In this document: positions 1-64,000 of the stretch, one piece after another
How positions within the stretch are numbered: the stretch's first letter is position 1
How the letters are laid out: each line of letters starts with the position of its first letter
Source of the DNA: Bacteroidota bacterium
Lineage (GTDB): Bacteria > Bacteroidota > Bacteroidia > B-17B0 > Aurantibacillaceae
Assembly: GCA_013298715.1 (NCBI GenBank)
Contig: JAAFIQ010000006.1
Span: 1-64,000 of the forward strand
Length of the DNA: 64,000 nucleotides
Direction: 5' to 3'
Made by a program: the position numbers and the translations under genes
The notes under the pieces: model-generated
Database searches by the model: none
The model's input: only the letters and a program-made list of their open reading frames with translations
What the model was told of the DNA's origin: nothing

Positions 1-2
1 AG

Positions 3-110
3 TATCTACAAAATTATTTAAACGAATTTGTGTATAAATTAAATCGAAGATATTTTAAAGATGCTATGTTTGATAGATTAACAGTCGCTTCAGTTTTTAA
101 TTATGGGTAA
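3..110 (+). mobile_element. 3' end of an IS1595/ISXO2-type transposase (cut by window edge)
   Basis: The frame is open from the first bases and ends at TAA 108-110, giving the last 35 residues of a protein. The residues contain an LNEFVYKLNRR stretch followed by FDRL, which matches the C-terminal end of ISXO2-like (IS1595 family) DDE transposases, where a YL-EF-xxFNRR segment is typical. The rest of the gene and the left inverted repeat lie outside the window, so it cannot be said whether the element is intact. Recognition is from family memory and the short length limits confidence. Confidence 0.65.
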
Positions 111-120
111 GATTACGGAC

Positions 121-140
121 AATCAAAATCTATTTTGATT
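121..140. other. Hairpin just after the transposase
   Basis: AATCAAAA (121-128) and TTTTGATT (133-140) form a perfect 8-bp stem with a 4-nt loop, 10 bases after the transposase stop. No clear T-tract follows. It could be a weak transcription stop or part of the right end of the insertion sequence; the element's terminal repeat cannot be defined without the other end. Confidence 0.35.
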
Positions 141-216
141 ATAAAGTATTTGAACGTATAATTTGGCTCAATTTTCAATTTAAAAAATCCGTAACTTTCG
201 CTTTCCATATAATATT

Positions 217-930
217 ATGACATCAAATCAAGAAGATAAAATACGTAATGCTTTTGCTCAAAAAGATTGGAGTGATATTAAAGCACAAAATAGTTGGCAA
301 ATTTTTAAAATAATGAGTGAGTTTGTTGAAGGGTTTGAAAAAATGAGTAAAATAGGGCCTTGTGTTTCTATTTTTGGTAGCGCCCGCACAAAGCCAGATA
401 ATAAATACTATCAAATGGCAGAAGAAATTGCTTTTAAATTAGTAAAAGAAGGGTATGGTATAATTTCTGGTGGAGGCCCAGGTATTATGGAAGCCGCTAA
501 CAAAGGGGCAAGAAAGGGTGGAGGCAAATCAGTTGGATTAAACATTGAACTACCATTCGAGCAAAAGCACAACGATTACATTGATACGGATAAGTGTATT
601 AATTTTGATTATTTTTTTGTTAGAAAAACAATCTTTTTAAAATACTCGCAAGGGTTTATTGGTATGCCAGGTGGCTTTGGTACTATTGATGAGTTGTTTG
701 AATCGTTAACCTTGGTGCAAACACATAAAATTGCCCAATTTCCGGTAGTTTTAGTTGGTATAGATTATTGGAGTGGATTAATTGATTGGATTAAAACAAC
801 CATGCTGGCACAAGAAAAAAATATTAGCGAAGCTGATTTAGATTTGTTTAAAATTGTAGATACTACCGATGACGCTGTAAAACACATTGTAGATTTTTAT
901 AGCAAATATTTATTGAAGCCAAATTTTTAA
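217..930 (+). CDS. LOG family nucleoside-monophosphate phosphoribohydrolase-like protein
   Basis: The 237-aa protein has the Rossmann-like fold of the LOG/TIGR00730 family, once called lysine decarboxylase-like. It shows the glycine-rich SGGGPGIMEA segment at about residues 84-93 and the signature PGGFGTIDE at 151-159, which carries the catalytic glutamate in characterised LOG enzymes. Characterised members release ribose 5-phosphate from AMP-type or cytokinin nucleotides; the natural bacterial substrate is often unknown. It is cytosolic with no signal peptide. A basic and helical N-terminal extension of about 45 residues precedes the core. The stop lies 2 bp before the acyltransferase start, so the two are probably co-transcribed. 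Confidence 0.88.
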   Translation: MTSNQEDKIRNAFAQKDWSDIKAQNSWQIFKIMSEFVEGFEKMSKIGPCVSIFGSARTKPDNKYYQMAEEIAFKLVKEGYGIISGGGPGIMEAANKGARKGGGKSVGLNIELPFEQKHNDYIDTDKCINFDYFFVRKTIFLKYSQGFIGMPGGFGTIDELFESLTLVQTHKIAQFPVVLVGIDYWSGLIDWIKTTMLAQEKNISEADLDLFKIVDTTDDAVKHIVDFYSKYLLKPNF

Positions 931-932
931 AA

Positions 933-1823
933 TTGACTTGGCTCTTTAAAATAACTACGTATCCGCTTCTCTATCTCCTTTCATTACTGCCATTTTGGAC
1001 ACTTCATAGTATTAGTAACTTTTTTTGCTTCGTAATTCAAAATGGAATTAAGTATCGAAAAAACGTAGTTATTTCCAATTTGAAAAATTCTTTCCCAACA
1101 AAAACTAACGAAGAAATTAATAAAATTGCAAACGAATTTTACAAACATTTTTGTGATTTAATTATTGAAACTATTAAACTGCTCAGTATTTCGGATGTAA
1201 AGTTTAAGCAAAGAATTTCGTTTACAACTAATGCCACTCAACTTTTTAATTACTATCAGGATAAGAAACAAAGTACTGTCGCAATTATGGGACACAACGG
1301 AAATTGGGAATGGAGCGCAATTGCAAATCAACTTTATTTTTCGCAATTGCTAACTGGTATTTATCATCCACTAAGTAATAAAAACATGAATGCATTGATT
1401 TACAAAATGCGCTACCGTGGAGGAAATTTTGTGCCAATGCAGCAGGCGCTTAGGAATTTAATTGAGTTGAAACAAAAAGAAATTTCAACCACAATAGGTT
1501 TAATTGCTGATCAAACATCGCCACCAGAAAATAGTTATTGGACTACTTTTTTAAACCAAGATACACCTGTGTTTAATGGACCTGAGAAAATTGCCCGCAA
1601 ATTTAATTACCCTGTTTTATTTATTTCAGTAAAAAAAATTGCACGAAGTAAATACATTATTGATGCTGAATTATTAACTGAAACACCAAACCAATTAAAA
1701 GAAGGGGAGCTCTCTGAACTCCACACAAAAAAATTAGAAGCGCTTATACATGAGCAACCTGCATATTGGTTATGGAGTCACAAACGCTGGAAACACAGCT
1801 ACAAGCGACCTAAAATTCAGTAA
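933..1823 (+). CDS. Lysophospholipid/lipid A acyltransferase (LpxL/HtrB family)
   Basis: The 296-aa protein resembles the HtrB/LpxL acyltransferases that add a secondary acyl chain to lipid A on the inner membrane. An N-terminal hydrophobic segment (residues 9-35) anchors it. The catalytic H-X4-E/D motif is visible as HNGNWE with His121 and Glu126. A second conserved region around ADQTSP (about residues 190-197) and FNGPEKIARK follows. The start is TTG, 2 bp after the upstream stop; no ATG lies nearby that would keep the membrane segment. The 3' end overlaps tsaD tail to tail by 14 bp. Which acyl chain or lipid it uses cannot be told. Confidence 0.88.
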   Translation: MTWLFKITTYPLLYLLSLLPFWTLHSISNFFCFVIQNGIKYRKNVVISNLKNSFPTKTNEEINKIANEFYKHFCDLIIETIKLLSISDVKFKQRISFTTNATQLFNYYQDKKQSTVAIMGHNGNWEWSAIANQLYFSQLLTGIYHPLSNKNMNALIYKMRYRGGNFVPMQQALRNLIELKQKEISTTIGLIADQTSPPENSYWTTFLNQDTPVFNGPEKIARKFNYPVLFISVKKIARSKYIIDAELLTETPNQLKEGELSELHTKKLEALIHEQPAYWLWSHKRWKHSYKRPKIQ

Positions 1824-2844
1824 CGCTTAATCTTACTTGAGGCGTTAGGTTAAAATCGCTTAGTTTGTTTTCTAATAATTTATAGTACGCTGTAATGCCT
1901 ATCATTGCTGCATTATCGGTGCAATACTCAAATTTGGGAATGTAATAATTTACATTAAGTCTTTCACATAAATGTTTTACTTGAAGTCGCAATTCGCTAT
2001 TAGCGCTTACGCCTCCTGCAATGGCAAAGTATTTTATACCGTATTTTTTTATAGCAATTTCGGCATTTTTTAAAAGCACTGTTACCAAATGTTTTTGATA
2101 TGACGCACAAATATCATTTAAATTCTCATTAATGAAATTTTCATTTTTTTGAACTTCTTTATTAATGAAATATAAAAACGAAGTTTTTATTCCACTAAAG
2201 CTATAATTTAATCCTTCTAACTTACTTTCGGCAAATTTATATTTTGTAAAGTCACCATCCCTTGCAAATTTATCAATCAAAGGTCCTCCAGGATATTCTA
2301 AACCAATAATTTTTGCCGCTTTATCAAACGCCTCGCCAACGGCATCATCTTGGGTTTCACCAATAATTTCAAAATCTAAATAATTTTTTACTAAAACCAA
2401 TTGTGTGTGTCCGCCACTAACTGTTAAGCAAATAAACGGAAAATGAGGTGCGCCAGTTTTATTAGCATCATCAATAAAATGTGCTAAAATATGACCTTGC
2501 ATGTGGTTTACGCCAATTAAAGGAATACTTAACGCTAAGGCTAATGATTTCGCAAAACTAATACCTACTAGTAAACTACCCATTAGGCCAGGTCCTTTGG
2601 TAACACTAATTGCTGTAAGCTCATTTAATTTTACTTCTGCCAAAGTTAAGGCTTCATTTACAACAGGCACTATGTTTTTTTGGTGATCTCTGCTAGCTAA
2701 TTCTGGCACAACGCCGCCATACTTTTTGTGAATGAGTTGATTTGCTGTAACGTTACTCAATACTTTTGTGTTTGCTAATACCGCGCACGAAGTATCATCA
2801 CAACTACTTTCAATTGCTAAGATTATCTTGGTGGTATTTTTCAT
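1810..2844 (-). CDS. tsaD: tRNA N6-adenosine threonylcarbamoyltransferase TsaD
   Basis: TsaD transfers the threonylcarbamoyl group to A37 of ANN-decoding tRNAs to make t6A, working with TsaB, TsaE and TsaC in the cytosol. The 344-aa length is normal. Seen in the sequence are the N-terminal IESSCDDT, the metal-binding HMQGHILAH motif, SGGHTQL, and the C-terminal GGVSAN and CTDNAAM motifs that bind nucleotide and metal. It is transcribed away from tamB, a common Bacteroidota arrangement, with a 45-bp intergenic space. The partner genes tsaB/E/C are not in this window. Confidence 0.97.
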   Translation of the reverse strand: MKNTTKIILAIESSCDDTSCAVLANTKVLSNVTANQLIHKKYGGVVPELASRDHQKNIVPVVNEALTLAEVKLNELTAISVTKGPGLMGSLLVGISFAKSLALALSIPLIGVNHMQGHILAHFIDDANKTGAPHFPFICLTVSGGHTQLVLVKNYLDFEIIGETQDDAVGEAFDKAAKIIGLEYPGGPLIDKFARDGDFTKYKFAESKLEGLNYSFSGIKTSFLYFINKEVQKNENFINENLNDICASYQKHLVTVLLKNAEIAIKKYGIKYFAIAGGVSANSELRLQVKHLCERLNVNYYIPKFEYCTDNAAMIGITAYYKLLENKLSDFNLTPQVRLSVTEF

Positions 2845-2889
2845 TTTTTTTAAGATTTAAATTAGGTTTAAACTCTTATATTTAATGCA

Positions 2890-5800
2890 ATGCGAATAAT
2901 AGGTAAAATTACAAGATTCTTACTTAAAACCATAGGGATTTTATTCCTAATTGTCGTATTTGCATTAATAGGCTTATATTTCGCAATTCAATCGCATAGT
3001 TTTCAAACGTATTTAGCAAAACGCGCTAGCGATTATTTAAGCAATGAGTTAAATACTAAAATTTCAATCGATAAAATTAAAATTGATTTTTTTTCTAACG
3101 CCAAAATTGAAAAATTATTGGTATTTGATTTGTATAATGATACACTAATTTTTGCAAATTTAAACGTTGATATCAAGGAGTTAAATTACGAGGCGCAACG
3201 CGTGAGACTAAAATCAATTAATTTAGAAAATACAACAGCAAAAATTATTAATTACAAGGATGAGAAAGATTTGAATTTTGATTTTATCATTAATTATTTC
3301 GATAACGGAAAAGTTACACGAAAAACCAAAATTGATAAAAAGTGGGACATCGATTTTGGAGATGTGAATTTGAAAAACTTATCCTTTGTATACAAGAACC
3401 TAAACGATACGCAACTTGTAAACCAAAACATGAATTTTAGTAACTTGTGTTTTACCAATATTAATGGAAAGTTTAGTAACATAAAGTTGGATGCCGATGT
3501 TACTCAAATGCAAATACAAAATTTCAGTGCAAAAGAACAATGCGGTTTTGAGCTGAATAATTTAACAGCAATTACCAAAGTTAGTAGCGAAGAATTATTT
3601 TTAAGCAATTTGTATTTAAAAACGCCGCAATCCCTGCTAAAAGGTAGAATAGAATTTTATTACAATGAATGGAAAGATTATGCAGAGTTTATAGATAAAA
3701 TAAAAATAAATTCTGAGTTAAAAGATAGCACAAAGGTAAATTTTAAAGATGTAGCCTATTTCACCGAAACGCTAAATTGTTTTGATAAAGAAGTGCAATT
3801 AAACGGGCTAATAGATGGTTTTGTAAGTGATTTGAATTTGGAAAAGTTTAATTTAACACTTGGCAAACACACCTGTTTTAAAGGGGATTTAAGACTAACA
3901 GGATTACCAGTTTTTAAAACAACCTATTTAAAATTTAATACAACCCAGCTTTCAACTAGTTTTTCAGATTTAAGTGATTTTCCAAACTATCCTTTTTGTG
4001 CCAATAAAAAATTAGAGTTGCCATCTCAGTTAAAAAGCCTGGGCATTCTTAACTACGTAGGAAAGTTTGATGGCTTTATTAATAATTTTAAATCGGTTGG
4101 CATCTTAAACACAGCATTAGGCAAGGTTACTACAGATGTTGGTATAAAAATAGGTAACGAAAGCAAAGATTTTACATACGAAGGAAAAATTAATACGTAT
4201 AATTTTAATGTTGGCGCTCTGGTTGGCATGAGAGAATTATCAAACGTTTCTTTAAATACAAACGTAAAAGGTAAAGGTCTTGATTTAGATAACTTGAATA
4301 CGGTTTTAGATGGCGATTTGTTAACTGCTACATACAACGGTTACACGTATAAAAATATTAAGTTAAATGGCGCGTTTAAAGATAAGTTGTTTAAAGGCGT
4401 CGTAAAAAGTAACGATCCTAATGCAAATTTTGATTTTAATGGAAACATAAATTTTAAAAATAAAGTTCCTGAAATGGATTTTATTTCGAGTGTTAATAAT
4501 TTGAATTTATCCGTTCTTAATTTATCCGAAAAAACCAAGGCAGATAGTGGAAGTATCTCAACCCAAATGCTCATTAATTTAAAAGGTGATAACTTAAACA
4601 ACATGAGTGGGCAAATAAATTTTGATGATACCAAATACAAAACAAAAACTAAGTCTTACAGACTTTCAACCTTAAATCTAGATTTAGATCAATCCAAACC
4701 TGACAAGAGCATTAACCTGACTTCTGCTTATTTAAACGCTTCTGCAAAAGGAAAATTTAATATTTTAAATCTTCAACCAGCTTTCGAGAATTTTTTATAC
4801 AAGTATTATCCAACTTTTTTTAGTAAACCGCTTGGCGATAAAACTTTTACCGATGAAGTTAAATTTAACGCCACCATTAAAAATTTTAAAACAATAAAAG
4901 AATTGTTTTTGCCTGAACTCATGTTGGCTCCAAAAACAATGCTAGATGGTAGTTTTAACGCCTCAAAAAATTCGTTTGGGCTAACTTTCATTAGCGACTC
5001 AGTTAATTATAATGGAATTAAAATACAAAAATTAAACTTATTATCTAAAGAAGAAGCAGATAAAGTAGTAGCTACAATTATTGGAGAACGATTGAATTTA
5101 ACGGATAGCATTGGAATTGATAATTTTAATTTATGTATTAACTCGCTTGATAAAAACACCAAATACGATTTTGAATGGGACAGTAAAAGAATTGTAAATA
5201 ATAATAAAGGCGAATTGGCCGGAATGGTTATTTTCAACAATCAATCTATATATTTACAACACGACACTATAAGTTTAACTTACCGTGATAGCACTTGGAA
5301 CTTAATTAAGAGTAATCCATCAGTAATAAATTTAGATGGAAACTACTTTATAAATCCATTATTGTTTTCCAATAATCAACAACTCATAGGTTTATCTGGT
5401 ACAATAAGTGAAAAGCCCAGCGATAAATTAATCATCAATACAAAGAATGTTTTACTCAATCAATTTAATCCTATTTTGAGTCCATATAAACTTAACCTTG
5501 ATGGTATTTTAACAGGCAATGTGGCATTAGATATGGAGAATAAACAAATTATAGTAGATGCCGATTTAGAATTTGCGAAATTAAAAATCAATAATAATTT
5601 ATTAGGCTTGCTTAAGTTAAAATCTGAATTTAATCCAATTAAAAAAGCAATTTATTTAGATGGCTCAACATCACTTGGTTTGCCCGATATGTTTGGTAAC
5701 GAAACAAAAAACATTTCGTTTAACGGGAATTATTATTTAGATAACCGAGATGAAAGTATTGATATAGATTTTGGTGCCAGCCCTGCCAATCTTAAATTAT

Positions 5801-7386
5801 TAAATCCTTATTTAGAAGGAATAATGAAAATAGAAAATGCATATGTTTTTGGTAAAGGAAAAATGCATGGAAATCCATCAAACATAAAAATTGATGGTAA
5901 ATTAAAATTAACAGATAGCGAAATTAAAATTGATTACACCAATGTAACCTATAAAATAAAAGGCGATGTGGAAATAGAACCAGATTTAATTCGTTTTATT
6001 GATTTAGAAATGAGTGAAAAAAGTTTAGGCCCCAAAGCTACACCGCAAGGAACAATAAATGGCGTACTTTTTCATAATAATTTTAGTAACATGAAACTGG
6101 ATTATGACGTGAACTATAGGAATATGATGGTGATGAATACTACAGAAAAAGATAATTCCACCTTTTATGGTAAAATGTATGGCACCGGCAGATTTGGGAT
6201 TTATGGTTTTTTAAACTTGTTGCACATGAGTGTGGATTACACCTCAGAAAAAAATAGTAAGTTTATTATGCCACTTGATGGACCAAGCGAGGTTGGCGAT
6301 AATGATTTTATCCGCTTTGTTAAACGAGATACTGTTAAAGTTGAGGAAGATAAAATATCGAGTTTTGATTTAGAAATGAATGTAAAGGCCACGCCAGATT
6401 TGAATACAAAAATTATTTTAGATAAAGTTACAGGTGATGGTTTAAATGCACAAGGCTATGGTGATTTGAAATTGAATATAAGTACACTTGGGAAATTTGA
6501 TATGGTTGGCGATTACTTAATTACCAATGGAAATTATATTTTTACTTTAGAGAATGTGATTAACAAAAAATTTGATATAGAAGCAGGAAGTAATATTTCC
6601 TGGAGTGGCGACCCACTAAATGCAGAGATTAACGTAACAACAAGTTATAAGCAGCGTGCAATTGTAGCACCACTTTTACCAGAATCGACAGACAAAGGCA
6701 GGTACGCAGTAGATTGTAAATTATTAATTACAAATAAATTATTTAAACCAATTATCAATTTTAAAATTGATTTTCCAACGTTAGATGTTACAAGTAAATC
6801 CAGAATTAATAATGTATTGAGTGACGAAGTAGAATTAAACCGCCAAGTGTTTTCGTTTTTATTGTTTAGAAGTTTTGTTACACCGGCCGTATATAGCAGC
6901 GGAGGAGGCGTAACAACAGCTGGTAGCGCAGCAGCATCTACCGGTAGTGAAATGTTGAGTAACCGATTAAGTAATTTTTTAAATGGCTACGTTGGTAATT
7001 TAACTGGCTTAAGCGATTTGCAAGTAGGTGTAAATTACAGAACAGGTGCAGCCAATAGTGGTCAGGCAGTGGATTTGGCCTTAAGTAAACAATTTTTAAA
7101 CAATAGAATTTCGGTTGATGGAAACTTTGGCGTTAATGGCGGAAACACTCAATCGCGCAATGGCTTAATTGGAGATGTAAATATTGATTATAAAATTACT
7201 GAAGACGGACGTTATAGAGTAAGAGGGTTTAATCGCACAAATGATAATACACAAATTACAACACTTGGCGGCCCTTACACCCAAGGTATTGGTATTTTTT
7301 ATAGGCGTGAATTTGAAAATTTTGAAGATTTAATGAAGAGAAAAAAAGCCGAAAAAGAAAAGAAAGAAAATCAGGAAAAGAAATAA
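2890..7386 (+). CDS. tamB: TamB-like translocation/assembly module protein (DUF490)
   Basis: This 1498-aa protein has one N-terminal signal anchor (about residues 9-32, IGILFLIVVFALIGLY) followed by a very long region of repeated short beta-strand segments, the pattern of AsmA/TamB bridge proteins. The C-terminal ~350 residues carry the DUF490 signature region, including LNAEINVTTSYK, FPTLD and a conserved segment before a short basic tail. TamB-like proteins span the periplasm and are implicated in phospholipid transport or outer-membrane protein assembly. A short Ser/Gly/Ala-rich stretch (near 6895-6950) interrupts the C-terminal domain. No tamA/BamA homologue is adjacent; tsaD is divergent. 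Confidence 0.9.
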   Translation: MRIIGKITRFLLKTIGILFLIVVFALIGLYFAIQSHSFQTYLAKRASDYLSNELNTKISIDKIKIDFFSNAKIEKLLVFDLYNDTLIFANLNVDIKELNYEAQRVRLKSINLENTTAKIINYKDEKDLNFDFIINYFDNGKVTRKTKIDKKWDIDFGDVNLKNLSFVYKNLNDTQLVNQNMNFSNLCFTNINGKFSNIKLDADVTQMQIQNFSAKEQCGFELNNLTAITKVSSEELFLSNLYLKTPQSLLKGRIEFYYNEWKDYAEFIDKIKINSELKDSTKVNFKDVAYFTETLNCFDKEVQLNGLIDGFVSDLNLEKFNLTLGKHTCFKGDLRLTGLPVFKTTYLKFNTTQLSTSFSDLSDFPNYPFCANKKLELPSQLKSLGILNYVGKFDGFINNFKSVGILNTALGKVTTDVGIKIGNESKDFTYEGKINTYNFNVGALVGMRELSNVSLNTNVKGKGLDLDNLNTVLDGDLLTATYNGYTYKNIKLNGAFKDKLFKGVVKSNDPNANFDFNGNINFKNKVPEMDFISSVNNLNLSVLNLSEKTKADSGSISTQMLINLKGDNLNNMSGQINFDDTKYKTKTKSYRLSTLNLDLDQSKPDKSINLTSAYLNASAKGKFNILNLQPAFENFLYKYYPTFFSKPLGDKTFTDEVKFNATIKNFKTIKELFLPELMLAPKTMLDGSFNASKNSFGLTFISDSVNYNGIKIQKLNLLSKEEADKVVATIIGERLNLTDSIGIDNFNLCINSLDKNTKYDFEWDSKRIVNNNKGELAGMVIFNNQSIYLQHDTISLTYRDSTWNLIKSNPSVINLDGNYFINPLLFSNNQQLIGLSGTISEKPSDKLIINTKNVLLNQFNPILSPYKLNLDGILTGNVALDMENKQIIVDADLEFAKLKINNNLLGLLKLKSEFNPIKKAIYLDGSTSLGLPDMFGNETKNISFNGNYYLDNRDESIDIDFGASPANLKLLNPYLEGIMKIENAYVFGKGKMHGNPSNIKIDGKLKLTDSEIKIDYTNVTYKIKGDVEIEPDLIRFIDLEMSEKSLGPKATPQGTINGVLFHNNFSNMKLDYDVNYRNMMVMNTTEKDNSTFYGKMYGTGRFGIYGFLNLLHMSVDYTSEKNSKFIMPLDGPSEVGDNDFIRFVKRDTVKVEEDKISSFDLEMNVKATPDLNTKIILDKVTGDGLNAQGYGDLKLNISTLGKFDMVGDYLITNGNYIFTLENVINKKFDIEAGSNISWSGDPLNAEINVTTSYKQRAIVAPLLPESTDKGRYAVDCKLLITNKLFKPIINFKIDFPTLDVTSKSRINNVLSDEVELNRQVFSFLLFRSFVTPAVYSSGGGVTTAGSAAASTGSEMLSNRLSNFLNGYVGNLTGLSDLQVGVNYRTGAANSGQAVDLALSKQFLNNRISVDGNFGVNGGNTQSRNGLIGDVNIDYKITEDGRYRVRGFNRTNDNTQITTLGGPYTQGIGIFYRREFENFEDLMKRKKAEKEKKENQEKK

Positions 7387-7439
7387 TAATTGCGCATGCA
7401 ACTCATTTTTAATCTTACTTTTAACTACTCAAAAACTAA

Positions 7440-9380
7440 ATGCTATACCATAAATTGAACTCACCGCTCTATAATAATTTAGGCATATTAGTTTTACTAT
7501 TTTTTTTAGTAAATCCATTTTGCTCAGCTCAAGATACGACTTACCTCAAAGAAATTCCTGTTATTGCCATTAAAAATGAATTTGCTGCCATAGGAAAAAA
7601 AGTTCAGACTATTGATAGCACCACAAAAAAGCTTTTTATACAAAGTAATTTAGGAGATTTATTAGCGGCAAATACTCCTATTCATATTAAAAACTATGGC
7701 AATGGTGCTATTAGTACCACCAGTTTTAGAGGTGGTAGCGCCAATCAAACTGCAATTTTATGGAACGGATTTAATTTAAAAAATGCCATGCTAGGGCATA
7801 TTGATTTGAGTTTGTTGCCTGCAAACTTATTTAACGACGTTAGTATTGAATATGGCGGCGGGTCATCTACTTGGGGAAGCGATGCTGTTGGAGGAAGTGT
7901 TCATTTAAAAACGGGTACAGCATTAAAGAATAATGGATGGAAGGTAATTGCGAATCCTAACTGGGCAAGCTTTGGAAACTTTAATACAAATTTATGTGCA
8001 GAATTAAAGCATAAAAAATTTTCTTCCAGAAGCTATTTCTATTCTAATGCAAACCAAAATAATTTCAAATACAAAGATACTTTAAATAAAGAGAATCCTA
8101 TTCAAACTGCTACAAATGCTTTTTACGCGCACAACGGAATTCTGCAAACTGTTAGTTATCAATTTAATAATTCAAATCAAATAAACGTAAATGCTTGGTA
8201 TCATAAAACTGATAGAAGGCTACCAAATTTTTTCACATCTCAAGAAAGCAAACGCTATCAGTTTGATAAATCATTACGACTCACAACCAATTACAACTAC
8301 ACAAAACGGAGGTACTTTCTAATTTTTAAAAATGCCTTTTTTAATGATAAACTAAACTACAACGATAGTGCAATTGCACTGTATAGTAAAAGCTCTGTAA
8401 ACACATTTATTTCTGAGCTCGAAAACTTTTACCAATACCATCCAAAAAATCAATTACAAGTAGGGCTAAATTTTACTGAAAATAAAGCTACGGCAAGCAA
8501 TTACAGCGAACAACAAAATAAATTAACTCGTTTTGCAATGAATCTTGCCAATAAAACGAATTTACTTAATTCTAATTTAATAATTTATACTTCGCTCAGG
8601 GTTGAGAAAATTAATTTTTCATCAACACCTATTACAGGAAATGTCAGTGCTAATTATAAAATTTGCAATTGGCTGAAGGCAAAAGTTAATTTTGCAAAAG
8701 TATACAGGCAACCAACCTTAAATGAATTGTTTTGGCAGCCTGGTGGCAATCCTAATATCAATCCGGAGCAAGGTTATAGCCAAGAAGGCGACTTAGAATT
8801 TGACAAACAGTTTAACAAAATTAAAGTTACTATATCGGGTTCAATATATAATAGAAACATTATGAATTGGATTTTATGGACACCGGGCGCAAGCGGCAAT
8901 CCAAGCCCAATAAATTTACAAGAAGTGTGGAGTAGGGGAACAGAAAGCGTTTGGAAGTTAAGTTATCACAAAACAAATTATAATTTTGGACTTACTTTAA
9001 ATACAGGTTATTGTTTATCAACTATTGAAAAAGATTTACAAGAAAACAATTCAACCTTAAATCGGCAATTAATTTATACGCCGCGTTACACAATTAATTC
9101 AAATTTATTTTTTCATAGTGATTATTTTTCGTTGATGGTATTTCATCACTATGTTGGGTATAGATTTACAACTTCAGATAATTTAAATTGGCTAAACCCA
9201 TACCATCTCTTATCTGCTAGGCTGGCAACCAATTTTAATAAAGAAAAGGATTTTGTCAATTTGTTTTTGGCAGTAAATAATCTCCTTAATAATAATTATG
9301 TAATTGTTGCAAATAAACCAATGCCTTTGCGTAATTTTGAGATTGGAATTACAATACATTTTAAAAGAATAAAAACATAA
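7440..9380 (+). CDS. TonB-dependent outer-membrane receptor, BtuB-like
   Basis: The 646-aa protein has a cleavable signal peptide ending around CSAQ (residues 28-31), a plug domain (about 50-160, with RGGSANQTAILWNGF and GSDAVGGSV segments) and a 22-strand-type barrel ending in an aromatic-rich strand. The size matches BtuB-like vitamin B12 receptors and not the ~1000-aa SusC family. The next two genes encode a DUF4465 protein and a BtuG-like propeller lipoprotein, which in other Bacteroidota accompany cobalamin receptors, so corrinoid uptake across the outer membrane is the best inference. The start lies 53 bp after tamB with no room for a cobalamin riboswitch. No FecR or SusD partner is present. 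Confidence 0.85.
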   Translation: MLYHKLNSPLYNNLGILVLLFFLVNPFCSAQDTTYLKEIPVIAIKNEFAAIGKKVQTIDSTTKKLFIQSNLGDLLAANTPIHIKNYGNGAISTTSFRGGSANQTAILWNGFNLKNAMLGHIDLSLLPANLFNDVSIEYGGGSSTWGSDAVGGSVHLKTGTALKNNGWKVIANPNWASFGNFNTNLCAELKHKKFSSRSYFYSNANQNNFKYKDTLNKENPIQTATNAFYAHNGILQTVSYQFNNSNQINVNAWYHKTDRRLPNFFTSQESKRYQFDKSLRLTTNYNYTKRRYFLIFKNAFFNDKLNYNDSAIALYSKSSVNTFISELENFYQYHPKNQLQVGLNFTENKATASNYSEQQNKLTRFAMNLANKTNLLNSNLIIYTSLRVEKINFSSTPITGNVSANYKICNWLKAKVNFAKVYRQPTLNELFWQPGGNPNINPEQGYSQEGDLEFDKQFNKIKVTISGSIYNRNIMNWILWTPGASGNPSPINLQEVWSRGTESVWKLSYHKTNYNFGLTLNTGYCLSTIEKDLQENNSTLNRQLIYTPRYTINSNLFFHSDYFSLMVFHHYVGYRFTTSDNLNWLNPYHLLSARLATNFNKEKDFVNLFLAVNNLLNNNYVIVANKPMPLRNFEIGITIHFKRIKT

Positions 9381-9383
9381 ATA

Positions 9384-10334
9384 ATGAAACAATTTTTTTT
9401 GCTTTTCTGTGCCCTAAGTTTAATTTCTAGAGGTCAAACTATTTGTACTTTTGAAACATTCACGCTAGCCCCAAATTCTTTTTATCAAAGCACACTTAGT
9501 ACAAATTTTAATAGTAATAATTTAGAATTTAGTTATGACTGGGACAATACAAATAGTTTTTGGAGCGGAGGGTTTTCATATACCAATAAACGCGATTCAA
9601 GTAATGGTACTTTTTCAAATTTGTATGGTTGTCGTCCATTCAGTGGTGTGAGTAATTCAAATATCTACGCAACAGCTCAGGATAAATCTGTAATAAAAAT
9701 TTTAACGCCTAATACTACTTTAAATGGAATGTTTATTACAAATACTACTTATGCATTTAAAACTATAAAAAATGGCAATCAGTTTGCTAAGAAGTTTGGC
9801 GGAGTTTCAGGAAACGACCCTGATTATTTTAAAATAACGGCCAAAGGGTATAAAAATGGTGCTATGAAAAATGATAGCGCCGTATTTTATTTAGCAGATT
9901 ATAGAAATTCTAACAACGCATTGGATTATGTTGTTGAAAATTGGCAATGGTTTAACACCGAAAATTTAGGAGTTATTGATAGCGTGAAATTTTTTATGTA
10001 TAGTAGTGATGTCGGACAATTTGGTATAAACACACCGTTGTTTTTTAGCGTGGATGATATTGCTGCAACACAAAGCTTTGTAGGTTTAAATGAAAATACT
10101 AGGAGTTTAAAATTTGATGTGTACCCAAATCCTTTCGCAACCTCGTTTAAATTAAAAACAAATAATGAAAATTTATTAGATTTAAAATTATACAGTGTTG
10201 ATGGGAAGTTAATTCATGAAACAAAATTTCTTTCAGAAACACAAATAAATACTGAATTTTTCTCTGCAGGTTGTTATTTTCTTACAATCAGCGGTAATGG
10301 CGTTTTTAAATCACAAAAAATTATTAAACAATAA
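9384..10334 (+). CDS. DUF4465 protein with T9SS type A sorting domain (BtuH-like)
   Basis: The 316-aa protein has a signal peptide (to about residue 18, SRGQ), a DUF4465 domain (about 20-230) with diagnostic pieces such as FAKKFGGVSGNDPDYFK, FYLADYR and GINTPLFFSVDD, and a C-terminal T9SS sorting domain (about 245-316) beginning DVYPNPF and ending with a KSQKIIKQ-type tail. From memory, DUF4465 proteins related to BtuH of gut Bacteroides bind cobamides at the cell surface. Here export would use T9SS instead of a lipid anchor. It follows the receptor by 3 bp and abuts the next gene, so the three are almost certainly co-transcribed. The cobalamin ligand is inferred from family and context. Confidence 0.85.
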   Translation: MKQFFLLFCALSLISRGQTICTFETFTLAPNSFYQSTLSTNFNSNNLEFSYDWDNTNSFWSGGFSYTNKRDSSNGTFSNLYGCRPFSGVSNSNIYATAQDKSVIKILTPNTTLNGMFITNTTYAFKTIKNGNQFAKKFGGVSGNDPDYFKITAKGYKNGAMKNDSAVFYLADYRNSNNALDYVVENWQWFNTENLGVIDSVKFFMYSSDVGQFGINTPLFFSVDDIAATQSFVGLNENTRSLKFDVYPNPFATSFKLKTNNENLLDLKLYSVDGKLIHETKFLSETQINTEFFSAGCYFLTISGNGVFKSQKIIKQ

Positions 10335-11372
10335 ATGAAAGGTTTTGGAACTATAATTTTATTAAGTTTTATTTTTTTTACAGCCTGTATAAAAGACAAA
10401 CCAAATGTTGTAGAAAAAGGAAACATAACCCTTAGTAGCGCAAAAAAAGTTTATGTCATCAATGAAGGGATGTGGACTAATAATCAGGCAGAAGTGAGTC
10501 TTTACGATCCGCAAACACAGCAGGTAATTCAAGAGTATTACAAAACTCAAAACCCCAACCAGATTTTAGGAGATGTTTTGCAAAGTATTAATTTTTTTAA
10601 TTCGAATTATTATTGTGTGGTTAATAACTCGTCTAAAATTATAATTTGTAATAACGAATTTAAAAAAATCGGTCAAATAAACGGTTTAACATCGCCTAGG
10701 TATATTCTACCAATCAGCAACGCTAAAGCCTATGTTAGCGATTTTGAAGCCAACCAAATTCATGTAATTGATTTAACACAAAATGCAAAAGTTGGCAGTA
10801 TAAGAACATACACTTGGACAGAACAAATGGTTATGATCTATAATAAAGCCTTTGTTTGTAGTCCTGTAACTAACTATATGTATGTTATCAATACCATTAC
10901 CAATCAAATAACAGATAGTATTAACGTTGGAATTGGGTCTTACGGTTTAGTTTTGGATAAAAATGATAAACTCTGGGTACTAAGTGTCGGTAAAAAACAA
11001 GATAACATTCAAGGAAGGCTCACACGAATCGATCCTTTAAGTTTACAAATAGAAAATAGTTTTACTTTTCCTCAAAACCAAAGCCCAGGTAATTTATGTT
11101 TAAACAAAACAAAAGATACCTTGTATTACCTAAACAGAGGAGTTTGTCAGTTCCCAATTCAAAATGCAAGTTTGCCTAATGCACCACTTATTAATGCTGG
11201 ATCAAAAAACTTCTACGGTATTGGCATTAACCCAAACACTTACCAAATTTATGCTGCCGATGCTTTAACATATGACCAAAAAGCTAATATTTATATTTAT
11301 AGTGTAACAGGTGTTGAACAAAGTACGTTTAAGGCCTCCTACATCCCTAATGGATTTTATTTCGAGCAATAG
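10335..11372 (+). CDS. YncE/DUF5074-like beta-propeller lipoprotein (BtuG-like)
   Basis: The 345-aa protein begins directly after the previous stop. It has a lipoprotein signal with lipobox FFTAC, Cys at residue 18, so it is probably outer-membrane anchored. The mature part has repeated propeller blades of the YncE type, for example KVYVINEG near residue 36, YVIN..TNQITDSINVG near 182 and later related blades. BtuG of Bacteroides is such a seven-bladed lipoprotein that binds cobalamin very tightly and hands it to BtuB; the receptor-DUF4465-propeller order here suggests the same role. Its stop TAG overlaps the likely start of the glycosyltransferase. Confidence 0.82.
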   Translation: MKGFGTIILLSFIFFTACIKDKPNVVEKGNITLSSAKKVYVINEGMWTNNQAEVSLYDPQTQQVIQEYYKTQNPNQILGDVLQSINFFNSNYYCVVNNSSKIIICNNEFKKIGQINGLTSPRYILPISNAKAYVSDFEANQIHVIDLTQNAKVGSIRTYTWTEQMVMIYNKAFVCSPVTNYMYVINTITNQITDSINVGIGSYGLVLDKNDKLWVLSVGKKQDNIQGRLTRIDPLSLQIENSFTFPQNQSPGNLCLNKTKDTLYYLNRGVCQFPIQNASLPNAPLINAGSKNFYGIGINPNTYQIYAADALTYDQKANIYIYSVTGVEQSTFKASYIPNGFYFEQ

Positions 11373-12499
11373 AAAAACACTTAAATATTATTTCGTTTGA
11401 TATTCCTTTTCCTGCAAATTATGGTGGGGTTATTGATGTTTTTTACAAGTTGGTGGCCTTGCATAATTTAGGGGTTAAAATTCATTTGCATTGTTTTAAA
11501 TACGGTAATAGAGTGGAGGCGAAGGAGCTAGAACATCTTTGCGAAAAAGTTTACTACTACAAACGTGATATTTCATTTTTAAATCATTTTTCAATTTTAC
11601 CATTTACAGTTAAAAGCAGAATTAGCAAAGAGTTAAAACAAAACTTATTAAAGAATAATTATCCAATTTTATTTGAAGTATTGCACACGTGCTTTTTGTT
11701 GAAAGATGATAGTTTTAAAAACAGATTAAAAATTTACCGCCACAGTAATCTTGAACATATTTATTACAAAGGCTTAGCCAAGGTTGAGAAAAATTATTTA
11801 AAGCGAGTTTACTTAAACATTGAAGCAATAAAGCTAAAACGTTTCGAGAAAATTATTCAGCGTGCTGATTTAATTTTTGCAGTTAATAAAAAAGATTCAA
11901 GTTATTTTAAAGAAAATTATCCCGCTGTAAACACAATTTATTTACCAAGTTTTCACAGCAATAATGAACTTACAATTAATGCAGATATGGGCGAATACGC
12001 TTTGTATCATGGTAATTTGAGTATACCAGAAAACTACGAAGCCGTTGAGTGGATTTTGAATAACATTGCTACTAAAGTGAATTACAACATTATTATTGCT
12101 GGATTAAATGCACCACCATTTTTAAAAAATAAAATAAATACGATTAAACATTGTAAATTAATTGATAGTCCTAGTGAAGCTGAAATGAATAAGTTGATTG
12201 AAGAGGCTCAACTGCATCTCTTATATACTGCACAAGACACAGGTTTAAAACTAAAACTACTAAATGTATTGTTTAAAGGAAGATTTATTTTAACGAATAG
12301 CGCTATGTTGTCTGGTACCGATTTAAGTGAAAACAACGGGCTGATTATTTGTAATTCTCATCAGGAATACAACGACAAAATAAATACACATTCAAAACAA
12401 ATGTTTACTGAGGCGCACAAGGTTGAGCGAGAAAAGTTGGTAAAAAATTTTAAGAATACCGTTGGTGCTGAAATAATTTTGAAGGAGATTTCTCATTGA
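11369..12499 (+). CDS. Glycosyltransferase (GT4-like), start codon uncertain
   Basis: The protein looks like a GT-B glycosyltransferase for surface or secreted glycans. The first ordinary start codon (TTG, 11450) would remove the first beta strand and glycine loop. The frame is open further up, back to a stop at 11348-11350. It encodes HLNIISFDIPFPANYGG, the typical N-terminus of this family. No ATG, GTG or TTG exists there, leaving ATA at 11369 (overlapping the upstream TAG) or ATT at 11354 or 11387. The C-terminal half has the donor-site region (YHGNLSIPENYEAVEW, then LKLKLLNVLFKG), though the usual E-x7-E is not clear. Either a non-canonical start or a mutated start is possible. Confidence 0.75.
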   Translation: MEKHLNIISFDIPFPANYGGVIDVFYKLVALHNLGVKIHLHCFKYGNRVEAKELEHLCEKVYYYKRDISFLNHFSILPFTVKSRISKELKQNLLKNNYPILFEVLHTCFLLKDDSFKNRLKIYRHSNLEHIYYKGLAKVEKNYLKRVYLNIEAIKLKRFEKIIQRADLIFAVNKKDSSYFKENYPAVNTIYLPSFHSNNELTINADMGEYALYHGNLSIPENYEAVEWILNNIATKVNYNIIIAGLNAPPFLKNKINTIKHCKLIDSPSEAEMNKLIEEAQLHLLYTAQDTGLKLKLLNVLFKGRFILTNSAMLSGTDLSENNGLIICNSHQEYNDKINTHSKQMFTEAHKVEREKLVKNFKNTVGAEIILKEISH

Positions 12500-12588
12500 T
12501 AAATTACAAAATGTTAATAATATACTTTTACCAAAAGATTATTTAGATTATATTTAGCTTTTGAAAATTTAGTTATTATCAAAAAAAT

Positions 12589-13512
12589 ATGAGTCATTTA
12601 AGTGTTAATCATCTTTTAGGAATAAAGTACATTACCAAAAACGATATTGAATTAATTTTAAACACGGCTCAAAATTTTAAAGAAGTAATTAATCGACCAA
12701 TCAAAAAAGTTCCTTCGCTCCGAGATATAACAGTTGCCAATTTATTTTTTGAGAATTCTACTCGTACACGTTTATCTTTTGAATTAGCTCAAAAACGTTT
12801 GAGTGCTGATGTTGTAAATTTTTCGGCATCCAGCTCATCGGTAAAAAAAGGAGAAACTTTAGTTGATACCGTTAACAACATTTTGGCCATGAAGGTTGAT
12901 ATGGTGGTAATGCGTCATGCAAGCCCAGGTGCTGCGGTATTCTTAGCAAAAAAAGTAAATGCAAAAATTGTAAATGCAGGCGATGGTGCACATGAACATC
13001 CCACACAAGCTTTGTTGGATGCGTATTCCATTCAAGAGAAATTAGGAACACTCAAGGATAAAAAAATTGTAATTGTTGGCGATATTTTGCACTCGCGTGT
13101 TGCGCTTTCAAATATTTTTTGTTTGCAAAAATTAGGTGCTAAAGTAAAAGTGTGCGGCCCTCAAACGCTTATACCACGTTATATTACAAGCCTTGGAGTA
13201 GAAGTAGAATTAGATTTGCGAAAAGCATTAGAATGGTGCGATGTTGCAAATATGCTGCGCATACAACTAGAACGACAGGATATAAAATTTTTCCCAAGTC
13301 TGCGCGAATACAGCATGCTTTACGGTTTAAACAAGGAACTTTTAGATAGTTTATCAAAAAAAATAATTATCATGCATCCAGGCCCAATTAACAGAGGTGT
13401 TGAAATAACTAGTGATGTAGCAGATAGTAATCAATCCATAATTTTAGATCAGGTAGAAAACGGAGTAGCGGTGCGCATGGCGGTAATGTTTTTATTAGCA
13501 GGAAAGCAATAA
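12589..13512 (+). CDS. pyrB: Aspartate carbamoyltransferase catalytic subunit
   Basis: PyrB condenses carbamoyl phosphate with aspartate to N-carbamoylaspartate in pyrimidine synthesis. The 307-aa length is standard. The carbamoyl phosphate site STRTR is at residues 57-61, followed by the SSSVKKGE loop, HPTQ in HEHPTQALLD, and a C-terminal HPGPINRG that shapes the aspartate site. Other pyr genes and the regulatory chain pyrI are not adjacent, so it is either unregulated by PyrI or pyrI lies elsewhere. An 88-bp AT-rich leader precedes it. Its stop and the next start share an A (TAATG), implying translational coupling. Confidence 0.96.
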   Translation: MSHLSVNHLLGIKYITKNDIELILNTAQNFKEVINRPIKKVPSLRDITVANLFFENSTRTRLSFELAQKRLSADVVNFSASSSSVKKGETLVDTVNNILAMKVDMVVMRHASPGAAVFLAKKVNAKIVNAGDGAHEHPTQALLDAYSIQEKLGTLKDKKIVIVGDILHSRVALSNIFCLQKLGAKVKVCGPQTLIPRYITSLGVEVELDLRKALEWCDVANMLRIQLERQDIKFFPSLREYSMLYGLNKELLDSLSKKIIIMHPGPINRGVEITSDVADSNQSIILDQVENGVAVRMAVMFLLAGKQ

Positions 13513-14072
13513 TGAAAAAGATAGTTTATAGTTTATTTCTGTGTTTTATCTGCCTGACAGGTTTCGGACAAAAACTTATTACCAAAAAATACTTAAATAC
13601 CGAAATTAATGTAAGCTACCAAATACCCAATAGTTGGGATGTTTTGCCAAAAGAAGAAAATAACAAAACAGAGTTTGCCGCGTCATGTAACGACCAAAAA
13701 GAAAACATCATTTACAAAAATTGTTTTAGTGATGTTGTATTTTATATGGAAAAATATAACCTAGATTTGAACGCTACTTTAGAAAAAAAGGGCTTCACTT
13801 TAAAAAATGATTCTGTGTTTTATAAGGATACAAAAGGAAAATTAAATAAAGTGCAATACACGCAACGCAATAATTACAAAGGAATTTTTTATGAAGCCAA
13901 AACAAAAATAAATTGTACAAGCCTACCCAAAAAAATGCAAACACAGGGTAGGGTAGATTATTTATTTTTTAATTTACGCGGTGGTAAAAATACAGTTGTT
14001 ATTTATACCACAGGCAAGGCATTAGATATTAGAGTGCGGAATTTGATTTTAGAAAGTTTTAAGTTTGTTTAG
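13512..14072 (+). CDS. Small secreted protein of unknown function
   Basis: The 186-aa protein starts in a TAATG overlap with pyrB. It has a clear signal peptide (MKKIVYSLFLCFICLTGFGQ, cleavage near residue 20) and no lipobox or T9SS tail, so it is probably periplasmic or released. The mature part has three cysteines near SCNDQKENIIYKNC and INC, and a C-terminal half with alternating hydrophobic residues ending in IRVRNLILESFKF, resembling the small alpha/beta domains of PsbP-like periplasmic proteins. I do not recognise the family with certainty. The coupling to pyrB is unexplained and may only reflect tight packing. Confidence 0.75.
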   Translation: MKKIVYSLFLCFICLTGFGQKLITKKYLNTEINVSYQIPNSWDVLPKEENNKTEFAASCNDQKENIIYKNCFSDVVFYMEKYNLDLNATLEKKGFTLKNDSVFYKDTKGKLNKVQYTQRNNYKGIFYEAKTKINCTSLPKKMQTQGRVDYLFFNLRGGKNTVVIYTTGKALDIRVRNLILESFKFV

Positions 14073-14179
14073 TGTTTCTTATAGTTTTTAGCGTCTTCAT
14101 GATTTAATACTCTAAAAAGTTCATAGTGGGTAATAATACAAAATCATTTTATTAACTTAGTGCAATTGTGTTTAATTTT

Positions 14180-15622
14180 ATGTTTCGCAAACTAATTTTG
14201 GTTAGGTTATTTATAATAGCACCTTTTTTTTGTTTTGCTCAAAATTCTAGTTTTGTAGCTCAAATTAACAAATTACCCGATTAGCTTCAACAAAATTTTA
14301 TTTCAAAACAGGTTGAAGAGTTATACAAAAAAGATTCTGTTTTTGCTCAGAGAGAGAGAAATAATGCGATTTCTGTTTTTAAAAATAACAAACGGATTTA
14401 CGCAGCGCTTCTGAGTGCACAAGCAACCTTTCTTTTTAATAATGAAAATTGCACCTAAGCCTTAGAATATGAAAAAAAAGTGCTCGAAATTTATGAAGCA
14501 TCGCATGATTTTGAAAACGAGTTACTTTCAATTAAAAGAATCACAAGAATTTACACCGCTTTAAACAAATCTAACGAAGCAATTTCGTTATTAATAAAGA
14601 AACTAAATGAACAACAAGGAAACAAAGAAAAAGAGTGTGTGCTATTAGAAAGAATTGGTATTACTTTTAAAGAAATTAAAAATTCCGACAAGGCATTAAT
14701 TTATTTGTTGCAAGCCGAAGAGAAATCCAAAGAGGTGGTAAAGCCCAGTTCAAGATTTAACCTTACGCTTTTAACCATATATAAAAATATAGGAGTGTTG
14801 TATAGGAATAAGGACGATTTCGATAAAGCCATTTATTATTTTGACAAAGGCTATGACCTAGCCGAAACTACAAAAAACGTTAGATACAAAGGTATCATCT
14901 TAAATAGTTTGGCAATATTATATAGAGAGAAAAAGGAATATTTAAAGGCAATTGAAGCCTTTGAAGAATTGATAAAGTTAAAACTTGAAGTTGAAAATTC
15001 GGCGGGGGTTTCTAATTCTTATAGCAATTTAGCGGCACTCTATCTCGAGATAAAAAACTATTCAAAAGCGGAGAAGAATTACCAACTTGCTTATACAATT
15101 GCTGTGCAATCTAAACAGAAAAAGGCAATTTTAGAGGTTTGTGAAGGCTTTTACCGATTTTACGATAAATTAAATAAGCCAAGTTTGGCCTATCCTTATT
15201 TAAAAAGAGCATTTATTTTAAAAGACAGTATTTACAGCAGCAGCATTGCCGAAGAAAGCGCCAAGTTAGAAACTATTTATAATACCGAAAAAAAGCAAAA
15301 GGAAATTGAAATAGGTAAAATAAAAAATCAACAACTCGAAAAAGATGTAAAATCAAAGGACAGAGAACGCAATATTTTTATAGGTAGCGCTCTTTTATTG
15401 GGTTTGTTTTTAATTTTGTCAGTACGTAGTTTTTTACAAAAGAAAAAAGTAAACAAGCAATTTGAAGAAAAAAATAGTTTAATCAACAAACAAAAATTAT
15501 TGGTAGAAGAAAAACAAAAAGAAGTTTTAGACAGTATACGTTATGCAAAAAAAATACAACAAGCCCTGCTTACCAGTGAAGGTTACATAAACAAAAATAT
15601 AAACCGTTTATTGAAAAAATGA
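14180..15622 (+). pseudogene. TPR-repeat membrane protein gene broken by two in-frame stop codons
   Basis: A single frame runs from ATG 14180 to the stop at 15622 (481 codons) but is interrupted by TAG at 14282-14284 and TAA at 14456-14458. The first part encodes a signal peptide ending CFAQ. The rest, best preserved from 14480 on, has tetratricopeptide repeats (AIYYFDKGYDLAE, KAIEAFEELIKLK, KAEKNYQLAY), a membrane segment (IFIGSALLLGLFLIL), and a coiled coil ending DSIRYAKKIQQALL, as in Bacteroidota TPR signalling proteins. Both stops could be single C-to-T changes of CAG and CAA. No frameshift is seen, so decay looks recent. A downstream in-frame start might still make a fragment lacking its export signal. 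Confidence 0.8.
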
Positions 15623-16176
15623 ATCCTCGTTTTTTTACTAGCGTTTAAACTATAAATTACACCTGCTATTAATCCAAAAAGTCCACCTAAATAGCTAAAA
15701 TTATGCATTGAGCCAACAGCTATAAAATTTTTCGTATCAATAAGATTATTTGGCAACCACCAACTAACCCCAGTTTCTGCTAAATAAATTTTACCAATAG
15801 CAAATCCAATTAGTCCAGTTACAAGAGCAACTAACATAGTTATTAAAATTGATTTTAATGTAGAAACTAAAAACAGTTTACTATTCTTTTGCTTCAAATT
15901 TACTAGCCCTAATATTAATCCGATTGGCAAGCCCATCCACCAAGTAGCCAAAAAGCCAACAATAGCCACTTGTATTCTTGGATTAGGAAATATAGCTTCA
16001 TTACCAACCTCCGCAAGTCTAAATTGATAGAATTTAAATTTCGTGTAATATTCAGGAGAAAGTGAGTAAGTTATTTGATCGTGCAATACCCCATAAAGCC
16101 CAGCAATTAAAGGTACTAGAGAAATAAGAAATGTGAGCGTTAAGAATTTTTTCATTTTAGTTTGATTGTTTTTCAT
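15583..16176 (-). CDS. Integral membrane protein of unknown function
   Basis: The 197-aa protein has about four hydrophobic helices: an N-terminal signal-anchor-like segment (LTLTFLISLVPLIAGLYGV), then VAIVGFLATWWMGLPIGLILG, ILITMLVALVTGLIGFAIG and LGGLFGLIAGVIYSL. A soluble loop of about 45 residues follows the first helix. Translation may start at the ATG 21 bp further in (16155), which places the basic residues right before the first helix. Its 3' end overlaps the broken TPR gene by 40 bp on the opposite strand. I do not recognise a named family; similar small membrane proteins of unknown role are scattered in Bacteroidota. Confidence 0.6.
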   Translation of the reverse strand: MKNNQTKMKKFLTLTFLISLVPLIAGLYGVLHDQITYSLSPEYYTKFKFYQFRLAEVGNEAIFPNPRIQVAIVGFLATWWMGLPIGLILGLVNLKQKNSKLFLVSTLKSILITMLVALVTGLIGFAIGKIYLAETGVSWWLPNNLIDTKNFIAVGSMHNFSYLGGLFGLIAGVIYSLNASKKTRIHFFNKRFIFLFM

Positions 16177-16323
16177 AACGTCCTTAATCTATGCGTTACT
16201 TTTAAATTCTTTTTTCTTTCGATTTGAAGTTCTTCATTAATAAATACAACTTATAAAATCTTCATCTATTTTTTTATTAAAATTTATGCGTTTTTTACAG
16301 TTATAAATTTAATTTTAAATGTA

Positions 16324-16344
16324 TTGTTCGCACTCAGCGAACAA
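16324..16344 (-). terminator. Hairpin downstream of the toxin gene (possible terminator)
   Basis: TTGTTCGC (16324-16331) and GCGAACAA (16337-16344) form a perfect 8-bp stem with a 5-nt loop, 16 bp past the toxin stop. The following bases on the minus strand are AT-rich but not a clean T-run, so termination would be inefficient. It stands out as GC-richer than its surroundings. Confidence 0.4.
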
Positions 16345-16359
16345 ATGCGTAAGTAGTAT

Positions 16360-16614
16360 TTAGTCGTAAATGTTTTTTCTATGCCCTATTTTACCAATTT
16401 CTACAATTTTTATTTCATCATCAATTGAATAAATTACTCGGTAATTTCCTATTTTTATACACCATATATATTCATGTTCTCCTTTTAGTTTTTTACAACC
16501 GTTAGGACGTGGATCTTCTACTAAATTATCTATTGCTAACAGTTTTCGATTATCTTTTTTTGGAAATTGCTCCAACTCTTTAAGAGCATGTTTTTCAATG
16601 ATAATGTTGTACAT
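16360..16614 (-). CDS. RelE/ParE-type toxin
   Basis: The 84-aa protein has the compact RelE/ParE fold order: helices with ALKELEQFPKKDNRK, then beta strands with the conserved WCIKIGNYRVIYSID stretch and a terminal IGHRKNIYD. The Arg-rich IGxYRVIY and GHRKxIY pieces match the mRNA-interferase (RelE/YoeB/Txe-like) branch, where such basic and His residues contribute to ribosome-dependent cleavage. Its ATG overlaps the upstream antitoxin stop in a TAATG, the usual antitoxin-first arrangement. Length is normal and no lesion is visible, so it is probably functional. Confidence 0.85.
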   Translation of the reverse strand: MYNIIIEKHALKELEQFPKKDNRKLLAIDNLVEDPRPNGCKKLKGEHEYIWCIKIGNYRVIYSIDDEIKIVEIGKIGHRKNIYD

Positions 16615-16817
16615 TATAACTTACCTTTTTTCTTTAATGTTCTTTTGGCGTCTTCCCAACTTATTTTTTCTCCACCTTTCCGTGATTCGGCTACCAAAAC
16701 ATCAATAAATTCATGAATATCTTCATGATACTGTTCAATGGTTTTTAGGTCAATAACAACTGCTTTCTTATAATTTTTTTCATCAGTTATATAACTAATA
16801 CCTTTCATTTTATACAA
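16614..16817 (-). CDS. Antitoxin partner of the RelE-type toxin
   Basis: The 67-aa protein precedes and overlaps the toxin gene by one base, so the two form a type II toxin-antitoxin operon. It has an N-terminal strand-rich part (ISYITDEKNYKKAVVIDLKTIEQY) like Phd/RelB-type DNA-binding halves, and a C-terminal helical, charged tail (SWEDAKRTLKKKGKL) of the kind that wraps around the toxin. An ATG 9 bp downstream (16808, MKGISYI) is an equally good start. The antitoxin class is not certain. A small inverted repeat just upstream (16829-16842) may be its operator. Confidence 0.78.
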   Translation of the reverse strand: MYKMKGISYITDEKNYKKAVVIDLKTIEQYHEDIHEFIDVLVAESRKGGEKISWEDAKRTLKKKGKL

Positions 16818-16827
16818 TTTTGTTTTA

Positions 16828-16842
16828 TAAAGTTACAACTTT
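16828..16842 (-). promoter_or_regulatory. Possible promoter/operator of the toxin-antitoxin pair
   Basis: On the minus strand a TAACTTTA (16835-16828) resembles the Bacteroidota -7 element TAnnTTTG with one mismatch and lies 11-20 bp before the two candidate antitoxin starts. It is covered by an inverted repeat AAAGTT-AC-AACTTT (16829-16842). Antitoxins commonly bind such palindromes to repress their own operon. No convincing -33 box is seen, so this is tentative. Confidence 0.35.
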
Positions 16843-16895
16843 TTAATAATTTTTTATTATAAAATTGGATTAGCTTTTTTTAGTTTGGTTGCTCT

Positions 16896-16997
16896 TCATT
16901 TGTGTTTTTTCTCAGCCCACTCTTCTGGCAAATAGCTAACAATGTCTTCATTGGGTTTAATAGCTCTGTCATAACATTGCGTTTTGTAATTGACAAA
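16896..16997 (-). pseudogene. C-terminal remnant of an unidentified gene
   Basis: A 33-codon stretch ending in TGA has ordinary protein-like composition (CYDRAIKPNEDI, then YLPEEWAEKKHK) but is bounded upstream by an in-frame TAA at 17000-16998 and has no start codon. It reads like the natural tail of a degraded gene. I cannot name the parent family. It may also be chance, because the frame is short. Confidence 0.4.
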
Positions 16998-17093
16998 TTA
17001 CTTCTTCTTATTTTTTTAGTATAATTTTATTCGATACTTATTGTACTTTTTTATTAGTAGCCTCGAATCTAAATACAAGTAGAGATTAAAAAC

Positions 17094-17126
17094 AAAAAAA
17101 CGAGTAGTTTAATACTCGTTTTTTTT
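17094..17126 (-). terminator. Rho-independent terminator of the efflux operon
   Basis: CGAGTA (17101-17106) pairs with TACTCG (17113-17118) around a GTTTAA loop, flanked by seven As on the left and eight Ts on the right. On the minus strand this gives a stem followed by a T-run, 48 bp after the RND gene stop. The A and T tracts can also pair, so it could work in both directions. Confidence 0.8.
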
Positions 17127-17173
17127 AATTCAAAAGTTAATTATTTAGAACTAGTGATTTTCTGGGTTGCTAA

Positions 17174-20100
17174 CTAATAATCCAAATCGCCATAATCTAT
17201 TTTTTTACGTTGAATGGCAAGTATTAACGTGCACACCAAAACAAAAAACGGTACATACATCATTACTTTTGGTAAATCGTAATGTTTTAAAATTATTTCT
17301 GATTTGCGTTTTAAACGTTCGCTTATTAAGTACATGGCTGGCACTAATATTAAGGTTAAAAACGTAGCAAAGAATAAACCAAAAATCATAGTCCAACTTA
17401 GTGGTCCCCAAAACACAACATTATCTCCTCCAAAATAAATGTGTGGATTTCCTTCGCTGAACAATTTGGCGAAATCAATATTTAATCCAACTGCCAAAGG
17501 TATTAAGCCAAGTATTGCAGCAGTTGCGGTTAAGATAACTGGCGTCATACGTGTTCTACCACTTTCGATTGTTGCTTCCCACAAACTCATTCCACGCTTA
17601 TGCCTTAGCTCTTCAGCAAATTCAATTAATAAAATACCGTTCCGCACCACAATACCAGCAAGAGCTACAATACCAATACCAGTCATTACAATACTCATAT
17701 CCATTTTAAAAATTGCGGTGCCTAGTAAAACTCCAATAACACTTAAAATAATTTCGCTCAAAATAATAATTGGCTTTCCAACCGAATTAAATTGAAGCAC
17801 TAAAATCAGTAATATTAGTAGAATTGAATTACGCAATGCCCCAGCTAAAAAAGCACCTGTTTCTGCTTGCTCTTCTTGTTGCCCAGTAAACTTAACATCC
17901 ACGCCTTCTTCTGCACCAACAAAATCTGCTGCTGCTTTTTGTACTTCTGCTGTAACATTGTTTGGGTTAAATCCTTGTTTAACATCACTGGCTAAAGTAA
18001 TTACACGTTTGTTATTTCTGCGCTTAATTCCGCCATAAGTGTTTTCATAACGCACATCACAAAAGGCTGATAGAGGCACAGAACGTAATATACCGCCCAT
18101 ATTCATATCTCTAAACGTAATTTTTAAATTCCGAATGTCTTCAATATTTGTACGTTGGTTAAATTGGTAACGCAATTGAATTGGGTATTCATCATTCGCA
18201 TCTCTAAACTTACTAGGGTTATCAATTCCAAACACAGCTTTTCTTATTTCCATAGCCAATTGTGCAGTTGAAATACCCTCGGTGTTAGCGCGTTCTCTAT
18301 CAATATCAAAAACAATTTCTGGCTTGCTATCAACAAAATCGCTTTTATACTCAACAACACCAGGTACTGCTGCATCCTCTAAAAAGCGTTTTAATTTTTT
18401 TGAAGTTTTAATTAAATCTTCAAATTTATCGCCAGTAATTTCAATATTAATTGGTTTAGCAACTGGTGGTCCTGATTGTTCTTTGTTTGCATTAATTTCA
18501 ACACCAGGCATATCCCATTTCATATTTTGTAATTTGGTTAAAATAGGCATCGTGCTTTTTCCATGTCTATCGGCAAACTCCACAAAGTTTATGGCAATTT
18601 TACCACGGTTAGGGTAAGCACTTTGGTCTTCATCTTGCGGGTCGGTTACACCAACGGTAATATTTGTAATGATAGATGAAACCAAATCTGTATCATTTGC
18701 AATAACATCGTTCACGCGTTTTTCAATAATTTTCATTACCTCATTTGTTTTTAAAGGATCAGTTCCTTCGGGTAATTTCATGTAGACAAACACGTTGTTA
18801 GGGTCTCCTTCAGGAAAAAACACAACGTTAGGAGAACGTAAGTTGAATAAAATTAATGAGAAAACGAATAAGCCTAAGGTATAAACTAGCATCATACCAG
18901 GGCGTTTAAGTGCCCACGTTAAAAAACCGGCATATCTGTTTTGAAATTTAGGCCATGATTTTTTTTGAAAATTTTCTATCACCTTGTAGAGCCATAAGCG
19001 ATGAAGAATCATGAACACGCCTAAAAACAAAATAAAATTACCAAAGCCAAAATAACCTTTTGCATAACTTACCACCATTGCGAAGCCATATACAATGAGG
19101 CGCATAATGGCTTTACGATTTATTTTACCATAGTTTTTAAATTCTTCGTCGTGCGATTTCATAAAATCAACTGCAAAAACAGGATTAATGATATAAGCCA
19201 CAAACAACGATGCTAGTAAGGAAACGATTAATGTTATTGGTAAAAAGAACATAAACTTACCAATTACACCATCCCAAAACGCAAGCGGAATAAAGGGTGC
19301 AAGAGTTGTTAGGGTTCCGCTTAATACTGGTAAAAATACTTCGCCAGCAGCCATTTTAGCTGCTGTTTTAATATCTTTTTTTCCATTATCAAAAATCCGA
19401 TGCGTGTTTTCTATTACCACAATAGCATCATCTACAACAATACCAAGGGCAAGTAAAAATGCGAATAACACAATCATATTCATGGTAAAGCCTAAACTTG
19501 GCATAAATAAAAAGGCAATAAACATAGATAATGGTACTGATAAGGCCACAAACAAGGCATTGTTAACTCCCATAAAGAACATTAGAATAAACGTTACCAA
19601 AATAAAACCAATAATGATGGTGTTTATTAAATCATGCAAGGTAATTTTTGTTTTTACCGACTGATCAGCAGTAATATTAATTTTTATATTGCTCGGAAAT
19701 TCATTTTTTTCCATTGTCTCAACAATCTCATGAATTTTATCAGAGGCTTCAATCAAATTTTCTCCAGCACGTTTAATAACGTTTAATGTAATTACGTTGT
19801 TTCCGCCCAAGCGCGCAAAACTTTCTGCTTCCTTTACAGTATCTGCAACATGAGCAACATCCTTTAAATACATTTTAGCACCACTTTGTGAAATGATAAC
19901 TAGATTTTTAATTTCTTCTAACGTTTTAAACTCGTTTTTAATACTGATTAAACGTTTACTACCATCCATAGGTAAAACGCCACCACTAATAGATAAATTT
20001 TCTGATGCAATGGTACGCTCCAGATCTCCCATACCAAGGTTTGCAGCTTGCATTTTATACATATCTAAATTAATTTGTATTTCACGCTCTGGCGCACCAA

Positions 20101-20650
20101 CTAATTTTACTTCTGTAATTTCTTTTAATCCTTCAATTCTATCTTTTAAATTATCAGCATATCTTTTTAGCTTTTGCAAGTCCATATTACCTGCAATGTT
20201 TATGTACAAAATTGGTAACTCGCTAAATGCTAATTCTTTTATAAAGGGCTGGCGTGTTAAGCCAATTGGTAAATCGGTTTTAGCTTCGTCTACTTTATCT
20301 TTTAATAATTGACGAGCCTTATCAGGGCTAACATCTGTTTTAAATTCAACAACAACCAAACTTACATCTTGCATACTGGTTGATGTTAATTTTTTTACAC
20401 CAGCAATTGATTTTATTTTTTTCTCTAATGGTTTGGTTACCGTGTTTTCAATATTTTGTGGTGAGTTGCCTGCGTAAACGGTGCTCACAAAAAATTTAGG
20501 GACAACAATGTCTGGAAAACTTTCTTTAGGCAAACTATTATACGTCATTATACCTGCCAGGGTAATAATCACAGTAAAAATATAAATGGCGGTTTTATTA
20601 TCTATAGCCCAGCTACTGGGTTTAAATTCTTTAAATTTCTTTAAGTCCAT
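17174..20650 (-). CDS. RND-family efflux transporter, inner-membrane pump subunit
   Basis: The 1158-aa protein is a proton-driven RND pump of the AcrB/HAE1 type. It shows a first transmembrane helix after about residue 15, a porter domain with the VYAGNSPQNIENTVTKPLE segment, and the TM4 motif GIVVDDAIVVIEN whose two aspartates carry protons. A second periplasmic domain and a second helix block (GIVALAGIVVRNGILLIEF) follow. It is longer than AcrB (about 1050 aa), with extra sequence after the first helix bundle near 18950-19150 on the plus coordinates and a hydrophobic C-terminal tail. It is the last gene of the tetR-tolC-mfp-rnd operon, 7 bp after the adaptor gene. The substrate is unknown; drugs, bile-like lipids or metabolites are possible. 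Confidence 0.95.
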   Translation of the reverse strand: MDLKKFKEFKPSSWAIDNKTAIYIFTVIITLAGIMTYNSLPKESFPDIVVPKFFVSTVYAGNSPQNIENTVTKPLEKKIKSIAGVKKLTSTSMQDVSLVVVEFKTDVSPDKARQLLKDKVDEAKTDLPIGLTRQPFIKELAFSELPILYINIAGNMDLQKLKRYADNLKDRIEGLKEITEVKLVGAPEREIQINLDMYKMQAANLGMGDLERTIASENLSISGGVLPMDGSKRLISIKNEFKTLEEIKNLVIISQSGAKMYLKDVAHVADTVKEAESFARLGGNNVITLNVIKRAGENLIEASDKIHEIVETMEKNEFPSNIKINITADQSVKTKITLHDLINTIIIGFILVTFILMFFMGVNNALFVALSVPLSMFIAFLFMPSLGFTMNMIVLFAFLLALGIVVDDAIVVIENTHRIFDNGKKDIKTAAKMAAGEVFLPVLSGTLTTLAPFIPLAFWDGVIGKFMFFLPITLIVSLLASLFVAYIINPVFAVDFMKSHDEEFKNYGKINRKAIMRLIVYGFAMVVSYAKGYFGFGNFILFLGVFMILHRLWLYKVIENFQKKSWPKFQNRYAGFLTWALKRPGMMLVYTLGLFVFSLILFNLRSPNVVFFPEGDPNNVFVYMKLPEGTDPLKTNEVMKIIEKRVNDVIANDTDLVSSIITNITVGVTDPQDEDQSAYPNRGKIAINFVEFADRHGKSTMPILTKLQNMKWDMPGVEINANKEQSGPPVAKPINIEITGDKFEDLIKTSKKLKRFLEDAAVPGVVEYKSDFVDSKPEIVFDIDRERANTEGISTAQLAMEIRKAVFGIDNPSKFRDANDEYPIQLRYQFNQRTNIEDIRNLKITFRDMNMGGILRSVPLSAFCDVRYENTYGGIKRRNNKRVITLASDVKQGFNPNNVTAEVQKAAADFVGAEEGVDVKFTGQQEEQAETGAFLAGALRNSILLILLILVLQFNSVGKPIIILSEIILSVIGVLLGTAIFKMDMSIVMTGIGIVALAGIVVRNGILLIEFAEELRHKRGMSLWEATIESGRTRMTPVILTATAAILGLIPLAVGLNIDFAKLFSEGNPHIYFGGDNVVFWGPLSWTMIFGLFFATFLTLILVPAMYLISERLKRKSEIILKHYDLPKVMMYVPFFVLVCTLILAIQRKKIDYGDLDY

Positions 20651-20657
20651 AGTGTAC

Positions 20658-21785
20658 TTATTTAGTTGAATTAATTTTTAAAGCGTCACCTTCATTCACA
20701 CTTTCAAAGCCTTTAGCAATAATGTTATCCGATTCACTTAAGCCTGCAATAATTTCGGCATATCCATTATACTCGTTGCCTTTAGTAATTTCGCGTTTTG
20801 TGGCTTTGTTGTTTTCATTAACCAACACAAACGTTTTTCCTGTAAAATCTGATTGCACATATTTTACTGGCAACACAACAACTGGCTTAGGAGAAACGTA
20901 ATCGTTAATTTTAATTTGAGCTATTTGATTTGGGTGGTATTCTTTTTTATTATCTAAATTAATTTCAACGTTGAACGTACGCGTCATAGGATTGATAGAG
21001 CGTGCAGCAAAAGAAACTTTGGCATTTAACGAATCTTTTGAGTCAGGAAAAACGATTAACACATCATCGCCTTTGTGAATTTTGCTGATATAGCTTTCTG
21101 CCAAATCTGATTTTAATTTTAAATTATTAAAGTTGATGATTCGGATGGCAGGAATACCAGGGGCTGTAAGCTGACCTAATTTAATATCAACTGCATCAAT
21201 GGTTCCATCAATTGGTGAAATTATTTTTGTCATACGTAATTGCTCTTGTAAGGCTGTTATTTTTTTCTCCATACTTTCTTTGTTTGTTTTAGCGGCAAGA
21301 AACTGAACTTCTGTTCCAATTTTTTGATCCCATAATGCTTTTTGTTTTTCGTACAATTGATTTACTAAATCGGCATTAATTTGTAAATCGGCTAAACTTT
21401 GTTGAATAGAACGGGCATCTGTTTCAGCTAATACGGCACCTTTGCTCACATCTTGACCAGGGGCTACATTAATTTTAACTATAGTTCCAGGGATTTCGCT
21501 GGCAACACTTACACTTTGCTCAGCATCAACATGACCTTGAACATTAATATAGGTTTTAAAAATTTGTGTAGTTATTGGTTCAGTTTCAACCAAAGTTATT
21601 TTTTTGGCTGAATCGCCTTCGGCAGCTTTAATTTCTGCTTGTAATTTTGCTAATTCTGTTTTTAGCTCACCCTCTTTTTTAAGCAATTCTTCAAGTTTAG
21701 TTGGTGCTTTGCCTCCGCAGGCAGTAAATATTAATGCGGCAATTGTAAATTGAAATATATTTTTCATTGTTATGTTATTTTTCAT
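20658..21785 (-). CDS. RND periplasmic adaptor (membrane fusion protein), lipoprotein
   Basis: The 375-aa protein links the RND pump to TolC. It has a lipoprotein signal with the lipobox FTACGG (Cys about residue 22). An ATG six codons in (21767) is an alternative start closer to the hydrophobic core. A coiled coil (KLEELLKKEGELKTELAKLQ) follows directly after the lipid anchor, ahead of the lipoyl/barrel-sandwich halves (VASEIPGTIVKINVAPGQDVSKG and IISPIDGTIDAVDIKLGQ), a hairpin helix pair between them, and a beta-barrel domain. The early coiled coil just after the Cys is slightly unusual. It sits between tolC and rnd with 17- and 7-bp spacers. Confidence 0.93.
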   Translation of the reverse strand: MKNNITMKNIFQFTIAALIFTACGGKAPTKLEELLKKEGELKTELAKLQAEIKAAEGDSAKKITLVETEPITTQIFKTYINVQGHVDAEQSVSVASEIPGTIVKINVAPGQDVSKGAVLAETDARSIQQSLADLQINADLVNQLYEKQKALWDQKIGTEVQFLAAKTNKESMEKKITALQEQLRMTKIISPIDGTIDAVDIKLGQLTAPGIPAIRIINFNNLKLKSDLAESYISKIHKGDDVLIVFPDSKDSLNAKVSFAARSINPMTRTFNVEINLDNKKEYHPNQIAQIKINDYVSPKPVVVLPVKYVQSDFTGKTFVLVNENNKATKREITKGNEYNGYAEIIAGLSESDNIIAKGFESVNEGDALKINSTK

Positions 21786-21802
21786 ATCGTAAAATTGTTT
21801 AA

Positions 21803-23164
21803 TTATTTGCTTAGTTGTCCGTTTGCTTTTAGGTAATCTGTTTTAGAAATTAACGCATCGTATAAGGCGTTGTAGTAATTTGTTTCTGCTTCGCGCATAG
21901 ATGTTTGCGCATTTATAATTTCTAAATTGCTGCCTACACCTTGTTGAAATTTTTTCTCTGTAACTTCAAACACATGTTTAGCAAGTTCCATATTCTTCTT
22001 ATTTGCGTTAAGTGTTTTTAAAGCATTGTTATAAGTAATAGCGGCAGAACTACTTTCTAACTGAGATACTAATTCTAATTGACGCAGCGTGTTGGTGTTT
22101 TTTGTAACATTTAATTTTGCTTGTTGAATTTTGTTATGGCGTTGGAAGCCATCAAAAATAGTAGCATTAACCGTTACACCAATTAAGGCGATTGGGAACC
22201 ATTTTTTTTCAGGTTTATTTTTATCATTTTCAAAAATATTCGCTTCTGGTCGATTAGTTGAAAATTGATAAGCTCCATAAGCTGCAACGGTTGGTAAGTA
22301 GCCCCATTTTAAACGTTTTACATCAATTTTGAGTAAGTTTTCTTGTGCCTTTAGCAATTGGTAATCGCTACGTTTTGCAAAATCACCTGAATTAATAGAT
22401 AAATCACCACTCAAATCTTTTTGCATATCTAGGCTATCGGCCAAACTAATATCATCAAACACTTTATAGCCCATTTGAAATTTTAATAAGTTTTCGCCTA
22501 ATTTTAGTAGTTGAACAACTTTTTCGCGTTCCACAATTAAATTATTATTAGCAACTTCAAGGCGTTCTACATCTATTAATTCAACCAAACCTTGTTTGTT
22601 GTAGGCGCGTAATTCAGTTAATGATTTATCAAGCCTAACTAAATTGGCATCTAATAATTTTAAGCGCTCTTTATTAACCAACACACCATAGTAGGCTTTT
22701 GTAACCTGCGCTACAACTTCAGATGTGCCTCGGTTTGCGCTAATTTTAGATAGGGCCTCAAACTCTTTTGCTGCTTTTAATCCAAAAATATAATCGGCAC
22801 TGAATAACAATTGTGAAGCGCTAAAACCTGCAGTTGCATTGTATTTTAAACCAAAAGCAAAATTGGTATAACTTCCAACCGGTATCATACCGCCACCAAA
22901 ATTAGCCTGATCAATAATACTTTGAGGTATTTTAAAATAATCTTTAAAATCAAAACTGCCAGTAATTTGCGGGAGGCCAAGTCCAGCTATTTCTTTGCGC
23001 TTGTATTCTGCCAGTTTTAAATCGATGTTTGAATTTTGCTCACTTGGCGAATTTTTTAGAGCATAGTCTACCGCCTGTTTTAGTGTAAACGCTTGGTTTT
23101 GTTGTTGCCCATTTGTTTTACCAAACAGAATTAAAAGCAAAAGCGTGTTCTTTAGGTATTTCAT
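21803..23164 (-). CDS. TolC-family outer-membrane efflux channel
   Basis: The 453-aa protein has a signal peptide (to about residue 19, FGKTNGQ) and the duplicated TolC/OEP helical hairpin pattern, with long amphipathic helices and the repeated motif of aligned coils (LKQAVDYALKNSPS at the start, NYYNALYDALISKTDYLKANGQL at the end). It forms the outer-membrane exit duct of the tripartite pump encoded downstream. It lacks a lipobox. It lies 46 bp after the TetR regulator, consistent with one operon controlled from the tetR promoter. Confidence 0.92.
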   Translation of the reverse strand: MKYLKNTLLLLILFGKTNGQQQNQAFTLKQAVDYALKNSPSEQNSNIDLKLAEYKRKEIAGLGLPQITGSFDFKDYFKIPQSIIDQANFGGGMIPVGSYTNFAFGLKYNATAGFSASQLLFSADYIFGLKAAKEFEALSKISANRGTSEVVAQVTKAYYGVLVNKERLKLLDANLVRLDKSLTELRAYNKQGLVELIDVERLEVANNNLIVEREKVVQLLKLGENLLKFQMGYKVFDDISLADSLDMQKDLSGDLSINSGDFAKRSDYQLLKAQENLLKIDVKRLKWGYLPTVAAYGAYQFSTNRPEANIFENDKNKPEKKWFPIALIGVTVNATIFDGFQRHNKIQQAKLNVTKNTNTLRQLELVSQLESSSAAITYNNALKTLNANKKNMELAKHVFEVTEKKFQQGVGSNLEIINAQTSMREAETNYYNALYDALISKTDYLKANGQLSK

Positions 23165-23210
23165 AATGTTGTTTTGTTACTTTTTTTCAACCGTGATTTG
23201 TAATAATTGT

Positions 23211-23822
23211 TTAATCTTCCTCTATGTTTTTGTATTTGTTAATTAGTTTATGACCTTTTAAAGTGCAAACGCCATATAAAAAGTGCTCCGTTAAGGCAAT
23301 TTGAACTTCGGCGATATTAAATTGATCGTGTGGAAAAATTTCGCCTTTCATACCTAAATCTACAAGCTCTACTCTTAATTTTGAAAGCAGTTTTATATCG
23401 ATGTCTTTTCTTATGTATCCTTCTGATTGGCCTTTGGTTAAAGAAGTTTCGACCATTTTTAAAATAAAACAATTTTTAAAGTCGTCAAATTGTTTCCATG
23501 TTTCTGGATAAAATTTTTGTAGCTCATAAAAAATAATTGGGTTAATTTTATCAAGCATATCGCGCATTTCATCCATCACTTTAAACACTTCTTCAATAAT
23601 ATTTTTTGAGTTTTCGTGCGCGGCTCTAATTCTGCACTTATCATCTTCCATTGTTAGCATCATCAGTGAGTGCACCAACTCGTCCTTGTCTTTGTAAAAT
23701 TGGTAAATTGTTTTTTTGCTAATCCCTTGGTGGCGGGCAATTTCATCCATAGTAATGTTTTTTATACCGTACTTGAAAAATTGTTCTTGAGCACCACGAA
23801 GTATTTTTTCTTTAGAGTCCAT
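23211..23822 (-). CDS. TetR/AcrR-family transcriptional regulator of the efflux operon
   Basis: The protein has an N-terminal helix-turn-helix (KILRGAQEQFFKYGIKNITMDEIARHQGISKKTIYQFYKDKDELV, residues about 5-50), typical of TetR repressors, and a C-terminal helical ligand-binding domain. I start it at the ATG 23822 (MDSKEK), giving 203 aa, because the upstream candidate at 23840 falls inside the predicted -7 promoter element. It is the first gene of tetR-tolC-mfp-rnd, and a palindrome overlaps its own promoter, so ligand-relieved autorepression of the whole pump operon is likely. Confidence 0.92.
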   Translation of the reverse strand: MDSKEKILRGAQEQFFKYGIKNITMDEIARHQGISKKTIYQFYKDKDELVHSLMMLTMEDDKCRIRAAHENSKNIIEEVFKVMDEMRDMLDKINPIIFYELQKFYPETWKQFDDFKNCFILKMVETSLTKGQSEGYIRKDIDIKLLSKLRVELVDLGMKGEIFPHDQFNIAEVQIALTEHFLYGVCTLKGHKLINKYKNIEED

Positions 23823-23837
23823 TTTAAAATTCGGGCA

Positions 23838-23868
23838 CAAAACTAAGGAAACTTTTTTCGTCTTGCAA
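23838..23868 (-). promoter_or_regulatory. Promoter of the tetR-efflux operon
   Basis: On the minus strand, TAGTTTTG (23845-23838) is an exact match to the Bacteroidota -7 element TAnnTTTG, with a TTG-containing -33 region near 23868-23865 after about 19 bp. Transcription would begin around 23832, ten bases before the tetR ATG chosen here. Confidence 0.55.
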
Positions 23869-23874
23869 GTTTCC
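23847..23874. promoter_or_regulatory. Candidate TetR operator
   Basis: GGAAACTT (23847-23854) and AAGTTTCC (23867-23874) form a perfect 8-bp inverted repeat with a 12-bp spacer. It lies directly upstream of and partly across the tetR promoter. The 28-bp span fits a TetR-family dimer or pair of dimers, and binding would block the -33/-7 spacer. The repeat is exact, and no similar palindrome was noticed elsewhere in the region. It also lies 40 bp before the divergent peptidase gene, so that gene could be affected too. Confidence 0.6.
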
Positions 23875-23914
23875 GAACAAAAAAATTAATTTTTTTTGCA
23901 TCTTTACCAAAACA

Positions 23915-24784
23915 ATGGACAAAAAAGTAAGTTTATGGCAGAGATTACAAAGGTGGCTTAGAAATAAGTACCGCTTTGTAATTTTAAGTGATACTTCCTT
24001 TGGCGAAAAATTCTCACTAAAACTCACGCCTTATGGCATTTTGATTGCCGTTTCAGCAATAACCATTGTAATGACTACTTTGGTGATAAGTTTAATTGCG
24101 TTTACTCCTTTGCGAGAATACATACCTGGCTATGGCAACATTACTGAAAGAAAATTAATTGTGAATTTGGGTAATAAGGCCGACTCGTTAGAACAAATTG
24201 TTGAAAGCCGAGACGATTACATGAATAATGTTTTGAATGTTTTGAATGGAAAAGTAGAAGGAAAAACAGAAAAGCCAAAAAAAGATACTACTGGTAAGTA
24301 TAAAAACACCAATATTGACCCAACAAAAATTGATTTGGAGTTTAGAAAAGGCTACGAAGAAAATCAACAAACAAACAACATTGCAATTTCGAACAGTAAA
24401 TTAAAAGGCATTAGCGATTTGGTTTTTTTTACACCCATAAAAGGTATGGTAATTGAATCTTACAACGCAGAGAATGATCATTTAGGAGTGGATATAGTTG
24501 CAAAAGAAAATGAAATAGCAAAATCGGTGTTAGATGGAACGGTTATTTATACAGGCTTTTCAACCAAGGATGGCTATGTGATACACGTGCAACATTCAAA
24601 TAATTTAACCAGTATTTATAAGCACAACGCCGATATTTTAAAAAAAGTAGGCAATAAAGTAAAAGCTGGCGAAGCTTTATGTATTATAGGAAACACAGGT
24701 GCGCTAAGCAAAGGGCCACACTTACATTTTGAGTTGTGGTATAATGGAATACCGATAAATCCGCAAGAGGTGATTGGGTTTTAG
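23915..24784 (+). CDS. M23-family peptidoglycan endopeptidase, membrane-anchored
   Basis: The 289-aa protein has a basic N-terminus, one membrane helix (about residues 41-62) and a periplasmic LytM/M23 domain at the C-terminus. The zinc ligands are visible: His189 and Asp193 in HLGVDIV, and HLH at 269-271 with the usual GPHLHFELW context. Such enzymes cut stem-peptide cross-links during wall growth. It is divergently transcribed from tetR, but this gene pair is probably just neighbouring. No LysM is present. The domain is complete, so activity is expected; the region between helix and domain is a short charged linker. Confidence 0.93.
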   Translation: MDKKVSLWQRLQRWLRNKYRFVILSDTSFGEKFSLKLTPYGILIAVSAITIVMTTLVISLIAFTPLREYIPGYGNITERKLIVNLGNKADSLEQIVESRDDYMNNVLNVLNGKVEGKTEKPKKDTTGKYKNTNIDPTKIDLEFRKGYEENQQTNNIAISNSKLKGISDLVFFTPIKGMVIESYNAENDHLGVDIVAKENEIAKSVLDGTVIYTGFSTKDGYVIHVQHSNNLTSIYKHNADILKKVGNKVKAGEALCIIGNTGALSKGPHLHFELWYNGIPINPQEVIGF

Positions 24785-24872
24785 GGAATTTAAAAGGTTG
24801 TTTTAAAATTAAAACTCAAGGAGTACTTCAATTCAGAATCTTATCAAAAAAAACCTATTGTATCATTAAACC

Positions 24873-24903
24873 TTTGAAGTTTAAAAGATTTGAAGTAACT
24901 TTG
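24873..24903 (+). promoter_or_regulatory. Promoter upstream of the second toxin-antitoxin pair
   Basis: TTTG (24873-24876) and TAACTTTG (24896-24903) match the Bacteroidota -33 and -7 boxes exactly, separated by 19 bp. Transcription would start near 24910, leaving a leader of about 100 bases before the antitoxin gene at 25012. Confidence 0.6.
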
Positions 24904-25011
24904 GTTTTAAAGAAACAATTTACACGACATACATGTTTATTTGAAAATCTCATAAAAATGTTTCGATTTTTGTAAACTAAGCAAATTAAAAAATGACTTA
25001 AAACTGGCGCA

Positions 25012-25224
25012 ATGCAATTATTATTAAATATTAAAGATAAATCGAAAGCTACTTTACTAATGGAGTTTTTAAGAAGTTTAAATTATGTAACCAGTATTGA
25101 AGAAGTTGAATTGGATGAGATACCTGAAGCGCATAAAAAATTAGTGAGAGATAGGATTAAAAAAAGTAAAGAAAGTACCTTATTAGATTGGGATAGCGTT
25201 AAAAACGATTTTAATGGCATTTAA
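25012..25224 (+). CDS. Small antitoxin-like protein
   Basis: The 70-aa protein lies directly before and overlaps by 11 bp a ParE/RelE-type toxin, so it is probably its antitoxin. The first half (MQLLLNIKDKSKATLLMEFLRSLNYV) could form a small DNA-binding or dimer fold, and the tail ends LDWDSVKNDFNGI, a pattern frequent in Bacteroidota antitoxins, where the LDWDxVxxxF end contacts the toxin. The family is not named with certainty. An 11-bp overlap implies coupled translation. Confidence 0.75.
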   Translation: MQLLLNIKDKSKATLLMEFLRSLNYVTSIEEVELDEIPEAHKKLVRDRIKKSKESTLLDWDSVKNDFNGI

Positions 25225-25516
25225 GTTAAAGCTGGAACCGCTTGCTAAGTTTGATATACAGCAAGAAATTAACTATTATAATAGTAAACAAAAAGGTTTA
25301 GGAAAGCGTTTTTATGATGAAGTTAAGGCAGCTTTTGCTGTCATTAAGAAAAATCCGTTTTTTCAGGTACGTTATGATAATATAATTTGTTTGCCTTTAA
25401 AAGTTTTTCCAGCAATGGTACATTTTACAATTAATGAAAAAACCAACACCGGTATTATTAGAGCAGTTGTAAACACGCATAGAGATCCTGATAAAAACTG
25501 GGTAAAAGAAGAATAA
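25214..25516 (+). CDS. ParE/RelE-type toxin
   Basis: The 100-aa protein has the ParE/RelE superfamily layout: KLEPLAKFDIQQEINYYNSKQKGLGKRFYDEV helices, then strands with VRYDNIICLPLKVFPAMVHFTIN, and a terminal region with VNTHRDPDKNW. This subtype (type II, ParE-like) often poisons gyrase or cleaves mRNA, and the target cannot be told here. Its start is within the antitoxin gene. It is convergent with the following lipoprotein gene (18 bp apart). It is distinct in sequence from the RelE-type toxin at 16360, so this is a separate system and not a duplicate. Confidence 0.85.
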   Translation: MAFKLKLEPLAKFDIQQEINYYNSKQKGLGKRFYDEVKAAFAVIKKNPFFQVRYDNIICLPLKVFPAMVHFTINEKTNTGIIRAVVNTHRDPDKNWVKEE

Positions 25517-25534
25517 GGATTTTTGAAATCAATC

Positions 25535-26089
25535 TTATTTCTTTTGACGGGTTGTATATTTTTTTTTGTAAGTAATTCCTACTGCCAAATTTACAACATC
25601 GTAAGTTGTAGGAATTTTTTCGTAAGAGTTGTTTTTAGAATCATGCACTACTGAGTATGGTAGTTTACCATTTTTATCTACGATTTTAGAATAAAGAATA
25701 CACTCAAAATACTTGCCAGTGGGAATGAAATATACCTGAGTGATAACAAGTCTGAATTCAACAAATGTGATTATAACTCCATCAAGGTTATTTCGCTTGC
25801 AAATGTCTATTACCTTTAGAGAATCGGGCTTATCGTAACTTAAATTTTGATTTAGGAGCTTGGTTTGTTTTGATAAAAATCGATTAGAATATTTTATAGC
25901 AGAAGCATTAAAATTTGAATCTAGTTTTGGAAAAATGGTATCAATCTTAGGGCTTCTTTTATTTGGATTAGCAACACCAAGTAGTGCCAGCTCAGTATTA
26001 TTTTTTGAATCGTAAAGTAATTTTGTAGTTTCGCAGGAAGTGATGAGTAAACAAGAAATTATTAATATAACTAATTTGATTTTATTCAT
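25535..26089 (-). CDS. Lipoprotein of unknown function
   Basis: Starting at ATG 26089 the protein is 184 aa and begins with a lipoprotein signal MNKIKLVILIISCLLITSC, lipobox LITSC with Cys at residue 19. The longer frame beginning at 26158 would push the signal sequence inwards, so 26089 is preferred. The mature part has no motif I recognise. It contains a strand-helix segment with LKVIDICKRNNLDGVIITFVEFRLVITQVYF, faintly reminiscent of CsgG/YajG-type periplasmic folds, which is only an impression. Probably anchored in the outer or inner membrane facing the periplasm. Confidence 0.65.
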   Translation of the reverse strand: MNKIKLVILIISCLLITSCETTKLLYDSKNNTELALLGVANPNKRSPKIDTIFPKLDSNFNASAIKYSNRFLSKQTKLLNQNLSYDKPDSLKVIDICKRNNLDGVIITFVEFRLVITQVYFIPTGKYFECILYSKIVDKNGKLPYSVVHDSKNNSYEKIPTTYDVVNLAVGITYKKKYTTRQKK

Positions 26090-26163
26090 GAAATAATTTC
26101 CAATTTGCAACATATTAATTTCTTCAAATTTATTCAAACATAATCTAACCCAAATCAATTCCC

Positions 26164-27129
26164 TTACTTCCTCCCCAACAGACCACCAATTTCTTTCCCA
26201 ACACCAGTAAAGGATACAGCGTTTAACGGAAATTCTAAAAACACATGTAAAAAACTTAAAAAGAATAATACTTTTAATCCTAAATTATAATCCCAGGCAT
26301 AAAAAGCAATAGATGAAAGCCATAAACCTAAAGTAATGTAGAGTGTTTTTTTAGGTACTTGGTGCCATTTAATTACCGAGGTTTTTGAAAACCAATTTAA
26401 GTAATGGTAAGTATAAGCAAATGCTATAAAACGCATCACCACAAAGCCAGCATTTGTAGTAAATACATCTGTTTCTTTGGTAAATTCTGTCATGTTAAAT
26501 AGCTCAACCAATTTTCGGTTAAGGTCAGCAAACATGTAATAACTTTTTTGCGTGTAATTACCAACCGTATAAAATAAATTTTGTGGTTGAAAAACGAATA
26601 TTGAAATGGCGCACACAATTAGCACCAATACCGAAATTAACCCAGCCTTCGATTTTTCTTTTAAAGCGCCATATAACATAAACATCCAAGTAAAAATAAA
26701 AACATGGATGATAGTTGGTAAAAAAATGGCAATCCACGTAAAGTAATTATTCATTTTTCCGAGTGCCGTGGTACAAATAATTGCCATAATTAATAATATT
26801 ATTCTGTAAAGCCAATCTTTTATGAAAACAAAGGCTATAGCCGCAATTATGGTGATGAAAGTAAGGTGCGCCAAAAGCAAGTAATTTTTTGGTGAATTAA
26901 AATTCCAATAAACTAAAATGGTGCAGGCTATGACCAAATAAATAAAATCATTTTTGCCTTTGGTAAAATAATTTTTCTTGTGCAACCAGCCAATTTCGGT
27001 TAAGTAATGTAAGGGCCCTAAAACGCCATAAGAAAACAAGAATAATTCAAATGGAAGGATAAACGAAGCAATGCATGATAAAACAATAAGCACGGTGTTT
27101 ACGTTATGTATTTTATTGCTCTCAGTCAT
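26164..27129 (-). CDS. Polytopic membrane protein of unknown function
   Basis: The 321-aa protein has about nine hydrophobic segments, among them TVLIVLSCIASFILPFELFLFSY, ITIIAAIAFVFI, LISVLVLIVCAISIFVF, and a C-terminal LKVLFFLSFLHVFLEFPLNAV. Histidines lie at membrane edges (GPLHYLTEIGWLHKKNYF near the N-terminus, TYHYLNWFSK and FLHVFLEFP later), a pattern seen in membrane enzymes or cofactor-binding proteins, although no family is recognised. Its start abuts the stop of the tandem thioredoxin-like gene (overlapping by a base), so the two are likely co-transcribed. Confidence 0.68.
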   Translation of the reverse strand: MTESNKIHNVNTVLIVLSCIASFILPFELFLFSYGVLGPLHYLTEIGWLHKKNYFTKGKNDFIYLVIACTILVYWNFNSPKNYLLLAHLTFITIIAAIAFVFIKDWLYRIILLIMAIICTTALGKMNNYFTWIAIFLPTIIHVFIFTWMFMLYGALKEKSKAGLISVLVLIVCAISIFVFQPQNLFYTVGNYTQKSYYMFADLNRKLVELFNMTEFTKETDVFTTNAGFVVMRFIAFAYTYHYLNWFSKTSVIKWHQVPKKTLYITLGLWLSSIAFYAWDYNLGLKVLFFLSFLHVFLEFPLNAVSFTGVGKEIGGLLGRK

Positions 27130-28151
27130 TATTTTTTTGGTTTGGCTATGCTGTATTCTTTAATAAAATCGGGCCATTTAATTGTTTTGTATGCGTTACT
27201 TCCATAATATTCGAGTATAGGCTTTATTTGTTGTGGTGATTGGTAAAAGTTTAGAACTTCTAAAACTGTGTTTTTTTCATCTAGCACACTAATGCTCGGA
27301 AAACTTAATCTGTTGTTAGATAAAGCCATTGCCAAGGTGTTTAATGGGTAACCATTTACAAGTTGTTTAAAATATTTTTGTTTATTAAAAATTAGCGTAT
27401 CGTTACTTTCGGCATTAAAATTAATTACATAGTAATTTTTGTTTATATAGTTACCAATTAACGAGTCTACAAAAGTAGTTTTTTGAATTACTTTGCACGT
27501 GTTACAAAACGATGAAACAAAATTCACCAATACCTTTTTAGGTTTCTTTTTGTGTAACTTTTCTAAATCCTTAATATCGTAGGTTGTTATATTTACCTTT
27601 TTATAGCCAGTATCGTAAAAGGTTTTATTAAAGTTTGAATTAAATTCTTCGAAAATACTTGTGCGCCAGGCATTCTCCACCATAAACACTAAAAGTGGTT
27701 CTATTTTTTTATCTTCTAAATAGCCTTGACTTAGTAAATTATACTCGTAATTATTTGTAATAAACATGGTGCTTGGGTAGCTTAAACTATTCCCTAAAAA
27801 TTTAACGGCAAGCTCATGAGGTGTTTTCGGTTCTTTACTTAAAGGTTTATAAATTTTACCATTAAATTCAATGGTATCTTTTGTTTCGGCGTTAAATTTT
27901 ACAGCATAAAAATTTTGGTTTATATATCCTGCCAAGTTTGGGTTAGAGTAGGTGGTCTTCATCATATGTTTGCACCAACCGCACCAATCTGTATAAATAT
28001 CAATTAAAAAAGGTTTTGGCTGTGTTTTGTTTTTTTCTTGAGCTTCTTTTAAAGTAAGCCAATTAACTAGACCATTATCAGCGTTTTGTGCGAATCCAAC
28101 TAAGGAATTGAGAATAAGAAGGTAACAAAGTATTAATTTTATTTTCAACAT
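27129..28151 (-). CDS. Secreted protein with two thioredoxin-like domains
   Basis: The 340-aa protein carries a signal peptide (to about residue 22, LVGFAQ) and two thioredoxin-like domains in tandem. The first has the redox motif WCGWC (Cys57, Cys60) within DIYTDWCGWCKHM, and the second has CNTC (Cys216, Cys219) in VSSFCNTCKVI. Each domain contains a repeated segment of the NFYAVKFNAET/NYYVINFNAES type, showing an internal duplication. It probably reduces or forms disulphides of envelope proteins. The second domain is more divergent. It is followed, overlapping by a base, by the multi-pass membrane protein, which could be a redox partner or client. The pair lacks a DsbD-like partner nearby. 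Confidence 0.85.
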   Translation of the reverse strand: MLKIKLILCYLLILNSLVGFAQNADNGLVNWLTLKEAQEKNKTQPKPFLIDIYTDWCGWCKHMMKTTYSNPNLAGYINQNFYAVKFNAETKDTIEFNGKIYKPLSKEPKTPHELAVKFLGNSLSYPSTMFITNNYEYNLLSQGYLEDKKIEPLLVFMVENAWRTSIFEEFNSNFNKTFYDTGYKKVNITTYDIKDLEKLHKKKPKKVLVNFVSSFCNTCKVIQKTTFVDSLIGNYINKNYYVINFNAESNDTLIFNKQKYFKQLVNGYPLNTLAMALSNNRLSFPSISVLDEKNTVLEVLNFYQSPQQIKPILEYYGSNAYKTIKWPDFIKEYSIAKPKK

Positions 28152-28210
28152 ATTTTAAAAAATAAGTTCCTTTTTAACTCATAAATATAACTAACATATA
28201 AATATAAAAA

Positions 28211-28241
28211 AAATCAGGAGTGTAATTGCTCCTGATTTTTT
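28211..28241 (-). terminator. Rho-independent terminator
   Basis: ATCAGGAG (28213-28220) pairs with CTCCTGAT (28229-28236) around an 8-nt loop, with As on the left and Ts on the right. On the minus strand it follows the T9SS cargo gene by about 20 bp, so it ends that transcript before the redox genes begin. Confidence 0.78.
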
Positions 28242-28260
28242 AAAATAATCAAAATCTAAT

Positions 28261-29226
28261 TTATTTAATTACGTTAACTTTTGCTCTGTAATTTTTTGAA
28301 GAGGTACTTACAGTTAAATTATAAACACCATTTGGTAATGAATTTAAATCAACAGAATTAAGATTTGCGTTTTCTTGGTAAACAATTCTACCTGAAATAT
28401 CGGTAACCATAATTGATTTAACAATTTCATTCTTTGGCGAATTAAATTTGATAACCCCACTGGTAGGATTTGGGTAAATAGAAATTGTTGAGAGAATAGC
28501 TGATTCATCTTTTAAACCAACAGTAGAAACAATTATGTCATTTAAATCGCGAGGAACTATTTGGTATCCAGTGGTACAAGAGAAATCACTTGGAGCACCA
28601 CAAAATTGACTTGTAATACCAATAATATCAACTGGGCCGGTTGGGATAGCAGTTCCTACTATAGGATTATTTGTTTGAGTTAAACGAGCTATAACAAAAT
28701 TACCTGAAGGATAATTCACAGTATAACTTGAGCCCGCATTAGCACATGTAAAGGTACCACTTGCGGCAAAAGTTCCGCCATTTATTCTAATTAATTCGCT
28801 TTCTGTTGGCTCAGCAGTAGCTGTTTGAAAAAATTGGGTATTCGTTATTACAAACGGTGCAGGTAATGTATTGTTAGAAGATGTTTTAACTACAGTAACC
28901 GGTGAAGCACTAAGTGAAGAGTTAAAAGCTATTTGAAGAACGCCGTAGCGACCAACAAGAGGGCCAGTTACAGTTATCGAATCTCCTCTATTGATATTAG
29001 CAGTTGCTGAAGCATTAAAAACAGCAAGTCCACCTGTAGCATCTTGAATGTAGCGAATTGATCCAAGTTCGCTACCGTTTAAAACAATTCCTTTTGTAGA
29101 AACAGTAGGTGCTGAACTAGCGGTTATTGAAGTTGAAGCGCCTCTTGCTGCGGCAATAGTAGTTTGGGCATTACTAGCAGTTGTTAAAAATAGAGCCGCA
29201 AATCCTAATTGTAAAATTTTTTTCAT
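28261..29226 (-). CDS. Secreted protein with OB-fold-like domain and T9SS type A sorting domain
   Basis: The 321-aa protein has a signal peptide (cleavage near ASNAQ, residue 21) and a T9SS C-terminal sorting domain from about residue 248, beginning SIYPNPTSGVIKF and ending with the KVNVIK tail. The central part contains strands such as KGIVLNGSEL, DATGGLAVFNAS, NRGDSITVTGPL and, further on, a similar repeated unit ending with DIIGITSQFCGA, resembling OB-fold or DUF5689-like modules found in T9SS-exported nucleases. No nuclease residues are visible, so it is a surface or secreted protein of unknown ligand. It is flanked by a terminator downstream and a promoter-like -7 element upstream. Confidence 0.82.
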   Translation of the reverse strand: MKKILQLGFAALFLTTASNAQTTIAAARGASTSITASSAPTVSTKGIVLNGSELGSIRYIQDATGGLAVFNASATANINRGDSITVTGPLVGRYGVLQIAFNSSLSASPVTVVKTSSNNTLPAPFVITNTQFFQTATAEPTESELIRINGGTFAASGTFTCANAGSSYTVNYPSGNFVIARLTQTNNPIVGTAIPTGPVDIIGITSQFCGAPSDFSCTTGYQIVPRDLNDIIVSTVGLKDESAILSTISIYPNPTSGVIKFNSPKNEIVKSIMVTDISGRIVYQENANLNSVDLNSLPNGVYNLTVSTSSKNYRAKVNVIK

Positions 29227-29249
29227 TTTAATTTTTTTTAATATTTGCT

Positions 29250-29257
29250 CAAAATTA
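29250..29257 (-). promoter_or_regulatory. -7 element upstream of the T9SS cargo gene
   Basis: On the minus strand TAATTTTG (29257-29250) matches TAnnTTTG exactly and lies 24 bp before the start codon at 29226. No clear TTTG is seen at the -33 position. It is divergent from the DUF177-rpmF promoter, the two transcription starts being about 250 bp apart. Confidence 0.4.
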
Positions 29258-29460
29258 GCTATTATATTGAGAGTTTTTTGTTAAATTAATGTTATGTAAT
29301 TATATTCTATACCACCTGATAAATGATTATTGTGGCATTGGTCAATTTGATTTTGCAATTAATTATTCATTAAAAACTGTTAACAGAAATTAAGATTAAA
29401 ACCTTGATTTTTAAAACTTAGGAGCTTTCAGGTCGCAGAGTGCGTTATTTGAATAAAAAC

Positions 29461-29490
29461 TTTGTAATTTGAAAAATAATTGTAACTTTG
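29461..29490 (+). promoter_or_regulatory. Promoter of DUF177-rpmF
   Basis: TTTG (29461-29464) and TAACTTTG (29483-29490) match the Bacteroidota -33 and -7 boxes exactly, separated by 18 bp. Transcription would start near 29497. This lies inside the longer open frame that begins TTG 29469, so it argues for the downstream GTG start of the gene. Confidence 0.7.
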
Positions 29491-29510
29491 CACTCCTTTT
29501 TCAAAGATAC

Positions 29511-30050
29511 GTGGGCAAGAGTTTATATAAAATTCAATTTGGTGGATTGCCTGTTGGCATACACGACTACGAATTTGAGATTAAGGATGCGTTCTTTAAA
29601 AACATTGAAAATAGCGAGGTAACAAAGGCTAATATTATTATTGAAGCCAAACTTACCAAGCAAAATAATTTATTACAACTCGATTTTGAAATAAATGGAA
29701 CCGTTCAAGTAGAGTGCGATAGATGTTTGAAAGATTTTGATATTCCTATTAATTCCTCGGAACATTTGGTTATTAAGCATGGTAACCTTAGCGAAAGTAC
29801 CGATGATATTTTGGTGATACCTGAAGGAATGGACGAATTTAGCTTAGAACACTATTTGTACGAGTACATTGTACTTGCATTACCGGTTAGAAAAGTACCT
29901 TGCGAGATGAACAAAAAATTATTTCAGTGTGATGAAGAAACGCTATCCAAGCTTAGCAAATTAATTGTAAGTGAGGATAAAGAAGAAGAAAAAAATGAAA
30001 ATAACCCCTTATGGGAACAATTAAATAAAATAAAGTATAACAAAAATTAA
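29511..30050 (+). CDS. DUF177 (YceD-like) protein
   Basis: The protein is placed from GTG 29511 (179 aa) and not from the TTG at 29469, because the promoter -7 box at 29483-29490 lies within the first codons of the longer frame and GKSLYKIQFGGLPVG is the sensible N-terminus. It shows the DUF177 pattern of strands and the cysteine pair VECDRCLKDF, which in relatives may bind a metal; a second pair of Cys occurs at KVPCEM and FQCDEE. YceD in E. coli and its plant homologue relate to 23S rRNA accumulation. It is followed 12 bp later by rpmF, the common genomic partner. Confidence 0.9.
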   Translation: MGKSLYKIQFGGLPVGIHDYEFEIKDAFFKNIENSEVTKANIIIEAKLTKQNNLLQLDFEINGTVQVECDRCLKDFDIPINSSEHLVIKHGNLSESTDDILVIPEGMDEFSLEHYLYEYIVLALPVRKVPCEMNKKLFQCDEETLSKLSKLIVSEDKEEEKNENNPLWEQLNKIKYNKN

Positions 30051-30062
30051 AAATAACACATC

Positions 30063-30251
30063 ATGCCTAATCCAAAACGAAAACTATCGCGCTCTCGCAG
30101 AGATTCACGTAGAGCGACTTATAAAGCACCTTCTATGACAATTAGTAAGGATTCAACCACTGGCGAAGCTCATTTAATGCACCGCGCACACTGGTTTGAA
30201 GGAAAATTATATTACAAAGGAAAAGTTGTAATGGAAAAAGCAACAAAATAA
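30063..30251 (+). CDS. rpmF: 50S ribosomal protein L32
   Basis: The 62-aa protein is the L32 of the large ribosomal subunit. The conserved [20 protein letters not shown] start and the strand region ending with [10 protein letters not shown] are clear. It lacks the zinc-finger cysteines (C-plus form) found in some bacteria, so it is the cysteine-free variant. It follows DUF177 in the usual order and is closed by a strong terminator, so no plsX-fabH module follows here. Confidence 0.97.
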
Positions 30252-30270
30252 ATTTTATGAACTACAGTTA

Positions 30271-30298
30271 AAGCAGACTTTATAAGTCTGCTTTTTTT
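30271..30298 (+). terminator. Rho-independent terminator after rpmF
   Basis: AAGCAGACTT (30271-30280) pairs with AAGTCTGCTT (30284-30293) around a TAT loop, then a T-run to 30298. It ends the DUF177-rpmF transcript about 20 bp after the rpmF stop. Confidence 0.88.
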
Positions 30299-30382
30299 AT
30301 GATTTTTTGTAAGCCATTAACGTAATTTGACAGTAATAAATCCAATTCATTTTGTTCTTTTGGGTTTTATAAAAATTAAATT

Positions 30383-30985
30383 ATGAAAAGTTTCATCAGT
30401 GCAATTCTAGTCTTAATAATCACATTTTCTTGTCAAGCTCAAATAAAAAATAATTTTAAAAATGGTGATATTATTTTTATAGAGAGCTCATCGGGGCAAG
30501 GTAAGGCAATTCAATTGGCAACAAAATCAAAGTATACGCACGTAGGGATTGTTTTTTTAGAGAATGGTAAACCATTTGTTTATCACGCTGTAGAGCCAGT
30601 TATTAAAAGTAATTTAGACGATTTTTTAAATTATTCAAGCAATAATAAATATTTAGTAAAACGCTTAAAGGATACAGCTTTGCTTACGACAGATAATGTT
30701 AATAAAATGAAGAATAAAGCCATTGAGCTATTAGGGAAGCACTACGATATTTACTTTAATTGGAGCGAAAGCGAGTATTATTGCAGCGAGTATGTTTGGA
30801 AAATTTATAATCAATTTACAAAATTAGAAATTGGTAATTTGCGCCCTTTAAAAGATTTTGATTTATCTTCTCCAATTGTAAAAGAAATTATGAAAAAACT
30901 CTATGGTTCTCAAATTCCTTTGGATGAAAAAATGATTTCTCCTGCAGATATGGCTAATAGCAGTTTATTAATAGAATTAAAGTAG
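30383..30985 (+). CDS. YiiX/YebB-like permuted NlpC/P60 cysteine hydrolase
   Basis: The 200-aa protein has a signal peptide (to about residue 20, FSCQAQ, possibly with a Cys in a weak lipobox) and a permuted papain-like domain of the YiiX family (PF05708 type). Visible are GDIIFIESSSGQGKAIQLA, the catalytic-type His in YTHVGIVF, and the nucleophile-type Cys in YYCSEYVWKIY. Members are thought to cut amide bonds in peptidoglycan or lipopeptides in the periplasm; the precise substrate is unknown. It stands alone between rpmF and a convergent gene. Confidence 0.85.
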   Translation: MKSFISAILVLIITFSCQAQIKNNFKNGDIIFIESSSGQGKAIQLATKSKYTHVGIVFLENGKPFVYHAVEPVIKSNLDDFLNYSSNNKYLVKRLKDTALLTTDNVNKMKNKAIELLGKHYDIYFNWSESEYYCSEYVWKIYNQFTKLEIGNLRPLKDFDLSSPIVKEIMKKLYGSQIPLDEKMISPADMANSSLLIELK

Positions 30986-31007
30986 TTTTTATATTCAAAA
31001 AAAAGAC

Positions 31008-31697
31008 TTATCTCTCCTCAAAGTCGCCAGCATCAAAGCTTTCAAAGCTGGTGTCATCATCGCCACCTTCGTTAAAGTCATCTTCACTCACTTCTTCTTC
31101 TTCGCCCTCTTCGCCTTCAAGGCTAATTAAATCTTCTTCTTCAACACCTTCTTCGCCCGTATTTAATTGTTTGTAAATTTCTTCTTCATGTACCTCAGGG
31201 TCGTTTAAAAGGCCTGCCATTGCTAAATCAGGACTTAGTTCCTCTTTAGCCATATTTACCTGTTTATATTGTTTTGGAGAAGTACCCACTGTTCTAACAC
31301 AAACCGGATAATTTAATTTAGGATTTTCATCAACAATTTTAACCATTTCTATTAAAAATCCCCATTGAACAACAGCATCAAAAATGTATAAAAAGCGTTG
31401 GTGAGGATGCTCAATGTACTTGGCAATTTTGGTATCTGCCATTAATTTTTTTGGTTCAATTTTTTTGCGAATCTCGTCTTCATCCAAAGGCAAGTCTTCT
31501 TTTTTATAAGTAATTTCTTGATTTTTTCTCCAAAAATCATCGCTTACAAAAAATGAAGCGGCATGTTTGTTATCAAACTTAAATGCTTCTTGTATGGCGT
31601 TATGGAACTGTTCAAATGTTTGAGCAGATTTAATATCTATATCTCTAACAATGTCTTCGTTTTCTTCTAAACAAACTCTAAATCTGTAAACTGCCAT
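31008..31697 (-). CDS. Plasmid pRiA4b ORF-3 family protein with acidic tail
   Basis: The 229-aa protein matches the pRiA4b ORF-3 family (PF07929 type) by its MAVYRFRVCLEEN start, the FEQFHNAIQEAF helix and the CVRTVGTSPKQY region near residues 133-144. The last 55 residues are extremely acidic (runs such as EEGVEEEDL and EGEEGEEEEVSEDD), which is an unusual tail of Bacteroidota members. No function is established; the family is found on plasmids and beside insertion sequences. Nothing in the immediate neighbourhood is mobile. A convergent YiiX-like gene lies 22 bp away. Confidence 0.85.
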   Translation of the reverse strand: MAVYRFRVCLEENEDIVRDIDIKSAQTFEQFHNAIQEAFKFDNKHAASFFVSDDFWRKNQEITYKKEDLPLDEDEIRKKIEPKKLMADTKIAKYIEHPHQRFLYIFDAVVQWGFLIEMVKIVDENPKLNYPVCVRTVGTSPKQYKQVNMAKEELSPDLAMAGLLNDPEVHEEEIYKQLNTGEEGVEEEDLISLEGEEGEEEEVSEDDFNEGGDDDTSFESFDAGDFEER

Positions 31698-31708
31698 AAT
31701 GTTTTTAA

Positions 31709-32458
31709 TTAATTTCTTGTTTTATACATTTCAGATTTTGCAAGCCCAATTCTATTAAAAAAATGGGTAAACGATGTACCTAACACTCCCATGCCATATT
31801 TCATACTTCGGCTAAAGTTAATGCTGCTTGCTTCAGGAAAATATTTTGTAGGGCAGGTAACCTCTGCAATATCAAAGCCTGCATAAAATATTTGAGAAAT
31901 CATTTGATTATCAAAAACAAAGTCATCGCTATTAGCGTGGTAATTTATTTTTCTAATTACTTCTTTCGAAAAAGCCCTGTAACCTGTATGGTACTCGGAT
32001 AATTTTTGATTAATTAATACATTTTGAGAGAAGGTAAGCATGCGATTAAATATATATTTATACATTGGCATACCGCCTTTAAGCGCACCTTTTCCTAAAA
32101 TACGGCTTCCAAAGGCTACATGATACAAATCGTTTGCAATTAAATAAGATAAGCTATGTATTAATTTGGGCGTGTATTGATAATCTGGATGGAGCATAAT
32201 TACAATATCTGCACCTAACTCCATTGCTTTATCGTAACAGGTTTTTTGATTTCCACCATAACCTTTATTTTTTTCGTGGCGAATTACGTGTCTAATTCCA
32301 ATCTCTTTGGCTACTTGTGATGTATTATCTTTACTGTGGTCATCAACTAAAACCACGTCATCCACAATATCAAAGGGAATTTCGTCATACGTTTTCTTTA
32401 AAGTAAGGGCAGCGTTATAGGCAGGTAAAACAGCTATTATTTTTTTTCCATTAATCAT
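31709..32458 (-). CDS. Glycosyltransferase family 2 (dolichol-phosphate mannosyltransferase-like)
   Basis: From ATG 32458 (MINGKK) the protein is 249 aa. It has the GT2 GT-A fold: IIAVLPAYNAALTL at the start, a donor-site DDHSKDNT, and the HPDYQYTP segment of DPM1-like enzymes, followed by GSRILGKGALKGGMP and TGYRAFSKEV. It has no membrane helix at the end, so it is a soluble or peripheral glycosyltransferase that may charge a polyprenyl phosphate. The earlier in-frame start at 32476 would add only six residues. It is divergent from lptG, 77 bp apart. Confidence 0.9.
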   Translation of the reverse strand: MINGKKIIAVLPAYNAALTLKKTYDEIPFDIVDDVVLVDDHSKDNTSQVAKEIGIRHVIRHEKNKGYGGNQKTCYDKAMELGADIVIMLHPDYQYTPKLIHSLSYLIANDLYHVAFGSRILGKGALKGGMPMYKYIFNRMLTFSQNVLINQKLSEYHTGYRAFSKEVIRKINYHANSDDFVFDNQMISQIFYAGFDIAEVTCPTKYFPEASSINFSRSMKYGMGVLGTSFTHFFNRIGLAKSEMYKTRN

Positions 32459-32535
32459 AGGAAACAAAAATAACAAAGTTTAATTAATTTACACATATAT
32501 TAGGTGGTATAATTAATGTATTTTTAGGCTAAATT

Positions 32536-33996
32536 TTGTTACTAAAAAAGTTACATAGCTTAACCTTAAAATCGTTTTTACCACCATTTACAATTACTCT
32601 GTTTGTAAGTGTATTTTTATTTTTTTTGGTAGAAATTGTTATTACCTATTTGGATGATATGATTGGCAAGGGTTTACGCACAAGCGACTTATTAAAACTC
32701 TTTTTTTATTCGTGGGTAGCCATTATTCCACAATGTATTCCTTTAGCGGTTTTATTGGGTTCAATAATGTGTTTTGGTAATTTGGCCGAAAATTATGAGT
32801 TAGCGGCTATGAAATCGAGTGGATTAGGACTCTTTAGAATAATGAAGCCTGTTTTAGTGTTTATTGTTATACTTGCGGGCTTAACTTTTTTATTTAACAA
32901 TTTTATTATGCCAGTTGTAAATTTAAAAGCTGTTGCACTCATGTACGATATTCGGCAAAAAAAACCTTCTGTAAACATTAAAGAAGGCATTTTTTATAAT
33001 AAAATTGATAATTACAGTTTACGTGTTGGGGAAAAATCTGCCAATAAAGATACGTTAAAAGAGATTTACATTTACGATCATAGTGCACAACAAGGTAATA
33101 CCATTCAAATGTACGCCAATTCAGGTAAAATGACAACTACTGCCGATACCAGCGCGTTAGTATTGATTTTAAAAGATGGAAATAGATACGAAGAAGTGAA
33201 GGACAGAGATAGCTTAGGAAGAGAGAAAAAATTTTTATCGCAACTAAATTTTAGAAGCTTGCAAATTAATATTGAATTAAAAGAATTTAAACTGAAACGG
33301 ACAGATGAAAATCAATTTAAAAATACTGGCGAAATGCTTAATATTTGGCAAATAGATTCAGTAATGGACAGCACCAAACGAATTTTGAATAGGAGAATAG
33401 TTGAATTAAAAAATCAATCGAATAACTATTTTTTTGCGCGTTCATTTGTTTTGGATAAATGTGAACATAAGGATAGTATACAACACACCGATTCGCTATT
33501 AGCACGTTTAAAAAAAGAGGACAGAAATAGATTAATTGATGCGGCGCTAAACGCAATGAGAAATAACGCAACTACTTTGGATGGAAACATTACCAGTTTT
33601 GAATCGACGCAATCTGAGATTAGTGCCTTTTCAATTGAGTGGCATAGAAAAATTGTAGTATGTTTTGCTTGCATTATTTTATTTTTTGTAGGCGCCCCAC
33701 TTGGAGCAATTATAAAAAAAGGTGGTTTAGGCTTACCTGTGGTTGTAGCTGTTTTCTTTTTCTTAGCATACTTTATAATTACCGAAGGGTATACCAGTAT
33801 GGCTATTGATGGCGTAATGACCGCTTGGATTGCAATGTGGATACCCTTAGGAATTTTTTTACCAATTAGTATTTTTTTAACCTACAAAGCAGCACGCGAT
33901 AGTGCAATTTTTGATTTTATAACCAACACCTATTGGTTTAGTAATTTATTATTAAAATTTAAACCTCGTGCTAAAAGTACTGCAAATAGCAAATAA
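32536..33996 (+). CDS. LptG/LptF-family permease
   Basis: The 486-aa protein is a YjgP/YjgQ-type permease of the LPS-export ABC transporter (LptB2FG). It has an N-terminal helix group (LPPFTITLFVSVFLFFLVEIVI; IIPQCIPLAVLLGSIMCFGNLAENYELAAMKSSG), a large periplasmic beta-jellyroll region with LRVGEKSANKDTLKEIYIYD, and three C-terminal helices. It is longer than E. coli LptG (360 aa) because the periplasmic part carries an extra coiled, charged segment (about residues 265-350). Start TTG. It is first in an overlapping operon of glycosyltransferases and an LptA-like gene, and LptB and LptF are not visible. Confidence 0.9.
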   Translation: MLLKKLHSLTLKSFLPPFTITLFVSVFLFFLVEIVITYLDDMIGKGLRTSDLLKLFFYSWVAIIPQCIPLAVLLGSIMCFGNLAENYELAAMKSSGLGLFRIMKPVLVFIVILAGLTFLFNNFIMPVVNLKAVALMYDIRQKKPSVNIKEGIFYNKIDNYSLRVGEKSANKDTLKEIYIYDHSAQQGNTIQMYANSGKMTTTADTSALVLILKDGNRYEEVKDRDSLGREKKFLSQLNFRSLQINIELKEFKLKRTDENQFKNTGEMLNIWQIDSVMDSTKRILNRRIVELKNQSNNYFFARSFVLDKCEHKDSIQHTDSLLARLKKEDRNRLIDAALNAMRNNATTLDGNITSFESTQSEISAFSIEWHRKIVVCFACIILFFVGAPLGAIIKKGGLGLPVVVAVFFFLAYFIITEGYTSMAIDGVMTAWIAMWIPLGIFLPISIFLTYKAARDSAIFDFITNTYWFSNLLLKFKPRAKSTANSK

Positions 33997-35179
33997 AGCA
34001 CCTTACCCTGCAAATGATGGGAGCAGTATTGCCATATACAATATGGCCTTAGGTTTTATAGCTAACAATGCTGAATTGCACCTGCTGTACGTTAATACAA
34101 AAAAACATTTTAAGCCCGACGAGCAAGTAGATACTTGGTTTAAAGAAAAAACAAATTACCAATCTGTTTATTGTAATACAGATACAACTGCGATTGGTGG
34201 GTTCATAAATCTTTTCAGTAAACAATCTTACTTTATAAGTCGCTTTTATTTTAGTGATTTTAAAACACAATTAATAAACAAACTAAAGCAAACTAATTTT
34301 GACGTGGTGTTAATTGAAGGATTGTTTATGCTACCTTACCTTGATATAATTAAAAAACACAGCAAGGCAAAACTAATTTTACGAGCACATAATATTGAAC
34401 ATTTAATATGGGAACGCCACTTAAAAAATGAAAATAATCCAATAAAAAAATGGTACTTAAATTTGCAAAACAAACGCTTAAAAAAATTTGAATTAAGTGC
34501 TATTCATCAACTGCATGGTATTGCGGCCATTACAGATGTTGATAAAAAAATGTTTGAGAAATTTAATTTTACTAAACCTACTTGTACATGTATTACAGGG
34601 GTTGATTTAAACAATTATACCACCAACTCAAGCCTTAGTCTGCAACAAAAAACGGTTTTCTATTTCGCCTCTATGGATTGGTTGCCAAATCAAGAAGCCG
34701 TAAGCTGGTTTTTGGAGAAAGTGTGGCCAATAGTTACAAAAGCAGACCCATCCATAAAGTTTATAATTGCAGGCAGAAATATGCCACTTAAATTTAAAAA
34801 TCTTGTTTTAAATAATGTTCAGGTAATTGAAAATGTAAAAAGCGCCCAAACATTTTATAACGAAAATTTAATCATGTTGGTGCCGTTGTTAAGTGGAAGT
34901 GGTTTACGTATAAAAATTATTGAAGGAATGGCTTATGGTAAAGCTATTGTTAGCACAAGTATTGGCGCAGAGGGAATTGATTGTACTGATAATAAAAATA
35001 TTTTGTTACGAGATTCGCCTCAAGGCTTTGCAGAGGCTATTTTAGAATTGGTAGCATCCTCAAAAAAAATTACTGACTTGCAAAACGAGGCTAGAAGTCT
35101 AGCTGAAGAAAAATTTGAGAACAAAAAAGTAGTTGAGCAGTTTATAAATTTTATTCAAAATTCTATTTTAAAAAATTGA
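33968..35179 (+). CDS. Glycosyltransferase (GT4 family)
   Basis: The 403-aa protein is a GT-B enzyme. The start GTG lies inside the end of lptG (29-bp overlap), so translation is coupled. The N-terminal domain begins LKVLQIANKAPYPANDGSSIAIYN, the donor half shows VLIEGLFMLPYL, then YFASMDWLPNQEAVSWFLEKVW, and IIEGMAYGKAIVSTSIGAEGI, where the glutamate-containing end site is of GT4 type. Likely role: adding a sugar to an LPS or capsule precursor in the cytoplasm. The acceptor cannot be inferred. Confidence 0.88.
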   Translation: MLKVLQIANKAPYPANDGSSIAIYNMALGFIANNAELHLLYVNTKKHFKPDEQVDTWFKEKTNYQSVYCNTDTTAIGGFINLFSKQSYFISRFYFSDFKTQLINKLKQTNFDVVLIEGLFMLPYLDIIKKHSKAKLILRAHNIEHLIWERHLKNENNPIKKWYLNLQNKRLKKFELSAIHQLHGIAAITDVDKKMFEKFNFTKPTCTCITGVDLNNYTTNSSLSLQQKTVFYFASMDWLPNQEAVSWFLEKVWPIVTKADPSIKFIIAGRNMPLKFKNLVLNNVQVIENVKSAQTFYNENLIMLVPLLSGSGLRIKIIEGMAYGKAIVSTSIGAEGIDCTDNKNILLRDSPQGFAEAILELVASSKKITDLQNEARSLAEEKFENKKVVEQFINFIQNSILKN

Positions 35180-36351
35180 TAGCCATTATAAATAGCATTT
35201 TTTTAATTGTTTTTTTTGGCTGTATTTATGCTATTTTGCACTCGTATGTAATTTATCCAATACTCTTAAAAATCCTGGCCAGCAATAAAACAGGCAATTC
35301 TGTTATTTTTTCTGGCACTGAAAGCGATTTGCCAACCGTTGCAATAATAATGGCTGCCTACAACGAAGAAAAAGTTATTGAAGAAAAAATTAAATCTGTT
35401 TTAAACACCTCATATCCAAAAGAAAAAATTACTATTTACATAGGTAGTGATGCCAGCACCGATGCTACAAATAGCCTTGTTGCAAACTTTAATTTACCAA
35501 ATGTGGTGTTGGTTAATTTTGGTGGAAGAAGTGGGAAATCATTTATTATTAATGAACTTGCTGCAAAGGCCAACCAAGAACTTTTTATACTAACCGATGC
35601 TAACGTAATTTTTAAAGCAACCACCATTTTTGAGTTAGTGAAGCATTTTAAGAATCAACAAATAGGGCAGGTTGCGGCCAACATAATTAAACAATCATCT
35701 ACCAATGATGGCATTGCAGAACAAGAAAAAAAATACATTTCGTTCGAAAATAAAATAAAGCATGCCGAAAGTTTAATTTGGAAAACCGTTATTGGTGCCG
35801 AGGGAGGTTGCTACGCCATTAGAAAAAATTGTTACGCACCCGTTCCAAAAAACTTTTTTATGGATGATTTTTACATTACACTTAACGTAATTGAACAAAA
35901 AAGAAATGTTGTGTTTGAAGAAAATGCTATCTGTTTTGAAGACGTTCCAATAGAAGCAACTGAAGAGTTCAAACGAAAAATTCGCATTTCAATAGGAAAT
36001 TTTCAAAATTTAAACCGTTATAAAAAATTATTACTTCCACCTTTTTCTGGTCAAGCATTTGCTTTTTTATCACATAAAGTTTTACGATGGTTTACTCCCT
36101 TTTTTATGATTTTAGTTTTTATTATCAATGCTTATTTTGCTCTTTTTTCACCATTTTTTCTTGTATTACTTTGCTTACAATTGATAGGTTATTTAATAGC
36201 CATAGGTTCAATTGTGTTAAAACCAAATAATTTTTTTCTAAAATTAATCGGACATTTTGTATTAATGAATTTAGCTTTATTTATTGGCTATATAAAGTAT
36301 AAAAAAGGCGTTAAATCCAGTATATGGGAACCAACAAAAAGAAATGTTTAA
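35176..36351 (+). CDS. Membrane glycosyltransferase family 2
   Basis: The 391-aa protein has an N-terminal helix (IAIINSIFLIVFFGCIYAIL), a GT2 domain (VAIIMAAYNEEKVIEEKI, DASTDATNSL, DANVIF as the DxD-like site, then EGGCYAIR and MDDFYITLNVIEQ) and C-terminal helices (VLRWFTPFFMILVFII and LALFIGYIKYKKG). This layout is that of processive or polyprenyl-linked glycosyltransferases related to IcaA or BcsA-like enzymes, without the QxxRW signature: a FKRKIRISIGNF segment sits where that motif would be. Start is TTG 35176 overlapping the previous stop; the next gene overlaps its end. It probably builds a surface polysaccharide. Confidence 0.86.
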   Translation: MIAIINSIFLIVFFGCIYAILHSYVIYPILLKILASNKTGNSVIFSGTESDLPTVAIIMAAYNEEKVIEEKIKSVLNTSYPKEKITIYIGSDASTDATNSLVANFNLPNVVLVNFGGRSGKSFIINELAAKANQELFILTDANVIFKATTIFELVKHFKNQQIGQVAANIIKQSSTNDGIAEQEKKYISFENKIKHAESLIWKTVIGAEGGCYAIRKNCYAPVPKNFFMDDFYITLNVIEQKRNVVFEENAICFEDVPIEATEEFKRKIRISIGNFQNLNRYKKLLLPPFSGQAFAFLSHKVLRWFTPFFMILVFIINAYFALFSPFFLVLLCLQLIGYLIAIGSIVLKPNNFFLKLIGHFVLMNLALFIGYIKYKKGVKSSIWEPTKRNV

Positions 36352-38002
36352 ATGCTTTCATACATATTTTAAAACTATTTTCGTTGTTTTTATAACAATG
36401 CTTAATTTTAATTTGTTGGCTCAAACAAAGACAAATTCTCCAAAAACTAAACCTGTTGTAAAAATTAATTCTCCTGCTCCTAAAAGTATTGTTACAACTA
36501 CGGTAGATAACAAAACGAAAACCATACAAATAATACACGCAGCAAGCATTTCTTATAATGCGTTTAAAAGCAACGCAAAAGTTTTAACCGGTGATGTTAT
36601 TTGTGAACACGACGGCGCAACGCTTAAATGCGATACAGCTTATATTTTTGATGAAGATAAAAAAATGGAAGCCAGTAGCCATATATTAATTAACAAAGGC
36701 GATAGTATTACAGTTACTGGACAAAAATTGTTTTATGACGGCAAAACTAAAATTGCAACTTTGCAAAATAGTGTTACTTGTGTAGAAAAAGACATGAAGC
36801 TTACAACCAATCTTCTTACGTTTGATGTGGCAAACTCGGTTGCTAATTATTACGATGGCGGAACAATAGTAAACAAAGAAAACACATTAAAAAGTAAAAA
36901 CGGGCATTATTATTCTGCCACCAAAGAATTGGCCTTTCATTACGATGTTGAATTAATTAATCCTGATTACACCATGCGGAGCGATACCTTGCGTTATAAT
37001 ACAACTAACAAAACGGCTTATTTTCTCGGTCCAAGTATTATACAAAGTAAAACAGATTACATTTATGCTGAAAACGGTTGGTACGACACGGATAAAGAGA
37101 AGGCACAATTCAGCAAAAACGCCGTGCTGGTAACTAAAGATCAAAAATTGAGAGGCGACAGTTTGTTTTACGATAGAAACAAACAATTTGGAAAAGCATT
37201 TAAAAATGTAACCTTAATTGATACTGCTCAAAAATCAATACTTTGGGGAGATTATATAGAGTACAAACAAAAAAAATCGGAAGCTTTTGTAACAAAAAGA
37301 GCTATGTATGGCAGGATTTTAGAAACAGATACCTTGTTTATTGCAGCAGATACACTTTATCACAGCGACATTGATAGCACCAATAATTTTTTAAATGCAT
37401 ACCACCATGTGAAAATTTTTAAACCCGATTTTCAAGCAATGGCTGATTCTGCTACGTTTAACTCCAAAGATTCAATTATGCAGTTGCACAAAGCACCAAT
37501 ACTATGGAGTAATCAATCGCAAGCTACGGCAAAAACAATTAAAGTTTTTATAAGCAATAATAAAGTAAATGGCTTTAAGTTAGATGGAAACTCTTTCCTT
37601 ATTCAATTAGTAGATTCGTTGGATAGTGTTCCAAAATATAACCAATTAAGCGGCAAATCTATTCGAGCATTTATTGTAGATGATACTGTAAAAAAGGCGG
37701 TGATTACTGGAAATGCTAACGTGTATTATTATCCAAAAAATAAAAACAAAGTTGCAGGTTTAAATAAAACCGAATGTAACGAAATTACACTTTGGTTCAG
37801 TAAAGGCGATATTGAACGTGCTTCAACCAAGCCAAAAACAACGGGTAACGTTAGTCCAATTGCAGATGTAGATATTGCTAATCAAAAATTAAAAGGCTTT
37901 AATTGGCTTTACCACAAGCGGCCAAAAAGTATTTTAGATTTACATAAAAAAGAAGTTATCATAACTGAGAACGCACCCAATAAAAACAGATTAAACAAAT
38001 GA
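36344..38002 (+). CDS. OstA/LptA-like periplasmic protein
   Basis: The 552-aa protein has a signal peptide (to about residue 28, NLLAQ) and a long series of beta strands of the OstA-like fold: AKVLTGDVICEHDGATLKCD, SHILINKGDSITVTGQKLFYDG and repeats such as YIYAENGWYDTDKEKAQFSKNA. The family (OstA_2 type in Bacteroidota) forms the periplasmic bridge that carries LPS between LptC and LptD. It is much longer than E. coli LptA (185 aa), consistent with the multi-repeat form of this phylum. It overlaps the GT2 gene by 8 bp and the next gene by 4, so it belongs to the operon with lptG. Confidence 0.88.
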   Translation: MFKCFHTYFKTIFVVFITMLNFNLLAQTKTNSPKTKPVVKINSPAPKSIVTTTVDNKTKTIQIIHAASISYNAFKSNAKVLTGDVICEHDGATLKCDTAYIFDEDKKMEASSHILINKGDSITVTGQKLFYDGKTKIATLQNSVTCVEKDMKLTTNLLTFDVANSVANYYDGGTIVNKENTLKSKNGHYYSATKELAFHYDVELINPDYTMRSDTLRYNTTNKTAYFLGPSIIQSKTDYIYAENGWYDTDKEKAQFSKNAVLVTKDQKLRGDSLFYDRNKQFGKAFKNVTLIDTAQKSILWGDYIEYKQKKSEAFVTKRAMYGRILETDTLFIAADTLYHSDIDSTNNFLNAYHHVKIFKPDFQAMADSATFNSKDSIMQLHKAPILWSNQSQATAKTIKVFISNNKVNGFKLDGNSFLIQLVDSLDSVPKYNQLSGKSIRAFIVDDTVKKAVITGNANVYYYPKNKNKVAGLNKTECNEITLWFSKGDIERASTKPKTTGNVSPIADVDIANQKLKGFNWLYHKRPKSILDLHKKEVIITENAPNKNRLNK

Positions 38003-39750
38003 AAAAAATTTCTACAATTATAGTTCTGCTTATTTCACTCACAGTTTCATCACAAATAAAAACAAAGCCATATTGGCAGCAGTTAAAAACAGATGAGTAT
38101 AAAGGGAAACAAGATGATATTTATTTCTTAAACGAGCGCCAAGGCTGGTATTGTAACGGTAGCGGTAAAATTTATAAGACAAACAATGGTGGTAAAGATT
38201 GGAATTTATGTTTCGAGAAAAAAGGAACATTTTTTAGATGCATTGGTTTTGCAGATAGTTTGCTTGGATTTGCTGGCAATATTGGTACTGATTATTTTCC
38301 TGATGTAACAGATACTGTTCCTCTTTATAAAACAGTTGATGGTGGTAAATCTTGGGAACCAGTAAAATATAATGGACCAGTAGTAAAAGGTTTATGCGCC
38401 ATTCAAATTTATAAAGAACCTATTATTAATTCAGGAAAATTAAATTATAAAACCCATGTATTTGCAGGAGGTAGAGTAGGGAGTCCTGCTTTTACATTGT
38501 TTAGTCATGATAATGGAATTTCGTTTCAAAGTTTTGATATGAGCCAGTATTGCAAATACATTTTAGATATACATTTTTTTAATTTAAAAGAAGGAATTAT
38601 TTGTGCAGCTTCATCGGAGGAACTTCAAAATAGCCACGCGCTAATTTTAAGTACCGAAGATGGAGGCAAAACGTGGATTAAGGCTTATGAAAGCACCCGT
38701 CCGTTTGAATTAACATGGAAACAATTTTTCTCATCACGAAATGTGGGTTATGTAACCGTGCAAAGTTACGACACGCTTAAAACAGCCTCGCAGCGCTATG
38801 TTGCTAAAACACTCGATGGTGGAAAAACATGGAAGGAATTACCAATGGTAAACGATTTTGAGGTGCGAGAATTTGGAATTGCATTTGAAAACGATAATCA
38901 CGGCTGGGTAGGCGCAGTGCCAACAGGTTTTGAAACATTTGATGGTGGTAAAACTTGGGAGAAAAGCTATATGGGACCAGCAACGAATAAAATAAGGATA
39001 ATTAATAAACCTAACGGAACAAAGGAAGCTATTGGAATTGGCGTAATTGTAAGTGAAAACAAATCAATTATAGAAAATGGATACGATGCAATTGCAGCCA
39101 TGCGTAACGCTTATTCAGGCGGGCGTTGGTATAAAAATTTCACATTTAGTCAAAACACGCAATTTTATAATGCAGAAGGTAAAGTACAAAAAACCGAAGT
39201 TTGGCACGAAGCAGCAACCTTTCCAGGAAAATTAATTATTAAGTTTAATACTAAAAATTCTAAAAGTGGTATGATATTTGAAAATAATAAAATTACTGTA
39301 TTTAAAGATAGCGTTCAAACTATGCAAAGGCCTATGATTCACGACTTATTATTAACGGCATTTGATGTGTATTACTTAAAACCTTTTGAAACAATGCATT
39401 TATTAGATTCGCTTGGATATGATTTAAAAAAAGTACGCCAAGATGTTTTTGATAAAAGAAAAGTATTGGTTATTGGGGCAGACAAAGGTGATATTACCAG
39501 CAATCAAATTTGGATTGATGCAGAACGATTTTATTTGCACCGTGTAATTTACAAACAAGGAAAAATGACACGCGATGTAACGTTTAGTAAGTACGAGTTA
39601 ATAGAAAAAAATTGGGTTGCAAAAAAGGTAATGTTTTATCAAGATGGAAAATTAAATATGATTGAAGATTATTTTGATATTAAATTTCCACAGAAGATTG
39701 ATCCAACTTGGTTTGAATCGAAAAATTTTAATAATTTGAATTTGGATTAG
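37999..39750 (+). CDS. Ycf48-like beta-propeller fused to a LolA-like domain
   Basis: The 583-aa protein starts in an ATGA overlap with the OstA-like gene and has a short signal peptide (to about residue 19, TVSSQ). The first 340 residues contain five GGKxW-type blade motifs (NNGGKDWN, VDGGKSWE, EDGGKTWI, LDGGKTWK, DGGKTWEK), as in Ycf48/BNR propellers. The last 210 residues look like a LolA/LolB-type beta sheet: FTFSQNTQFYNAEGKVQ, SNQIWIDAERFYLHRVI and ending FDIKFPQKIDPTWF. LolA-like domains bind lipoprotein acyl chains. The fusion is not recognised by me as a named family. Co-transcription with lptG and the OstA-like gene suggests envelope biogenesis; the propeller could hold a partner. 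The LolA part rests on pattern resemblance. Confidence 0.75.
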   Translation: MKKISTIIVLLISLTVSSQIKTKPYWQQLKTDEYKGKQDDIYFLNERQGWYCNGSGKIYKTNNGGKDWNLCFEKKGTFFRCIGFADSLLGFAGNIGTDYFPDVTDTVPLYKTVDGGKSWEPVKYNGPVVKGLCAIQIYKEPIINSGKLNYKTHVFAGGRVGSPAFTLFSHDNGISFQSFDMSQYCKYILDIHFFNLKEGIICAASSEELQNSHALILSTEDGGKTWIKAYESTRPFELTWKQFFSSRNVGYVTVQSYDTLKTASQRYVAKTLDGGKTWKELPMVNDFEVREFGIAFENDNHGWVGAVPTGFETFDGGKTWEKSYMGPATNKIRIINKPNGTKEAIGIGVIVSENKSIIENGYDAIAAMRNAYSGGRWYKNFTFSQNTQFYNAEGKVQKTEVWHEAATFPGKLIIKFNTKNSKSGMIFENNKITVFKDSVQTMQRPMIHDLLLTAFDVYYLKPFETMHLLDSLGYDLKKVRQDVFDKRKVLVIGADKGDITSNQIWIDAERFYLHRVIYKQGKMTRDVTFSKYELIEKNWVAKKVMFYQDGKLNMIEDYFDIKFPQKIDPTWFESKNFNNLNLD

Positions 39751-39771
39751 TTATGATTAAAATAGAATCCT

Positions 39772-40941
39772 TTAAAAAATCCCTTTAATTGTTTGGTTGT
39801 TTATGTTAATTAGTTTTGGATCGAAATTAAATTTTTGTTTTAGCAATGTTGCGTAAACACTTCTAAAATCGTTTTCAAAAATTAAGTCACCGTTATCTAA
39901 AGTTTCTAAATTCGGGTTTTTACCAAGTATCTTTCCTTTGTTATTCCCGCCAATAATTAGCATTGGGCCAGCTGTTCCATGGTCAGTGCCAGCGCCATTT
40001 TCTTTTACTCTTCTTCCAAATTCAGAAAAAATAACGAGTGTGACTTTGCTTAATAAATTGTTTTCCTTTATATCTTTATAAAACGAAAATACGGCATCGT
40101 TTAAAACACTAAGTTGTTTTTCATGAATTTGTAATTGGTTGTTGTGGGTATCAAAACCACCCATTGACGTGTAATATATTTTTGAGTTTAAACCACCTTT
40201 TATTAGTTTACTCATCCATTCTAAATTTTTAGCTAATGGATTATTGGCATAGCTGTTGCGTTTATTAGGTGCCTTTTGCAGGGCTTTGCTTATCTCCGTC
40301 ATACCTTGCAGCGAAGCGTTTTGTAAGTTTCTTACAAAATCTAACTGAGGATTCTCTGATAACTTAAACTCATTTTCATTAGCAACATTTTGCTTTACAT
40401 TATTAAAATTTTTTGCAGTTAGAACATTAGCTGCCGAAGTTTTAAGTGCTAAATTATCAATGTTATCAATATTTACAGAGGCAACCGCTTCATCTTTACA
40501 TTGAATGTCTAAAAATCTCCCCAACCAACCATAATCTAAATATTTTTTGCTATCCGATGCCGTTTGCCAAATTTCTTGACTTCTAAAATGCGAACGATTT
40601 GGGTTTGGATAACCAACATTCTGAACAATACTTAAATTACCTTCTTGGGAAATGCTTGCCAAATCCTTTAATGCTGGGTGAAATCCCATGCCGTTTATTG
40701 CGTTAATTACATCTTGTTTTGCTATTGCAATCTTCGGACGATTTTCGTAATACAAGGCATTTTCAAACGGAATAAATGTATTCAAGCCATCGTTTCCGCC
40801 ATTCAATTGTATGAAAATTAAAACATTATCGTTATAATTTTCCTCAAACGAAAATAAATTTTTTGCTGTTAAAAAATTTGGCAACAGCAACAAACCGCCA
40901 GTACTTGTGGCTGTTAGTTTTAAAAAATCTCTTCTATCCAT
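39772..40941 (-). CDS. DUF1501 family protein with Tat-type signal
   Basis: The 389-aa protein begins MDRRDFLKLTATSTGGLLLLP, a twin-arginine-type signal sequence, so it is probably exported folded. The body is a DUF1501 domain with the alkaline-phosphatase-like elements (FIQLNGGNDGLNTFIP, GYPNPNRSHFRSQEIWQTA, YYTSMGGFDTHNNQL, VIFSEFGRRVKENG, TDHGTAGPMLIIGG). Members resemble sulfatase or phosphatase folds but have no proven activity. It follows the DUF1800 gene by 4 bp (convergent with the operon before it), the usual pairing. Confidence 0.93.
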   Translation of the reverse strand: MDRRDFLKLTATSTGGLLLLPNFLTAKNLFSFEENYNDNVLIFIQLNGGNDGLNTFIPFENALYYENRPKIAIAKQDVINAINGMGFHPALKDLASISQEGNLSIVQNVGYPNPNRSHFRSQEIWQTASDSKKYLDYGWLGRFLDIQCKDEAVASVNIDNIDNLALKTSAANVLTAKNFNNVKQNVANENEFKLSENPQLDFVRNLQNASLQGMTEISKALQKAPNKRNSYANNPLAKNLEWMSKLIKGGLNSKIYYTSMGGFDTHNNQLQIHEKQLSVLNDAVFSFYKDIKENNLLSKVTLVIFSEFGRRVKENGAGTDHGTAGPMLIIGGNNKGKILGKNPNLETLDNGDLIFENDFRSVYATLLKQKFNFDPKLININNQTIKGIF

Positions 40942-40945
40942 AGCT

Positions 40946-42328
40946 TTATATAATTTGAAATTCTGGGCATTTAGCTAAATATTTGTAAACTCTAAGTATA
41001 ATTTGATTTGCGTTTTCAGAGCTTGGGTCAAAATCATATTTAAGTAAATCTTTTAATTCATTTTTCATATCTTCAGTTGTTTCAAAAATCATTTTGCTAG
41101 TTAGTTCTTCTAAAATAGTTTTGGCGCTACTGGTGTTTTGTAAAGTTAATTTAGGATTAAACGCTACTTCACCTACGTTAAATTTTTCTAACTGTTTATT
41201 TAATCTATTTTCAAATTTTTTGTTGCCATCAATCACTGCCTCAATAAACTGATTTCTATCAGAGTAGATTTGTGCTGTTAGCCAATCTTTTCCACCTTTC
41301 CAGCCTTTTACATTTGGTTGATCGTAAATATCCATGCCTTGATTTTTTAAGATAAAAGCAAGGAATGTATAATTTGGTGCTAGTTCTAAATCATTATGTA
41401 CTTGGAGGAAATATATGAGAGGGTTTTTAATTTGAGTTCCACAAGTGGTATTTTTGCACTCTTCAACAAATAGTGCTTTAAAAAATGGTTGTAATTCGAA
41501 ATTATATTCTTTTAAAAGTTTGCCGTACTTTAAAACTAATTCTTTCGTTGGATTGTCGTAAAAAAACCATTTTAATATTTTTTCGGTAATAAAGTAAGGC
41601 GTGTTTTTCTGTTCAAAAATTATATCAATAACATCATCAATTATAAAATTTCCGGATTTACCAAACACTGTTTTTGTAGAATTATCTTTTAATCGCGGAC
41701 GGTACATACCTTTTTCTTCTCCAAAATTAAGGCCAGCCAAGGCAAGTGCCGTGTTTTTAATATCATTTTCAGTGTAATTACCTTCGCCTAGTGTAAATAG
41801 TTCTAGCAACTCTCTACCAAGGTTTTCGTTTATATTATCTTTTTTGTTTTGTTGATTATCCAAATACTTAATCATCGCGTTCGAGTACACAATTTCTTTT
41901 ACCAAGGTTTTGTAATTACCAAATGCATGGTTGTTAATTGTTTCGTAATGCTTGTAAATCCAATAAGGAACCTTTACTGATTGCAAGGTTGAAACAAAAT
42001 GATTTTGGAAAAATAAATTTATTTTTTCTCGAAGCGGAAATTCACTTTCGTTGCAACGCTTTATTATAAAGGCTTTCCACTCAAAACGTAATTTTGCCAT
42101 TTCATTTGCTACCTTTTCTTTGTCTTTTTCACCACTATTTACTTGCTTTCTAAGAGATTGAAATTCTTTCAGTGTTTTAGGACCTTCAGCCACAAATAGC
42201 GGCATCTCGACTTTGTAGTTGGTATTAAGTTGTTCATCAACGAAAAGAGCGAGCCCTTTATTTTTAATTGCATCTGCTTGTTTGGTTGAGAAACCCAAAC
42301 GAAGCGAATTAAGGTTATGGATTAGCAT
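40946..42328 (-). CDS. DUF1800 family protein
   Basis: From ATG 42328 (MLIHNLNSL) the protein is 460 aa; the longer frame start at 42358 adds ten residues of poor character. It matches DUF1800 by HLNSLRLGFS, FKAFIIKR, NHFVSTL near residue 125, LGRELLELFTLGEGNYTENDI, and KGWKGGKDWLTA at the C-terminal side. No signal peptide is seen, unlike the neighbouring DUF1501 protein. The two genes are almost always paired in Bacteroidota and Planctomycetes, and their function is unknown. Confidence 0.93.
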   Translation of the reverse strand: MLIHNLNSLRLGFSTKQADAIKNKGLALFVDEQLNTNYKVEMPLFVAEGPKTLKEFQSLRKQVNSGEKDKEKVANEMAKLRFEWKAFIIKRCNESEFPLREKINLFFQNHFVSTLQSVKVPYWIYKHYETINNHAFGNYKTLVKEIVYSNAMIKYLDNQQNKKDNINENLGRELLELFTLGEGNYTENDIKNTALALAGLNFGEEKGMYRPRLKDNSTKTVFGKSGNFIIDDVIDIIFEQKNTPYFITEKILKWFFYDNPTKELVLKYGKLLKEYNFELQPFFKALFVEECKNTTCGTQIKNPLIYFLQVHNDLELAPNYTFLAFILKNQGMDIYDQPNVKGWKGGKDWLTAQIYSDRNQFIEAVIDGNKKFENRLNKQLEKFNVGEVAFNPKLTLQNTSSAKTILEELTSKMIFETTEDMKNELKDLLKYDFDPSSENANQIILRVYKYLAKCPEFQII

Positions 42329-42466
42329 GGTGTAGTTTTTATAGTTAAACGAAGGCAAAGATTTTTTATGCTGGATTTAGTTCTTACAAATGTTAGACTA
42401 AATAATTGAGTAAAAGTTTAGTTTATGTTAAGTTTTAAACTTTCCGCAGGAATTATCACAAAAACA

Positions 42467-42498
42467 AAAAAGGTATTTTAAAATTAAAATACCTTTTT
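42467..42498 (-). terminator. Strong hairpin terminator after trxA
   Basis: A perfect 14-bp stem (42467-42480 with 42485-42498, AAAAAGGTATTTTA pairing with TAAAATACCTTTTT) encloses a 4-nt loop and ends in T-rich sequence on both strands. It lies 24 bp beyond the trxA stop and may act in both directions. Confidence 0.85.
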
Positions 42499-42521
42499 CA
42501 AAAAAAACTAATTTATTACTA

Positions 42522-42839
42522 TTAAATGTGTGCGTTCAATTTTGCAGATAATGCTGATTTAGCGGCAACTCCTACTTGTTTATCAACCACTTTGCCATCT
42601 TTAAAAAATAATAACGTAGGAATATTTCTAATTCCAAAATCTGAGCTAATTTTGCTATTTAAATCTACATTAACTTTTCCTATTACAGCTTTTCCTTCGT
42701 ATTCTTTAGCCATTTCTTCAACAACTGGTCCAACCATTCTGCAAGGTCCACACCATTCTGCCCAAAAGTCTACTAATACGGGTTTATCGCTTTTTAATAC
42801 TAACTCTTCAAAGTTTGCGTCTGTGATTTCTAATGCCAT
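42522..42839 (-). CDS. trxA: Thioredoxin
   Basis: The 105-aa protein is a classical cytosolic thioredoxin with the active site WCGPC (Cys30, Cys33), the buried Asp in LVDFWAEWC, the cis-proline region IRNIPTLLFFKDGK and the C-terminal helix. It donates electrons to ribonucleotide reductase, methionine sulfoxide reductases and others. It stands alone, 106 bp before the DUF1800 start. It has its own upstream AT-rich region and a strong terminator. Confidence 0.97.
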   Translation of the reverse strand: MALEITDANFEELVLKSDKPVLVDFWAEWCGPCRMVGPVVEEMAKEYEGKAVIGKVNVDLNSKISSDFGIRNIPTLLFFKDGKVVDKQVGVAAKSALSAKLNAHI

Positions 42840-43284
42840 AATTTTATGTTTTATTTGTTTATAATTTCTTTAGAGTAAAATTATCTAAATAAATTCATAT
42901 CAGTACCAAATATGTTGTCGTTTTTTTTAGATTTTAACTAACAATAACAAGGTTCTTTTTTTCAATTTTTTCCAGATAGTAGATAAGAGTAATATTCTCT
43001 TAATATTTTTTAAATAAGCATTCTTTAATATTTTGCTAGTTAAGCTAATTTTATAAAGAGTATTTTAAAGGGATACGTGTAAACTAGTTTAGTTTTTATT
43101 AAATATCACTTTGTTAATTGTATTGAAATACTTCTCAATATTTGTGCTATTAAGATTTAATAATGATTTGATGAAAAAATCAATTCTAGTTGCTTTTATT
43201 AAAATAGTTTTTTTAAACATATCTTAATAAAATGTGTTTAAAGATTGAAACGCACTGAAGCGCTTCTTTAAATAAAAAAATAAA
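42840..43284. other. Long AT-rich intergenic region between trxA and the fasciclin gene
   Basis: These 445 bases separate two divergent genes. I see no protein gene: the only tidy frame is an 18-codon one at 43171-43227 (MKKSILVAFIKIVF...), with signal-like residues, which is too short to call. A 10-bp palindrome GAAGCGCTTC lies at 43257-43266, 18 bp before the fasciclin ATG. A near -7 match AATATTTG occurs at about 43137-43144. The rest is plain AT-rich sequence, unusually long for this compact genome. Confidence 0.5.
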
Positions 43285-43800
43285 ATGAAAAAAATTTTAA
43301 AAGCAGTAGTATTTTCTACAGCAGTTCTTTTTGCAAGCTTTGCAAATGCCCAATCATCAGATGTTGTTGATGTAGCAATGGGTTCTAAAGATCACACAAC
43401 TTTGGTAGCTGCTGTTAAAGCCGCAGATTTAGTAGCAACCTTAAAAGGTGCTGGTCCATTTACAGTATTTGCTCCGGCAAATAGTGCTTTTGATAAACTA
43501 CCTAAAGGAACTGTTGAGAATTTATTGAAACCAGAAAGTAAAGAATCTTTAGCTAAATTGTTAACATACCATGTTGTTTCGGGGAAGCTTATGGCTGCAG
43601 ATGTTATGGCTGCAATTAAAGCTGGTAAAGGAAAAGCTGTGGTAAAAACAGTTCAAGGAGAAAGTTTAACAGCTTCGGTTGTTAAAGGAAAAGTAATTTT
43701 AACAGACTCAAAAGGTGGTAAAGCCACAGTTACGGCAACTGATTTAGCTGCAAGTAATGGTGTAATTCACGTAATTGATTCGGTGGTAATGCCTAAATAA
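43285..43800 (+). CDS. Secreted fasciclin-domain protein
   Basis: The 171-aa protein has a signal peptide (cleavage near FANAQ, residue 23) and one FAS1 domain with both conserved segments: H1 GPFTVFAPANSAFDKLP and H2 NGVIHVIDSVVMP, with the YHVVSGKL stretch between. FAS1 domains mediate adhesion. There is no lipobox and no T9SS tail, so it is probably periplasmic or released. It is monocistronic: a long upstream region with a palindrome and a strong terminator follow it. Confidence 0.95.
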   Translation: MKKILKAVVFSTAVLFASFANAQSSDVVDVAMGSKDHTTLVAAVKAADLVATLKGAGPFTVFAPANSAFDKLPKGTVENLLKPESKESLAKLLTYHVVSGKLMAADVMAAIKAGKGKAVVKTVQGESLTASVVKGKVILTDSKGGKATVTATDLAASNGVIHVIDSVVMPK

Positions 43801-43818
43801 TTTGTGCAACATTAAATT

Positions 43819-43852
43819 AAAAAAGGTTGTTTATTATTAAACAACCTTTTTT
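43819..43852 (+). terminator. Rho-independent terminator after the fasciclin gene
   Basis: A stem built from AAAAAAGGTTGTTTA (43819-43833) pairs with TAAACAACCTTTTTT (43838-43852) around a TTAT loop, the T-run being part of the stem end. It begins about 20 bp after the stop. Confidence 0.85.
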
Positions 43853-43945
43853 ATTTTTTGGTAATTAAGGGGTGAATAAAATTAAGTTTTGAAAAAATAA
43901 AATCGATTTCTATTAAATAGGAACAAAAAAATTAATCTTCAATAA

Positions 43946-44587
43946 ATGGAATCCCCAGTTATGGTAAGTGTTTTAATGGCTGTTTATAATACACCATTTA
44001 ATGTTATAAAGCGAGCAATAGACTCCGTTCTCAATCAAACGTTTAAAGAATTTGAATTGGTTATTGTTGATGATGGAAGTACGAAGGATGTGAATGGGCA
44101 ATTACTAAATTATGTAATTCTGAATCAAGAAAAAATACGGTACTTATGGCATTCTAATAGAGGCCAAGCTGAATCAATTAATGAAGGGGTTAAAATTAGT
44201 AAAGGAATTTTTATTACAATAATTGATGCTGACGATGAGTATACGCCACTCCATTTACAAAGATGTTTTGAGGAAATTAAAAATTTTGATTTAATCGCGT
44301 CTACTTCTTTAACCGTTGTAGATAAAGAAGAGGATTACTATGTTCCGGATAAAAATAATACGAGCAAACTAATACATGTAGATGAGTGTATTTTATTTGC
44401 AACATTATTTGGTAAAAAAGAGGTGTTTGAGGCAGTGAAATTTCAACAAAAATACGCTGCCGATGCACAGTTCTTTGAATTAGCTTCAGAAAAATTCTCA
44501 GTTAATAAAACCAACTTACGCACCTACGTGTATTATCGTAACAATAGTAATAGCCTAGTTTCAAAAATGAAAATTGGCAAAAAATAG
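43946..44587 (+). CDS. Short glycosyltransferase family 2 protein
   Basis: The 213-aa protein has a GT2 catalytic domain: VSVLMAVYNTPFNVIKRAIDSVL, the donor-site IVDDGS and the metal-binding DADDEY. It lacks the long C-terminal half of many GT2 enzymes, so it is short, but the catalytic core through FGKKEVFEAVKF is present. It is soluble with no signal. It sits between the fasciclin gene and DUF2071 with no partner glycosyltransferases, an isolated location. The substrate is unknown. Confidence 0.88.
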   Translation: MESPVMVSVLMAVYNTPFNVIKRAIDSVLNQTFKEFELVIVDDGSTKDVNGQLLNYVILNQEKIRYLWHSNRGQAESINEGVKISKGIFITIIDADDEYTPLHLQRCFEEIKNFDLIASTSLTVVDKEEDYYVPDKNNTSKLIHVDECILFATLFGKKEVFEAVKFQQKYAADAQFFELASEKFSVNKTNLRTYVYYRNNSNSLVSKMKIGKK

Positions 44588-44645
44588 ATTTGTTTAATTA
44601 TTTTCAAGCATGAAAATAGATTTATGATACAGTAAAATAGATTTT

Positions 44646-45359
44646 ATGATAACTTTTTTAACCGCTAAATGGCAAAATTTAATAATGGCTAATTATGAAA
44701 TAGAACCAAATGTTTTATTACCGTACTTGCCTAAAGGAGTTGAATTAGATTTTTACTTGGGAAAGACTTACGTTAGTTTAGTTGGGTTTTTATTTAAGGA
44801 TACAAAAATTTTCAAATTTCCAGTTCCATTTTTTGGAACTTTTGAAGAGGTTAATCTTCGGTTTTACGTAGTAAGAAAGCAGGGCGATTTAGAAAAGCGA
44901 GGAGTTGTTTTTATAAATGAAACCGTGCCAAACCAAGCAGTTGCCATGGTTGCAAATAAATTGTACAAAGAGCATTATGTTGCTGTTCCTACAAGGCGCT
45001 TGTGGAAGTATGAATCTTCCAAAAAAGAAATCACCTATAGTTGGCAGGTTAACAAAAGATGGAATTCTATATCTGTTGAAGCTGGGTTAGATAAACACAA
45101 AATAAAAACTGGAAGTATTGAAGAGTTTATATTTGAACACTATTTTGGTTATACCAAAGCGGATGAGAAAACAAGTATTGAGTACAAAATTAATCACCCA
45201 AGCTGGGAAATTAATCAAGTTAAAAATTATGCAATTGATTGTGATTTTGCTGAATTTTATGGGAATGATTTTAAAGTGCTAAACTTTACAAAGCCTCAAA
45301 CGGTAATGTTGGCAGAGGGTTCGGATATAAGCGTAGATTGGAAAAGGTATAAATTTTGA
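44646..45359 (+). CDS. DUF2071 (YqjF-like) protein
   Basis: The 237-aa protein matches the YqjF/DUF2071 family by the start FLTAKWQNLIMANYEIEPNVLLPYLP, the FPVPFFGTFEEVNLRFYV region and a C-terminal strand SLVGFL-type core. The family has an acetoacetate-decarboxylase-like fold, but its activity is not known. It lies alone, 58 bp after the GT2 gene, and its stop is followed by a hairpin with a TTCG loop. Confidence 0.92.
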   Translation: MITFLTAKWQNLIMANYEIEPNVLLPYLPKGVELDFYLGKTYVSLVGFLFKDTKIFKFPVPFFGTFEEVNLRFYVVRKQGDLEKRGVVFINETVPNQAVAMVANKLYKEHYVAVPTRRLWKYESSKKEITYSWQVNKRWNSISVEAGLDKHKIKTGSIEEFIFEHYFGYTKADEKTSIEYKINHPSWEINQVKNYAIDCDFAEFYGNDFKVLNFTKPQTVMLAEGSDISVDWKRYKF

Positions 45360-45398
45360 GGATAAAGATTCACGGAATAGCAATTTTTTTTGGTTAAT

Positions 45399-45416
45399 AA
45401 TTCTATTCGTAGAATT
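45399..45416. terminator. Hairpin with TTCG loop between convergent genes
   Basis: AATTCTA (45399-45405) and TAGAATT (45410-45416) form a 7-bp stem closed by a TTCG tetraloop, between two convergent genes whose stops are at 45359 and 45435. T- or A-rich sequence lies on each side, so a bidirectional terminator is likely. Confidence 0.5.
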
Positions 45417-45434
45417 GATTTATTAAAATTTATT

Positions 45435-46766
45435 CTAAAACTTCTCACCCTCCAATTTTGCAACTACAGCACTGGCAACGGCATTTCCAACTACGTTAGT
45501 AGCACTGCGCCCCATATCTAATAGTTGATCAACAGCTAAGAGTAATAATAATCCTTCACCCGGAATTTTAAACATGGTTAACATACCAGCAATAACAACC
45601 AAAGATGCACGCGGCACACCAGCCATACCTTTGCTGGTTACAAGTAAAATTAACATCATTTTTATTTGGTCAGCGGTGCTAATTTCAATGCCATAACTTT
45701 GCGCAATAAATACGGTTGCAAAGGTCATGTACATAATACTTCCATCTAAATTAAAACTATAGCCCAGAGGTAAAACAAAACTTACAATTCTATTACTAAT
45801 GCCATGTTTTTCTAAGGCTTCAATTGTTTTTGGCATAGCGCTTTCGCTACTGGCTGTGCTAAATGCCAATAGAATTGGTTCTTTAATATCGAGTAATAGT
45901 TTGTAAAATTTAATGCCAAATACTTTACAGATGGAAAAGAGAATTACAAAAACAAAAAACACCAAGCCAAAGAAAAAGCAAACAATTAAATACACGTAGC
46001 CACTTAGCACATCTAATCCTTGCTGAATTACTACCGCCGTTATAGCGCCAAATACTCCTAACGGAGCAAAACTCATTACAAAATTTGTAACCTTAAACAT
46101 TACATGACCCAAACTATCAAAGGCTTTAATGATTGGTTTGCCTTGCTCACCTATGCTTGCGGCTGCAATTCCAAAAAATAAGGCAAATACCACTATTGGT
46201 AAAATATCATTTGCGGCCATAGAACGTATAATACTTTCTGGAATAACATGATCAATAAAATTTTTAGCATCTTGTATATTTGCTTTAATGCCAGTGCTGG
46301 CGTTGGCTTCGGGTAAATCTAAGTGCATTACCTTGCCCGGTTGAAACACGTTTACTAAAACCAAACCAAGCGCTAAAGCTATTAAGGTGGCGCTTGTAAA
46401 ATAAATCATTGTTTTTAGTCCAATGCGTCCTACGCTTTTAAAATCGCCTACTTTAGCCACACCTAGCACCAATACAGCAAGCACTAAAGGAGCAATAATC
46501 ATTTTAATTAAATGCAAAAAAATATCGCTAAGGATTGAAAAATTAGATGCCACTTTTTTCTTTTGTTCTTTAAACACCTTTGCCTCGTATTTTGCCAAGG
46601 CCTTTTCAATTACTTGTTGCTGCTCTTTTTTGTAATTGTTTGAAAGTGTTTGTGTAACGGTGATTTTATTTGCGGTTATACTTTTATTAATTACAAATCC
46701 TATTGCAATACCAATAAACATTGATAAAATAATCCAAACAATTAATTTATTTTTTTTGAAATTCAT
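45435..46766 (-). CDS. Dicarboxylate/amino acid:cation symporter (DAACS family)
   Basis: The 443-aa protein is a sodium- or proton-coupled carrier of glutamate, aspartate or C4-dicarboxylates, with the SDF fold. Visible are helices such as KLIVWIILSMFIGIAIGFVI at the N-terminus, the serine-rich hairpin FSTASSESAMPKTIEAL, the helix GYSFNLDGSIMYMTFATVFIAQ (the NLDG motif contributes to the binding site) and SKGMAGVPRASLVVIAG. An unusual charged loop of about 40 residues follows the first helix (SNNYKKEQQQVIEKALAKYE). No partner genes are present. Confidence 0.95.
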   Translation of the reverse strand: MNFKKNKLIVWIILSMFIGIAIGFVINKSITANKITVTQTLSNNYKKEQQQVIEKALAKYEAKVFKEQKKKVASNFSILSDIFLHLIKMIIAPLVLAVLVLGVAKVGDFKSVGRIGLKTMIYFTSATLIALALGLVLVNVFQPGKVMHLDLPEANASTGIKANIQDAKNFIDHVIPESIIRSMAANDILPIVVFALFFGIAAASIGEQGKPIIKAFDSLGHVMFKVTNFVMSFAPLGVFGAITAVVIQQGLDVLSGYVYLIVCFFFGLVFFVFVILFSICKVFGIKFYKLLLDIKEPILLAFSTASSESAMPKTIEALEKHGISNRIVSFVLPLGYSFNLDGSIMYMTFATVFIAQSYGIEISTADQIKMMLILLVTSKGMAGVPRASLVVIAGMLTMFKIPGEGLLLLLAVDQLLDMGRSATNVVGNAVASAVVAKLEGEKF

Positions 46767-46794
46767 TTTCTTTTAAGAATAATTTAATGCTAAT

Positions 46795-47868
46795 CTAAGC
46801 TTTATTATCTACATATCTTCTCCATTTTTCGATAACGCTTTGCATGTCGCTTGGAATTTCGCTATCAAATTTTATTTTTTCACCCGTGTTTGGGTGTGTT
46901 ATACCAAGTGTTTTGGCATGTAACGCATGCCTAGGCATCAGTTCAAAACAGTTTTCAATAAATTGTTTGTACTTGCCGCTATTTACTCCTTTTAAAATAA
47001 TATCTCCTCCATATTCACCATCGTTAAATAATGGGTGGCCAATACTCTTAAAATGTACTCTAATTTGATGTGTCCTTCCAGTTTCTAATTTACATTCAAC
47101 AAGTGTAACATAGTCAAAACGCTCAATTACGGTGTAATGTGTAACGGCGTATTTCCCATGCTCGCTATCTGGCGGAAACACATCCATCACTTTTCTGTTC
47201 TTTAAATTTCTTCCAACATTTCCAATAATTGTTCCTTTATCCTCTTTTAAATTACCCCAAACTAAAGCCACGTATTTTCTATCCATGGTTCTGTCAAAAA
47301 ATTCTTTTGCCAATTTAACCATTGCCATTTCTGTTTTAGCAATAATAATAATACCACTTGTATTTTTATCTATACGATGTACTAAACCTGGTCGTTCTAA
47401 ATACAAATCGTTGTTGAGTTTGGTTTTAGTTTTTGGTAAATTTTGAAAACGATAGGCTAAGGCGTTTACTAATGTTCCTCTGTAATTTCCGTAACCGGGA
47501 TGAACCACCATGCCTGGCTCTTTGTTTACTATTACAAAGTACTCATCTTCATAAACAATGTTTATTGGAATATCTTCTGGAACAACCTCTACATCGCGCG
47601 GAGGAACAGAAAGTACAATTGAAATTTCGTCAAATGGTTTTATTCTGTAATTTGATTTTACAGGTTTGCCATTTACCAGAATACTTCCTGCCTCGCAAGA
47701 ATTTTGAATTTTGGTACGGGTAGTATTTGAAATACGGATATTGATAAACTTATCAATCCGCATCATTACTTGGCCTTTATCTACCTTAATATTATGATGT
47801 TCGTATAGTTGATGTTGTTCCTCATCTTCACCAATATCTTCAACATCTTCCTCATTAAAACGGCGCAT
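46795..47868 (-). CDS. RluD-family 23S rRNA/tRNA pseudouridine synthase
   Basis: The 357-aa protein has an N-terminal S4 RNA-binding domain (about residues 35-95, RIDKFINIRI...RTKIQNSCEAGSILVNG) and the RluA/RluD catalytic domain with HRIDKNTSG; the catalytic aspartate is Asp167. It modifies uridines in rRNA. An acidic N-terminal extension (EEDVEDIGEDEEQHQ) is typical of Bacteroidota members. The stretch RluD, T9SS-type cargo gene, PASTA protein is a conserved-looking order around this gene. Whether it acts at U1911/1915/1917 like RluD is not shown. Confidence 0.93.
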   Translation of the reverse strand: MRRFNEEDVEDIGEDEEQHQLYEHHNIKVDKGQVMMRIDKFINIRISNTTRTKIQNSCEAGSILVNGKPVKSNYRIKPFDEISIVLSVPPRDVEVVPEDIPINIVYEDEYFVIVNKEPGMVVHPGYGNYRGTLVNALAYRFQNLPKTKTKLNNDLYLERPGLVHRIDKNTSGIIIIAKTEMAMVKLAKEFFDRTMDRKYVALVWGNLKEDKGTIIGNVGRNLKNRKVMDVFPPDSEHGKYAVTHYTVIERFDYVTLVECKLETGRTHQIRVHFKSIGHPLFNDGEYGGDIILKGVNSGKYKQFIENCFELMPRHALHAKTLGITHPNTGEKIKFDSEIPSDMQSVIEKWRRYVDNKA

Positions 47869-47876
47869 AGCAATAC

Positions 47877-49820
47877 TTAGTGGTGAACAATAATTTTTTT
47901 AGTTGAAAGTAGGTGCTGGTTTTTTGAATAAACCGAAACAAAGTATATGCCATCTGAAAGTTGCGATGTGTTAACTGTACAACTTCCGTTTACTAACTCA
48001 TTTTGCATTAACACTTGGCCAAGGCTTGAGGTTACTTTAATAGTGGCGTTTTGAAAAGCGGCTTCCGTATTACCTGATTCCAAATAAATTGAAAATTGCT
48101 CGTTGCTAGGGTTAGGGTAGAGGAGAAGATTCGTAATTTCGTTTTGGTTTTCTTTGTTGCCAACCACTACAATTTTTTTGCCAAAAACAGGATTCATCAT
48201 AACCGAGCCATATATGCCTGATGGTGTCCAGCCATTGCCACTATCGTAATAAAGTTTAGAGCTGCTGTTTGTGTTTTTATCGAACCCAACTGGTATACCA
48301 GAGGCAACATTTTGCTGAAAGCCAATGTAATATACCCCTGCAGTTAAAATTTGTTTTGAATCTAATACGTACTCAAAAAATGGTTTAAAAGGTGCGTTTA
48401 CATATTTAACCGAGTCAGCAGAATTACGGTAAATAATGTTTGAAGGTACGCCGTTGGCATTATCCCAAATTATTATTGAAAAGGTGTAAGCTGATGTATT
48501 TGCAATATTGCCAATAGGATCGAAGTAAATGCGCACGGCCCTTAAGGTATCTGTTATCGTTGTTACAATTTTTTGTGCAATTTTACCTCCAATGGCTTGC
48601 ACGTAATAGCCACCTTCTGAACTTCCATCATCATACGCGAAATAATTTCTGAACTTTTGAATTTGAATTACTGTGTCGTTTGTTTTACTAAAATCGTTTG
48701 AAAAAGCAGTTGTGCCGATATAATGTTTTATTGTGAAATCCGCACTATCACTAAACGGAGAAAACGTGTAATTAAATGATGGGTTTGAATGTGCTTGGAA
48801 ATTACTCCAACCAGTATACTTGAATCTGCCAAGGCTACCATTTGTTCCTCCATTATAAGTATGAACTATTGAATTAGTATTATTTCTGAATTCACTGGCA
48901 TAAGACATATTTATGTTGCCATTGCTATTATTCCTTATCCATACATTTTGGTTAGTACCCATATTGCCAGCCAAATAATGGTTCCAAGGCATGCTGTAAT
49001 AATCTTTAATTAAAGAACTTGGTACAAATCCTAAACTTATGTCATTAAAGGTAGTGTCGGCAATTTGTTTTCGATTTTTATCTAGGTAAACATAATCAAC
49101 GTGCCAATGATCGAAGTTGCCGCTCGTATTTGCGTAATTTTTGATTCTAAACTTAAAGTTATCTTGTAAGAAGGATGTGTCGTTAATCCAAACAAAGGCA
49201 CGTTTAAACACGGTATCATTGGTGTTTGGATTCGTATTTCCTCTTGAAAACCAAACCGTTTGCCATTTATTTTGGTTTGGTTTAAAAAAATCGACAACTA
49301 AGGAATCGCTTACCTCAGGATTTTCGCCACGTCCGCGTGCTTGGTAATAAAAAATTAATGCCGTGCTATCACTAGGTTGTAATGTTTGCGAAGTTGCAGT
49401 TACAATTTTTAAATTAATCGGTTTTGAGGTTAGCATATCTGCCGGAAATGCAATATTAGTATTGGTAAGATTTGGCGCATAGGGGTAACCTCTCTTGTTT
49501 AATCCATCAAATGTGGCAACACCAATGCTAGGTGGGGCTATTGGATAAGTTGTGTTTACATAAACATTAGAATCTTGCCAAAGAAGAAATGAAGGACGGA
49601 TGTTGGTGGCCGCATAAGAAAAATCATCAAAAAAAGGAATTTGTAAAGAACCAGTGGCTGTTTTTGCAGTTTGAATTGAGGGATGAATTTCATCGTTATG
49701 TAAATTGTAAACTTGAGTTATGTTGGATTTTGAAGGTCCAACATATTCTTGAGCCAGTAATGAATTAAAATAAAAAAGGATACAAATTACTAGGCTTAAA
49801 TTATTCTTTATTTTCTTCAT
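47877..49820 (-). CDS. Secreted T9SS type A cargo protein of unknown function
   Basis: The 647-aa protein has a signal peptide (to about residue 23, NSLLAQ) and a T9SS sorting domain over its last 80 residues, starting near LLLYPNPSNEQFSIYL and ending STKKIIVHH. The body contains several beta-rich segments, including FDDFSYAATNIRPSFLLWQDS near residue 65 and LVVDFFKPNQNKW and a later jelly-roll-like region, but no enzyme motif. It lies between PASTA and RluD genes, overlapping the PASTA gene's end by 20 bp, so it is part of that transcript. It is probably a cell-surface protein. Confidence 0.85.
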   Translation of the reverse strand: MKKIKNNLSLVICILFYFNSLLAQEYVGPSKSNITQVYNLHNDEIHPSIQTAKTATGSLQIPFFDDFSYAATNIRPSFLLWQDSNVYVNTTYPIAPPSIGVATFDGLNKRGYPYAPNLTNTNIAFPADMLTSKPINLKIVTATSQTLQPSDSTALIFYYQARGRGENPEVSDSLVVDFFKPNQNKWQTVWFSRGNTNPNTNDTVFKRAFVWINDTSFLQDNFKFRIKNYANTSGNFDHWHVDYVYLDKNRKQIADTTFNDISLGFVPSSLIKDYYSMPWNHYLAGNMGTNQNVWIRNNSNGNINMSYASEFRNNTNSIVHTYNGGTNGSLGRFKYTGWSNFQAHSNPSFNYTFSPFSDSADFTIKHYIGTTAFSNDFSKTNDTVIQIQKFRNYFAYDDGSSEGGYYVQAIGGKIAQKIVTTITDTLRAVRIYFDPIGNIANTSAYTFSIIIWDNANGVPSNIIYRNSADSVKYVNAPFKPFFEYVLDSKQILTAGVYYIGFQQNVASGIPVGFDKNTNSSSKLYYDSGNGWTPSGIYGSVMMNPVFGKKIVVVGNKENQNEITNLLLYPNPSNEQFSIYLESGNTEAAFQNATIKVTSSLGQVLMQNELVNGSCTVNTSQLSDGIYFVSVYSKNQHLLSTKKIIVHH

Positions 49821-50439
49821 CTTCGTTTTGAGGATCGTTAAAATTGGGGGTTGTAATTAGGCTACTATCGGTTGAACTGGCTGTAAAATAATAATCTTTG
49901 CGACCTATAACCAATCCTATGGTACTGCCCTTTTTTATAGGTGTTCCGGGCTGAATATTTTTGCCATTGTATGATTGAGCTATGATACAGCCGTTACAAT
50001 CAGCAGATTTTTCATCAACTTTACCTAGTTTTAAACCATAGCTATTTAAAACAAATTTGGCTTGGCGTTCGCTTAAATCTACTAATTTTGGCATAATAAT
50101 TTGTGGTGCAACCATTCCAGTAACGTAAAGATAGATGGTTCTATTGTGTTTTACTTTAGAATTAACTTCTGGGTCCTGTCTAACAACAATGCCTGGTGTT
50201 TGTTTTGGGTCGTAAATACTATCAATAATTTGAATTGCTAGCTCTTTATCTTTTACAAAATTAGTTAATTCTGTTATTTTTTTTCCCTTAAAATCAGGCA
50301 CTTCAATGTATTCTCCATGATTGGTGTAAGAATCTAACCCCTTAATAGTTATAAAAAAAATTAGAACTACAGATGCGGCAATAATACCAAGGTTAATAAA
50401 GAATTGTTTGCTTTTAATAAACTGAAAAAAGTTGCTCAT
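49801..50439 (-). CDS. PASTA-domain protein, single membrane anchor
   Basis: The 212-aa protein has an N-terminal membrane helix (FINLGIIAASVVLIFFITIKG) and two or three PASTA units: EYIEVPDFKGKKITEL, APQIIMPKLVDLSERQAKFVLNSYGLKLGKV and a final half repeat GTPIKKGSTIGLVIG. PASTA units bind muropeptides or beta-lactams in kinases and penicillin-binding proteins; here no kinase domain is fused. The C-terminal tail is acidic (DPQNEDEENKE). In Bacteroidota this protein is commonly next to an RluD-type gene, as here. Confidence 0.92.
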   Translation of the reverse strand: MSNFFQFIKSKQFFINLGIIAASVVLIFFITIKGLDSYTNHGEYIEVPDFKGKKITELTNFVKDKELAIQIIDSIYDPKQTPGIVVRQDPEVNSKVKHNRTIYLYVTGMVAPQIIMPKLVDLSERQAKFVLNSYGLKLGKVDEKSADCNGCIIAQSYNGKNIQPGTPIKKGSTIGLVIGRKDYYFTASSTDSSLITTPNFNDPQNEDEENKE

Positions 50440-50481
50440 AGCTAATCCGTTAAAGATAAATAAATTTCAGTTTCAAAAAAA

Positions 50482-51621
50482 TTAAAAAGTGCTAATAAAT
50501 TCTGTAATTAAATTGAAAACATCCACATAATCGGTTAGTGGCAAAGTAGCTGCAATATCATCTACATCGTGATAGGCAGCAATTCCACCAAGGGTATATA
50601 AAAAGAAACAAGGTACCCCAGCTTCGGTAAACCAATAATGGTCGCTGTTTTGAGCTTTGCCACGCTTTTTAATTTGTTTTACTAACTTCTTTTCGTTGTT
50701 AATTTTTGTAATTCTATCAAACTCGTTTGTATGAATGGCGCCGTTTACAAGCATAAAGCCATCATCGCCAGTTCCGAGTAAATCAAGGTTCAAAAGAAAT
50801 TTTATTTTTGATAAATCAATGCTTTTATTCTTTACAAAGTGTTCAGAGCCGAGCAAACCAGCTTCTTCGGCAGCAAATAAAATAAAAATAGTTTTGTATT
50901 TAGGCGGGTTTGTTTTGTAATACTTAATTAAGTTTAAAATTACGCTTACACCACTTGCGTTATCGTTGGCTCCCGGAAAAAAAGTGTTTTTACCCATACC
51001 TCCCAAATGATCGTAATGTGCTGAAAATACAATGCAAGAGTCGGATTGGCTTGTACCATCAATATAACAGCCAATATTATTGCTTTTAAAAGGCATTACT
51101 TTTTGAGAAATGTTAACCGAAACTTCTTTAAACGATTTACCTTTAAAGGTCTTGTTAAGTTCAATTTCGCAATAGTTATTTGCAAAGCCGCCCACACTAT
51201 AGGTAAGTTTGTTTTTTACCTTTAACGTTAGTGGAATGTAAGAGTTTGCTTTGTGAGTAACACTATCTGTTTCTGTAAGGCTAAATTTTCCTTTAATGGC
51301 AGTACTTGTGGGGTCTAAAATAAAATCTTTCCCAGGTGTCAGTTTTGTTCCATCTAAACTTACATCAACTTTATTTTTAAAGATGTTTACCTTGTGTGTA
51401 AATGATTGTGTAAAACTCCCATTAAACAATGGTTTTGTCTTTTGAGAAACTATTTCTGAAACTAAAAATTTTTCGGCAGTTTGAAGACCGTTTTTTACGT
51501 AACCCCTTCCGAAACATGCTTTGCTGGTTAAAAATTTTATAATTTTCCTTGCATAAAGTGTATCGTTACCAAAGGCAATAGTGCTTAAAGAAAGTAAGAG
51601 AATTAAAAGTAGTTTTTGCAT
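50482..51621 (-). CDS. Secreted M28-family zinc peptidase
   Basis: The 379-aa protein has a signal peptide (to about residue 18, STIAFGN) and an M28 aminopeptidase domain: the metal-binding segment FSAHYDHLGG, PGANDNASGV with the catalytic-site Asp, FAAEEAGLLGSEHF with the Glu pair, and a further NSDHYWFTEAGVPCF near the C-terminus. It probably trims peptides in the periplasm or outside. The start overlaps the upstream gene's stop (TAATG). Exact substrate unknown. Confidence 0.93.
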   Translation of the reverse strand: MQKLLLILLLSLSTIAFGNDTLYARKIIKFLTSKACFGRGYVKNGLQTAEKFLVSEIVSQKTKPLFNGSFTQSFTHKVNIFKNKVDVSLDGTKLTPGKDFILDPTSTAIKGKFSLTETDSVTHKANSYIPLTLKVKNKLTYSVGGFANNYCEIELNKTFKGKSFKEVSVNISQKVMPFKSNNIGCYIDGTSQSDSCIVFSAHYDHLGGMGKNTFFPGANDNASGVSVILNLIKYYKTNPPKYKTIFILFAAEEAGLLGSEHFVKNKSIDLSKIKFLLNLDLLGTGDDGFMLVNGAIHTNEFDRITKINNEKKLVKQIKKRGKAQNSDHYWFTEAGVPCFFLYTLGGIAAYHDVDDIAATLPLTDYVDVFNLITEFISTF

Positions 51622-52217
51622 TAATTAAATCTTTTAGAAGCTAAATTGTAGAATAACTTTACCGTTTCATTTTTTTCATTCCAAAAGTATACGTGCTTTA
51701 ACTCACCTAAATAAACTTCGGCTTCTTCCCAGTTAGGTAAGGTATTTAATTGTTCTATAGCAATATTAAACTCGGTTTGATTTTGTTTAAACAATTCATT
51801 TATAATTCTAAATTTATCATTAATCCCTAATACAATTTTTTTGTGATTGGATTTGTTTTCTACTACATCTATTGGTGTTGGAGGTACAACTATTTCTTGT
51901 TGTTTCGATTCAATTTTTTCTTCAGGTAGTTGTGTTGTAGTGGTTTGCTCTGGTACAATTCTTTTTTCTTCTGTTACAATTTTTTCACTTTGCATTTCGC
52001 TTACTTTGGCATGTATATTAAAGCTTGGCGATAGTTCTTTGTTTTGTTTTAAATGTTTGTAAACAGCTAGTTGCTCTTGCAGGCTGGCCAATTGTATTTT
52101 TAGCGAATCGCAATCGTTTACGCTTGGGTGTATTTTGTGTTGAACAAACAACTCCAGCGTTGGCATTAAGTCGTTAATTTCTGTTTGTATGTTTGCTAAA
52201 ATTTTTTCAATTGCCAT
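51621..52217 (-). CDS. Hypothetical coiled-coil protein conserved in Bacteroidota
   Basis: From ATG 52217 the protein is 198 aa; the longer frame start at 52256 falls in the leader. The N-terminal half is helical (MAIEKILANIQTEINDLMPTLE) and includes coiled-coil pieces; the middle is a low-complexity linker rich in Gln, Glu and Pro. The C-terminal 65 residues (VLGINDKFRIINELFKQNQTEFNIAIEQLNTL...) form a compact domain that I remember as common in Bacteroidota but have no function for. It overlaps the M28 gene in a TAATG. Divergent from tdk. Confidence 0.75.
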   Translation of the reverse strand: MAIEKILANIQTEINDLMPTLELFVQHKIHPSVNDCDSLKIQLASLQEQLAVYKHLKQNKELSPSFNIHAKVSEMQSEKIVTEEKRIVPEQTTTTQLPEEKIESKQQEIVVPPTPIDVVENKSNHKKIVLGINDKFRIINELFKQNQTEFNIAIEQLNTLPNWEEAEVYLGELKHVYFWNEKNETVKLFYNLASKRFN

Positions 52218-52303
52218 GTTTATAATTTTGTAATTAATTATTGTTTGAATATACAACGCATTGACTTATTTTTAGCTTTTAATTTTTTAACCCATTTTAA
52301 ACA

Positions 52304-52870
52304 ATGCTAAACGAAAAACCTGATACACCTAAAAAACAAGGTTGCATTGAAGTAGTTTGTGGTAGCATGTTTTCGGGTAAAACAGAGGAACTAATACGCC
52401 GTTTAAAACGCGCCCAATTTGCCAAACAAAAAGTTGAAATTTATAAGCCAACTGTGGATAAACGCTACGATGATTTAAAAGTTGTGTCGCACAGTGGAAT
52501 TGAGATTATGAGCACGCCAGTGCCAAACAGCACAAATATTTTGTTATTAGCAAGTGATGTGGATGTTATTGGTATTGATGAAGCACAATTTTTTGATGAA
52601 GAATTACCTAATGTGTGCACAGAGCTTGCCAATAGAGGCATTCGTGTAATAGCTGCTGGGTTAGATATGGATTTTTTAGGCAAACCATTTGGTCCAATGC
52701 CTGCTTTGATGGCTATTGCAGAGCATGTTACAAAAGTGCAAGCAATTTGCGTAAAGTGTGGTAGTTTAGCTTACGTTAGCCACCGCACATCTGCGAGCGA
52801 AAATTTAGTATTACTAGGTGAAACCGATAGCTACGAACCTTTGTGCAGGGCTTGTTATAATGAGGGGTAG
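52304..52870 (+). CDS. tdk: Thymidine kinase
   Basis: Tdk phosphorylates thymidine to dTMP in nucleotide salvage. The 188-aa type II enzyme has the P-loop GSMFSGKT (residues 20-27), the acidic DEAQFFDEE motif and the structural zinc cysteines: CVKCG and the later CRAC pair. The length is normal, and the protein is cytosolic. It is convergent with the phosphoesterase and divergent from the coiled-coil gene. No lesion is seen. Confidence 0.97.
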
Positions 52871-52895
52871 GATATGTGAGGTTACGAAGCTATGA

Positions 52896-53714
52896 CTACT
52901 TTGATAGATTAAAAACGGCAATCTCCGCTCTTGACAAAAAACGAATAGGTAAAATACTAGTACCAATACCTTTTGAAACATATAATTTATTATTGTTATA
53001 CCATCCTTTCAGATATTTCCCGCTACCTTGCGGTGTGAATGGTGCATAACCAAAAAGATTAACTTGTCCACCATGCGTATGACCTGATAAGATGAAATTG
53101 AATTCAATTTTGTTTCTCAATTTTTCTAAAATCACATCACTGTATTGAGGGCAATGGTTTAAAATAATGTGATAATCACTTTTGTTAAATTCTTTTAGTG
53201 CTAAATCAATGTCAGCATTCCCAGCCAAATAATCATCTACCCCTGTGATTGTAATTGTTTTATTATTAATCTGTAATTGACGTGACTGGTTTATAAGAAG
53301 CTCGCAATTATTTAAAGCATAAGTTAACTTCAATTCTTCTACATCAATTCTTCCCCAATATTCCCAATTACCAAGAATAGCAAACTTCTTTGTTGAATTA
53401 TCTAATCGATTTAAAAATTGATTTAAAATTTTGCAATTATCCTTGCTATCAACCGAATCACCTGTAATTACAATAAGATCAGGCTTATAATTGTTAATTT
53501 TTTTAGTTAACTTTTTAAGTTGTTTGTTTAAAGAATGAATATGAAGATCTGAAATTTGTATTATTTTCAAATCAAATTTATCATTTGTTGAGTTACCAAT
53601 TAGAAATTCATTTGTTTCAATAAAATATTTTTCAAACCAAACTGAATCAAGAATAATTAGACCTAATCCTCCTAAAATACTAGTCTTAATAAATTTTCTT
53701 CTTGTCCAAGTCAT
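52896..53714 (-). CDS. Membrane-anchored metallophosphoesterase (YkuE-like)
   Basis: The 272-aa protein has an N-terminal Arg-Arg-containing anchor (MTWTRRKFIKTSILGGLGLIIL), then calcineurin-type metal motifs: QISDLHIH, ITGDSVDS, LGNWEYW, LNHCPQYSD and SGHTHGGQ. The usual GNHD/E is here GNWEYW, a Trp in place of the His; I recall this as a recurring variant, not a lesion, but the activity is unproven. YkuE-like enzymes are tied to the cell envelope or phosphoesters of lipids. The arginine pair could be a Tat-like signal. Confidence 0.88.
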   Translation of the reverse strand: MTWTRRKFIKTSILGGLGLIILDSVWFEKYFIETNEFLIGNSTNDKFDLKIIQISDLHIHSLNKQLKKLTKKINNYKPDLIVITGDSVDSKDNCKILNQFLNRLDNSTKKFAILGNWEYWGRIDVEELKLTYALNNCELLINQSRQLQINNKTITITGVDDYLAGNADIDLALKEFNKSDYHIILNHCPQYSDVILEKLRNKIEFNFILSGHTHGGQVNLFGYAPFTPQGSGKYLKGWYNNNKLYVSKGIGTSILPIRFLSRAEIAVFNLSK

Positions 53715-53830
53715 TCATTAAAAGTAATTCAATTAATATTTAAGTCTTGTTAATGTATCAAATTGTTAATCCTTAGATTAACTAATAATCATAAGAAGTT
53801 TCTTTATTTACCACAAAGCACTATCTCTGA

Positions 53831-56800
53831 CTACTTCCCTGCCACACCATCATTTTTTTCTTTGCTTACTTTTATCCAATAGCCTTTGTTGCGGGCGTAA
53901 ATGCTGTCGTCGTACATCGCTTCTACGTTTATGGCTGGTAAATAATATTTACCTTCGTAACTGGCATTTAAACTAAAATTAAATGTTTTGCTTTGCGTGC
54001 TTCCCAAATCAAAATAGGTAAGCACTTTATCATCTTTAGTATCTTGATAGGTGTAACTGCTATTTTTCATTGCTTCTTCGTTTTCATCCATGCGTGCGTT
54101 GTGTATTTCCCAGCCTGCTGGCACATAATTCATTAAGGCTAAATTTTTTATTTCGCCAACTAAACCTAAATTTTTTACAGTAACACTCATTTTAAAATCT
54201 GAGCCTTGCGCTAATTCCTCAACAGATAAGGCGTTTCCGTTTTTGTCTTTATACGTAACATCTATTGAAATGTTTGAATTAGCAGCTTCTTCGCTACCAA
54301 TGGCTGGTTTGCCACGTGTAATAATGCGTGCATACAACACTCCTTTGCCGTTATTTTTTACTTCAAAATTTCCCTTAGGGTTATTTTTTAAATCTAAATC
54401 AAATTGCATGATGCTTGCTTTTCCTTTTAAACTGTGCTCTTTTCCATTAATGGTAACATTGGCTTGCATGGCGCTTGGGTCGCCATACTTTTTAATGAAG
54501 TTACTTACTGCTAATAAACCATAAGCTGTGGTTTGTGTGCTTAACCATTTATTAGAGCCTAAAAATGCACTTACCTTTTTTATTTGAGCAAAGGCTTGCT
54601 GTTTTTTACCTAACATGCAAAGTGTATTTAAAATTAACGCTTCGTCTCTATCACTACTACCATAAGTATAGTAATCATAACTATAAGGTGTTACTAGTGT
54701 GTTAGCTTTTGCAATTATTTTTTCTGCTTCGCTTATTTGGCCTGCTTGAGCATAAGCAGCAGCTAACAACCAACGGCTATTGTTACTTAAGGTTGGGTAT
54801 TCGCGTAAACGGTTCATTGCACCTAGGCTTGTGTTTCCGCTTAATGCAAGTACGTACAATCGGTATGCTTGTAAATCTTCTGTACGGTACATCGTGTTTT
54901 TATTCACATCATAACTATTAGCAGTTGTTTGCATAAAGTTTAACCATTCTTTTTTAAAGTTAGATGGTAGCGTGTAGCCATTTTTTTCTGCGAGTATTAA
55001 AAAATGCCCAGCATAGGTTGTGCCCCAATCGTTCACGTCTGCTGAGCCTTGCCAGTAGCTTAAACCACCAACGGCGGTTTGAAATTTGCGTAATTCATTT
55101 ATACCGCCTTTAATGTTTTTATCAATTTCTGTTTTTTGTGCAGGCGATAAATCCATAATATCTGCTAAAAATAATTGTGCAAATACTTGTGAGGTGGTTT
55201 GCTCCACACAACCATGTGGGTAATTAATTAAATAATGCAAGCGTTCTTCTAAATTAATTGGTGGTATGGTGCTAATTTCTAACACGCCTTTGTTAGTACC
55301 ACTAAGGCCTGTAGCCGCAAATGGTTGTTTTAAAGATTGCCCACCCTCAACATAACAATCTTTAATGCTTGTTTGGTAAGGATTAGGGTTTCTAACATCT
55401 AACTCGTACTCATACGTGGTGGTGTGGCCTCCGCCTGTAGCTGTTACTTTTACTTTGGCAATACCTGTGCTATTTTTTACTTTTAAATCGAAGTAAACAT
55501 TTTTTTCATCGTCTTTTCCAACGTTTACACTTTTAACTGTTTGCCCAATTGTTTGCAAAAGCCCATTTACTTCTACTTTTACATCTGTTTTTCCAACGGC
55601 TTTATCGCCACCAAAAACACTTACTGGTAGTTTTACTTCTTCTGTAACACTTAATACGCGGGGTAGTGTTCCTAAAATCATTAATGGTGCTTTTACTGGT
55701 GTAGTTTTTTCGGCCAGACCGTAAGCTCCTTTTTTTCCAGCAATAACCATGGTTCGTACAGAGCCAACGTACATTGGCATAGTAAAATTAATGGTTTTAT
55801 TATCGCCTTTGCCTAAATGAAATGGTCCAAAAAACTTAACCATTGGTTTAAATCTATTGGCTTTTGCGCCATCTTCATCCATTTCGCTACCATCGCCACC
55901 AATGCTCAACACGCGTTCTAAATCTGCTCCAAATGCACCAATAACGTTATCAAAACAATCCCATGTTTTTACTCCTAAGGCTTCTTTTGCATAAAAAGTT
56001 GAGTGGGGATTTGGCGTTTTAAAACGTGTAATATCTAACAACCCTTCATCTACCACTGCAATGGTAAAGGCCATTTCTTTTCCGTTTTCTTCGCTTACTT
56101 TAATACTAACATTTTTTTCGGGCATTAACACTTCAGGCATTGTTATTTTAGGGCGAAGGTGTGTTTCAGGGTCGTCAATTGTAATTGGCAACACACCATA
56201 CAATCTAATTGGTAAATCGTTTGTGCGGCTATGTGGTTGCATTAAACTTACATGTAAATAAACGTTTGGCGCCATTTCTGGTTTTACTTTAAATGCAAAG
56301 GTTGTATTTCCTTTTTCAGTTTCTACCCAATGTGCTTCCATAACATGACTACCGTTTTCTATGGTAACCAAAGCGCGTCCGCCCTGCGGTGTAGGGATTT
56401 TAATTTTTACTTCTTCACCAGTTTTGTATTTAGTTTTATCTGAAGTAAAATGTAACATGTTGCTTACAATTTTATTTTCGGTGCCGCCATCACGCTCCAT
56501 CCAATTGCTCCAATCAAAATAGGTAATTTGACTGCACGAGTGTCCGCCTTCTATATCTACAACTCTTATTAGGTAACGTCCCCATTCATTTTCTTTAATA
56601 GTTACATCAACAGAAGCTTTTCCATTAACAGAATTAATTTCTTTTATTAGTATTGGTTTGTGATAATTATCGCTAGCGTAATTTGCAATTTCATCGTTGT
56701 ACTGGTCCCACCACCAACGCCAATCTAATTTATACAGTTCAAATTTTAAGTTAGAAACAGAGGTTGGTTTTCCAGTATAATCAACTGTTGCAATATCTAT

Positions 56801-59464
56801 TTTATGGGTTTTACCCGTGTACAAAATTCCAGAGCCGCTTTCTCCTTGAGGTAATTTTATACCTACATATTTTGTAAATGGCGAGTAGTCGATAGAAAAT
56901 CTATCTACACTAAAAGCGCCTCCTTGTTCAAAAACACGTGTAGTGAAATTTGCTTTTAGGAATCCAGATGCGTTGGTAGCGCTTATGTTTAAAGGTACTG
57001 ATGCATTTCCTTGCTCATCCACTTTTCCATCAAATACATTTAAATTTTGTGATTCAAATCGTAAAGTTGCGTCTTGAAAATTATAATCGCCAAATTTTTC
57101 AAAATAAGTTTGCGAACTTGATAATGCTACACTAATATTTGCAGCTAAATTTTTTGCCACTGCACCAGTTAACCAATTTGTATGTAAATTTATTTTTTGC
57201 GGTTGATTGCCTACAATTAGTTTATTATCGCCAACATTTACTTCAATCTTTAATCGGTTAGGCATAATGGTTTCAATACGAATGCTTTTATTAAAACGAA
57301 CTGGCCCCACTTTAACTTCTGCACTCCACAAGCCTGTTGGGGCATTTTTATCGGTGGCGCAAGAAAAATTATAAAAACCATCGGTGCTTTTATTGTTTAT
57401 TAAGCGTTTATAAACTTGACCTTGAGGGTTGGTTAACGAAAAAATTACTGGATGGTTTGCGGGTAGGGTAGCGGTTTTATCTTCTAAAATAAAATTTAAA
57501 AATAAGCTATCTCCGGGTCTCCAAACGCCACGCTCGCCATAAATAAAGCCTTTTAAGCCCTTTTTAACTTCATCGCCACTTACATCGTACATGCTTAATG
57601 CAAGAGATGCGCCGTCATCTAATCTTAAATAAGCACGTTGTTTGTCTTTTTTTGCAACTAAGAAAGAAGCTTTACGTTTTGGTGTTACGTAAACTTGTCC
57701 TTCAGCGTTTGTTTTTACTGTTTCTAATAATTGTTTTTGAAAGTCGTATAATTCAACAGTTACATCACCTAACGGTTTTGTTGTAATTAAATCATTTATA
57801 ACGGCAAACAATGTTCCATCATTTCCTTTTTTAAGCGTTAAACCTAAATCACTTGCAATAATGTTTTTTGAAACTTTGCGGTTGTATTGTGTGTAGTAAT
57901 AATTTTTGCAAGGATTATCACGGTCTTCCCAGCTGCTACCATCGTAATCTCCTTCGCCATAATAATCATACGAATAATCATCGTAATAATAGCCAAAACT
58001 TTCTTCGTCAGTATCTTCATCTGTTGGTTTTATTTCTTGCATTTCGAATTTACTATCGTTGCTGTTTCCAACACAAGGGTATGTTGAATAATCTTTTTTA
58101 ATGCTCAACGTTACACGATATATAGCGCCTGGTTCTGGTTTAATCAACGTGCTAATGTCTAAAGCGGTTTTCTTCCAAACGCTAAAATCTGATGGGTTTG
58201 TGATTCCAAGATTCACTCTTTTTTCAAGAATTTTTTTACCAACTTGTGCTAGTTGAGAACCTCCATTCATGTCATTGTTTTGTAAAAATTGTAACACGTT
58301 GTTTTCGTATATGCGAATAATTTTTACATCAACTGCTTTTAAATTAACCGTTTCAAAAGGAATGGTAATACCATTTGTAGAAGGTAAAATATTTCCATCG
58401 CCAACAAAGCGCATGGCTGGCTTAACTTGAGAGAACACAATGTTTTGTTCTATTTTTTTTGAGATAACCCCCGATTTACTATCTCTAACACCAGTATTTA
58501 CAGTTAATACATAAGAACCAGGATTGGTTTCGTTTGGATAAATAAATACCTGATTATTCGCAACAATATATTTTACTTCATTAATTCCACCAATATTTAT
58601 TAAGCCTTCGAGGGATTGGTTAGGATCGATAGGATTAGAAAAATTTAAAGCAACAAATTGGTCGTTATCGTTTTCGATACTGGTAGATAACAATTTAAAA
58701 TTTGAATTTTGTGGCACAACTAAATCCTTATTTTTAGTATAATCAAGGTTTAAAGATTTACCATTGCAAAGTAATTGTAAGTTGTTTTCGCCACTATTAG
58801 GCCTTTCAATACTATCAATTAAAAATTGATGTGTTGTTCCTTTTTCGTTATGGTTCCATTTTATGTTTAAATTTTTTCCTTCGTAATTTGCCAATAAAGT
58901 TTTTTCAATTAGTTCATTCTCTACAAAATCTGCACTATTAACGCTTCCACTCATGAAGTAATAATCAAAATCATTAGAATTATAACATTTTAAATCAGAG
59001 TAAACAGCTTGAATGGACTGGTTTACGGTTTGAAATTCAAATTCAAAATCTTTTAATTCGCTTTTTACATCAGTCAGTTTACTTAGGTGAAAAGTAGCTT
59101 TGTATTTTTCGCCTTGTGGTAATCTATTTGTTGGTTTAAATTCTAAATTTTGTCCATCTTTCCACACAAGGGTTCCTTCTATGTTAGGGCTAAAAGAAAT
59201 TAATTCTTCTTTTATTGGAACATTAAGTTCGGTGGTGGCGTTAAGTTCGTTTGCTAACTTAATTTTTATGGTTGAATTACTTGAAATAAAACCAGTGGTA
59301 AATGCGCTAATGTAATTAGCAAATTCAGGATTTATTTGCGCGTTGGAATAAGTTACTGAATTGTTTCTTAATGTTTTTAAAGAATCATGTTTATTGTAAA
59401 TAAAAACACATGCTCCAGTAATGGCCACGCCAACTGTAATTAACTTAATTTTTTGTAATACCAT
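53831..59464 (-). CDS. Large alpha-2-macroglobulin-like protein
   Basis: The 1877-aa protein is a bacterial alpha-2-macroglobulin, a periplasmic protease trap. It has an N-terminal hydrophobic signal (weak lipobox-like ITGAC, Cys at 19), many macroglobulin beta domains, and the thioester motif GCVEQ with Cys1419 and Gln1422, followed by the alpha-helical thioester domain and the receptor-like C-terminus (EVKNNGKGVLYARI and STQSKTFNFSLNA). It is longer than E. coli YfhM (about 1650 aa). A segment around residues 481-520 is extremely rich in Asp, Glu and Tyr (YYYDDYSYDYY), an unusual insert. The usual partner pbpC is not adjacent. The bait-region target is unknown. Confidence 0.93.
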   Translation of the reverse strand: MVLQKIKLITVGVAITGACVFIYNKHDSLKTLRNNSVTYSNAQINPEFANYISAFTTGFISSNSTIKIKLANELNATTELNVPIKEELISFSPNIEGTLVWKDGQNLEFKPTNRLPQGEKYKATFHLSKLTDVKSELKDFEFEFQTVNQSIQAVYSDLKCYNSNDFDYYFMSGSVNSADFVENELIEKTLLANYEGKNLNIKWNHNEKGTTHQFLIDSIERPNSGENNLQLLCNGKSLNLDYTKNKDLVVPQNSNFKLLSTSIENDNDQFVALNFSNPIDPNQSLEGLINIGGINEVKYIVANNQVFIYPNETNPGSYVLTVNTGVRDSKSGVISKKIEQNIVFSQVKPAMRFVGDGNILPSTNGITIPFETVNLKAVDVKIIRIYENNVLQFLQNNDMNGGSQLAQVGKKILEKRVNLGITNPSDFSVWKKTALDISTLIKPEPGAIYRVTLSIKKDYSTYPCVGNSNDSKFEMQEIKPTDEDTDEESFGYYYDDYSYDYYGEGDYDGSSWEDRDNPCKNYYYTQYNRKVSKNIIASDLGLTLKKGNDGTLFAVINDLITTKPLGDVTVELYDFQKQLLETVKTNAEGQVYVTPKRKASFLVAKKDKQRAYLRLDDGASLALSMYDVSGDEVKKGLKGFIYGERGVWRPGDSLFLNFILEDKTATLPANHPVIFSLTNPQGQVYKRLINNKSTDGFYNFSCATDKNAPTGLWSAEVKVGPVRFNKSIRIETIMPNRLKIEVNVGDNKLIVGNQPQKINLHTNWLTGAVAKNLAANISVALSSSQTYFEKFGDYNFQDATLRFESQNLNVFDGKVDEQGNASVPLNISATNASGFLKANFTTRVFEQGGAFSVDRFSIDYSPFTKYVGIKLPQGESGSGILYTGKTHKIDIATVDYTGKPTSVSNLKFELYKLDWRWWWDQYNDEIANYASDNYHKPILIKEINSVNGKASVDVTIKENEWGRYLIRVVDIEGGHSCSQITYFDWSNWMERDGGTENKIVSNMLHFTSDKTKYKTGEEVKIKIPTPQGGRALVTIENGSHVMEAHWVETEKGNTTFAFKVKPEMAPNVYLHVSLMQPHSRTNDLPIRLYGVLPITIDDPETHLRPKITMPEVLMPEKNVSIKVSEENGKEMAFTIAVVDEGLLDITRFKTPNPHSTFYAKEALGVKTWDCFDNVIGAFGADLERVLSIGGDGSEMDEDGAKANRFKPMVKFFGPFHLGKGDNKTINFTMPMYVGSVRTMVIAGKKGAYGLAEKTTPVKAPLMILGTLPRVLSVTEEVKLPVSVFGGDKAVGKTDVKVEVNGLLQTIGQTVKSVNVGKDDEKNVYFDLKVKNSTGIAKVKVTATGGGHTTTYEYELDVRNPNPYQTSIKDCYVEGGQSLKQPFAATGLSGTNKGVLEISTIPPINLEERLHYLINYPHGCVEQTTSQVFAQLFLADIMDLSPAQKTEIDKNIKGGINELRKFQTAVGGLSYWQGSADVNDWGTTYAGHFLILAEKNGYTLPSNFKKEWLNFMQTTANSYDVNKNTMYRTEDLQAYRLYVLALSGNTSLGAMNRLREYPTLSNNSRWLLAAAYAQAGQISEAEKIIAKANTLVTPYSYDYYTYGSSDRDEALILNTLCMLGKKQQAFAQIKKVSAFLGSNKWLSTQTTAYGLLAVSNFIKKYGDPSAMQANVTINGKEHSLKGKASIMQFDLDLKNNPKGNFEVKNNGKGVLYARIITRGKPAIGSEEAANSNISIDVTYKDKNGNALSVEELAQGSDFKMSVTVKNLGLVGEIKNLALMNYVPAGWEIHNARMDENEEAMKNSSYTYQDTKDDKVLTYFDLGSTQSKTFNFSLNASYEGKYYLPAINVEAMYDDSIYARNKGYWIKVSKEKNDGVAGK

Positions 59465-59549
59465 AATTGATTGGATAATAGGTGAAATTAGCTTTTTAAA
59501 GCCATTGTGAAATTTTATTTGCTAACAAAATTTTGCAGGAATGTTAGGA

Positions 59550-60686
59550 TTATTTGCCTAAAACCATTTTAAATTCTTTTGTCCAACTTTCCCAATTATT
59601 CGAATTTTCGTATACCTCTCTCGCAGATTTTCTAAGTTCGAAAAAGGCAGGAATATCTGTGATAAAAGATTCTATCTTTTTTGCGTATTCTGATCCATCA
59701 TCGTTATATTCTATTAAAAAACCATTCTTACCTTCAATTAAATGCCCTGCTACACCACCTGTATTGCTAACCAAACAAGGTATTCCAAAGGCGCTCGCCT
59801 CGTTAATAACAATGGGTGTGCAATCAAAGCGTGTAGGCAATATAAGGCATTGATGTTCACTTAAAATCGATTTCAGTTTTTCTTGTCCAGCGGCGGTGTT
59901 TTTATCAATAAACGAAATAATTGTTATGCAATCTAACGACTGATTTAATTTTGGAGTGCATCCAACAATTGTAAAATTCACATTATAACCTTTGTTTTTA
60001 AGTATATTAAAGGCTTGTAGTGCAGCAGGACCACCTTTTTCTTCCCAATAAACGCCAATAAATAAAAGCTTAAACGTAGTAAAAGGTTGTTCTAAATTTA
60101 ATTCGTTTTGAGTTGGGAGTAGTTCAAAATTAGCACCGTAAGGAAATTGGAACACTTTTGATTGGTAGGTAACATAATCTTTTAAAACAGAATTGTAGCA
60201 CCAACTTGAAGACACAATTATTTTTGAACTTTTTTGAAGTGCCAGTTGTTCTACTCTGTTACTTTGATATTTAGACCAACGAGTAAGCTTTCTAAGCGCC
60301 TTATGGTAATTTAAGCAGGCTGCTATGGTTCCATCAGTTATATAAATAATAGGAATTTCAGTTTTAAGGTAAGCAATTTCGCAACTGGCTGCTGGTGCTA
60401 TTATGAAGTCAAACTTTTTAGGTGTAATTTTTCTTTCAAAGTAAAGTGCATAAAATTTGCTAAGCACTATACTATGTCTGTAATTATAGCGTTTATTGAA
60501 TAACTTTAAACAGAATTGATTAATAAATTTAAGCCAAAGTAATAAAATTTTAGGTTGGTATGGTCCTAAAATTTCAACTGTACCTAGTTTTTGAAGCGAA
60601 GTGTAAATCGAATAATGTGTTCCGCTCCAAACCCTTTTATTTAAAGGATTTTCAGATGATAAGTATGCAAATTTTAAAGCTTCCAA
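59550..60686 (-). CDS. Glycosyltransferase (GT4 family)
   Basis: The 378-aa protein is a GT-B glycosyltransferase. It begins FAYLSSENPLNKRVWSGTHYSIY, has a donor half with KLLFIGVYWEEKGGPAALQAF and the E-x7-E-like motif VINEASAFGIPCLVSNTGG. It is soluble, with no membrane helices. It is divergent from the right-hand glycosyltransferases, and together they look like a surface-polysaccharide cluster. A promoter-like sequence lies just upstream on its strand. Confidence 0.88.
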   Translation of the reverse strand: MEALKFAYLSSENPLNKRVWSGTHYSIYTSLQKLGTVEILGPYQPKILLLWLKFINQFCLKLFNKRYNYRHSIVLSKFYALYFERKITPKKFDFIIAPAASCEIAYLKTEIPIIYITDGTIAACLNYHKALRKLTRWSKYQSNRVEQLALQKSSKIIVSSSWCYNSVLKDYVTYQSKVFQFPYGANFELLPTQNELNLEQPFTTFKLLFIGVYWEEKGGPAALQAFNILKNKGYNVNFTIVGCTPKLNQSLDCITIISFIDKNTAAGQEKLKSILSEHQCLILPTRFDCTPIVINEASAFGIPCLVSNTGGVAGHLIEGKNGFLIEYNDDGSEYAKKIESFITDIPAFFELRKSAREVYENSNNWESWTKEFKMVLGK

Positions 60687-60694
60687 ATAAATAG

Positions 60695-60725
60695 TAAATT
60701 TACAAGGTTAATTTATAAATTCAAA
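60695..60725 (-). promoter_or_regulatory. Candidate promoter of the GT4 gene
   Basis: On the minus strand TTTG (60725-60722) is followed after 19 bp by TAAATTTA (60702-60695), one mismatch from TAnnTTTG. Transcription would start near 60689, almost at the ATG, so the leader would be only a few bases. Confidence 0.4.
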
Positions 60726-60804
60726 GGATGATTGTTATATCACTGTTATTAAAGCATAAATAAAAACGAATTAAAATAAGTTATAGCCTTTAAATAATAA
60801 AAAA

Positions 60805-61566
60805 TTGAAATTTTCTATCATCATACCATCTTACAATCAGCCTGAGTTTATTGAACAAACACTTAAAAATACCGTAGCTATAAAAAATTTAAGTGGTATA
60901 AATGGTTGTGAAGTAGAAATTTTATTGTTTGATAGCAATTCTAAAAAAGAAGTACAAGCTATAATTGAAAAATACAAACATAAATTGGATGTGGTTGAAA
61001 TTGCCAAAGACAAAGGACAATACGATGCCATTAACAAAGGAATTTTAAAATGTACAGGTGATTATTGGACATGGTTGAACACAGATGATTTATTGAATGT
61101 TGAAGGTTTTTTTGAATTGGTTAAATTATTAAAACAAAAGCCCGATATTGATTATATTTATGGTGGCATAAATCATATTGATGCTGAAGGTAATTTGCTA
61201 AAGTATTATAAACCATATAAAGTTAGCTTTAAAAGAATGGCTACCCATACCCCAGGCATATTTCAGCAAGGTTCTTTTTTTAGAACAGAATTTACAAAAA
61301 AAGTAGGTTTTTTGAACACTTATAATTGTTGTTTTGATTATGATTATGTATTACGGGTACTGCAAGCTAACGCTAATATGTATGTTTGCGATTTTTTGGT
61401 AGCAGATTTTAGACATCATAATCTATCTAAAACGGGCAGTATTATTCCTGTTTTTATTAAAGAACAACTTACAATTAGTGAAAAATATGGACGTAAATGG
61501 TTTCATTTTTTATCTTGGTTTTCTCACTTACGATTAATCAAACACAAATTGTTTCCACGCAAATGA
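60805..61566 (+). CDS. Glycosyltransferase family 2
   Basis: The 253-aa protein starts with TTG 60805 and opens directly with the GT2 motif FSIIIPSYNQPEFIEQTL. The donor-site segment is FDSNSKKEVQA, with the metal-binding NTDD in WLNTDDLLN, followed by GGINHIDAEGNLL and DYDYVLRVLQ. The start codon is needed to keep the first strand; no ATG is closer. It is soluble and overlaps the next gene (ATGA). Like its neighbours it is probably a sugar-adding enzyme of capsule or O-antigen. Confidence 0.9.
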   Translation: MKFSIIIPSYNQPEFIEQTLKNTVAIKNLSGINGCEVEILLFDSNSKKEVQAIIEKYKHKLDVVEIAKDKGQYDAINKGILKCTGDYWTWLNTDDLLNVEGFFELVKLLKQKPDIDYIYGGINHIDAEGNLLKYYKPYKVSFKRMATHTPGIFQQGSFFRTEFTKKVGFLNTYNCCFDYDYVLRVLQANANMYVCDFLVADFRHHNLSKTGSIIPVFIKEQLTISEKYGRKWFHFLSWFSHLRLIKHKLFPRK

Positions 61567-62669
61567 AAGTTTTACTATTATCAGATACGTACAGCGAACA
61601 TACTGAGAAGTGGGCTCTTGGTTTGGCTGATAATGGTATTGAAATTGGTTTGTTTAGTTTTAATAAAGCAACTTACCCATGGCACAATCATAAAAACATA
61701 ACTGTTTTTTTTGAACCTGATAAAAAAATTAATGCAGAAAGTACGTTTACAAAATTATCTTATGTGAAATATGTAAGTGTCTTAAAAAAAATAATAAAAC
61801 ATTTTAAACCAGATATTTTGCATGCACACTATGCCACAAGTTACGGATTGGTAGGTGCACTTAGCGGTTTTCAGCCATTCATACTTTCTGTTTGGGGGAG
61901 CGATGTTTATAATTTCCCAAAACGTTCGCGCATACACAAACGTGTTTTTCAATACAACTTAAAAAAGGCAAATGTTATATTATCAACCAGTGAAGTAATG
62001 AAGGTAGAAACCCAATTTTACACTAACAAAGAAGTATTGGTTACACCATTTGGAGTTGATACAAGTGTTTTTAAAAACGCCATAGTTCCCAATAAATTAG
62101 CCGATACTATATACATAGGCACTATAAAGCCAATAGAAGAAAAATACGGTATCGTATATATAATTGAAGCTGCCGAAATTTTATTAAAACTACATTCAAA
62201 TAAAAAATTCAAATTTTATCTTATTGGTCCTGGCTCTGATTTAGCCTACTATCAAAAAATAATTGATGAAAAAAAATTAACAGAGCATTTTGTTATTACG
62301 GATAGAATACCTTTTAGTGAAATAGCGAATTACCACAATCTTTTAGATGTATTTTTAAACGTAAGTATTGATGATAGTGAAAGTTTTGGTGTAGCAGCTG
62401 TTGAAGCAATGGCTTGCGAAAAGCCTGTTATAGTAACAGATGTAGGGGGGTTAAAAGAAGTGGTAAACGAAGGAGAATTTGGAATTATAGTTCCAAAAAT
62501 GAACGCTGAAGCAATTGCCAATGCAGTAGAAACAATTTTAGAAAGAGATAACACTCATTCAGGTAAGGCTGCCAGAGAGCATGTTTTAAAGCATTACGAT
62601 TGGCAAAATAATTTAAAATACATGATTAGTATTTATAATAACTTAATTAAAGATAAAAATGGTATCTAA
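61563..62669 (+). CDS. Glycosyltransferase (GT4 family)
   Basis: From ATG 61563 the protein is 368 aa; the longer frame from 61497 would add a spurious hydrophobic extension overlapping the previous gene. It begins KVLLLSDTYSEHTEKWALGLA, and contains HAHYATSYGLVGALSG, SVWGSDVYNFPKRS and the catalytic-end motif VEAMACEKPVIVTDVGGLKEV, with E-x7-E. It is a GT-B enzyme using a nucleotide sugar. Its stop lies inside the start of the next gene (11-bp overlap), so they are co-translated. Confidence 0.92.
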   Translation: MKVLLLSDTYSEHTEKWALGLADNGIEIGLFSFNKATYPWHNHKNITVFFEPDKKINAESTFTKLSYVKYVSVLKKIIKHFKPDILHAHYATSYGLVGALSGFQPFILSVWGSDVYNFPKRSRIHKRVFQYNLKKANVILSTSEVMKVETQFYTNKEVLVTPFGVDTSVFKNAIVPNKLADTIYIGTIKPIEEKYGIVYIIEAAEILLKLHSNKKFKFYLIGPGSDLAYYQKIIDEKKLTEHFVITDRIPFSEIANYHNLLDVFLNVSIDDSESFGVAAVEAMACEKPVIVTDVGGLKEVVNEGEFGIIVPKMNAEAIANAVETILERDNTHSGKAAREHVLKHYDWQNNLKYMISIYNNLIKDKNGI

Positions 62670-63351
62670 ACTCTATTATAAAAACAAGCTCGTTATTCGT
62701 TTAATAAAACCTTTTGAGAACAAACGTTTATTTACAGCACTTAAACTAAATATTATTACAATTAAAGATTATGGTTTTTGGCCAAAAAAATTAATTGCTT
62801 TGGATGCGTTTTGTCAAACTGGATTGCAATGGACGCGTGTGTTTAGCGATGAAGCTAAGTATTTAGAAATGTGGGACATAAATGCTGAAGCAATTAAATT
62901 TGCAAAAAAAGAGTTCCCAAAAGCAAATGTAAATTGTGGAGACTCTATTGATGCCATTATGAATAACAAACTGCACCGTAAAGATTTTAATTTTGTGTTG
63001 ATAGATTCGCCAGTTCCTTTTATGTATCCTGATGGAAGTTTTGAGCATTTTAAATTCTTTGATTCTATTTTTAAAAACATTGCAAACGAGGCAGTTATTA
63101 TGATGGATGTGGTTCCGAATATTGAAACCATGCTTGCTAAACACCCACATCCAAAAGAGTTTTCTGATAAATGGGCTGCTGCAAGAAATCAATTTTACAA
63201 TGTAAGTAATGGTGCAATTGTTCTTCCGTTGCAAATGACAGAGATTTATAAAAATAAAGTTGAAGCACTTGGTTATACTTGTAAATTGGTTACTTATAAT
63301 GCGCGCAACGAACATTTTGGTATTTTAACTATTGTTGTTAGTAAAAAGTGA
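62659..63351 (+). CDS. Class I methyltransferase-like protein in polysaccharide cluster
   Basis: The 230-aa protein shows a Rossmann methyltransferase order: LIALDAFCQTGLQW as the glycine-poor motif I-like loop, LEMWDINAEAIKFA with the acidic residue after strand 2, NVNCGDSIDAI, then FVLIDSPVPF for motif IV and a later VIMMDVVPNI. Motif I is atypical (DAFCQTG instead of a GxGxG), so SAM use is inferred, not certain. It sits between glycosyltransferases and a FemAB-like gene, where O-methylation of sugars would make sense. Start ATG overlaps the previous gene. Confidence 0.62.
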   Translation: MVSKLYYKNKLVIRLIKPFENKRLFTALKLNIITIKDYGFWPKKLIALDAFCQTGLQWTRVFSDEAKYLEMWDINAEAIKFAKKEFPKANVNCGDSIDAIMNNKLHRKDFNFVLIDSPVPFMYPDGSFEHFKFFDSIFKNIANEAVIMMDVVPNIETMLAKHPHPKEFSDKWAAARNQFYNVSNGAIVLPLQMTEIYKNKVEALGYTCKLVTYNARNEHFGILTIVVSKK

Positions 63352-64000
63352 TTGTTAAACCAATAGATACCAAAGGAGTTGATTATTTAAAACTGGTTGA
63401 AAAAGCTGGTTCTGTTTTTAATTTACCAAATTGGTTAGCTATTTATAACCCTGAGAATATTGTAACACTTGGCATTTTTAACTTGAATAACGAGCTAATC
63501 GGGGCATTAAATCTCTATAAATCAAAAAAAGCTGGAACAACTTACTACTCAGTACCGCCATATTCTCCATCTAATGGATTTACTTTAATTAACCCAGCAC
63601 AAAGTAATGCGAATAAAATTGCTTTTGAAAAAGATGTACACGAAGCCTTAATTAAACATTTTGCTTTACTTAAAGCTGCTTTGTTTATTTCGGCATTTCC
63701 AACAAATGTAATAGATACTCAACCTTATTTTTGGAATAAGTATAAAGTAATTCCAAATTATACTTATCAACTACCTTTAAATAAAACTGAAGAAGAATTA
63801 TTCGAAAGTATTACTTCTGAAAAAAGAAAATCTATTCGCAAGGCACAAAAAGACAACATTATTGTAAGTGAATGTACTGATATGAAAATTGTTTTAGAAT
63901 TAATAAACAAAACATTTTCGCGAAAAGAAAAAAGCATTAACGAAAGTTTGGTGAAAAAAATATTATTTCAATTTTCAAATTCTGAAAATAGTTTTGCTTT
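63348..64000 (+). CDS. FemAB/GNAT-like acyltransferase (5' part, cut by window edge)
   Basis: The frame starts at GTG 63348, overlapping the previous stop, and runs open to the window end (217 codons). It has the N-terminal half of FemAB-like or BioF2-type GNAT proteins: a QWLAIYN-like start (NLPNWLAIYN), YSVPPYSPSNG, and the conserved SEKRKSIRKAQKDNI segment, followed by INKTFSRKEKSIN. Such proteins attach amino acids to peptidoglycan or modify sugars in polysaccharide clusters. The C-terminus and therefore completeness cannot be judged. Confidence 0.8.
   Translation, partial: MIVKPIDTKGVDYLKLVEKAGSVFNLPNWLAIYNPENIVTLGIFNLNNELIGALNLYKSKKAGTTYYSVPPYSPSNGFTLINPAQSNANKIAFEKDVHEALIKHFALLKAALFISAFPTNVIDTQPYFWNKYKVIPNYTYQLPLNKTEEELFESITSEKRKSIRKAQKDNIIVSECTDMKIVLELINKTFSRKEKSINESLVKKILFQFSNSENSFA

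Follow-up and report, generated by a model that had tools for sequence, protein, structure and literature searches.

Operon layout

The three genes at 7440-11372 of this 64,000-nucleotide stretch of DNA (the window) raise the question of whether a cobalamin (B12) uptake operon can combine a surface lipoprotein with a binder delivered by the type IX secretion system (T9SS). We consider it very probable that this is what the locus encodes: a T9SS-delivered BtuJ and a surface BtuG-BtuB pair, with the operon detached from its riboswitch. The three open reading frames (7440-9380, 9384-10334, and 10335-11372) all lie on the forward strand with gaps of 3 and 0 bp, bearing out the almost complete lack of spacing described in an earlier note on this DNA. 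The features are as follows.

2890..7386, + strand: tamB, 5′ neighbor of btuB (PF04357, 3.6e-56)
7387..7439, no strand: 53-bp spacer between tamB and btuB
7440..9380, + strand: btuB-type TonB-dependent receptor, 646 aa (PF07715, PF00593; PDB 8p98/8p97, 5e-52)
9384..10334, + strand: btuJ-type DUF4465 protein, 316 aa (PF14717, 1.2e-37; PDB 9qpm, 3e-21; BtuJ1 9fct, 8e-21)
10119..10331, + strand: T9SS type A C-terminal sorting domain of the DUF4465 protein (TIGR04183, 53 bits; PF18962)
10335..11372, + strand: btuG-type propeller, predicted lipoprotein, 345 aa (PDB BtuG/YncE chains; lipobox by eye)
11450..12499, + strand: linked gene with weak, sub-cut-off similarity to glycosyltransferase family 4

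The real start of the linked gene is probably further 5′. A homologue of it was present in 43 of the 80 regions fetched from the order to which this genome belongs, and beyond this gene no clear synteny of the operon flanks was found between genomes.

Receptor and propeller match cobalamin-transport proteins

The receptor carries both TonB-receptor domains (PF07715, 4e-11; PF00593, 7e-22). Its nearest solved structures were Bacteroides BtuB, 8p98/8p97, at 5e-52, with the top Escherichia coli BtuB-type chain at 1.4e-7. This agrees with the earlier assignment as BtuB-like; closeness to another ligand class, named in advance as the finding that would count against cobalamin, was not what the search returned. 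The top NCBIfam model was TonB-B12 (1.4e-22), though its 80 bits lie far below the curated cut-off of 599.7 bits, a point against the B12-uptake reading.

The profile search proposed earlier was successful for DUF4465 (PF14717, 1.2e-37) and gave no Pfam match for the propeller. The propeller was instead identified through PDB searches, in which BtuG/YncE chains made up the best nine matches (6e-46 to 2e-44). By eye, its N-terminus has a lipobox-like FTAC followed by IKDKP, in keeping with the proposed BtuG-like lipoprotein. In the 65 BtuG proteins of the order longer than 300 aa, a Cys falls within residues 11-40 in all but one, and a strict lipobox pattern fits 44 of them. A looser pattern was found in 52 of 71 BtuG proteins (four of the 71 being cut at contig ends), 3 of 87 DUF4465 proteins, and 10 of 25 BtuH-like proteins; of these last 10, nine matches fall at residues 41-47, past the signal peptide, and one falls inside it.

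The DUF4465 protein is BtuJ-type and carries a T9SS tail

The DUF4465 domain scored 130 bits against a cut-off of 25, and the nearest solved chains were 9qpm (3e-21) and BtuJ1 9fct (8e-21). The label "BtuH-like" given to this protein earlier proved a misnomer: the solved DUF4465-B12 proteins are BtuJ1 and BtuJ2, BtuH2 (7BIZ) is a distinct protein, and 7biz was absent from the 10 PDB matches of the window protein at E ≤ 1. The sorting domain reported on this protein is present in full, with TIGR04183 (4.6e-13) aligned over model positions 1-72 of 72 and PF18962 at 1.8e-10. The same genome encodes the T9SS components SprA (2347 bits) and PorU (1252 bits).

Across the order, the tail occurs on 82 of 83 DUF4465 proteins versus 0 of 67 BtuG proteins. 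For these counts, a related-locus search gave 18 matches, of which L003-L006 alone cover nearly the whole query and the other 14 match its C-terminal part; L003 and L004, whose contigs equal those of L051 and L073 in length, duplicate these two, and L005 and L006 are excluded from the counts of 83. Among nine phylum regions, L136 had no match with the analysis profiles and was dropped, and the sub-cut-off genomes G098 and G394 were left out. According to PMC12751083, 229 of 824 DUF4465 proteins have a T9SS tail. The tail is thus already in print, and its pairing with a BtuG lipoprotein is usual in the order. The sequence supports cobalamin uptake with mixed delivery, T9SS tail versus lipobox, as the earlier note had it; its suggestion of a distinct form of the system holds only in part, since the tails are published as a family count and the arrangement is common across the order.

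The window copy lacks the usual riboswitch

The usual operon in the order is riboswitch-btuB-btuJ-(btuH-like)-btuG, with a cobalamin riboswitch no more than 300 bp upstream of 63 of 74 btuB genes. Of the 11 remaining, 10 have their start no more than 252 bp from the edge of a contig and the eleventh is the window copy, making it the sole riboswitch-less btuB operon among 64 assessable. No RF00174 match was found at the gathering threshold in the window, nor at E ≤ 10 in 1-12600, and the tamB-btuB spacer is too short for the riboswitch of the relatives. Among 11 relatives fetched, tamB was not found beside btuB; the adjacency was seen in the window copy alone. Promoter-like sites showed no excess over shuffled sequence (29 versus 27.3), and terminator-like sites numbered 5 versus 2.6. 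Cut off from a riboswitch and placed behind tamB, the operon is probably no longer repressed by B12 in the usual way.

Nothing of the riboswitch kind ties the window copy to B12, which is a point against the B12-uptake reading; a riboswitch is, for its part, a regulatory and not a structural feature of a BtuB-BtuG type transporter. Likewise, no riboswitch is identified for B. theta operon 4 in PMC12751083.

Elsewhere in the genome, two further binders with T9SS tails are encoded behind riboswitches: a second BtuJ, with a DUF5522 gene also lying 5′ of it, and a BtuH-like protein accompanied by cobT and cobS. Both riboswitches of the genome group with the other locus type. B12 users are also encoded, as MetH and methylmalonyl-CoA mutase domains.

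The HI-loop Tyr is mostly Phe in this clade

The HI-loop Tyr of the DUF4465 family has been printed as universal or 97% conserved and described as the critical B12 contact. The HI loop of the window protein reads NTPLFF, with Phe220 where BtuJ1 has Tyr245. Phe was found in 66 of 83 DUF4465 proteins of the order, so the printed near-invariance fails for this clade. The genome's paralogue also has Phe, and its presence in both proteins counts against the B12-uptake reading. The DE-loop Tyr (BtuJ1 Tyr146) corresponds to window Tyr123, counted along the 9fct alignment, and this residue is retained by 74 of the 83 proteins of the order; Y148 (DPDYF), which varies, was rejected as the equivalent because the alignment gives the conserved Tyr123. 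AlphaFold gave mean pLDDT values of 30.0 from a single sequence and 43.9 from five, the latter model being mostly below 50 over the domain, too poor for the pocket or for recognizing the augmented beta-jellyroll fold of the BtuJ family, and reaching 60-80 in the tail part only. The clade's Phe, the riboswitch loss, and the place behind tamB are all absent from the earlier note.

A second T9SS-tailed family

Outside the window, a second T9SS-tailed family is likely a distant homologue of the BtuH B12-binding domain, judging by profile comparison. Against a 21-sequence BtuH-domain profile it scored 92% (E 6e-7 for one comparison) over 49 columns, with controls at 12% (DUF4465), 3% (BtuG), and 0.1% (linked gene); against a single BtuH sequence the probability was 15%. 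The alignment held 24 of the 25 sequences, L035 being left out. The sole non-tail PDB match at E ≤ 5 was BtuH 7biz (E 0.037). A "BtuL-like" label was discarded, as comparison with the protein that takes the place of BtuL in a Bacteroides-type locus gave a probability of 0.6%. Of the 24 members, 16 match NF033170, the LIC_13355 lipoprotein family (best 1.4e-4; first member 20 bits, cut-off 120 bits), so the motif common to this family and BtuH may be wider than BtuH.

Interpretation and alternatives

The cobalamin-uptake reading draws on a receptor nearest Bacteroides BtuB, a propeller nearest BtuG, and a DUF4465 protein nearest BtuJ1-type chains. It draws further on the riboswitches of the order's btuB genes, the second DUF4465 gene behind a riboswitch, the B12 users, the retained DE-loop Tyr, the SprA and PorU genes, and the eight DUF4465 members reported to bind B12, one from Fluviicola taffensis. 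It seems very improbable that the receptor serves another ligand, such as an iron chelate, haem, or a sugar, with its neighbors incidental: weak, sub-cut-off matches to models of receptors for haemin, haemoglobin, and siderophores point that way, but the top 10 of its 12 solved matches are receptors for B12 or homologues of BtuB, ahead of two colicin I receptors, both partner proteins match B12 binders, and a riboswitch precedes 63 of 64 assessable operons. A cobalamin operon whose HI-loop-Phe protein binds B12 weakly or favors other corrinoids is unlikely. The Tyr-to-Phe change at so conserved a site speaks for it; against it, the rest of the HI loop is kept (N in 78, T in 84, and P in 85 of 85 DUF4465 sequences), as are the DE-loop Tyr and the linkage to riboswitch and btuB, and the eight published members bind B12.

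An assembly error fusing tamB to the operon is a quite unlikely source of the riboswitch absence. The adjacency is missing from the 11 relatives compared, and the operon flanks are unconserved, so synteny is unable to confirm the join. Both tamB and btuB are nonetheless full open reading frames, G+C is steady at 27-34% over 1-16000, the estimated completeness of the genome is 99.99%, and its two riboswitches belong with the other locus type.

Returning to cobalamin uptake by a detached operon, the gene identities, the tail, the order-wide operon, the riboswitch absence, and the SprA and PorU genes are read from sequence, while for B12 binding, sorting fate, hand-off, and loss of regulation we infer the following. 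The DUF4465 protein would be exported over the outer membrane by T9SS, its tail probably cleaved by PorU, leaving it surface-attached or released. It would capture B12 outside the cell and deliver it to BtuG-BtuB, where BtuG, a surface lipoprotein and the lid of BtuB, would pass B12 down into this TonB-driven outer-membrane transporter. Behind tamB and off its riboswitch, the operon probably escapes the usual B12 shut-off, with the other binders remaining riboswitch-linked. More tentatively, capture may be two-tiered, with lipid-anchored BtuG on BtuB and T9SS-delivered BtuJ and BtuH-like proteins as surface-attached or released "cobalophores" whose pocket is reworked (HI-loop Phe), the transporter being freed from B12 control and the other T9SS binders kept under riboswitches; we regard this as possible rather than probable.

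Comparison with known systems

The less ordinary elements here are the riboswitch loss in the window copy, the clade's HI-loop Phe, and the second, BtuH-like T9SS-tailed family. That family shares 49 columns with the B12-binding domain of BtuH (7BIZ) and differs from it in its T9SS tail and its sub-cut-off LIC_13355 lipoprotein matches. With BtuJ1 and BtuJ2 (DUF4465, IPR027828; 9FCT, 9I2L) and D5EK51 (9HMU), the window protein shares the Pfam family, an 8e-21 match to 9FCT, and the DE-loop Tyr, whereas it has a T9SS tail in place of a lipobox and Phe in place of the HI-loop Tyr. The natural Tyr/Phe series is a resource for tests of the DUF4465 pocket, and the natural riboswitch-less transporter offers a test of whether B12 uptake needs repression. 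Relative to the T9SS-tailed DUF4465 proteins counted in PMC12751083, where the section on them lists no operon, regulation, or loop residue, the window protein has the same domain pair and is one more example.

As in the Bacteroides thetaiotaomicron BtuB-BtuG loci (PMC10404256; 8p97, 8p98, 8bmx, 8blw), a BtuB-type receptor, a propeller lipoprotein, and a DUF4465 protein are encoded close together; the window operon differs in its B-J-G gene order and its missing riboswitch. The B. thetaiotaomicron surface binders carry lipidation signals, as tabulated in PMC12751083, whereas the window DUF4465 protein has a T9SS tail. This suggests that a B12-scavenging layer that is lipoprotein in gut Bacteroides uses another secretion system across a whole order. 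As that order retains the same transporter, the way in which the binder is anchored appears interchangeable.

Gene identities in the operon

The putative cobalamin-uptake operon comprises three genes, with intergenic gaps of 3 bases (receptor/DUF4465) and 0 bases (DUF4465/propeller):

7440-9380, +, btuB-type TonB receptor (PF07715, PF00593)
9384-10334, +, DUF4465 protein with T9SS sorting domain (DUF4465, 1.2e-37)
10335-11372, +, BtuG-type propeller, predicted lipoprotein (BtuG/YncE chains, 6e-46)

By PDB match, the nearest solved relatives of the receptor were the B12 transporters 8p98/8p97 (5e-52), with E. coli-type chains far behind at only 1.4e-7. Those of the DUF4465 protein were the DUF4465 chains 9qpm (3e-21) and 9fct (8e-21), the latter being BtuJ1 (PMC13398666), and its T9SS sorting domain was complete (1.8e-10 with Pfam, 4.6e-13 with NCBIfam). 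A Pfam search of the propeller gave no match, and a lipobox-like FTAC was seen by eye at its N-terminus. Domain and PDB matches thus confirm the closely spaced triplet described in the earlier note. The name "BtuH-like", which that note gave the DUF4465 protein, is not upheld because BtuH2 (7BIZ) is a different protein; the B12 domain of BtuH2 has no close structural relative in print.

Many BtuG proteins (window 10335-10420 and relatives) carry C-(V/I)-K-D-K-P or similar immediately after the lipobox; this stretch may direct export to the surface or form a linker in contact with BtuB. A weakly glycosyltransferase-family-4-like gene lies at 11450-12499, with homologues in 43/80 fetched order regions, mostly 3' of btuG.

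Mixed delivery across the order

DUF4465 was found in 80 of 87 genomes searched from the order, B-17B0, and in 11/392 genomes of a phylum sample, the window's own genome included, nine above the cut-off. Our set of 83 DUF4465 proteins came from 80 fetched order regions, the window, and the second copy in its genome. A T9SS tail was present on 82 of the 83, the sole exception (L105) running off its contig, and on none of 67 BtuG proteins, four of them cut short. Adding regions L003-L006 (two duplicates, and two left out of the order count) gave 86/87 and 0/71. Among BtuG proteins longer than 300 aa (n = 65), a Cys falls within residues 11-40 in 64, and the strict lipobox pattern is matched by 44. 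These counts make mixed delivery, predicted from sequence as a T9SS-tailed DUF4465 protein with a lipoprotein BtuG, the rule in this order; the "distinct form" suggested earlier is only partly upheld, the arrangement being common to the order. In one relative (L085 6482-8619) the DUF4465 gene between btuB and btuG is present as a tandem pair, both T9SS-tailed.

Outside the order, we looked at eight DUF4465 proteins from the phylum sample (L128-L135). Three carry a T9SS tail, and in two of the three the gene immediately follows btuB; the other five appeared lipoprotein-like by eye.

Pocket residues of DUF4465

The HI-loop Tyr of DUF4465 is printed as universal (PMC12751083) and as 97% conserved and critical (PMC13398666). 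The window protein (HI loop NTPLFF) has Phe220 where this Tyr is expected, and its paralogue on contig C1 (NTPAFF) also has Phe. Of the 83 order proteins, 66 have Phe at this position and 17 have Tyr; in the eight from elsewhere in the phylum it is Tyr in seven and Phe in one, which is T9SS-tailed. Window Tyr123 is the counterpart of BtuJ1 Tyr146, the second contact named in print; among the 83, this position holds Tyr in 74, Phe in 7, Leu in 1, and a gap in 1. The HI-loop Phe speaks against the simple reading: either Phe may work equally well, or Phe-bearing proteins may bind differently.

Other B12 loci in the genome

Two further contigs of the same genome carry related loci:

C1 (L024 8412-10008), cobalamin riboswitch, then DUF5522/Cys-rich CWC gene, then second T9SS-tailed DUF4465 gene
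C44 (L025 12020-12994), -, riboswitch-led T9SS-tailed BtuH-like gene, ahead of cobT and cobS

On C44 about 27 bp separate the riboswitch end from the probable start codon (ATG) of the T9SS-tailed gene. On the 3' side of this gene lie cobT (PF02277), cobS (PF02654), and a histidine-phosphatase gene that by position would be cobC; a methylmalonyl-CoA mutase domain gene is nearby. In genome G025, counterparts of these genes form a single locus behind a single riboswitch. The DUF5522-DUF4465 pair also follows riboswitches in regions L034 and L042. The window's genome encodes SprA, PorU, one FecCD permease, and MetH, and a genome search found at least 150 T9SS-tailed proteins (150 of 212 candidates scored, 150/150 matching).

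The BtuH-like T9SS-tailed family, which includes the C44 protein, occurs in 23/80 fetched order regions; in 21, its gene sits between btuJ and btuG. With L005 and L025 the set numbers 25; all 25 have the tail by our own profile, as do 24/24 of those run against Pfam. Profile comparison matched the N-terminal part distantly to the BtuH B12-binding domain (92% probability, 49 columns), with LIC_13355 as a weaker competing match. An Asn invariant in the family motif aligns by eye at the BtuH GNAF motif, and our guess is that it may equal Asn399, a published B12 contact of BtuH.

The missing riboswitch and the tamB junction

A cobalamin riboswitch lies within 300 bp upstream of 63/74 btuB genes in the order loci. 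Among the remaining 11 are ten that begin no more than 252 bp from a contig end, too close for a verdict, plus the gene of the window. The riboswitch model RF00174 gave no match at gathering score in the whole window, and relaxing the threshold to E = 10 over 1-12600 also gave none. Here btuB starts 53 bp past the end of tamB. In regions fetched from 11 relatives, out of 40 genomes with a tamB match, tamB retains its divergent neighbor (homologue of window 1810-2844), and btuB was not seen beside it; the L127 contig has only ~620 bases past tamB. In a tree of 18 chosen sequences, the genome's own two riboswitches cluster with the type that in relatives (L026, L034, L042) heads btuJ without btuB, separately from those of the btuB type (support 0.998). 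Most simply, the transporter operon may have been moved or trimmed and thereby have lost its riboswitch; that the tamB-btuB join is an assembly error we consider improbable. Operon 4 of B. theta has no identifiable riboswitch and is still B12-regulated (PMC12751083).

Comparison with known systems

Our search, which covered open-access literature, turned up no publication describing T9SS sorting in a BtuB-BtuJ-BtuG operon. We take IPR026444 and IPR013424 to be the T9SS and PEP-CTERM domains. Among 824 DUF4465 proteins, 229 have IPR026444, a C-terminal extracellular targeting domain, 88 have IPR013424, and 275 have lipoprotein signals, and the family is proposed to be mainly extracellular (PMC12751083); a T9SS-tailed DUF4465 protein is therefore not new. 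The lipoprotein count conflicts with the >70% predicted in PMC13398666. That paper also places DUF4465 genes close to TonB barrels and propellers and reports that eight members bind B12, among them a Fluviicola taffensis protein.

The gene identities and order-wide linkage are established, and we infer every step of the mechanism past those. In B. theta, BtuG serves as a lid on BtuB and delivers B12 into it (PMC10404256); by analogy, the BtuG here would do the same. The DUF4465 protein would gather B12 outside the cell, whether surface-attached or released. BtuJ of B. theta acts on vesicles (PMC12751083); for a T9SS-delivered BtuJ, the cell surface and the medium are both possible sites of action.
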